DNA from: a virus
Strand: one strand, 5' to 3'
Length of the DNA stretch: 23,918 nt
Virus record (IMG/VR): IMGVR_UViG_3300030406_005420
Location: 1-23,918 of that record
Shown here: piece after piece, positions 1 through 23,918 of the stretch
Layout: each line of letters begins with the position of its first letter
Numbering within the stretch: the stretch's first letter is position 1
Made by a program: the position numbers and the translations under genes
Notes under the pieces: model-generated
Told to the model about the DNA's origin: nothing
What the model saw: the letters and a program-made list of their open reading frames with translations, nothing else
The model's database searches: none

Positions 1-11
1 AAATCAAGCTA

Positions 12-1574
12 ATGATGGGCGCGCAAAAGGTAAGCTTCAGAGGCAGACGCGGGCGCACTTATGGAAACCTTGAAACGCAAGGCGCAATGATTTCAGATTT
101 TAGAAATCAAATAATCCATAATGTAGAGGGCGCGCGCTACTATGTGTTTAAAGCTGACTTTCCAATGATTGCAGATGTTGCAATGAACCATAACTCAAAC
201 CATGTTGGGATGCACTTATTGCAAGGCAGCATGCGCCAGCGCAATCTGCATTATTGCAATGATTGTAGCTCACACTATCGCAACTTTTGCAGATGCATCA
301 GTCATCATAGAATGGAAAGCCGCGCAGCATCTGATGCAGTCATCTTTTATGATGTGCAAGGCGATGAAGTTCGCACAAAAGATGGAAGCATGAACGCTGG
401 CAAAAAAGCAACTGAGCGCAAGGCGTTCATAGGTTGTGAGTTTGAAATCTCAAACGACAAACAAAGCAAAAGCAGAAATGAACAAAACTTGCAGCTTGTA
501 AGATGGGCAAAGCGCAGCGTAGGCGTTCACTTTGCAAAACTGCTTAACAACTTCACAACTGATGGCACGCTAACAAATGGTGTTGAAATCATAACGCAGC
601 CATTCAGTTCTGATTACTTTGATAAATTCAGAACCGCTTTTGAAAGCTTGTCAAATCAGTTTGCAAAGCAAGGCATGGCGGGGCATCGCAGCAATAACTA
701 TGGCGATAGCATCGGGATGCATATCCACATCAGCAAGGATGCTTTTTCACGCTTGCACTTGCAACGCTTTTTGAAGCTGAATTATCAATCAGTAGAGCAG
801 CTGAGATTGCTTAGCAATCGCGGTAATAGATGCTATGGCGCATCTCAAATATCATCGCAGAGCTTCAGCGGGCGCAGAAGCAGCGGGCGCGCAAATCCAA
901 CGCGCAATACTGCAAAAGCGCTTGGCTTCAACAAATCAGAAGCTGGCTATTTGAGCGATAAAGAAATCAAGGCGCTTGCGGCTGACATCTTTAATGGTGG
1001 AAGCGTAGGCAGTCGCTCATGGTGGAACCATAGCAATTACAAAACAATGGAATATAGATTGCCAGCAATGGTTACTGACAAAGCAGTGAAAGGCAAGGAT
1101 GGCGCACAATTCAACTTGATGGTTTCACAAATTGAGTTAATGTTTGCCATGTATGATTTCACACGCAAGGCAAACTTCAATGATTGCACTTTTAAAAATT
1201 TTGTGCTTTGGCTTAAGAAGTCAAAATACAAAAATATATTAGGTGCAATTCAAGCAAATGACGCAGTGCTTGTTGCAACGTTTGGCAAAGGCAAAATCTT
1301 GAGCGGTGAGGTGAAAGTCAGCGGCTTAGATGAAGCAGCGGAAAGCATGCAGACTTTAAAAAGTCAGCTGCTTGATGATGATGTTGATTTCACGCTTTCA
1401 AACTTAGGGCAGCTGCGCGATATGATAAACGCGGGCGCCGATGCGATGGATGAAGTTTTCAAAAATCCAGCGCTTGATGAAATTGCGATTGAAAAAGAGG
1501 TTGCAGACTTTAAAAGCAAAGGCAAGGCAAAGCACAAAAAAAACAAAAACAAAAATGAAAGTGAGGTTCAATAA
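12..1574 (+). CDS. Amidoligase-fold (glutamine synthetase-like) protein, 5' end possibly truncated
   Basis: The 520-residue protein carries the signature of the Amidoligase_2 family, a glutamine synthetase-like fold that joins an amine to a carboxylate using ATP. In order these are GCEFEI at 141-146, DGTLTNGVEIIT at 184-195, GMHIHI at 235-240 and TMEYRLP at 345-351, which supply the acidic, histidine and arginine residues expected for metal and nucleotide binding. Residues 82-95 hold a CxxC...CxC cluster that may bind zinc. The C-terminus is lysine- and asparagine-rich. The next gene is a class II glutamine amidotransferase that overlaps the stop by one base (TAATG), so the two probably act together, with ammonia or a glutamine-derived amide as donor. 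The substrate cannot be read from the sequence. The frame is open to base 1, so the true start may lie outside the window. GC-rich codons set it apart from the genes after 2.97 kb. The fold is fairly sure; the role is inferred. Confidence 0.82.
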   Translation: MMGAQKVSFRGRRGRTYGNLETQGAMISDFRNQIIHNVEGARYYVFKADFPMIADVAMNHNSNHVGMHLLQGSMRQRNLHYCNDCSSHYRNFCRCISHHRMESRAASDAVIFYDVQGDEVRTKDGSMNAGKKATERKAFIGCEFEISNDKQSKSRNEQNLQLVRWAKRSVGVHFAKLLNNFTTDGTLTNGVEIITQPFSSDYFDKFRTAFESLSNQFAKQGMAGHRSNNYGDSIGMHIHISKDAFSRLHLQRFLKLNYQSVEQLRLLSNRGNRCYGASQISSQSFSGRRSSGRANPTRNTAKALGFNKSEAGYLSDKEIKALAADIFNGGSVGSRSWWNHSNYKTMEYRLPAMVTDKAVKGKDGAQFNLMVSQIELMFAMYDFTRKANFNDCTFKNFVLWLKKSKYKNILGAIQANDAVLVATFGKGKILSGEVKVSGLDEAAESMQTLKSQLLDDDVDFTLSNLGQLRDMINAGADAMDEVFKNPALDEIAIEKEVADFKSKGKAKHKKNKNKNESEVQ

Positions 1575-2206
1575 TGTGTGTAGCAATAATAAAAACAAAA
1601 GGTAATAGAATAACAAGAAAAGAGCTAACGCAAGCATGGGATTGCAATCCCGATGGCGCGGGCGTAGCATGGGCAGAGCAAGGCAAACTAAAAGTAATTA
1701 AATCTTTTAATGCTGATGGTTCCATGATGGAAAGCAAGGCGTTCATTGATAAGCTTGTCAAGCTTCAAACTAAGTTCATAAATCATAATATGATAATTCA
1801 CTTTAGAATAGCAACGCAAGGCTATGGATTGGATGGTTTGCCGAATGTTGAAAATTGTCATCCTTTTGCAATTCATAAGGATGTAGTTTTTGCGCACAAT
1901 GGCATCATATCTGACATGCCCGATAGCAATCTGATTTCAGACACGCGATTTTTTAATCGCTTAATTCTGCGTAAGCTTCCATTTAAGTTTGAGATTGGAA
2001 ACTCTGCCTTGCGCACTATGATTGAAAACTCGATTGGTTCAAGCAAGTTTGTTTTCTTGAATAGTAGCGGCGAATATGATATCGCCAATGAAGCGTTTGG
2101 CGTTTGGAAAGGCGGCAACTGGTTTTCAAATCAGATGCACTGCCGCATGGCGCAGCGCTTCAGCTTCAGAAATCAAACAACCATATTTAATGAAAGTGAG
2201 GTGTAA
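1574..2206 (+). CDS. Class II glutamine amidotransferase (Ntn-hydrolase)
   Basis: This 210-residue protein begins Met-Cys, so Cys2 becomes the N-terminal nucleophile once Met is removed, as in GlxB/GATase_2 enzymes that release ammonia from glutamine. Supporting motifs are NPDGAG at 25-30, HFRIATQG at 76-83 with the glutamine-binding arginine, NCHPF at 94-98, and HNG at 108-110 for the oxyanion site. There is no synthase domain, so ammonia must go to a partner. The obvious partner is the upstream amidoligase-like protein, whose stop codon overlaps this start. A GTGAGGT stretch just upstream serves as the ribosome-binding site. The same 14-base sequence occurs at the end of this gene. Regulatory YafJ-like homologues share the fold, so a non-catalytic role is possible, but all the key residues are present. 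Confidence 0.87.
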   Translation: MCVAIIKTKGNRITRKELTQAWDCNPDGAGVAWAEQGKLKVIKSFNADGSMMESKAFIDKLVKLQTKFINHNMIIHFRIATQGYGLDGLPNVENCHPFAIHKDVVFAHNGIISDMPDSNLISDTRFFNRLILRKLPFKFEIGNSALRTMIENSIGSSKFVFLNSSGEYDIANEAFGVWKGGNWFSNQMHCRMAQRFSFRNQTTIFNESEV

Positions 2207-2208
2207 GG

Positions 2209-2292
2209 ATGGGATACGCTGAAATAATAACGCTTGCATGCTATACAATAGTATTTGCAGCTGGTATCTACGACTTGATATTCCGCGACTAA
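2209..2292 (+). CDS. Tiny predicted membrane peptide (27 aa)
   Basis: A 27-codon frame starts two bases after the amidotransferase stop and is preceded by GTGAGGTGTAAGG, a plausible ribosome-binding site. The product is almost entirely hydrophobic (IITLACYTIVFAAGIYDLIF) with a short charged end, so it could span a membrane once. It sits inside the same transcription unit and stops 24 bases before the intrinsic terminator. No family is recognised. It is called because of position, spacing and composition; chance cannot be excluded for so short a frame. Confidence 0.5.
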   Translation: MGYAEIITLACYTIVFAAGIYDLIFRD

Positions 2293-2315
2293 GCGCAGCA
2301 ACTTAGAAATCAAAC

Positions 2316-2350
2316 AAAACGCCTAAAAACATAGTTTTTGGGCGTTTTTC
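2316..2350 (+). terminator. Strong rho-independent terminator
   Basis: The arms AACGCCTAAAAAC and GTTTTTGGGCGTT pair over 13 positions with one G-T pair and a three-base loop, followed by TTTCTT. It closes the amidoligase/amidotransferase operon and separates it from the non-coding region to the right. Confidence 0.85.
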
Positions 2351-2440
2351 TTATCTAAATATATAAAAGCCTATGTAATCGCAGAAAGTCTGATTTTGGG
2401 CTATTTTAGAGCCTTAAAGCGCACTTTCAATGCTTTGCGC

Positions 2441-2470
2441 TTGCTTAAAATGGCTTAAAATGGCTTAAAT
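2441..2470 (+). repeat. Three direct 10-bp repeats (TGGCTTAAAA type)
   Basis: TTGCTTAAAA, TGGCTTAAAA and TGGCTTAAAT follow each other without spacers, so equivalent bases lie on one face of the helix. A related GCCTTAAAGC lies 30 bases upstream. They could be iterons for a replication or partition protein, but three copies are few. Confidence 0.6.
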
Positions 2471-2659
2471 CAGCCAATTATGGCACTTTTAAGAGGGCGG
2501 CAAGGCAATTTCAAGTCATAGATTTTGCCGCTGATTTTCAGCCGATTAAAGCGCGCAGCTTGCAAGGCAAACAACCCGCAAAGACTATCTAATCGCCTTT
2601 CAATCAAAACGCTTTGCAAGGCTTCTTTTTTTCAACTTTTTTTTTGAACGTCAAAAAAG

Positions 2660-2668
2660 TTATCCACA
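2660..2668 (+). promoter_or_regulatory. Consensus DnaA box (TTATCCACA)
   Basis: TTATCCACA matches the bacterial DnaA box consensus exactly and lies just upstream of the paired dyads and the AT-rich stretch. One 9-mer can occur by chance; its position is what makes it notable. Confidence 0.5.
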
Positions 2669-2670
2669 TC

Positions 2671-2720
2671 AAAAACCCGACTACTCAGTCGGTTTTTAAA
2701 AAACCGACTAATCAGTCGGT
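2671..2720. repeat. Two tandem dyads CCGACTANTCAGTCGG
   Basis: CCGACTACTCAGTCGG at 2677-2692 and CCGACTAATCAGTCGG at 2704-2719 are near-identical inverted repeats (six-base arms, four-base centre) starting 27 bases apart. The second extends to AACCGACTAATCAGTCGGTT. The size and symmetry suit a dimeric repressor such as a TetR-family protein. The first copy, with flanking A5 and T5, could also form a terminator-like hairpin. No TetR gene is visible in the window. Confidence 0.7.
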
Positions 2721-2725
2721 TCTGA

Positions 2726-2763
2726 TTTTGTCGTCATAGAATTATTTTTTTGTCGTCATAGAA
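2726..2763 (+). repeat. Direct repeat pair TTTTGTCGTCATAGAA
   Basis: The 16-mer TTTTGTCGTCATAGAA occurs at 2726-2741 and again at 2748-2763. The 22-bp period is about two helical turns. It lies between the tandem dyads and the 16-bp palindrome and is consistent with a protein-binding array. Confidence 0.65.
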
Positions 2764-2869
2764 AATTTTGCCTTTCAAAAACAAGAAAAATTTTTCGAAA
2801 AATTGTTCCAAATTTTCAGTAAAAACCATTTTTTTCCAAAAAACTTATAAATGTGCATAGGTATTTTTT

Positions 2870-2900
2870 TTTATGATTTCTATATCATAAAATCTATAAT
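2870..2900 (+). promoter_or_regulatory. Likely early promoter with overlapping dyad
   Basis: A perfect -10 hexamer TATAAT lies at 2895-2900. Just upstream TTTATGAT (2870-2877) and ATCATAAA (2884-2891) form an 8-bp inverted repeat about a TTCTAT centre, where the -35 region would be. No good TTGACA is seen, so activation or repression through the dyad is possible. The first rightward gene of the early block starts about 70 bases downstream. Confidence 0.45.
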
Positions 2901-2946
2901 AAAAAGTATAAAAAAATAAAAAAGTTATAGAAAAAGCTTGCATAAT

Positions 2947-2954
2947 CCCCCCCC
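2947..2954 (+). repeat. C8 tract 1
   Basis: Eight consecutive C residues stand in AT-rich DNA between the likely early promoter and the first early gene. Two further tracts of exactly eight C lie at other gene junctions (8681-8688 and 10991-10998). Confidence 0.9.
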
Positions 2955-2972
2955 TATAGCTAAACTTGCTAC

Positions 2973-3116
2973 ATGAAAAAAGATTTAATAAAGTGGTTGT
3001 ATGTGTATATCAGAGAGGGTGTGAGCAGTTCCTATTTTACCTCATTGTTTACTTTTTCATCTGCTCATGCCCTCAAGTTCATTAAAACCAACATTAAGAA
3101 AGTAGGGAAAAAATGA
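2973..3116 (+). CDS. Small hypothetical protein (47 aa), first early gene
   Basis: The frame starts at ATG 2973 and runs 47 codons to a TGA that overlaps the next start (ATGA). The product is basic at both ends with a central serine- and phenylalanine-rich part. No family is recognised. There is no clear ribosome-binding site before the start, so it may be leaderless or weakly translated. The coupling to the next gene and the lack of another frame in the interval support it. Confidence 0.5.
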   Translation: MKKDLIKWLYVYIREGVSSSYFTSLFTFSSAHALKFIKTNIKKVGKK

Positions 3117-3418
3117 ATAATGTAGATGTAGGTGGATTAAGCGTTACTTTTGGTAACTCTACAAATAAAGATAAGTATGTAATTTACTTTATCTTAAAAG
3201 GAAAAAAGAAAATGGGTTGGGTGTATCCTAAAAATAAAGAAAAAGCAAAAAAGATGTATGAAAAAATCATGGCAAATAAACCAAGGTTTATTGATGTTCA
3301 TCTTACAAAGGCTAATTCCATATATACTGAACATGTTGCAACCTATTGTCCAAAAAAGTTTGTAGATAATAACAACATAATTAGAGTTAAGCAGAATAAA
3401 GAATGGAGAAAGAAATGA
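3113..3418 (+). CDS. Hypothetical early protein (101 aa)
   Basis: This is a basic, soluble protein of 101 residues, with lysine-rich stretches at both the middle and the end. A TAGGG site lies just before the start, and the start overlaps the previous stop. No domain is recognised. It is the first substantial gene of the early chain, a position where phages often put host-takeover functions, but nothing in the sequence shows one. Confidence 0.7.
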   Translation: MNNVDVGGLSVTFGNSTNKDKYVIYFILKGKKKMGWVYPKNKEKAKKMYEKIMANKPRFIDVHLTKANSIYTEHVATYCPKKFVDNNNIIRVKQNKEWRKK

Positions 3419-3603
3419 AAGTTCAAAAAAAATGTAGTATATGTTCTCAGCCAATTCCTAAAAGAGTAATTGGGATAAACAAAGAAACAAACGAACCTAT
3501 ATATTGGGATGATGGAGATAATGCAGAGCCAGTGAATAGCGGTAGATGCTGCTCTGATTGTAATTATAAAGTTGTAATACCAGCAAGATTGGGGGTAAAG
3601 TAA
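3415..3603 (+). CDS. Small phage zinc-binding protein (62 aa)
   Basis: Start chosen at 3415, where ATGA overlaps the previous stop and GGAGAAAG is well spaced; an in-frame ATG at 3403 is less likely. Cysteines at 7, 10, 45, 46 and 49 (CSIC ... CCSDC) form a zinc-ribbon pattern. The segment DNAEPVNSGRCCSDCN followed by VVIPARLG is a form I recognise from short zinc-finger proteins common in phage early regions. Their function is unknown. Confidence 0.75.
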   Translation: MKVQKKCSICSQPIPKRVIGINKETNEPIYWDDGDNAEPVNSGRCCSDCNYKVVIPARLGVK

Positions 3604-3782
3604 TGGATTGGGTTAAAGAGTATGAGGAAAAGAGAGAGCAGAAAGCAATCGAACAATCAATGGGTAATAAAGACGAATACCATAGGTTAATGGATAGCGA
3701 GTGGGATAATTTTTATACCATTGATGATTTTCTTGATGAGCTGCGCAATGAAGTTAAAAGAGAGTTGGAGGCAAAGTTATGA
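3603..3782 (+). CDS. Small acidic hypothetical protein (59 aa)
   Basis: The frame begins at the TAATG overlap with the previous gene and ends in an ATGA overlap with the next. The product is highly charged and likely helical (EYEEKREQKAIEQ early, FLDELRNEVKRELEAK at the end). No family is recognised. The double overlap is strong support that it is translated. Confidence 0.65.
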   Translation: MDWVKEYEEKREQKAIEQSMGNKDEYHRLMDSEWDNFYTIDDFLDELRNEVKRELEAKL

Positions 3783-4072
3783 TTAAGGTAAAAGGTTTAA
3801 ATACAAAAGCATTAAAAGAAATATTGCTTAAAACTGATGGAAAGATTTTTTCGGTTTCATTTATCAAACAAAATGGAGAGTTGAGAGATATGGTAGCAAG
3901 GTTGGGGGTTAAGAGCAGAGCTATTAATGCTGAAAAACCATCAAGCGCCTTGCAGAATGGCAAGCCATATATACTTGTATTCGATATGCAAAAAGATGGG
4001 TATAGGGTTGTCAATTACGAAACAATACAAAAAATTAAATTCAATAACATAATATACGAAAGGGGTGTATAG
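3779..4072 (+). CDS. Phage SH3-like beta-barrel protein (97 aa)
   Basis: Residues 26-50 read as a strand pair with ELRDMVARLGVKS, followed by a loop and KPYILVFDMQKDGYRVVNYETI. This arrangement (a basic RLGVK segment, then a VFDMQK.GYR.VN...I block) resembles small SH3-like barrel proteins seen in phage accessory regions, sometimes grouped under DUF2693-type names. No catalytic residues are apparent, so a nucleic-acid or protein-binding role is the likeliest guess. It overlaps both neighbours by one to four bases. Confidence 0.65.
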   Translation: MIKVKGLNTKALKEILLKTDGKIFSVSFIKQNGELRDMVARLGVKSRAINAEKPSSALQNGKPYILVFDMQKDGYRVVNYETIQKIKFNNIIYERGV

Positions 4073-4485
4073 TGGTTACTACGAACGAAAAAACAAAATG
4101 GCTTTTAGATGATAATAAAGGCAAGAATGATAGGGATGTAAAAAAAGCTGACAAAAAGTTTGCTGCGAGAGCTAAAGAGTTTGCTGATTTATTTGATGAT
4201 ATATCAATGATTGCAAAGTCATCTAATATTAGCGCTAATATGCAAAAAATATTAAGAGAGGATTTTAATAGAGAGTTTATTTTGCAAATGTTAGTTGCTA
4301 CATATATTCTTGGCGCAGTTAGAGGAATAAATCAGTCCTACTTAACAATGTCTGGAAAATATGATAATAATCAATTTAACAAGGATTTAGATGCTTTAAA
4401 CAAAGAGCTTGGCATAGACGAGCCTTGTGTAAAGGCAGTTGAAGTTGATAGCAAGGCAAATGCAAATGAGGAGCGTAGCACATGA
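4072..4485 (+). CDS. Hypothetical helical protein (137 aa), GTG start
   Basis: GTG at 4072 overlaps the previous TAG, with AAAGGGG a few bases upstream. The first 40 residues are very lysine- and aspartate-rich. Residues 60-100 look helical and partly hydrophobic (FILQMLVATYILGAVRG), possibly a buried helix and not a true membrane segment. The C-terminus is charged. No family is recognised; it belongs to the coupled early chain. Confidence 0.65.
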   Translation: MVTTNEKTKWLLDDNKGKNDRDVKKADKKFAARAKEFADLFDDISMIAKSSNISANMQKILREDFNREFILQMLVATYILGAVRGINQSYLTMSGKYDNNQFNKDLDALNKELGIDEPCVKAVEVDSKANANEERST

Positions 4486-4784
4486 TTTATCCTATAGAAA
4501 GTGTTAGTGGCGAAATGATAGAAAACGACTTAGAATATACCGATAGAGTTATGGAACACTATAAATTAAATAACGAGCTAAAGTCAAAAGACGAAGCAAG
4601 GCAACAAGCTATTTCTTGTAGCAAAAAAGCAGTTAAGGAGGGCATGTGCTTTATTGAGTTTTTTATTTTGTGTGAACATTTTATAAAAACTGGAGAACGC
4701 TTTGGGTTATCAAAGGAATTTAGTGATAATAATATTATTGGCTTTAGTGAGGATGATATAAAAATAATAAAAGGAGAATGGTAA
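4482..4784 (+). CDS. Hypothetical early protein (100 aa)
   Basis: The start overlaps the previous stop (ATGA). The product is acidic and mostly helical, with a hydrophobic patch CFIEFFILCEHFI at about 51-63. The gene carries a GCAAGGC motif at 4596. No domain is recognised. Confidence 0.65.
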   Translation: MIYPIESVSGEMIENDLEYTDRVMEHYKLNNELKSKDEARQQAISCSKKAVKEGMCFIEFFILCEHFIKTGERFGLSKEFSDNNIIGFSEDDIKIIKGEW

Positions 4785-5161
4785 TGGGTAAGATGTCAGA
4801 ATTAGCAGCACAAAAAGAAGTAATTGATGAAATAAATGAAATAGATTTTAAGCCTCTTGATATTCCCGAAACGAATGTTAGGAGCGCAATATCAAACTGG
4901 AAAAAAACAATGTTATCTTTAGTTGCATCGGCTCTTGAAACTTATAAGGTTAATTCAACAAAACCTATAATGAATAGTGAGGTAGCAGTTCTAAAAATAT
5001 CATTTATTGAAAGTGATGGGGAAACTGAACCGCACTATGATGTAGATGATTTAAGACAACAAATGCAAGCAGTTCTTGATGAGTTAGAAAATATGCAGCA
5101 AGGCATAACTGATGGGTGGAATGAAAAACAACAAGATTATGCTATGGATAGTGAATGCTAA
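4784..5161 (+). CDS. Hypothetical acidic protein (125 aa)
   Basis: The start is set at 4784 because AAGGAG at 4771-4776 is seven bases away and TAATG couples it to the previous stop; an in-frame ATG at 4778 is too close to that site. The protein is acidic with predicted helices at both ends; the second half (DDLRQQMQAVLDELENMQQG) has coiled-coil character. No family is recognised. Confidence 0.65.
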   Translation: MGKMSELAAQKEVIDEINEIDFKPLDIPETNVRSAISNWKKTMLSLVASALETYKVNSTKPIMNSEVAVLKISFIESDGETEPHYDVDDLRQQMQAVLDELENMQQGITDGWNEKQQDYAMDSEC

Positions 5162-5170
5162 GGAGGAAAA

Positions 5171-5365
5171 ATGAAAATGTATAATGTATATTTAAAAAAG
5201 TGTGCAGACTTAAATGCTTATGAGGATGAATATATGGCAACAACAAATAGCCCTAATAAGTTTATAGACACTTTTAATGATGATAGAGATGATGATGAAA
5301 GGTTACCTAATTCAGAGTTTGTAGTGAAAGAAATAAATAAGGTTATATACGAGGAGGAAAAATGA
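5171..5365 (+). CDS. Small acidic hypothetical protein (64 aa)
   Basis: An ideal AAGGAGG site precedes ATG 5171. The 64-residue product is very acidic in the centre (DTFNDDRDDDERLP) and begins with a strand-like MKMYNVYLKKC. Such small acidic phage proteins often bind host nucleic-acid-binding proteins, but nothing here proves it. The stop overlaps the next start. Confidence 0.65.
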   Translation: MKMYNVYLKKCADLNAYEDEYMATTNSPNKFIDTFNDDRDDDERLPNSEFVVKEINKVIYEEEK

Positions 5366-5592
5366 TAGTAAAAGAAATGACTAAAGAAAGAGTTGCTGAA
5401 ATTAACAAGCTTGTCAATCATTTAAACAATGATGAGCTTATGTTTTTAGTTGGGCAATCAATAGAAAGGTTTGCTATCTTTGATTTTAAATCAAAAGTAT
5501 ATATTGATATAGATAGTCTTTTTATGAGTGGCACAAAAATAATTTTTGGAATAAACGAGGATGATAATAAGGAGGCAGAAAGTGGAATTTGA
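5362..5592 (+). CDS. Hypothetical protein (76 aa)
   Basis: It starts in an ATGA overlap after a GAGGAGG site. The product is a mixed helix and strand protein (helical to about residue 35, then FDFKSKVYIDIDSLFMSGTK) with no recognised domain. Its end overlaps the start of the next small frame by 11 bases. Confidence 0.62.
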   Translation: MIVKEMTKERVAEINKLVNHLNNDELMFLVGQSIERFAIFDFKSKVYIDIDSLFMSGTKIIFGINEDDNKEAESGI

Positions 5593-5653
5593 TGCGTTAG
5601 TATATATTTTTGCTTTTATAATTTTCATCGCAATAATGGCTCAAGGAGGATAA
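5582..5653 (+). CDS. Tiny membrane peptide (23 aa), GTG start
   Basis: GTG at 5582 follows AAGGAGG with good spacing. The product MEFDALVYIFAFIIFIAIM plus AQGG is a single hydrophobic helix. Its last codons hold the AAGGAGG site of the next gene, a sign of deliberate coupling. No family is recognised; short phage membrane peptides of this sort may alter host membranes or lysis timing. Confidence 0.5.
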   Translation: MEFDALVYIFAFIIFIAIMAQGG

Positions 5654-5654
5654 T

Positions 5655-5951
5655 GTGGCTAAAAAAATAATAATCAATTCAAATGGAACAATAAATAGTC
5701 AAGGTAGAAAAAAGAGTTTAAGCTCTAAAACAAACAATGTGTTTGAACACTTGAAAAAACATGGAAGTATTACGACTTGGGAGGCAATAGAAAGATATAG
5801 GGCAACAAGGTTGAGCGCTATTATATATAACTTGAGAGCGCAAGGTATGAACATTTCTTCTGTTACCAAAAAAGGCAAGGATGGGGTTTATGTTGAATAT
5901 CGCTGGTTAAAACATTCAGATAATTCTGCTTGGTTTAAATTTAATCTATAA
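5655..5951 (+). CDS. Helix-turn-helix protein (98 aa)
   Basis: A strong AAGGAGG lies before GTG 5655. After a basic tail of about 25 residues, residues 28-62 (NVFEHLKKHGSITTWEAI, then LSAIIYNLRAQGMNI) form a winged helix-turn-helix of the HTH_39 type common in phage early regions, with a wing at about 66-80. It probably binds DNA and may regulate this operon or a host promoter. No effector domain is present. Confidence 0.75.
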   Translation: MAKKIIINSNGTINSQGRKKSLSSKTNNVFEHLKKHGSITTWEAIERYRATRLSAIIYNLRAQGMNISSVTKKGKDGVYVEYRWLKHSDNSAWFKFNL

Positions 5952-5963
5952 TAAAAAAACAAC

Positions 5964-6248
5964 ATGGTAAAAAATCCTTACAAAAAACTATATTACGAAA
6001 ATCTTAGTCGCGCTCTTGACGAGATTGAAAAAGATAATAGAGGCTCATCTAAAAAAACACAAGAACAACGTCGCGGTTGTAATTGTAACTTATCTTTTTC
6101 ATCCTTTGATTTCGCTAAGGGCGCACTAAGAAAAGCAAGGCAGTTTCTACTTCTCTTTTGGTCTGGGAAGTTTTTGCCTTGCAAGTTTATATGTTTTATA
6201 CGTAAACTTATAAAAAAACTATGGAGAATAAAGAACAAACCAAATTAG
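5964..6248 (+). CDS. Hypothetical basic protein (94 aa), uncertain
   Basis: This is an open frame of 94 residues after ATG 5964 with only a weak upstream site. The first half is charged; GCNCN at 38-42 and two later cysteines are the only notable residues. The second half is hydrophobic and basic and coincides with inverted repeats (GCAAGGC at 6135 against GCCTTGC at 6176, and AAGTTTA/TAAACTT at 6183-6209). The DNA here may therefore be conserved for structure more than for protein. It overlaps the next frame by 28 bases. No family is recognised. Confidence 0.4.
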   Translation: MVKNPYKKLYYENLSRALDEIEKDNRGSSKKTQEQRRGCNCNLSFSSFDFAKGALRKARQFLLLFWSGKFLPCKFICFIRKLIKKLWRIKNKPN

Positions 6249-6400
6249 TTCTTAATTTAAGGGATAAGGAGGAGTGCGATTATATCTTGTATAGCTTAAG
6301 AAAGCTGCCCGAATGGACACAAAATGTTAATGAGTTTAAACTAAACAACATAATCGCTCAAGTTTCTATAATAAAGGAAAGTTTATCAAAGAGATATTAA
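6221..6400 (+). CDS. Small hypothetical protein (59 aa)
   Basis: ATG 6221 opens a 59-residue frame to TAA at 6398-6400. The product (MENKEQTKLVLNLRDKEECD and onward) has a strand followed by helices, like many short phage proteins of unknown role. No clear ribosome-binding site precedes it. An in-frame stop at 6203 excludes an upstream start. It ends exactly where the following long hairpin begins. Confidence 0.55.
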   Translation: MENKEQTKLVLNLRDKEECDYILYSLRKLPEWTQNVNEFKLNNIIAQVSIIKESLSKRY

Positions 6401-6465
6401 TTGCTGCTCAGACTTTTCTTACTTACCTCATATACCCACTTAGTTATATCGCGTCTGAGTAGCAA
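6401..6465 (+). promoter_or_regulatory. Long intercistronic hairpin
   Basis: TTGCTGCTCAGAC at 6401-6413 pairs with GTCTGAGTAGCAA at 6453-6465 (12 of 13 positions) around a 39-base loop. There is no T run after it, so it is not a classical terminator. It lies directly after one stop codon and 28 bases before the next start, as expected for an RNA processing or translational-control element. Confidence 0.65.
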
Positions 6466-6493
6466 AATATTGAAAGGCATTGAAAGGAAAAAA

Positions 6494-6688
6494 ATGACAA
6501 AAGAAAAAAAGAAAGTCGGAATACAAATAGATTTAAATACTTACAATTTATTAAAAATTGAAAGCGGAAAACAATATAGAACAATAACCTCTTTAGTTCG
6601 CAAGGTATTAAATGAATATCTGGAACAAAAAGGTTATTCTTTTATTAATCGAAACGATGAAAAACAAGCCGAACCTTATATCAAATAA
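6494..6688 (+). CDS. Ribbon-helix-helix (CopG/Arc-like) DNA-binding protein
   Basis: Start chosen at 6494, after GAAAGGAAAAAA; an upstream in-frame ATG at 6401 would read through the hairpin arm and is rejected. The 64-residue product has the ribbon strand KVGIQIDL at 7-14, helix A from about 15 to 25, a turn, and helix B ITSLVRKVLNEYLEQKG at 31-47. It should bind DNA as a dimer and is a good candidate for an early-gene repressor. It shares the 14-base leader AGGCATTGAAAGGA with the gene at 7292. Confidence 0.72.
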   Translation: MTKEKKKVGIQIDLNTYNLLKIESGKQYRTITSLVRKVLNEYLEQKGYSFINRNDEKQAEPYIK

Positions 6689-6768
6689 TAAATTAAAATG
6701 CGATATAGGGGCATTCTCGTGCCTTGTTTTTTTTCAAAAAACGCAAAAATGCGTGAAAGTGGGTTATA

Positions 6769-7209
6769 ATGACTAAAGAACAAATAATGGAACAATATGA
6801 ATTAGATAGTTCTCATTTTTGGAACCACAAACAAACTGGAAAACAAATCATATCATTTGAGGGAATAGAAAAAATGATTGATTACCATAACATCACGTTT
6901 GAGGTTCCTACTCAAAACTATTCTAAAGTAGATGGAGAGGTTGCCTTGCTAATAAAGGGGGAAATGATTGATGATACCTTTGCTGCTTCAGATGAAACAA
7001 GATATGCTAAAGTAAGCGCTTGGAGTTTCGGGGAGGCAAATGACAAAAATTGCTACATTGATTATAAGTGGGCAATGGCTGAAAAAAGAGGAAAGGGTAG
7101 AGTTGTCATGAAACTTCTTGGTTTTTATGGAGGTAATAGTGGGTTCTATTCAGATGTTGAGATGGAAATTCAAGGCGAAGTAATGAAAAATGCTGACTTT
7201 GGATTATAG
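6769..7209 (+). CDS. Conserved phage protein, possibly ssDNA annealing/recombination
   Basis: The 146-residue protein has an alpha/beta arrangement: NITFEVPTQNYSKVDGEVALLIKGEM, then ETRYAKVSAWSFGEAN, then YKWAMAEKRGKGRVVMKLLGF with GFYSDVEME near the end. The (Y).(A)MAEKR...R.(V)(L/M)KL.G pattern followed by a YS.(V/E)(D)E segment resembles phage Sak3/DUF1071-like and Rad52-like annealing proteins, but this version is short and I am recalling the pattern, not aligning it. The position before the replication genes fits a DNA metabolism role. Confidence 0.5.
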   Translation: MTKEQIMEQYELDSSHFWNHKQTGKQIISFEGIEKMIDYHNITFEVPTQNYSKVDGEVALLIKGEMIDDTFAASDETRYAKVSAWSFGEANDKNCYIDYKWAMAEKRGKGRVVMKLLGFYGGNSGFYSDVEMEIQGEVMKNADFGL

Positions 7210-7249
7210 TTTGCAAGGCAAAACTTGCAAGACCAGATATCGTTATTTA

Positions 7250-7285
7250 AATGCCTCCCTAATTAAAGAGAGGCATTGAAAGGAG
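7250..7285 (+). promoter_or_regulatory. Hairpin next to ribosome-binding site
   Basis: AATGCCTC at 7250-7257 pairs perfectly with GAGGCATT at 7270-7277 around a 12-base loop; AAGGAG of the next gene follows three bases later. The right arm is part of the 14-base leader shared with 6475-6488. There is no T run, so control of translation or RNA processing is likelier than termination. Confidence 0.6.
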
Positions 7286-7291
7286 TGAACA

Positions 7292-7567
7292 ATGAAGTTC
7301 AAGATACTAAAAGATACTGATTTTGATTATGATATTAAAGACAAAAATATGATTACTTACTCAAAATGGATAAAATTGAGGAAAGTTGTCGGAGAAAATC
7401 CAAAGAGAATGACATTCAATCCTTTGGAGGTTGAGTTGCAAAAATGCTATGAACACTGGTTAAGAGAAAGGCGTATATGGCTCTTTGAAAGGGTTTACTT
7501 TCCTTTTGCTATAGCAGCGTTTTTTATATTTTTAATTTATGGCATAACGACTGGGGGAGTTCAATGA
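7292..7567 (+). CDS. Hypothetical protein with C-terminal membrane segment (91 aa)
   Basis: A strong AAGGAG precedes ATG 7292. The first 65 residues are charged and soluble; residues about 68-88 (VYFPFAIAAFFIFLIYGI) form one membrane helix near the end, as in tail-anchored proteins. The stop overlaps the next start (ATGA). No family is recognised. Confidence 0.6.
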   Translation: MKFKILKDTDFDYDIKDKNMITYSKWIKLRKVVGENPKRMTFNPLEVELQKCYEHWLRERRIWLFERVYFPFAIAAFFIFLIYGITTGGVQ

Positions 7568-7893
7568 ACAATTTTGAGGAATTAGATGTTTCTTGGGGAA
7601 GTCCAAATGATTTTTGGAAAAAGTCAGAAGCAGAGAGATATAAATATTTTAAAAATGCGAGCATACATTACTTTGCCTTGTTAAGTGAGTTAGAGGATGA
7701 TAAAAAATGGGAAAGAAAGGCAAGGTGGGCGAAAGACATTTTCACAAACATAATGTTTTTTTTAGTTTTTTTAATGACAACCAAAGAGGAGCAATTAGAT
7801 AATATTGCTATCTCTTGGATAGAAAGGTTTAAAGCAGAAATAGCTGAAAAACCAGAGCTGTTCCTTGATTATAACAAGCAAGGCATTGCTTAA
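7564..7893 (+). CDS. Hypothetical protein (109 aa)
   Basis: It is coupled to the previous gene by ATGA. The protein is tryptophan-rich and helical; residues about 60-78 (DIFTNIMFFLVFLMTT) form a hydrophobic stretch that could touch the membrane. The end carries a GCAAGGC motif. No family is recognised. With the previous gene it may form a membrane-linked pair. Confidence 0.6.
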   Translation: MNNFEELDVSWGSPNDFWKKSEAERYKYFKNASIHYFALLSELEDDKKWERKARWAKDIFTNIMFFLVFLMTTKEEQLDNIAISWIERFKAEIAEKPELFLDYNKQGIA

Positions 7894-7940
7894 AGTTAGC
7901 AGCTGTTGTAGTTATACGAGAAATATGAGGAGATGCTATT

Positions 7941-8675
7941 ATGAATGGCAGTGGGTGGATTAAAATACATAGAAATATTCATAATCATTGGATATTCCAA
8001 AGAGATGATTACTTTAAAGCTTGGGTATTATTATTAATAAAGGCAAATCATAAAGACTTTAAAACACTGGTTTCAGACAAAATTCCAGAGGTTGTAGTTG
8101 TGAAAAGGGGAGAAGTTGTTACCTCTTTGAAAAAACTTGGATTAGAGCTTAAGTGGAGTTCATCAAAAGTTAAAAGGTTCTTAAATAAATTAGAAAAAGA
8201 TGAAATGATATGCCTTGCAAATGAAAAAAGATGGACACACTTAACTATCAATAACTACGAGGTTTACCAGTATGTGCGACACGCTGACGAAACGCAGACG
8301 AATGAGAAGCGAAACGCGAGCGAATACAATCAAATAAAGAATAAGAATGATAAGAATAAAAAGAATTTATCACAAAAAGAGCAGTTGCAAGGCATTCGAG
8401 ATAACCTGTCAGGTTTAAAAGTTAAGTTTCCTAATGCAAATGTTGAATTAGAATTTGAAAGAATGTGTGATTGGTTAAAGGCAAATGGGAAAAGGTATAA
8501 AAATTATCAAGCTTTTTTCAATAATTGGCTGAGAAAATCAAACCAAGAAAACCAAAAAGATGAGGAAGTTCTATATACTTATAAATGTGAGGTGTGCAAA
8601 AAAGTAAAAGATAAAAGCCCTTATAAAGATTTATATTCTTTTTGCTGCGACAAACAAATTAAACCAACAATATAA
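7941..8675 (+). CDS. Phage replication initiator / replisome organiser
   Basis: Residues 1-110 match the N-terminal winged helix-turn-helix domain of phage replication proteins: GWIKIHRNIHNHWIF at 5-19, LLIKANHKD at 31-39, VVVKRGEVVTSLKKLGLEL at 52-70, the recognition helix near 72-84 and LTINNYEVYQ at 101-110. A polar linker follows (111-150). At 187-198 the motif YKNYQAFFNNWL is the short C-terminal element typical of DnaD/helicase-loader-type proteins. It ends with a zinc-ribbon pattern, C216, C219, C235 and C236, which is unusual for these proteins. It should bind the origin and help load the host helicase. No phage helicase or polymerase is in the window. Confidence 0.8.
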   Translation: MNGSGWIKIHRNIHNHWIFQRDDYFKAWVLLLIKANHKDFKTLVSDKIPEVVVVKRGEVVTSLKKLGLELKWSSSKVKRFLNKLEKDEMICLANEKRWTHLTINNYEVYQYVRHADETQTNEKRNASEYNQIKNKNDKNKKNLSQKEQLQGIRDNLSGLKVKFPNANVELEFERMCDWLKANGKRYKNYQAFFNNWLRKSNQENQKDEEVLYTYKCEVCKKVKDKSPYKDLYSFCCDKQIKPTI

Positions 8676-8680
8676 AGGAA

Positions 8681-8688
8681 CCCCCCCC
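8681..8688 (+). repeat. C8 tract 2, in a ribosome-binding spacer
   Basis: Eight C residues lie between AAAGGA (8675-8680) and the ATG at 8691. A change in tract length would change the spacing from Shine-Dalgarno site to start. Confidence 0.9.
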
Positions 8689-8690
8689 TT

Positions 8691-8837
8691 ATGAAAAAAG
8701 ACGAACAAAAAAAGACAACATGGAGTGTTAAAGTTGAGGGAAAGCTAAACCCTAACAATATTATATTTAGAGATAAAAAATATAAAGAGTTAGTTGATAG
8801 CCTTAAAGATTATAATAAAAGCTTAATAAAAAGATGA
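8691..8837 (+). CDS. Small basic hypothetical protein (48 aa)
   Basis: ATG 8691 opens a 48-residue frame ending in an ATGA overlap with the SEC-C gene. The product is lysine-rich (MKKDEQKKTTWSVKVEGKLN and onward) with a strand then a helix. Its ribosome-binding spacer is the C8 tract. No family is recognised. Confidence 0.55.
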   Translation: MKKDEQKKTTWSVKVEGKLNPNNIIFRDKKYKELVDSLKDYNKSLIKR

Positions 8838-9049
8838 ATATAATTAAAGATTATAACAATAGGCTTTTTGATAATGAAGTTGCAGATACCTATGGTGTGT
8901 TTGTTCATAAACTTGGAGGTTATCAAAAATACTACGAATGGAAAACAGAAATATCAAAACCAAAAAAAATGCAAGGCAGAAATGAGTTATGTGCATGCGG
9001 GTCAGGTAAAAAATTTAAAAAGTGTTGTTTAGCTGGAGGAAAGAAATGA
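8834..9049 (+). CDS. SEC-C zinc-motif protein (71 aa)
   Basis: The C-terminus reads RNELCACGSGKKFKKCC, the SEC-C motif first known from the SecA tail, with C53, C55, C64 and C65 as zinc ligands. In SecA it binds SecB and phospholipid; in many small proteins it is only a zinc-binding tag. The first 48 residues show no known domain. It is translationally coupled to both neighbours. A host-directed role on SecA/SecB or the ribosome is possible but not shown. Confidence 0.75.
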   Translation: MNIIKDYNNRLFDNEVADTYGVFVHKLGGYQKYYEWKTEISKPKKMQGRNELCACGSGKKFKKCCLAGGKK

Positions 9050-9237
9050 CAGAATATAAAGACAAAGATATAAACTCTATGATATTATATTTAAGAATAA
9101 ACAGAGTTGCAGAAATGCAGTATGTAGATAACAGAAAAGACAAGTTCTTTGATTATATGAGCGACAAATGGATAACAAGAGATGATGTTATAAAGCTTGC
9201 ATTAAAACATAAATGGAAAGAAAACTGGAGGACATAA
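9046..9237 (+). CDS. Hypothetical protein (63 aa)
   Basis: The start at 9046 is preferred because GGAGGAAAG is well placed and ATGA overlaps the previous stop; an in-frame ATG at 9022 lies inside the SEC-C gene with no site. The product is charged and helical and ends DVIKLALKHKWKENWRT. No family is recognised. The TAATG overlap with the resolvase gene suggests joint expression. Confidence 0.6.
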   Translation: MTEYKDKDINSMILYLRINRVAEMQYVDNRKDKFFDYMSDKWITRDDVIKLALKHKWKENWRT

Positions 9238-9629
9238 TGATAAATTCACAAAAGAAAGGCAAAAGAGCAGAGCTTGAAGTAGCCAAGTTAATCAATAAGT
9301 ATTTAGGAACAAACGTTAGACGAACGCCATCATCAGGCGGGCTTTCAATAAAGGGCGACATCATTGATATCAATCCTGAAAGTGCTGCTTTTTTATATCA
9401 CTTTGAAGTAAAGAATACTAAGAAGTTATCTATTCCTAAATGGTGGGAGCAAATATATGGCGATTGTCCAAGAGGAAAAATTCCTATGAATGTTTTTAAA
9501 ATGAATGGTAAGTTCTATGGTATGTTAGAGTTCACAGATATTTTAGATTTGTTGAGAGAAAAACAAGACTTAGAAACATCAGTAAGGGAGCAAAGCGATG
9601 AGATTGTTCAGTTGAACAATACGTTATAA
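9237..9629 (+). CDS. PD-(D/E)XK Holliday-junction resolvase-like nuclease
   Basis: Start set at 9237, where TAATG overlaps the previous stop behind GGAGG. Residues 7-15 (KGKRAELEV) carry the N-terminal glutamate. RRTPSSGGLSIKGDI at 28-42 and FEVKN at 56-60 give the D...ExK triad (D41, E57, K59). This pattern matches Hjc/RecU-like or related phage resolvases that cut branched DNA during recombination and before packaging. The last 30 residues form a coiled coil. It is followed seven bases later by the metallophosphoesterase gene, another likely DNA-processing enzyme. Confidence 0.75.
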   Translation: MINSQKKGKRAELEVAKLINKYLGTNVRRTPSSGGLSIKGDIIDINPESAAFLYHFEVKNTKKLSIPKWWEQIYGDCPRGKIPMNVFKMNGKFYGMLEFTDILDLLREKQDLETSVREQSDEIVQLNNTL

Positions 9630-9635
9630 AACAAT

Positions 9636-10868
9636 ATGTTAGAATATGAAAACCAAATAATAGTTTGTCCAATATGTAATTCGTCAAATGTAAAAAAATG
9701 TGGATTTCATCATAATAAAACCACTGAAAGTAAACAGCGTTATAAATGTAATTCTTGTGGCTATAAAACAATAGACATGATGATGCTTGATAAAGAAGTT
9801 GTAACAGAAAATGTTAAACTTGGTAAGAAAGTTCAAAAAGCACAAGATAGAAACAGAATTGCAAATAAGTCTTTTAGAGAATTTGCAAGGCTTGATAACT
9901 CTTTAGCGGAATATTCTAAACATCTTATCAGGATATTCCAAGAAGTTCCTATTCCTAAATTTGAAAAGATTGACACAGAAAATTCTACTGGCACTGGATT
10001 AATACAAATATCTGATACACACTTTAATGAGCTTGTTGATATGGAAAGTAATAAATATGATTTTGAAATAGCCTCAAAAAGATTAAAAACATTTATTCGC
10101 AAGGCAAAGAAGTATTTTCATGCCCTGGGAATTAAAAAAGTATTTATAGGTATCACTGGAGATTTAATGAATAGTGATAGGAGATTAGATGAATTGTTAT
10201 CTATGGCAGCAAATAGAGCAAATGCTACATTTATTGGCGTTGAAATTTTAAAACAAGCTATAGAGGATGTTAGAAAAGATTTTGAAGTAACTATTGGTTG
10301 TGTGAGTGGAAATGAAAGTAGAGCAGGACAGGAAATAGGTTGGAGTGAAATTGTTGCTTCTGATAATTATGATAATACAATATTTAATATTTTGTATTAT
10401 ATATTTAAAGATAGAACAGACATTGAATTTATACAGATGAAAAACTCTCTTGAATTAGTTGTTGATATAGAGGGGCATAATGTTTTATTAATACATGGGC
10501 ATTCAGTAAAAGGAAAGGTAGAAACATCAGTTTCTCAGATTAAAGGGAGGTATGCAGCGCAAGGCATACAGCTTCACTACCTAATCTTCGGACATATTCA
10601 TTCAGCAAGAATAGGAGATACTTATGGTAGAAGTTCATCTTTAGTTGGAGCAAATGCTTATTCAGAAAAAGCGCTAAACTTAGAAAGTCGTGCCTCTCAA
10701 AATATTTATATTTTTTATAAAGATGGAAACAGAGATGGAGTGAAAATTGATTTACAAAACTATGACGATAAAGGGTATAATATTACTAAAGAATTAGAAG
10801 CTTATAATGCAAAGTCGTCAAGTAAGATGTCGCAAGGCAAAGTAATCTTCCAAGTTGTGAAGATATAA
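9636..10868 (+). CDS. Zinc ribbon fused to calcineurin-like metallophosphoesterase
   Basis: Residues 8-45 form a zinc ribbon (C11, C14, C38, C41) of the kind found at the start of transposases and DNA-binding proteins. Residues about 120-400 are a metallophosphoesterase with all blocks present: SDTH at 126-129, GD at 175-176, GNES at 225-228, HGH at 287-289 and GHIH at 319-322. In this superfamily these bind two metals; SbcD/Mre11 nucleases and many phosphatases share the fold. The zinc ribbon and the resolvase next door point to a nucleic-acid substrate, which is inference. GNES replaces the usual GNH(D/E), so activity may be altered. Length 410 is normal for phage versions. Confidence 0.83.
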   Translation: MLEYENQIIVCPICNSSNVKKCGFHHNKTTESKQRYKCNSCGYKTIDMMMLDKEVVTENVKLGKKVQKAQDRNRIANKSFREFARLDNSLAEYSKHLIRIFQEVPIPKFEKIDTENSTGTGLIQISDTHFNELVDMESNKYDFEIASKRLKTFIRKAKKYFHALGIKKVFIGITGDLMNSDRRLDELLSMAANRANATFIGVEILKQAIEDVRKDFEVTIGCVSGNESRAGQEIGWSEIVASDNYDNTIFNILYYIFKDRTDIEFIQMKNSLELVVDIEGHNVLLIHGHSVKGKVETSVSQIKGRYAAQGIQLHYLIFGHIHSARIGDTYGRSSSLVGANAYSEKALNLESRASQNIYIFYKDGNRDGVKIDLQNYDDKGYNITKELEAYNAKSSSKMSQGKVIFQVVKI

Positions 10869-10871
10869 AAA

Positions 10872-11019
10872 AAGAAATTATGGATTTCTTATAAATTGGG
10901 GCGGGGAGAAATATTAAAATTTAGAAACGAAAGGAAAACCCTTTTTACGTTTTTAATAGATTAATGTTTGCAAATAGGTTGGCTACTTAGCCCCCCCCAC
11001 AATAAAAAGGAGAGAAAAA
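10872..11019 (+). promoter_or_regulatory. Intergenic region with hairpins, G-rich patch and C8 tract
   Basis: AAGAAAT (10872-10878) and ATTTCTT (10884-10890) form a short hairpin after the stop. GGGGCGGGG follows at about 10898-10906. AAACGAAAGG and CCTTTTTACGTTT (about 10925-10952) form a bulged stem ending in T5, a possible terminator. The tract of eight C at 10991-10998 lies upstream of AAGGAG and ATG 11020. A new promoter for the next two genes is likely, but I cannot place -35 and -10 boxes with confidence. Confidence 0.45.
10991..10998 (+). repeat. C8 tract 3
   Basis: The third tract of exactly eight C residues lies 21 bases before the start of the SSB-like gene, upstream of its AAGGAG site. 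Confidence 0.9.
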
Positions 11020-11250
11020 ATGGCTAAAAAAGAGTTTGTAATAGAAGAGGGCAGAGGTTTTTTGTTTAAAAATAACTTTAAAACAAAAGAAAACCAGCCT
11101 GATTATACTGGAAACGCTACAGTGGATGGAAAGAAAAAAAAGGTAAGCCTTTGGAAGAAAACAACAAGAAAGGGCGACCCTATGTTATCAATTACTATAG
11201 CAGACCCTGTAAAGAAAGAAGAAGTAAATAGCGATGACTTGCCTTTCTGA
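11020..11250 (+). CDS. Mini single-stranded-DNA-binding-like protein with SSB-type tail
   Basis: This 76-residue protein has a short beta-rich core (GRGFLFKNNFK, YTGNATVDGKKKKVSLWKK, DPMLSITIADPV) and ends VNSDDLPF. That acidic tail with final Pro-Phe matches the SSB C-terminal tip (DDDIPF type), which recruits host repair and replication proteins. The core is much shorter than a normal OB-fold SSB and also resembles DUF736-like small phage proteins. A role on single-stranded DNA or as a decoy for SSB-binding partners is inferred. AAGGAG precedes the start. Confidence 0.6.
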   Translation: MAKKEFVIEEGRGFLFKNNFKTKENQPDYTGNATVDGKKKKVSLWKKTTRKGDPMLSITIADPVKKEEVNSDDLPF

Positions 11251-11461
11251 TAAGCAAAAAGCAAAATTAGAAAACAACGAACGAATACTTAACCTTATAA
11301 AAGAAAGGCTTGATAAAGGAGCCGAACAATATGGTAAAAATGTTCCTATTGATGGCTCAAGGGATAACCTAAAAGAAGCTTTAGATGAGGTATTGGATTT
11401 ATGCGTTTATTTAAGCGCAACACTTCTTGAGCTGCATGATGTATATAAAAATAAAAAATAG
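11234..11461 (+). CDS. Short MazG-like nucleotide pyrophosphohydrolase
   Basis: Residues 24-34 read ERLDKGAEQYG and 48-55 read EALDEVLD, followed by VYLSATLLEL. This helix pair with E...E/D..D acidic residues is the all-alpha NTP pyrophosphohydrolase (MazG/dUTPase) pattern, here in a very short 75-residue form common in phages. It may hydrolyse a dNTP or (p)ppGpp-like nucleotide; the substrate cannot be read. The first 17 bases overlap the previous gene and no good ribosome-binding site is visible, so reinitiation is likely. Confidence 0.65.
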   Translation: MTCLSDKQKAKLENNERILNLIKERLDKGAEQYGKNVPIDGSRDNLKEALDEVLDLCVYLSATLLELHDVYKNKK

Positions 11462-11480
11462 TTGATTTTAAGGCTATTTT
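11455..11480. terminator. Possible bidirectional terminator between convergent operons
   Basis: AAAATAG (11455-11461) and CTATTTT (11474-11480) form a 7-bp stem around a 12-base loop. It has A-rich DNA on its left, the T run for leftward transcription, and TTTT to its right. It lies exactly where the rightward and leftward blocks meet. The stem is AT-rich and weak. Confidence 0.4.
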
Positions 11481-11488
11481 CGCGCGTT

Positions 11489-12115
11489 TTAAGACACTTC
11501 TTGTATTAAACCAATAGTAGTAGAGTATATATTGTATGCTGTTTGTGTAAAAGTTAGCTCTTCTTCCTTAAATCTAACATTATAAAATGTAGTTCCACTA
11601 TCGGGAGAAAAATAAAATGATGTCTTTCTGCCTTTCACAGCATTCCACAAAGCCTCTAATATATCTCTATCAGCAGAAATAAGGTTTGTATATCTTAATT
11701 CCCACGCTAACTGTTTTCCATATCTTTCATTTGTATATATTTTCCCTCCATAAGCCTGCGTTACAGTAATTCCTTTATAATCTGTATTAAAATCAACGTT
11801 CATATCTGGATTTCTTGATGGAGAATAAGTTGGGCTTGTATCTTCAAATATAGAAACATTATCATTGTGAGTTCCAACACTTGTTCCATTAACAGCTCTA
11901 ACAACAGTAAGTGTATTACTGCTTATGCTTGAAATGTGCATTTCTTCACTATTCATTTTTATATTTTGTCCTGCTGTAAAATCTGTTCCATCATCAACTA
12001 CAACTGATGTAACACTTGTATTGTTTGCTAAATTCCCGACCATATTTAAATCAGATGTGCTGTCGGTAGCTGGAGTGCTTTCTGTTCTAAATCTTACTCC
12101 TGTTAATGCTGCCAT
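11489..12115 (-). CDS. Tail-tip protein with inserted beta-rich domain
   Basis: The C-terminal half (NPDMNVDFNTDYKGITVTQ, then ERYGKQLAWELRYTNLISADRDILEALW and KTSFYFSPDSGTTFYNVRF) looks like a distal-tail or DUF2460-like baseplate component. Residues about 30-90 form an inserted unit (NTSVTSVVVDDGTDFTAGQ ... HISSISSNTLTVVRAVNGT). This is a repeated-type beta domain often found inside phage tail and adhesion proteins. GGAGG precedes the start. It is the last gene of the leftward late block, right after the 850-residue tail protein. Confidence 0.6.
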   Translation of the reverse strand: MAALTGVRFRTESTPATDSTSDLNMVGNLANNTSVTSVVVDDGTDFTAGQNIKMNSEEMHISSISSNTLTVVRAVNGTSVGTHNDNVSIFEDTSPTYSPSRNPDMNVDFNTDYKGITVTQAYGGKIYTNERYGKQLAWELRYTNLISADRDILEALWNAVKGRKTSFYFSPDSGTTFYNVRFKEEELTFTQTAYNIYSTTIGLIQEVS

Positions 12116-12123
12116 ATTTCCTC

Positions 12124-14676
12124 CTATAATACTTCATAGGCAGATACACTAATCTTACCCATAGTTTTTGTTGTTGATGTTACAATAAAATATAGCCCTG
12201 CCCAATAATCATTTGTATAAGAATTTGGCGTATAACCAAAAGGTCTATGACTTAAATTTGTTCCATCAAATTGTATGTAATCACCAACCTCTATATTATA
12301 AAAAGCAGGATTGACTATTTCAAATGAAACTTTAATTTTTAAATCTCCAAGAATGTTGTTGTAATGTTTTTGATAAAAATTACTTAAAGTTCCAACAGCA
12401 TCTATTTCATTCTTTATTTCTTTAATATTCTCTGTTGTCATATTATATAAAGTTCTAATCGTGCTATTATCATAACTGTTTTCATTTAAATACTTACTGC
12501 TTTCAGCAGGATTTCTGTTATAGTTTATTTTCCATTTAGTTACAAGTTCTTGTAAAGGTAAATGTGAAATTTGGAATTGAGCTATATCTTGTTTTGTTAA
12601 TTTTGAATGAGGAAACATTACTTTATAAATAACGCTATCTTCTGCCCAGCTTCTATTAACATTTGATGGAGGCAAATCTCTATCGCAGTTTTCAAAGGTA
12701 GCATCTGCACCTGTTATAGACGCATCACTACTAAATACTTTTATAAACTCATAATTGTCTATGCCTCCTGATGAATTTTTTAAAGCTATTATATCTCCAT
12801 TTGCTAAAGTTTCACTTCCATGAGTATAGTCTATTCCAAAAGCTACATCATCTCCATCAACTCCTGAACCTCCTGATGTTTGTAATGTTCCTATTTGTAA
12901 TAAATATGGCTGAACAGTAGAGGCAGTTGTGCTTACAGGTAAATATGTTCCAGCTTGCATATAATCAAATGTTCCATCGTTTTTATATCTCATTATAAAT
13001 CCGCCAAAATGTTGAAGCTTCTCTAATATGTCCTCTAATTTTTCTGATTTATTTAACCACCAATTCATTTGTCCTCTTAATAAAGGAGTTGCTGCAACAC
13101 CTGTTACCCCTGCATTCATATAATTAAATATTGCTGTATAATTATCGCTTTCATTAGATGAGGTAAATGTTGTTGGCATAAATGTTTCACAAATATATCT
13201 ATGTGCTGCAATAGGGGTTTTAATCAATTCACTATTAATTGATAACCCATCTTGCGCTGAATATAGCTCTGTAACAGAATTAGCAATTTCAGCATCTGAT
13301 TGACGAGTTCCCTCGGTTTGTTCTATTGCGGTCCAAACTTGAAAATAACATTTTGCAGTTCCTGAAAGATTAAAAGTTCCACTCCCTGTAAAAATTACTT
13401 TTACTGTTATTTTATCAGGAAGTTGTCCATTGTTTGCTGTTATTTCAAATGTTGATGTATCATACCCTGCTGTAGTTGTTGTTTCGTGATATATATATTT
13501 ATTTGCATCCATATCAGTTGAACCAGAGCCTCCTGTGTATGAAGTTCCTGAAACAGTATAACTGTCCATTAAATAATCTGAAACACTTGCGGATGGACTT
13601 CCTGCATCCATATCCCAAAATACATCAATCTTTGTTTCAACCTTTGTAAAAGATGTTGAAAATGATGCACTTATATTTGAATAATCTATTTTAAAACTAA
13701 TGCTTTTTGGGCTATGACTTGCTCTACCAATATCTGTTACATCAAAAGAATATTGAACACTTGAACCAATAGTAGCATTTGTAACTGAAAATGTTGCGGT
13801 TTCTTTATCACTACTTATTGTTACCCCACTTGAACCATTTGACAACCCAGTTCTTGTCTGCCAATACTTTTTTAAATCTGCATTTGTTTTTCTACCATAT
13901 ATTGTAGAGCTACCATCTTTTGCATCAATAGCAGTTCCGCTTTCAGATGTTCCAAAGAAATCCATCTTTGCCATATTTTGAGAGCCAGTTTTTCTATATA
14001 CATTTCCCTCGTTCCAATGTAAAAACCCACTACTTACACTACTGCCTTGCTCATGAGCCACTGTAAAAACCTGTCCTCCATCTACCTTTTCAACTTCAAC
14101 TGGATGTGTTTTTACAGAAGTATCTCCTAAATCTGAACCAGTTAAGCTAAATACTCCTGAGGCATAATCTCCAAATACCAATGGAACATAATTTCCATTT
14201 TTTGTTTCTGTTATTGGAGCGTTCATATTTTCAAAAGGGCGAAGCGAGCTAATTTGAAGTGTTATTTTATTTTCAGACATTTGAACAGCTCTAAGTCGCC
14301 CTTGATATATTAATAAACAATTATCTATGGTATCATTATCATCTAATTGTGAAAATATTTTTACATCTCTATTAATATATTCTCTTGCGCTGTATAATAA
14401 ATCATCTGACAGCAAACCTCCGCTTCCATCATCGTCTGCGCAGCTTATACTAACATTAGATAATGAAGCTGTTGATTTTGTTAAATCAATACTTTCTTTA
14501 ATCTTTGGAATATTTGTTATAACACCCTTATAAGCAACAGAGCTTACTGTTGTATCTACTACAGATAAATATAAACCAGGAGTAGTAGTGCTTGTTTCGT
14601 TAAAGAGTTGAACAAGATAGTTCTCTTGCATGTGTTGTCCAATAGACGATGAGTAATTTGCAGGTAGAGTAAGCAT
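12124..14676 (-). CDS. Tail tip / hub protein (850 aa)
   Basis: It follows the tape measure gene with a one-base overlap, the usual place for the distal tail and hub proteins. The N-terminus (residues 40-165) has strands ending in NDTIDNCLLIYQGRLRAV, ISSLRPF and VPLVFGDY, as in baseplate hub-like proteins that bind tail tube and fibres. The centre is serine-, threonine- and glycine-rich with repeated beta stretches. The C-terminus from about 690 has long helices (ESSKYLNENSYD, then IKEIKNEIDAVG) and a beta end FEIVNPAFYNIEVGDYIQF. No enzyme motif is seen. It probably forms the tip that meets the host surface. Confidence 0.65.
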   Translation of the reverse strand: MLTLPANYSSSIGQHMQENYLVQLFNETSTTTPGLYLSVVDTTVSSVAYKGVITNIPKIKESIDLTKSTASLSNVSISCADDDGSGGLLSDDLLYSAREYINRDVKIFSQLDDNDTIDNCLLIYQGRLRAVQMSENKITLQISSLRPFENMNAPITETKNGNYVPLVFGDYASGVFSLTGSDLGDTSVKTHPVEVEKVDGGQVFTVAHEQGSSVSSGFLHWNEGNVYRKTGSQNMAKMDFFGTSESGTAIDAKDGSSTIYGRKTNADLKKYWQTRTGLSNGSSGVTISSDKETATFSVTNATIGSSVQYSFDVTDIGRASHSPKSISFKIDYSNISASFSTSFTKVETKIDVFWDMDAGSPSASVSDYLMDSYTVSGTSYTGGSGSTDMDANKYIYHETTTTAGYDTSTFEITANNGQLPDKITVKVIFTGSGTFNLSGTAKCYFQVWTAIEQTEGTRQSDAEIANSVTELYSAQDGLSINSELIKTPIAAHRYICETFMPTTFTSSNESDNYTAIFNYMNAGVTGVAATPLLRGQMNWWLNKSEKLEDILEKLQHFGGFIMRYKNDGTFDYMQAGTYLPVSTTASTVQPYLLQIGTLQTSGGSGVDGDDVAFGIDYTHGSETLANGDIIALKNSSGGIDNYEFIKVFSSDASITGADATFENCDRDLPPSNVNRSWAEDSVIYKVMFPHSKLTKQDIAQFQISHLPLQELVTKWKINYNRNPAESSKYLNENSYDNSTIRTLYNMTTENIKEIKNEIDAVGTLSNFYQKHYNNILGDLKIKVSFEIVNPAFYNIEVGDYIQFDGTNLSHRPFGYTPNSYTNDYWAGLYFIVTSTTKTMGKISVSAYEVL

Positions 14677-17174
14677 TATGCGAGATTTAGTTTAGTTGCT
14701 TCTTTAATTTTTGGGATAATAACATCAACAATAGTTTCATCCACTAATGGAGCAGATATGTTTACTGTTATATTTTGACCTCCGCCAGAGCTTTGAGATT
14801 TTGCTTTTGCCCCTAAAGGTTGAATAGTAACTCTTTCAGCGCCCTCTTCTCCTACTAAAATATTTCTTGGACCCGATGTAATAAAACTACCTCCTAAACC
14901 AAACCTTGGAGCAGGTTGAGCAGAAATAGCAGCTATTTGAGCAGCTCCTAATGCTGCTACCAACCCACCAATAATATGACTTGCTGGATAACTATAATCT
15001 TTTAATGCTCTTGATACACCAGCAGCAGTGTTCATTGCAGCACTTGCTATGTTTCCTGCTTTCTCCATTTTAAACGCTCTTTTTCTTTCTTGTTTAAACT
15101 TGCGAGCAATATTGTTTTCCATTATTTCCCTTTGCTCTTGAGTAGCGTTTTCATACTCTCTTGTAGTTTTTAGAGCTTCTAACTCTCTGTTCATTCTCTG
15201 TTCGGTTAAATCTCCATAAGCTGCGCTAAATCCCATATAAGCATCAAGAGCTTGCCCAGCTTGAGCTTCAAATATCTCAAATGGACTTTCTTGTTCTTTT
15301 AACTCTTTTAGTTTTTCTTTCATGTCTGCATAAACTTCAGCGAGGTCGGCACCACTTGCTATAGCCATACCAAAAGCGGCTATCATATCAGACGTTACAT
15401 TTTCTAAATCATAGTGCGCCTCAATTAAATCATCTATTGTGAGGTTTTCATCTTCCAACATTTCTATAAAGTCTGGCAACTCTACACCTAAACTGCTCAT
15501 TTGTTTTTCAAGCTCAATTAGGTTTTTTATTCTCTTTTGGTTCTTTTCTGAGTTGTCCTCTAATAAAGAGTTTTGAACAGCAATATTTTTATCTGTTTCT
15601 TTGTTTGCTTGAGCTATGGCTTCGTCTATTTTTTCCCACTTTTCCATCTCGTCATTTATTTCTTTTTGCTTATCTATATGTTCACGAAGTTTAATTAGAT
15701 AGTTTTCATAGGCAATTTTCTTATCAACAAACGCTTTTACTTCATCTCTACTGCTTTCTCTTTTGTCTGCATCTAACTTTAGAAGCTCTTGAGTAATCAT
15801 TAAATCTCTTTTCTTTTGCTGGAATTTTTCAATTTCTGCTTCAGTCAGTTGCAACACAAGAGCGTTTTCTAAATTTATATTTGCTATCTTTAGCTCATTG
15901 GAAATTTTCATCTGTTTGTTTTGTTTTTCAAGTTCAGATGTAACGCTTTGTAAGCCCACTTCAGTATCTGAAAGAAGCCCTTTCATTTTTGAATAAGCTT
16001 TCTTTTTCTCCCAAGCTAAATCCAGTTCTTTCGACTGACTTAAATTATACTTATAAATCTCTTTCGATACTCCCGCTACAATCAGTGCATAGGCAGCAAA
16101 TGCTGGATTAAGTATAGATTTTAAAACTATTGACCTTTTTTCTAATACAATAACAGCTTTCATCACAGCTTTATACATCACAAAAGCTGCTAATAAATCA
16201 ACAACTGTCAGTGCCATTGCTCTTAACTCTGCTTTGTTTTCTGCAAGGCTTTCAAATAACTCGGTCATGTTTTGTGTAAATTCAATAGTTGATGGAGCTA
16301 AAAGTTCGCCTATAGCTTCAGCTAAATCTGAAGCTGCATTTTTCATTGCCTGCATAGAACCCTCTACAGTTTTACGCATTTCCTCATTCAACTCTCCAAA
16401 TTGAGTATCTGCAGCGTCTAAAATAATATTTTGTGCTTCTTGTAATCTATTTTGCTCTACAAGGTTTTTAATCATTTCTTTTTGTGTTCCACTAAAAGTA
16501 AAACCTGAACGACTTAATGCACCTAATTGTCCAGCAGGGTCTTGTAATGCCTTTCCTAATTGCAAGGCACTACTTTTTAATTGTTCAAAAGTAGGAATGC
16601 CTCCAGAAATAGATATTGCCATATTGTTGGCTGCAACCATTGTTCTTTCAAAAGCTTGTCCTCTTATATTTGTAAAGGTTAGTAAGATAGAAGCCATTTT
16701 ATTATTTAGCTCATCGCCAACAATACCAGTTTTTTGCATTCTTTCAGTTAATTTCTGTATCTGTTCAGAAGTTCTACCTACAACTGCTCCAGTTGAAGCT
16801 AATGCTGCATCTATTCTTGCTTCAGAGCTTTCTTGTTCGGCATAAGCTTTTGTAAGCCTACCTACAGTCATTGTATATAAACCTACAGCAAAAGTAGCTA
16901 ATAATATTCTTGAACGAAGAACTGAAAAAGTTGTAGAGCTTGCAACTGTTGCTGCAGTCATATTTCTCTGATTTCTCATGGCAAGCGTTCCAGTTGCAAT
17001 TTGCTTCTTTTGAGCGCTTTCAGTTAAGCCTATAGAAGTGCCTAATTGTTTTTGAGAACCAGCTAATTGTGTTGTAGATACGCTTAAGGCTTGAATAGCT
17101 GCTATAAGCTGCTTTTCGCCTTTAGGTCTAAACTCAATAGTTATATTATTACTGCCTACTTTGCTTTTCGCCAT
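14676..17174 (-). CDS. Tail length tape measure protein (832 aa)
   Basis: Length, position after the chaperone pair and composition fit. Residues 85-105 hold a hydrophobic segment (LLATFAVGLYTMTVG), followed by a lambda gpH-like region (GIPTFEQLKSSALQLGKAL, DPAGQLGALSRSGF, GSMQAMKNAASDLAEAIG). There is a second hydrophobic region near 320-345 and coiled coil from about 390 to 560. A small hydrophobic region lies near 700-755, and the conserved end is GLGGSFITSGPRNILVGEEG. At the usual ratio of about 1.5 angstrom per residue the tail would be roughly 125 nm. It overlaps the preceding frame by 26 bases. Confidence 0.85.
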   Translation of the reverse strand: MAKSKVGSNNITIEFRPKGEKQLIAAIQALSVSTTQLAGSQKQLGTSIGLTESAQKKQIATGTLAMRNQRNMTAATVASSTTFSVLRSRILLATFAVGLYTMTVGRLTKAYAEQESSEARIDAALASTGAVVGRTSEQIQKLTERMQKTGIVGDELNNKMASILLTFTNIRGQAFERTMVAANNMAISISGGIPTFEQLKSSALQLGKALQDPAGQLGALSRSGFTFSGTQKEMIKNLVEQNRLQEAQNIILDAADTQFGELNEEMRKTVEGSMQAMKNAASDLAEAIGELLAPSTIEFTQNMTELFESLAENKAELRAMALTVVDLLAAFVMYKAVMKAVIVLEKRSIVLKSILNPAFAAYALIVAGVSKEIYKYNLSQSKELDLAWEKKKAYSKMKGLLSDTEVGLQSVTSELEKQNKQMKISNELKIANINLENALVLQLTEAEIEKFQQKKRDLMITQELLKLDADKRESSRDEVKAFVDKKIAYENYLIKLREHIDKQKEINDEMEKWEKIDEAIAQANKETDKNIAVQNSLLEDNSEKNQKRIKNLIELEKQMSSLGVELPDFIEMLEDENLTIDDLIEAHYDLENVTSDMIAAFGMAIASGADLAEVYADMKEKLKELKEQESPFEIFEAQAGQALDAYMGFSAAYGDLTEQRMNRELEALKTTREYENATQEQREIMENNIARKFKQERKRAFKMEKAGNIASAAMNTAAGVSRALKDYSYPASHIIGGLVAALGAAQIAAISAQPAPRFGLGGSFITSGPRNILVGEEGAERVTIQPLGAKAKSQSSGGGQNITVNISAPLVDETIVDVIIPKIKEATKLNLA

Positions 17175-17589
17175 CTTTTTCCTGCTGCTTTTGAATTATT
17201 CCTTTTATATAAAAACTTTTATCTATCCATTTTTTTGGATGTTTACCATAATGCCCCTCATAAGCTGGAACATTAAACTGGCTACAATAAGAATACTTAT
17301 TAATATCTTGTTGCGCACTAACAGAATATAAAAATCTTTTACAAGCAAAAAAAGGCAGTTGTCCAAAAATAGCTTCTGCTATATTGAAACTCTTGCCTTT
17401 TTCTATATTTACTTGCTTAACTTCAGCAATTAGTTTGTCTATTATGCCTTGCACATCCTCATCCTTTGTAAATGTTAAATAGGGATATTTACCATCTATT
17501 TTAAGAGGAACCTGTGCTTCATAAGGATATTGCTTATAAACACAGCCCTCACAACCGCCTATACACTCTGGACTACGATAACTAAGCAA
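17149..17589 (-). CDS. Tail assembly chaperone, downstream (T-like) part, reached by -1 frameshift
   Basis: This frame lacks a convincing start: its best internal choice is TTG at 17589 with no ribosome-binding site. It is open upstream through the end of the previous gene in the -1 frame, reading GGVEAYTLEYNVL before that TTG. So it is probably made only as a fusion with the upstream chaperone, as with lambda gpG-gpGT. The protein begins with a cysteine cluster (ECIGGCEGCVYKQ) that could bind zinc, then a mixed region with FNIAEAIFGQLPFFACKRFLYS. It lies immediately before the tape measure gene, as expected for a factor that coats it. Confidence 0.72.
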   Translation of the reverse strand: MLSYRSPECIGGCEGCVYKQYPYEAQVPLKIDGKYPYLTFTKDEDVQGIIDKLIAEVKQVNIEKGKSFNIAEAIFGQLPFFACKRFLYSVSAQQDINKYSYCSQFNVPAYEGHYGKHPKKWIDKSFYIKGIIQKQQEKDGEKQSRQ

Positions 17590-17615
17590 TACATTATACT
17601 CAAGGGTATAGGCTT

Positions 17616-17885
17616 CTACTCCCCCAGATTTTGATGCTCTCTAATTTTGACAACTAATTTATTTTTGTCATCCTCAGACAACGACTTAATAAGTTTATCA
17701 TCTGCACCCTTAACACCTTTTCTAATCCAAGCTGTTCTGGCTGCTGACATATTCTTTATCATGTTGTTGCCATCGTTATCCTGTAAAACTACAGGAATGT
17801 CGTTGCAGAAATCAATGTCGTCAACAGACATTTCTAATAGTTCAACTTCTTTTCCTGAAGCTAACTTAAACTTCTCTTTTGCCAT
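17616..17885 (-). CDS. Tail assembly chaperone, upstream (G-like) part
   Basis: An 89-residue protein (MAKEKFKLASGKEVELLEMS and onward) lies between the tail tube and tape measure genes, the standard place of the G-like chaperone. AAGGAGATAAG precedes the start. Its last codons are CTG GGG GAG TAG, a five-G run where ribosomes can slip to the -1 frame and continue into the downstream frame. No enzyme motif is present. Function is inferred from gene order and frameshift geometry. Confidence 0.75.
   Translation of the reverse strand: MAKEKFKLASGKEVELLEMSVDDIDFCNDIPVVLQDNDGNNMIKNMSAARTAWIRKGVKGADDKLIKSLSEDDKNKLVVKIREHQNLGE
17619..17627 (-). other. Programmed -1 frameshift site
   Basis: On the minus strand the zero frame reads CTG GGG GAG then TAG. 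The five G residues (complement of 17621-17625) allow tRNA-Gly on GGG to re-pair one base back, and the -1 frame then reads GGA GTA GAA and stays open for the whole downstream chaperone. The site lies three bases before the stop codon. Confidence 0.65.
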
Positions 17886-17898
17886 CTTATCTCCTTAT

Positions 17899-18942
17899 TT
17901 AGCTTTGAGGTCTTACTTTAATAAGATTTCCTGATAGTTTATCAATCATCTTTAATGTAAGACTTAATTTCAAATAATCGCCCTCGTCAAAAGCACACTC
18001 TGTTATAACACATGCTGTCATATCAAACCCTAAATCATCTGCACTTGCAAATGTTCCATTGTTTGAAAGAAATAAACCATTTGATGTAACAGGAGTTAGC
18101 TCTTTAGCGCTTTGAAAAAACTGGTCGGTATTATCATCATACTTAACAACACATGCTGATGTAATATCTAAGTTAGGAATACCTCTTAAGTATTTTTCAG
18201 GAGTTCCCTCAAAACCACTTTTAGTTTTATTTCCTAAGAACGCAACTGGATTTTCAATACTTAATTCCCAACTGTCAAGAATACAATCAGCTCCAGCAAC
18301 TTTTTTAACCTCTGTAAAGGTTGAAAGGTATTTATAGTTTGTAGTAAAATCTGTAAAACCAGTTACTTTAGCTGCTCCAGCTAAGGATATTGTTTGTCTT
18401 GTTTGTGCTGTTAATTCAAAATTAATTCTACCGCCATTCTCTTGTGAGTTAGCTGATAGTTTTAAACTTGTTATTACACATCCAGGAATTGAGTATGAAT
18501 TACCAGTAGCTGATGTGTCAGCATCTGCAAGTCCATTAATATGAAAACAAATTGTATTGTGCGCTCCACTTGATGTGTCGCCCTCTCCAAATGCAGCATG
18601 TTCATATCCTGATGCTAATGTGATAAAGTTTGAAGAAACTTCAACACCAAGAGCATTTTCAAGTAAAATTTTAGCGAGGTCATTTGTCCATACGCCTGAA
18701 ACGCTAAATTCATGAACAGCACCCTCTTCATGTGATAGTAAATCATTTTGATTTACAACTCTACCTGTAGTTCCGCTTCTTTGCTCAATTACTCTTAAGT
18801 CATTAAAGGTAGGCATACTAATGCTTTCTGTTTCAATGGCAACATAATCTGAACCTGTGCCATTTGCAGTTCCAACAGTTGTTTCTTCAGCAACCAAGAC
18901 CTGATATTCCTTAGGATTGTGAGCGCTTGTATTAATAGCCAT
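17899..18942 (-). CDS. Major tail (tube) protein (347 aa)
   Basis: The protein begins with AHNPKEYQVLVAEETTVGTANGTGSDYVAIETESI and continues with NDLRVIEQRSGTTGRVV and VHEFSVSGV, a beta-rich N-terminal pattern typical of siphophage tail tube proteins. It lies just upstream of the chaperone pair and the tape measure. The rest is beta-rich with few charged runs. Its cysteines are scattered (for example TICFHING and PGCVITSLK). It should assemble as hexameric rings around the tape measure. Confidence 0.75.
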   Translation of the reverse strand: MAINTSAHNPKEYQVLVAEETTVGTANGTGSDYVAIETESISMPTFNDLRVIEQRSGTTGRVVNQNDLLSHEEGAVHEFSVSGVWTNDLAKILLENALGVEVSSNFITLASGYEHAAFGEGDTSSGAHNTICFHINGLADADTSATGNSYSIPGCVITSLKLSANSQENGGRINFELTAQTRQTISLAGAAKVTGFTDFTTNYKYLSTFTEVKKVAGADCILDSWELSIENPVAFLGNKTKSGFEGTPEKYLRGIPNLDITSACVVKYDDNTDQFFQSAKELTPVTSNGLFLSNNGTFASADDLGFDMTACVITECAFDEGDYLKLSLTLKMIDKLSGNLIKVRPQS

Positions 18943-19124
18943 TAGTCATTCTCCTTTTTGATTGTTTTCTTTGGTTTTTCTTCTGCTTCAACTACCTTAC
19001 CAATTAAACATCTTGGCATAACTTCTAATGATACTTTCTTGCCATCCAAAAGGTCTTTTTTAAGTTTTTGGTCTATTGCTGTAAGCTTATGTGAACCAAT
19101 ATTTTCTTTGAGTATATATTTCAT
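18942..19124 (-). CDS. Small basic hypothetical protein (60 aa)
   Basis: It lies between the tail completion gene and the tail tube gene and overlaps the latter by one base. The product has a short strand region (SLEVMPRCLIGKVVEAEE) and a lysine-rich tail. A GGGAAAATAAC site precedes the start. No family is recognised; a small tail or connector factor is likely by position. Confidence 0.6.
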   Translation of the reverse strand: MKYILKENIGSHKLTAIDQKLKKDLLDGKKVSLEVMPRCLIGKVVEAEEKPKKTIKKEND

Positions 19125-19135
19125 GTTATTTTCCC

Positions 19136-19654
19136 TTAATTTAAAATTACTAATTTTTTATTGTTCGCAGTAGTGAAATATTTTCCATCACTATCAAGAA
19201 GAAATCCATACAACGAATAATTTAGTGGTATTTTAACGCTATAATTTATTCTTGAAAGTAGCAAATTATCAACAAATACTTCATCATCTTCTTTTATATT
19301 AAATTCAATTTCTTCTACTCTGCCATCAAAATAATTGTTTCCATCTCTTCTGTTCTCATAAAGAACCTGCTCAAGCCTATTAGTTTCATCTCTTAATTTT
19401 TCAAGAGATTTTAAATTAGACGACTTAATATTAAAATATAAAGAAACAGTCATTTCTACTTTATTCAATAACATCTTAGGTTTACTATCCTCATCTGTTA
19501 TTTCTCTTATAAATATTCTTATGTGAGAATTTTTTGTTTTTTTATAAGCATCTCCAATATAGACTGGGAAAGAACCAGAATACTCAGTGCTTAAAATGTT
19601 CTTAAACTTTGTAAGAACTCTATCAAATGCGTAGTTTGTATAACTATAAGCCAT
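19136..19654 (-). CDS. Tail completion/terminator-like protein, paralogue 2 (172 aa)
   Basis: The N-terminus has PVYIGDAYKKTKNSHIRI and the centre MTVSLYFNIKSSNLKSLEKL, then NRLEQVLYENR. These segments line up with those of the neighbouring 148-residue protein, so the two genes are probably tandem paralogues. Size and position between the connector and the tail tube genes fit a tail terminator or head-tail joining protein. The C-terminal 25 residues (GFLLDSDGKYFTTANN) are extra. The start follows directly on the stop of the paralogue. Confidence 0.6.
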   Translation of the reverse strand: MAYSYTNYAFDRVLTKFKNILSTEYSGSFPVYIGDAYKKTKNSHIRIFIREITDEDSKPKMLLNKVEMTVSLYFNIKSSNLKSLEKLRDETNRLEQVLYENRRDGNNYFDGRVEEIEFNIKEDDEVFVDNLLLSRINYSVKIPLNYSLYGFLLDSDGKYFTTANNKKLVILN

Positions 19655-19655
19655 A

Positions 19656-20102
19656 TTAACCTTTTAATTTTGAGAATGTAATTTGAAAGGTAGCTGATTG
19701 TAAACCATTAACATCTATCTCATCATCTACAAACTCATTCAGTGTAATTGAATTTATTTTTAAATTTAAATTATTTTTATCTTTCTCTACTGTTTGTTGG
19801 TAGGCAAGTAAAAACTGCTCTATTCTGTGCATAGTGTTAAAAAACTCCTTATAAGAAAGGTCGTTCTTTGCTTTTAAAATATAATAAAGTTTTATTTCTA
19901 ATGAATATAAATTAAGAAACCTTGTATCATTTATTTCGTTAAAAGACTGCTCAAGAGAACCAATCCTAATTGATACATTTCCGCTTCTTTTATAATTTTC
20001 TGATATATATACTTTTGCGGCTCCGCCAAATTCTCCTCTAAGGTTATTTGAAAAAATATCTACTATTTCTTCAGAGTATAACTTTTCGTAGGAGGTAGGC
20101 AT
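19656..20102 (-). CDS. Tail completion/terminator-like protein, paralogue 1 (148 aa)
   Basis: KVYISENYKRSGNVSIRI and LEIKLYYILKAKNDLSYKEF, then HRIEQFLLAYQ, mirror the neighbour. The end (LQSATFQITFSKLKG) is a beta strand like those that close tail terminator rings. The gene overlaps the preceding connector-like gene by one base. Role is inferred from size, order and paralogy; I recognise no family directly. Confidence 0.6.
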   Translation of the reverse strand: MPTSYEKLYSEEIVDIFSNNLRGEFGGAAKVYISENYKRSGNVSIRIGSLEQSFNEINDTRFLNLYSLEIKLYYILKAKNDLSYKEFFNTMHRIEQFLLAYQQTVEKDKNNLNLKINSITLNEFVDDEIDVNGLQSATFQITFSKLKG

Positions 20103-21070
20103 TACTTAAATATGTTATAATTAACTCTTTTATTATTTCTTCTTGTGAGCTTTACACTTCTGACACCAGCGTTGTCTGTGTGTTCATGTTTGCCCATTAC
20201 CTCTATTTCCCACTCATCATTAAGTGTAGCAGATGAATTGTCTGCTGAACCTTGAAATCTTATTTCTAATCCACTAACACAAGCCTGATAATCTCCATTA
20301 ACTGTTTGAGCATCAACAACTAATTTGTTTTTTAATCCATCACTATCTTTAGCCCATACAGAATATTTAGAAGTTCCTATTACTCCTGCTGTTGTAATTT
20401 TAACTTTAACTCTGTCGTAAGTGCCAGAGTAATCTCCTCTTGTATCTACTATGTTTAATGCTCCACTTACAGAAACTTTTGAAACATTGCCTTGCGACAT
20501 ATCTCCTGAAGTTTGAAATCCAAGCTTAACAATCCCTTGATTTAAGTCTTGTATGTTATTATCTGCCTCTTCATCCATTGCTTGAGCAATTTCACTTTCT
20601 GGCTCATAAGCTTTTATCATAAAGCTTGCAGCAAGCAAGGCAACAGTTCTTTTTATAAAATAATCATAACTTCCATCTTTGAGTGTAAACATTTCTTTTG
20701 GAAGAGTAGCATCTACTTTAGATTTAAAAAATGCGCTTGCATTTGAAATCATCCTTGTTTTAAATGTTGCGTTATCTTCTCCAGCTTCCATTAACATATT
20801 AACTGGACTTGTAGAGCTATTATAATAATAAACAACATCTGAAGTGCTGTTATAATACCATTCCCCATTTGCATCAACAGCTGTTTTAGAAGATTGCGCT
20901 GAACTTAAATTCTCTCCATCTGCAAAAAGTTGTGTAACTAAACCGCAATTTTCTGCTTTATATCTACTCCCGCTATCTGTTACCCAACCATGAATGATAG
21001 CTTTGCTATCAAATTCATCTATATTTGGATAAATATCGTATAAATCTCTTTCTGTTATATAATCAGCCAT
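20102..21070 (-). CDS. Head-tail connector-like structural protein (322 aa)
   Basis: The N-terminal half starts MADYITERDLYDIYPNIDEFDSK and contains helices around 110-170 (TFKTRMISNASAFFKSKVDA, then YFIKRTVALLAASFMIKAYEPE). This resembles gp6-like head-tail adaptor proteins, which begin with similar helices. The C-terminal half is beta-rich (NVSKVSVSGALNIVDTRGDYSG and onward), an extension that may face the neck exterior. The position before two completion proteins supports a connector. The endolysin end overlaps this start by eight bases. Confidence 0.55.
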   Translation of the reverse strand: MADYITERDLYDIYPNIDEFDSKAIIHGWVTDSGSRYKAENCGLVTQLFADGENLSSAQSSKTAVDANGEWYYNSTSDVVYYYNSSTSPVNMLMEAGEDNATFKTRMISNASAFFKSKVDATLPKEMFTLKDGSYDYFIKRTVALLAASFMIKAYEPESEIAQAMDEEADNNIQDLNQGIVKLGFQTSGDMSQGNVSKVSVSGALNIVDTRGDYSGTYDRVKVKITTAGVIGTSKYSVWAKDSDGLKNKLVVDAQTVNGDYQACVSGLEIRFQGSADNSSATLNDEWEIEVMGKHEHTDNAGVRSVKLTRRNNKRVNYNIFK

Positions 21071-21608
21071 TTTCTAATGTTTCCAAGGTTCTGAGCCACC
21101 AACCATAATAAAATCGTTTTTGTTCAGGTTTATGCTCTACTAATTTACTATAAAAATCTACTCTATAAGCAGCAAATCTTTTTGGACTTAATCTTTTAGC
21201 AGCACTAATCGTCTTTGGTCCAAGAACGCCATCAATTTCTAATGGAACTACTGCTTGAGAATTTATGGCTTCTTGTAATATTTTAGTAGCTCTTTTTTGT
21301 CCAGTGTTAATTACGCAGTCAAAAAAAGGATATCTAAGATTGTATGGAAGCTTATGAACTTTAGCTGGAACCCAGTAGTCCTCATAATAAATTTCTTTAG
21401 CTTTTTCTAAAGTAAGATATTCAATATTTAAATGAGGATAAAACCTTTTTGCAATACCATATTTAGTTTCTCCTCCCATATCAAGGGCGTCATTATTATA
21501 GCCGCCCTCGTTATGTATTACTTTATCAATTATTTTATCTACGTCTTTGTCAAGCATTTCGCTTCCCTCCAACGAGATAAAAATTAAAAGCAGTAAAATT
21601 CGCTTCAT
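21063..21608 (-). CDS. GH108-family endolysin (possible dual start)
   Basis: The 181-residue frame contains VIHNEGGYNNDALDMGGETKYGIAKRFYP at about 30-58, with catalytic Glu34 in the EGGY motif, then the peptidoglycan-binding part EIDGVLGPKTISAAKR. This is a glycoside hydrolase family 108 muramidase fold with a PG_binding_3-like end. Residues 1-18 (MKRILLLLIFISLEGSEM) look like an export signal or signal-anchor. The ATG for Met18 (base 21557) has a much better ribosome-binding site (GGAGGG, seven bases away) than the ATG at 21608. Both an exported and a cytoplasmic form are possible. It cleaves host peptidoglycan at lysis. Confidence 0.85.
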   Translation of the reverse strand: MKRILLLLIFISLEGSEMLDKDVDKIIDKVIHNEGGYNNDALDMGGETKYGIAKRFYPHLNIEYLTLEKAKEIYYEDYWVPAKVHKLPYNLRYPFFDCVINTGQKRATKILQEAINSQAVVPLEIDGVLGPKTISAAKRLSPKRFAAYRVDFYSKLVEHKPEQKRFYYGWWLRTLETLENG

Positions 21609-21619
21609 TCATAAATGTA

Positions 21620-21823
21620 TTAATTTTTTTCATTAATATCATCCAAAGCTTTTAAATATCCTTGCTGCTTTACAATTTCAGTTTGAACTTCTGCCAGACG
21701 ACCATTTAGTTCCTGTATATTTCCCTGCAGTTTCTGAATACTTCCCTGTAATTCATTGTATTGTTCTACAAGTGTTTCCATTTTATCTGCAGCGCTTTTT
21801 TTAAGGTCTTTTTCTTTAGCCAT
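21620..21823 (-). CDS. Coiled-coil protein (67 aa)
   Basis: Nearly the whole product is one heptad-repeat coiled coil (METLVEQYNELQGSIQKL, then NIQELNGRLAEVQTEI), soluble and without a membrane segment. It lies directly before the endolysin gene in a lysis-type cluster. A role in lysis timing or as a scaffold is guesswork. A GGAGAG site precedes the start. Confidence 0.65.
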   Translation of the reverse strand: MAKEKDLKKSAADKMETLVEQYNELQGSIQKLQGNIQELNGRLAEVQTEIVKQQGYLKALDDINEKN

Positions 21824-21839
21824 GCTCTCTCCTTTTATT

Positions 21840-21950
21840 TTATTTTTTCTTTCTTATATTTGGTAGTTTACATTCGCAATCTTTACCCCATTTGCACCAT
21901 GCTAAATGAAGTCCAAATCCAAAACCTAAACCTAATAAAAATCCTATCAT
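21840..21950 (-). CDS. Small membrane protein (36 aa)
   Basis: ATG at 21950, after GGGGG and an A/T spacer, opens a 36-residue frame: MIGFLLGLGFGFGLHLAW, then CKWGKDCECK and a basic tail. The first 18 residues form a glycine-rich membrane helix. The rest has three cysteines and lysines. Placed between the outer-membrane protein and the coiled-coil gene near the endolysin, it could be a small holin or pinholin. No family match is claimed. Confidence 0.55.
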   Translation of the reverse strand: MIGFLLGLGFGFGLHLAWCKWGKDCECKLPNIRKKK

Positions 21951-21959
21951 AATATCCCC

Positions 21960-23030
21960 CTAATAAATTAACCAGTTAAAACCAGTTTTTGCTTCGTATG
22001 ATTGTATATCATACATGTTTAAGTATCTTGCTTCAAGAAATATACCAAACTTATCTGTTAATCTCCAGCCATATACAAGCCCTAAATCATAGTCTAATTT
22101 TTCTTTAGCTACATCATAGTTAAATGAATAGTCGCTTATTCCCTCATTAAAAGGGTAAGCTGTTAGCCAGAAATGGAACCAATTTTTTGGGTTGTATTTA
22201 TAATAATCTGCGCCTACTGATAACGCCACTTCTTGCTGCCAACCCAAATCCTTTGCATATTCTTCATTATATTCTTGAACAAGTTGTCCATATACTTGAG
22301 TATAAAATTCCTCGTCTGTTGTTGCTACAAGGTTTCCATTCTCATCCCACCATAACCAATCATAAAACTCATATCCATATTGAGTAAATTGTTGCGCCCA
22401 TTCATCTGTATATCCTTTATCATAAGCAAATAACCAGAATGGAATAAACTCACTTGTATCTATGCCTTGTTCATCCCACCATAAATCAATAGGTCTAAAA
22501 TCAAGATATGCTGGATGGCTTCTACCTGCTATACCAAGAGATAAAGCAAGATTACCAAAGTCTTTCTTATACCTCATGTCTAATCCTGCAAACTCTAAAT
22601 CTTCCAAACCTCTATAGTCGTAATTAGCTTTTACCAAGAAGTTTGTTCCTAAATACCTTAACATAAATTCTTGTTCTGTAAAGCTTTCTTCAAACTCTTT
22701 ATGGTCTGAATACTCTAATACATATTCCCATCCTGTAAGTATATTTCCTACTGCAACACTTTCATTTATAGGCGCTTCTTCTCCGCTATACCATACCTCA
22801 GGTTTATTTTCATAACCAAATCGCGCTAATTTTCTAATACCGAAAGTCATAACAGAATGGTCATCTAACTCTTCTTGTAACTCTTGTAACTGTCCACCAG
22901 TAACTTGAAATGTTTGTTCTTTTGTAACTGGACTACTTAAGCTATAAGCACCATAAATAGTGCTAAACTTAAAGAAATCTTGTGCATATAAACTCCCTGC
23001 TAATAATAAACTTAATAATAGTTTTCTCAT
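21960..23030 (-). CDS. Predicted outer-membrane beta-barrel protein with signal peptide
   Basis: MRKLLLSLLLAGSLYAQ is a textbook Sec signal peptide with cleavage after YA. The mature 340 residues are rich in Tyr, Trp, Phe and alternating strands (VEYVLEYSDHK-like, FLVKANYDYRGLE, GNLALSLGIAGR, EVALSVGADYYKYN, YDLGLVYGWRL, GIFLEARYLNMYD). The chain ends NWLIY, near the aromatic-terminus rule for barrels. Residues about 180-240 form a long, very aromatic and acidic loop. Phage-coded porins such as Lc of PA-2 replace host receptors and block superinfection, which is the best guess. Its neighbour upstream is a secreted thioredoxin-like protein. Confidence 0.72.
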   Translation of the reverse strand: MRKLLLSLLLAGSLYAQDFFKFSTIYGAYSLSSPVTKEQTFQVTGGQLQELQEELDDHSVMTFGIRKLARFGYENKPEVWYSGEEAPINESVAVGNILTGWEYVLEYSDHKEFEESFTEQEFMLRYLGTNFLVKANYDYRGLEDLEFAGLDMRYKKDFGNLALSLGIAGRSHPAYLDFRPIDLWWDEQGIDTSEFIPFWLFAYDKGYTDEWAQQFTQYGYEFYDWLWWDENGNLVATTDEEFYTQVYGQLVQEYNEEYAKDLGWQQEVALSVGADYYKYNPKNWFHFWLTAYPFNEGISDYSFNYDVAKEKLDYDLGLVYGWRLTDKFGIFLEARYLNMYDIQSYEAKTGFNWLIY

Positions 23031-23434
23031 GAAAACCTCCTTAACATAATTTTATCAATTTCTTTTTTAATTAACTTGATTATCTCTCCCTCATCTAACT
23101 GGAATGATAACCCTGCTTCAAATCTGCGAATTTCTTTACCATTTTCAAACATAATAATAGTAGGAACTGATTGAATTTTCCATTCACTTGCTATAATAGC
23201 TCCATATTCTTTATTGTCTATGCTGGCATTAAACCAAACACAATTTTTCATTTTTCCTAAATCAATAGATGCTCTTTTATTCCAATCTGCATTAATTTGA
23301 ACAACAACACATGTGTTTTGACTTAAAAACTGAATTTCTTGTAAGTTTTTAAGGGTTGATTGCCCATATAAGCAAGACGATGATAAAAACAATCCAACAA
23401 CCAATAAGCATTGTTTTAAGTATTTTTTCGTCAT
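23027..23434 (-). CDS. Secreted thioredoxin-like protein lacking the CxxC site
   Basis: The first 24 residues (MTKKYLKQCLLVVGLFLSSS then CLYG) form an export signal; C21 is a possible but non-canonical lipobox cysteine. The rest fits the thioredoxin fold: VVVQINADW at 43-51, the position of the active site holding NKRA instead of CxxC, then WKIQSVPTIIMFENGKEIRRFEAG with the cis-proline P91. Without the cysteines it cannot be a normal oxidoreductase and may act as a chaperone or binding module in the periplasm. The end overlaps the start of the barrel gene by four bases, so the two are co-expressed. Confidence 0.72.
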   Translation of the reverse strand: MTKKYLKQCLLVVGLFLSSSCLYGQSTLKNLQEIQFLSQNTCVVVQINADWNKRASIDLGKMKNCVWFNASIDNKEYGAIIASEWKIQSVPTIIMFENGKEIRRFEAGLSFQLDEGEIIKLIKKEIDKIMLRRFS

Positions 23435-23443
23435 AATGTTTCC

Positions 23444-23731
23444 TCACTTTTGCATCAACATGCGCTCAATGCTTTTAACATCTTCACGCATCTCTTTTTG
23501 TGTTTCCTTGACTTCAGAAACATCTTTTTGCGTTTCTATAATAGTATTTCTAATCATTTGGTCTTTTAAGTCATACTCAGTTCTACCTATTTCTGGCTCA
23601 GGTAGTTGTTTAGCTTCTTCAATATCTGCCTGAAGTGTAAACCACATACCAATAACCATACCAAGAGTAACAACTACACTTATGATTGTTTCTATTTTTA
23701 AAGTTAGTTTTGTGTCTTTTCCTACTTCCAT
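23444..23731 (-). CDS. Membrane-anchored coiled-coil protein (holin-like)
   Basis: The 95-residue product has one membrane helix at about 14-34 (IETIISVVVTLGMVIGMWF). The rest is a long charged coiled coil (DMIRN-like start, then VSEVKETQKEMREDVKSIERM). Class III holins or spanin-like proteins can look like this, and the endolysin lies in the same cluster. The ATG is eight bases after the previous stop with GAGGAT before it. Function is inferred only from position and topology. Confidence 0.6.
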   Translation of the reverse strand: MEVGKDTKLTLKIETIISVVVTLGMVIGMWFTLQADIEEAKQLPEPEIGRTEYDLKDQMIRNTIIETQKDVSEVKETQKEMREDVKSIERMLMQK

Positions 23732-23739
23732 AATATCCT

Positions 23740-23918
23740 CTATTGTCCTGGTCCACCGCCGCCACCGCCACTATCTTGTGGCATAGCACCTCTACACTCA
23801 TTTAATCCTCTATCAGTTGCTCCTGCAGTATAATTTGGTTTTACAGGCAAGGAAGCAACCAAACCATTTAGAGTATTTAAACTAAAGTTTGTAGTTTGTG
23901 CTGGTAAATTAGCATCGT
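23740..23918 (-). CDS. C-terminal end of a glycine-rich structural protein (partial)
   Basis: Reading the minus strand from the window edge gives 58 codons to TAG at 23742-23740. The sequence runs DANLPAQTTNFSLNTLNGL, then TDRGLNECRGAMPQDSGG and a run of six Gly ending in Pro-Gly-Gln. Low complexity and polar content suit a virion surface protein, perhaps a head or fibre component, but there is too little for a family call. The gene continues beyond the right edge. Confidence 0.55.
   Translation of the reverse strand, partial: DANLPAQTTNFSLNTLNGLVASLPVKPNYTAGATDRGLNECRGAMPQDSGGGGGGPGQ

Follow-up and report, generated by a model that had tools for sequence, protein, structure and literature searches.

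A predicted amidoligase and its partner glutamine amidotransferase form a two-gene cassette in a phage genome

Layout of the locus

The stretch of DNA analysed here (the window) comprises bases 1–23,918 of a 37,128-base virus record, and opens with two plus-strand reading frames coupled by a TAATG overlap (3/12–1574 and 1574–2206), encoding an amidoligase and a glutamine amidotransferase (GATase). Two bases past the GATase stop begins a 27-codon frame (2209–2292, plus strand), and a terminator-like plus-strand hairpin of 15 pairs with a T-rich tail (2316–2348) ends the unit; the overlap, the two-base gap and the terminator are thus as the earlier note had described them. A tRNA search of the window found none.

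The amidoligase frame runs off the 5′ end of the record (base 1), and comparison with the amidoligase of the L018 locus indicates that the ATG at base 12, which had been taken as the start of the gene, is an internal methionine codon. Residues 95–581 of the L018 protein match the window frame, and in the same comparison residues 15–89 match (E 1.8e-11) the last frame of the record, a stretch of 88 codons with an open 3′ end, lying outside the window (record 36865–37128, L007:16866–17129). Given that both frames match one protein, the record ends cut the amidoligase gene, and its N-terminus is encoded by these 88 codons; the full protein would have about 615 residues. A few codons are absent between the two ends (~13 nt by comparison with L018), and no base was filled in; no terminal overlap of at least 10 bases was found. 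Since the record ends inside this gene with seemingly only these ~13 nt missing, it probably represents an almost complete genome with a circular map.

The 27-codon frame encodes a hydrophobic peptide and has a Shine-Dalgarno-like GAGGT; an identical stretch, TGAAAGTGAGGT, precedes both this frame and the GATase, so the peptide may be translated. In four close relatives (L008, L010, L011 and L012) no such peptide follows the GATase stop codon, and the hydrophobic peptides found at this place in L015 (33 aa) and L016 (49 aa) have no evident similarity to that of the window. Hairpins are also present downstream of the GATase in L008, L011 and L012, where the sequences were inspected. A conserved triplet including a membrane micropeptide, as the earlier note envisaged, is ruled out by the absence of the peptide from close relatives, which leaves the pair only; the peptide cannot be called a substrate or a membrane anchor, the two roles that had been suggested for it.

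Downstream of the cassette are a DnaA-box-like element, TTATCCACA (2660–2668), and two palindromes, CCGACTNNNNAGTCGG (2677–2692 and 2704–2719), and a site matching the palindrome lies upstream of the cassette (record 36642–36657, in the region L007:16627–16658). The palindrome ACCGACTNNNNAGTCGGT, with 0–2 mismatches, occurs only in the two intergenic regions that flank the cassette, in this record as in L008–L011 and L018, and is accompanied by TTATCCACA and TTTTGTCGTCATAGA elements; we count this confinement among the new observations. From its sequence elements, the region looks like a candidate operator or a replication-control (origin) region common to the cassette and the early genes. A direct repeat, TTTTGTCGTCATAGAA, is found at 2726–2741 and 2748–2763, and recurs on the upstream side of the cassette in L008, L011 and L018.

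The cassette is also distinct in composition, which is likewise a new observation: third-position G+C is 0.455 and 0.405 in its two genes versus 0.16–0.31 in the rest of the phage, and it is shifted in the same direction in close relatives, as would fit two genes of separate history. GCGC occurs 14.7 times per kb in the window amidoligase (3–1571) and 6–8 times per kb in L012, L015 and L016; the genes counted in L008, L009, L011 and L018 lack it altogether, which resembles avoidance of a restriction site in these phages.

The two enzymes

The first gene (3–1574, plus strand) encodes the C-terminal part of an amidoligase of the Amidoligase_2 family, with a glutamine-synthetase fold, an assignment drawn from profile, conservation, predicted fold and the L018 comparison. 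On its own the window protein is a weak match to PF12224 (E 0.015, below cut-off), and the family was matched by 38 of 48 aligned relatives at E ≤ 0.01. Residues are numbered here from base 12 for the amidoligase and from base 1574 for the GATase. Invariant across the 48 relatives are G141, E143 and E145 of the GxExE motif (432–446), predicted metal/ATP ligands; D184 and E192 of the D...E motif in the ligase active site (561–587); G235 and H237 of GMHIH (714–728); R270, a predicted phosphate-binding arginine (819–821); and E347 and R349 of ExR (1050–1058), all on the plus strand. M1 of the alignment frame is invariant as well, which reflects the alignment of starts only. The order and spacing of these residues resemble those of the ligands for metal and phosphate in glutamine synthetase. 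A four-cysteine motif, C82-C85-C93-C95 (255–296, plus strand), immediately precedes the ligase domain; it is at least 90% conserved in the 48 relatives and probably a zinc site, and this near-invariant motif is a further new observation. Most of the relatives have additional CxxC motifs. Against PDB sequences, the amidoligase profile gave weak zinc-finger matches only, and the resemblance to RING and PHD fingers was not significant.

An AlphaFold2 model of the amidoligase (pLDDT 77, pTM 0.78, with low confidence for residues 1–78) was consistent with this assignment. Among the matches listed (50 PDB entries), all belong to the glutamine-synthetase superfamily, including YbdK (the best, E 7e-4), glutamine synthetases, gamma-glutamylmethylamide synthetase and PafA, with low TM-scores and moderate E-values. 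Viral models annotated as amidoligases, including those of phages tf and CW02, also match (best overall E 8e-14), and it is on the consistency of the PDB list together with these viral models that the fold call is made. One structural relative is annotated as a LIM-domain protein.

The second gene (1574–2206, plus strand) encodes a class II (Ntn) glutamine amidotransferase with a GlmS/GFAT-like glutaminase domain, again on profile, conservation and predicted fold. It matches PF13230 (GATase_4) with E 2.8e-8 and 33.5 bits against a cut-off of 23, and its profile aligns the catalytic motifs with those of GlmS. Ten residues are invariant across 46 aligned GATases, namely C2 (1577–1579), H76 and R78 of HFR (1799–1807), H96 and P97, then H108, N109 and G110 of HNG (1895–1903), S122, and D123 (1940–1942), so named features being all on the plus strand. 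The model (pLDDT 89.4) matches the glutaminase domains of human GFAT-1 and E. coli GlmS (E ~1e-7, probability 1.0).

The earlier note had read the two genes as a glutamine synthetase-like amidoligase and a class II amidotransferase from motifs that are indeed present, and had proposed structure prediction as a check; family, active-site and fold evidence agree for both proteins, the models matching glutamine-synthetase-superfamily and GlmS/GFAT folds. On alignment, the predicted ATP and metal residues of the amidoligase are intact and the predicted glutamine-site residues of the GATase are retained.

Pairing, distribution and known cassettes

Homologues were sought in viral contigs with alignment queries, as the window proteins used singly found nothing usable. 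The amidoligase occupies gene position −1 in 50 of 54 dereplicated GATase loci, mostly with a gap of −10 to +2 nt; conversely, a scan for the amidoligase pattern found a GATase no more than 300 nt downstream in 76 of 79 loci, the other three running off the contig. These two sets overlap, some contigs recurring in both. Exceptions to the pairing are the viral contigs L034 and L070, which begin too close to the GATase, and no amidoligase was found in the stretch seen of Bifidobacterium phage L006. Tree distances for the two proteins are correlated (r = 0.907, null maximum 0.181), and the two domains were never seen fused. Pairing in both search directions and the mirrored trees rule out chance adjacency. 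The adjacency is essentially obligate in viral contigs, the pair recurring, nearly inseparable, in well over a hundred of them from diverse phages; together with the mirrored trees, this near-obligate adjacency supports functional coupling of the two genes. In a comparison of gene neighbourhoods, then, the pair recurs and the micropeptide is not part of the conserved unit.

Pairs are also found in bacterial assemblies (Collinsella, Victivallis, Paludibacteraceae, Treponema, Lysobacterales and others), where they are perhaps prophages. Ten distant homologues, in Nevskia/Sinobacteraceae-type loci, have no amidoligase. Amidoligase-like genes flank the GATase on both sides in L084 and L086 (4679–5815 and 6989–8488), and also in L094.

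Phage cassettes of amidoligase and GATase have already been described in LUZ24, RIO-1, phiEco32 and MEP401/402, and the present pair joins this known kind. In the cassettes of the LUZ24/tf/RIO-1/phiEco32 type, as here, an amidoligase is followed by a class II GATase within the early genes; LUZ24 gp19 matches the GATase profile (E 4.5e-7), and gp18 matches the amidoligase profile weakly (E 0.01). The LUZ24 row comprises a COOH-NH2 ligase, amidoligase, GATase, RimK-like ATP-grasp and gamma-glutamyl cyclotransferase, and no match to the first, fourth or fifth of these was found among the ORFs of this record, which rules out a full LUZ24/RIO-1-type cassette. The window pair is a reduced version of the known cassette. 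A gp21-like ATP-grasp gene is nearby in 22 of the 54 dereplicated loci, usually just downstream. MEP401 and MEP402, phages of OM43 (PMC10580990), share the gene order, the overlap and the location beside replication genes, with 37–39% identity in the GATase and 24–28% in the amidoligase, whereas they differ in being podovirus-type Zobellviridae, in their longer GATase (~290 aa), in their other neighbours and in having no palindrome region.

Outside phages, the glutaminase domain of GlmS/GFAT shares the Ntn class II fold, and its glutamine-site motifs align, but the window GATase stands alone and its partner is a ligase of glutamine-synthetase fold instead of a sugar isomerase. YbdK, glutamine synthetase, gamma-glutamylmethylamide synthetase and PafA share the predicted fold and the type of catalytic residues with the amidoligase, at 11–14% identity, and the window protein has an extra Cys-rich N-terminal part. 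MurT/GatD combines a Mur-ligase fold with a class I GATase, and is for that reason an analogue and not a relative. It resembles the window pair as two co-transcribed genes, one for an amidotransferase subunit, that amidate a carboxylate, in this case in the peptidoglycan of Staphylococcus aureus (PMC3267633).

Predicted chemistry and candidate targets

We consider it somewhat better than an even chance that the pair encodes a glutamine-dependent ligase of two subunits that forms amides, with an envelope peptide as its slightly favoured target. The core chemistry, a glutamine-dependent and ATP-driven amidation by a two-subunit enzyme, is highly probable; an envelope peptide is the single likeliest class of target, at rather less than an even chance. 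The Ntn-type GATase would hydrolyse glutamine through Cys2 to release ammonia, and the amidoligase, whose ExE, D...E, H, R and ExR residues would hold ATP and a divalent metal, would turn a carboxylate into an acyl phosphate and couple it with the ammonia (or an amine). The Cys-rich motif that adjoins the ligase domain would probably bind zinc and dock the substrate or the GATase. We infer complex formation, ammonia transfer and the timing of expression; the genes have a transcription unit of their own, adjoining the early genes. The proposal in the earlier note, of an amide or isopeptide bond made with ammonia from glutamine, thus stands as regards enzyme classes and coupling and falls as regards a three-gene unit.

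On the envelope reading the substrate would be a cytoplasmic peptidoglycan precursor or another envelope peptide, altered to hinder competitors; cell-wall modification against superinfection has been proposed for related phage cassettes (PMC5498523, PMC10580990). That the pair also stands in the LUZ24 row, beside genes for ATP-grasp and gamma-glutamyl cyclotransferase, speaks for the main reading as a whole. The low TM-scores and moderate E-values of the amidoligase fold match count against it, as does the absence of any fusion of the domains among the loci seen. Nothing links the pair physically to the envelope: neither enzyme was noted to carry a signal or a membrane segment, and the membrane peptide lacks conservation. 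The earlier note was right to leave the target open: neither our analysis nor the cited papers identify a substrate, none having been demonstrated for such cassettes in PMC5498523, PMC10580990 or PMC10945688, and no biochemistry was found in the literature searched.

An envelope peptide is placed slightly ahead of a host or phage protein, or a nucleic acid, chosen by the Cys-rich domain, which we regard as rather doubtful. Amidated Asp/Glu side chains or an amidated C-terminus might, for example, redirect host machinery or evade defence. The near-invariance of the four-cysteine motif directly before the ligase domain, the additional CxxC motifs, the LIM-domain annotation of one structural relative, the presence among the fold matches of PafA, a protein-modifying ligase, and the position of the pair beside early genes all point this way; however, the RING/PHD-finger resemblance falls short of significance, zinc ribbons are found in small-molecule enzymes too, and no target gene recurs beside the pair. 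A little more doubtful is the specific mechanism in which the Cys-rich domain recruits a particular protein or nucleic acid for the ligase to amidate with glutamine-derived ammonia; such covalent amidation of macromolecules by phages is not described in the literature searched.

We judge it unlikely that the pair is an auxiliary metabolic unit, one that makes or recycles a small metabolite, gamma-glutamyl or amide, and thereby shifts nitrogen or amino-acid pools in infection. The gamma-glutamyl cyclotransferase and ATP-grasp genes of related cassettes would fit such a role, but these accessory genes were not found in this record and the Cys-rich domain would be left unexplained. Phage-ZRK32, which has such genes, is reported to make bacteria grow better on nitrate or ammonium, although that study holds no gene-level test (PMC10945688). 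The distant chromosomal homologues that lack an amidoligase speak for another reading, in which the second protein does not donate ammonia but acts as an EgtC-like gamma-glutamyl hydrolase, trimming a glutamyl group that the amidoligase has attached. EgtC, a relative of the Ntn class II type, acts in a pathway with a ligase of glutamine-synthetase fold, which favours this reading; yet the best fold and profile matches are to GlmS/GFAT, with no EgtC among the matches listed, and invariance holds for the residues that align with the glutamine site of GlmS. It was judged less likely on fold and is, in our estimate, distinctly improbable. A defence system was rejected in the absence of a PADLOC match, and no modification gene that would suggest DNA hypermodification was noticed among the ORFs read.

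The pair has been annotated in phages for over a decade with no substrate assigned, and the two-gene form, whose signatures are intact and beside which accessory ligases were not found, offers the simplest setting in which to ask what phages amidate. Were the target lipid II or peptidoglycan, this would be a phage-made change to the cell wall; a protein or a nucleic acid as target would make it a new kind of phage modification.

Several other genes of the window were noted. A WYL_2 (Sm-like) protein is encoded among the early genes (3779–4072, plus strand), and relatives of it lie downstream of the cassette in L009, L011, L012, L015 and L016. On the minus strand are genes for an endolysin (21063–21608; phrog_315, E 8e-43), for a 356-residue protein with a signal peptide, an aromatic C-terminus and no Pfam or PHROG match (21960–23030), possibly an outer-membrane barrel by these features, and for a thioredoxin-like protein, below the Pfam cut-off, with a lipobox-like signal (LSSSC; 23027–23434).
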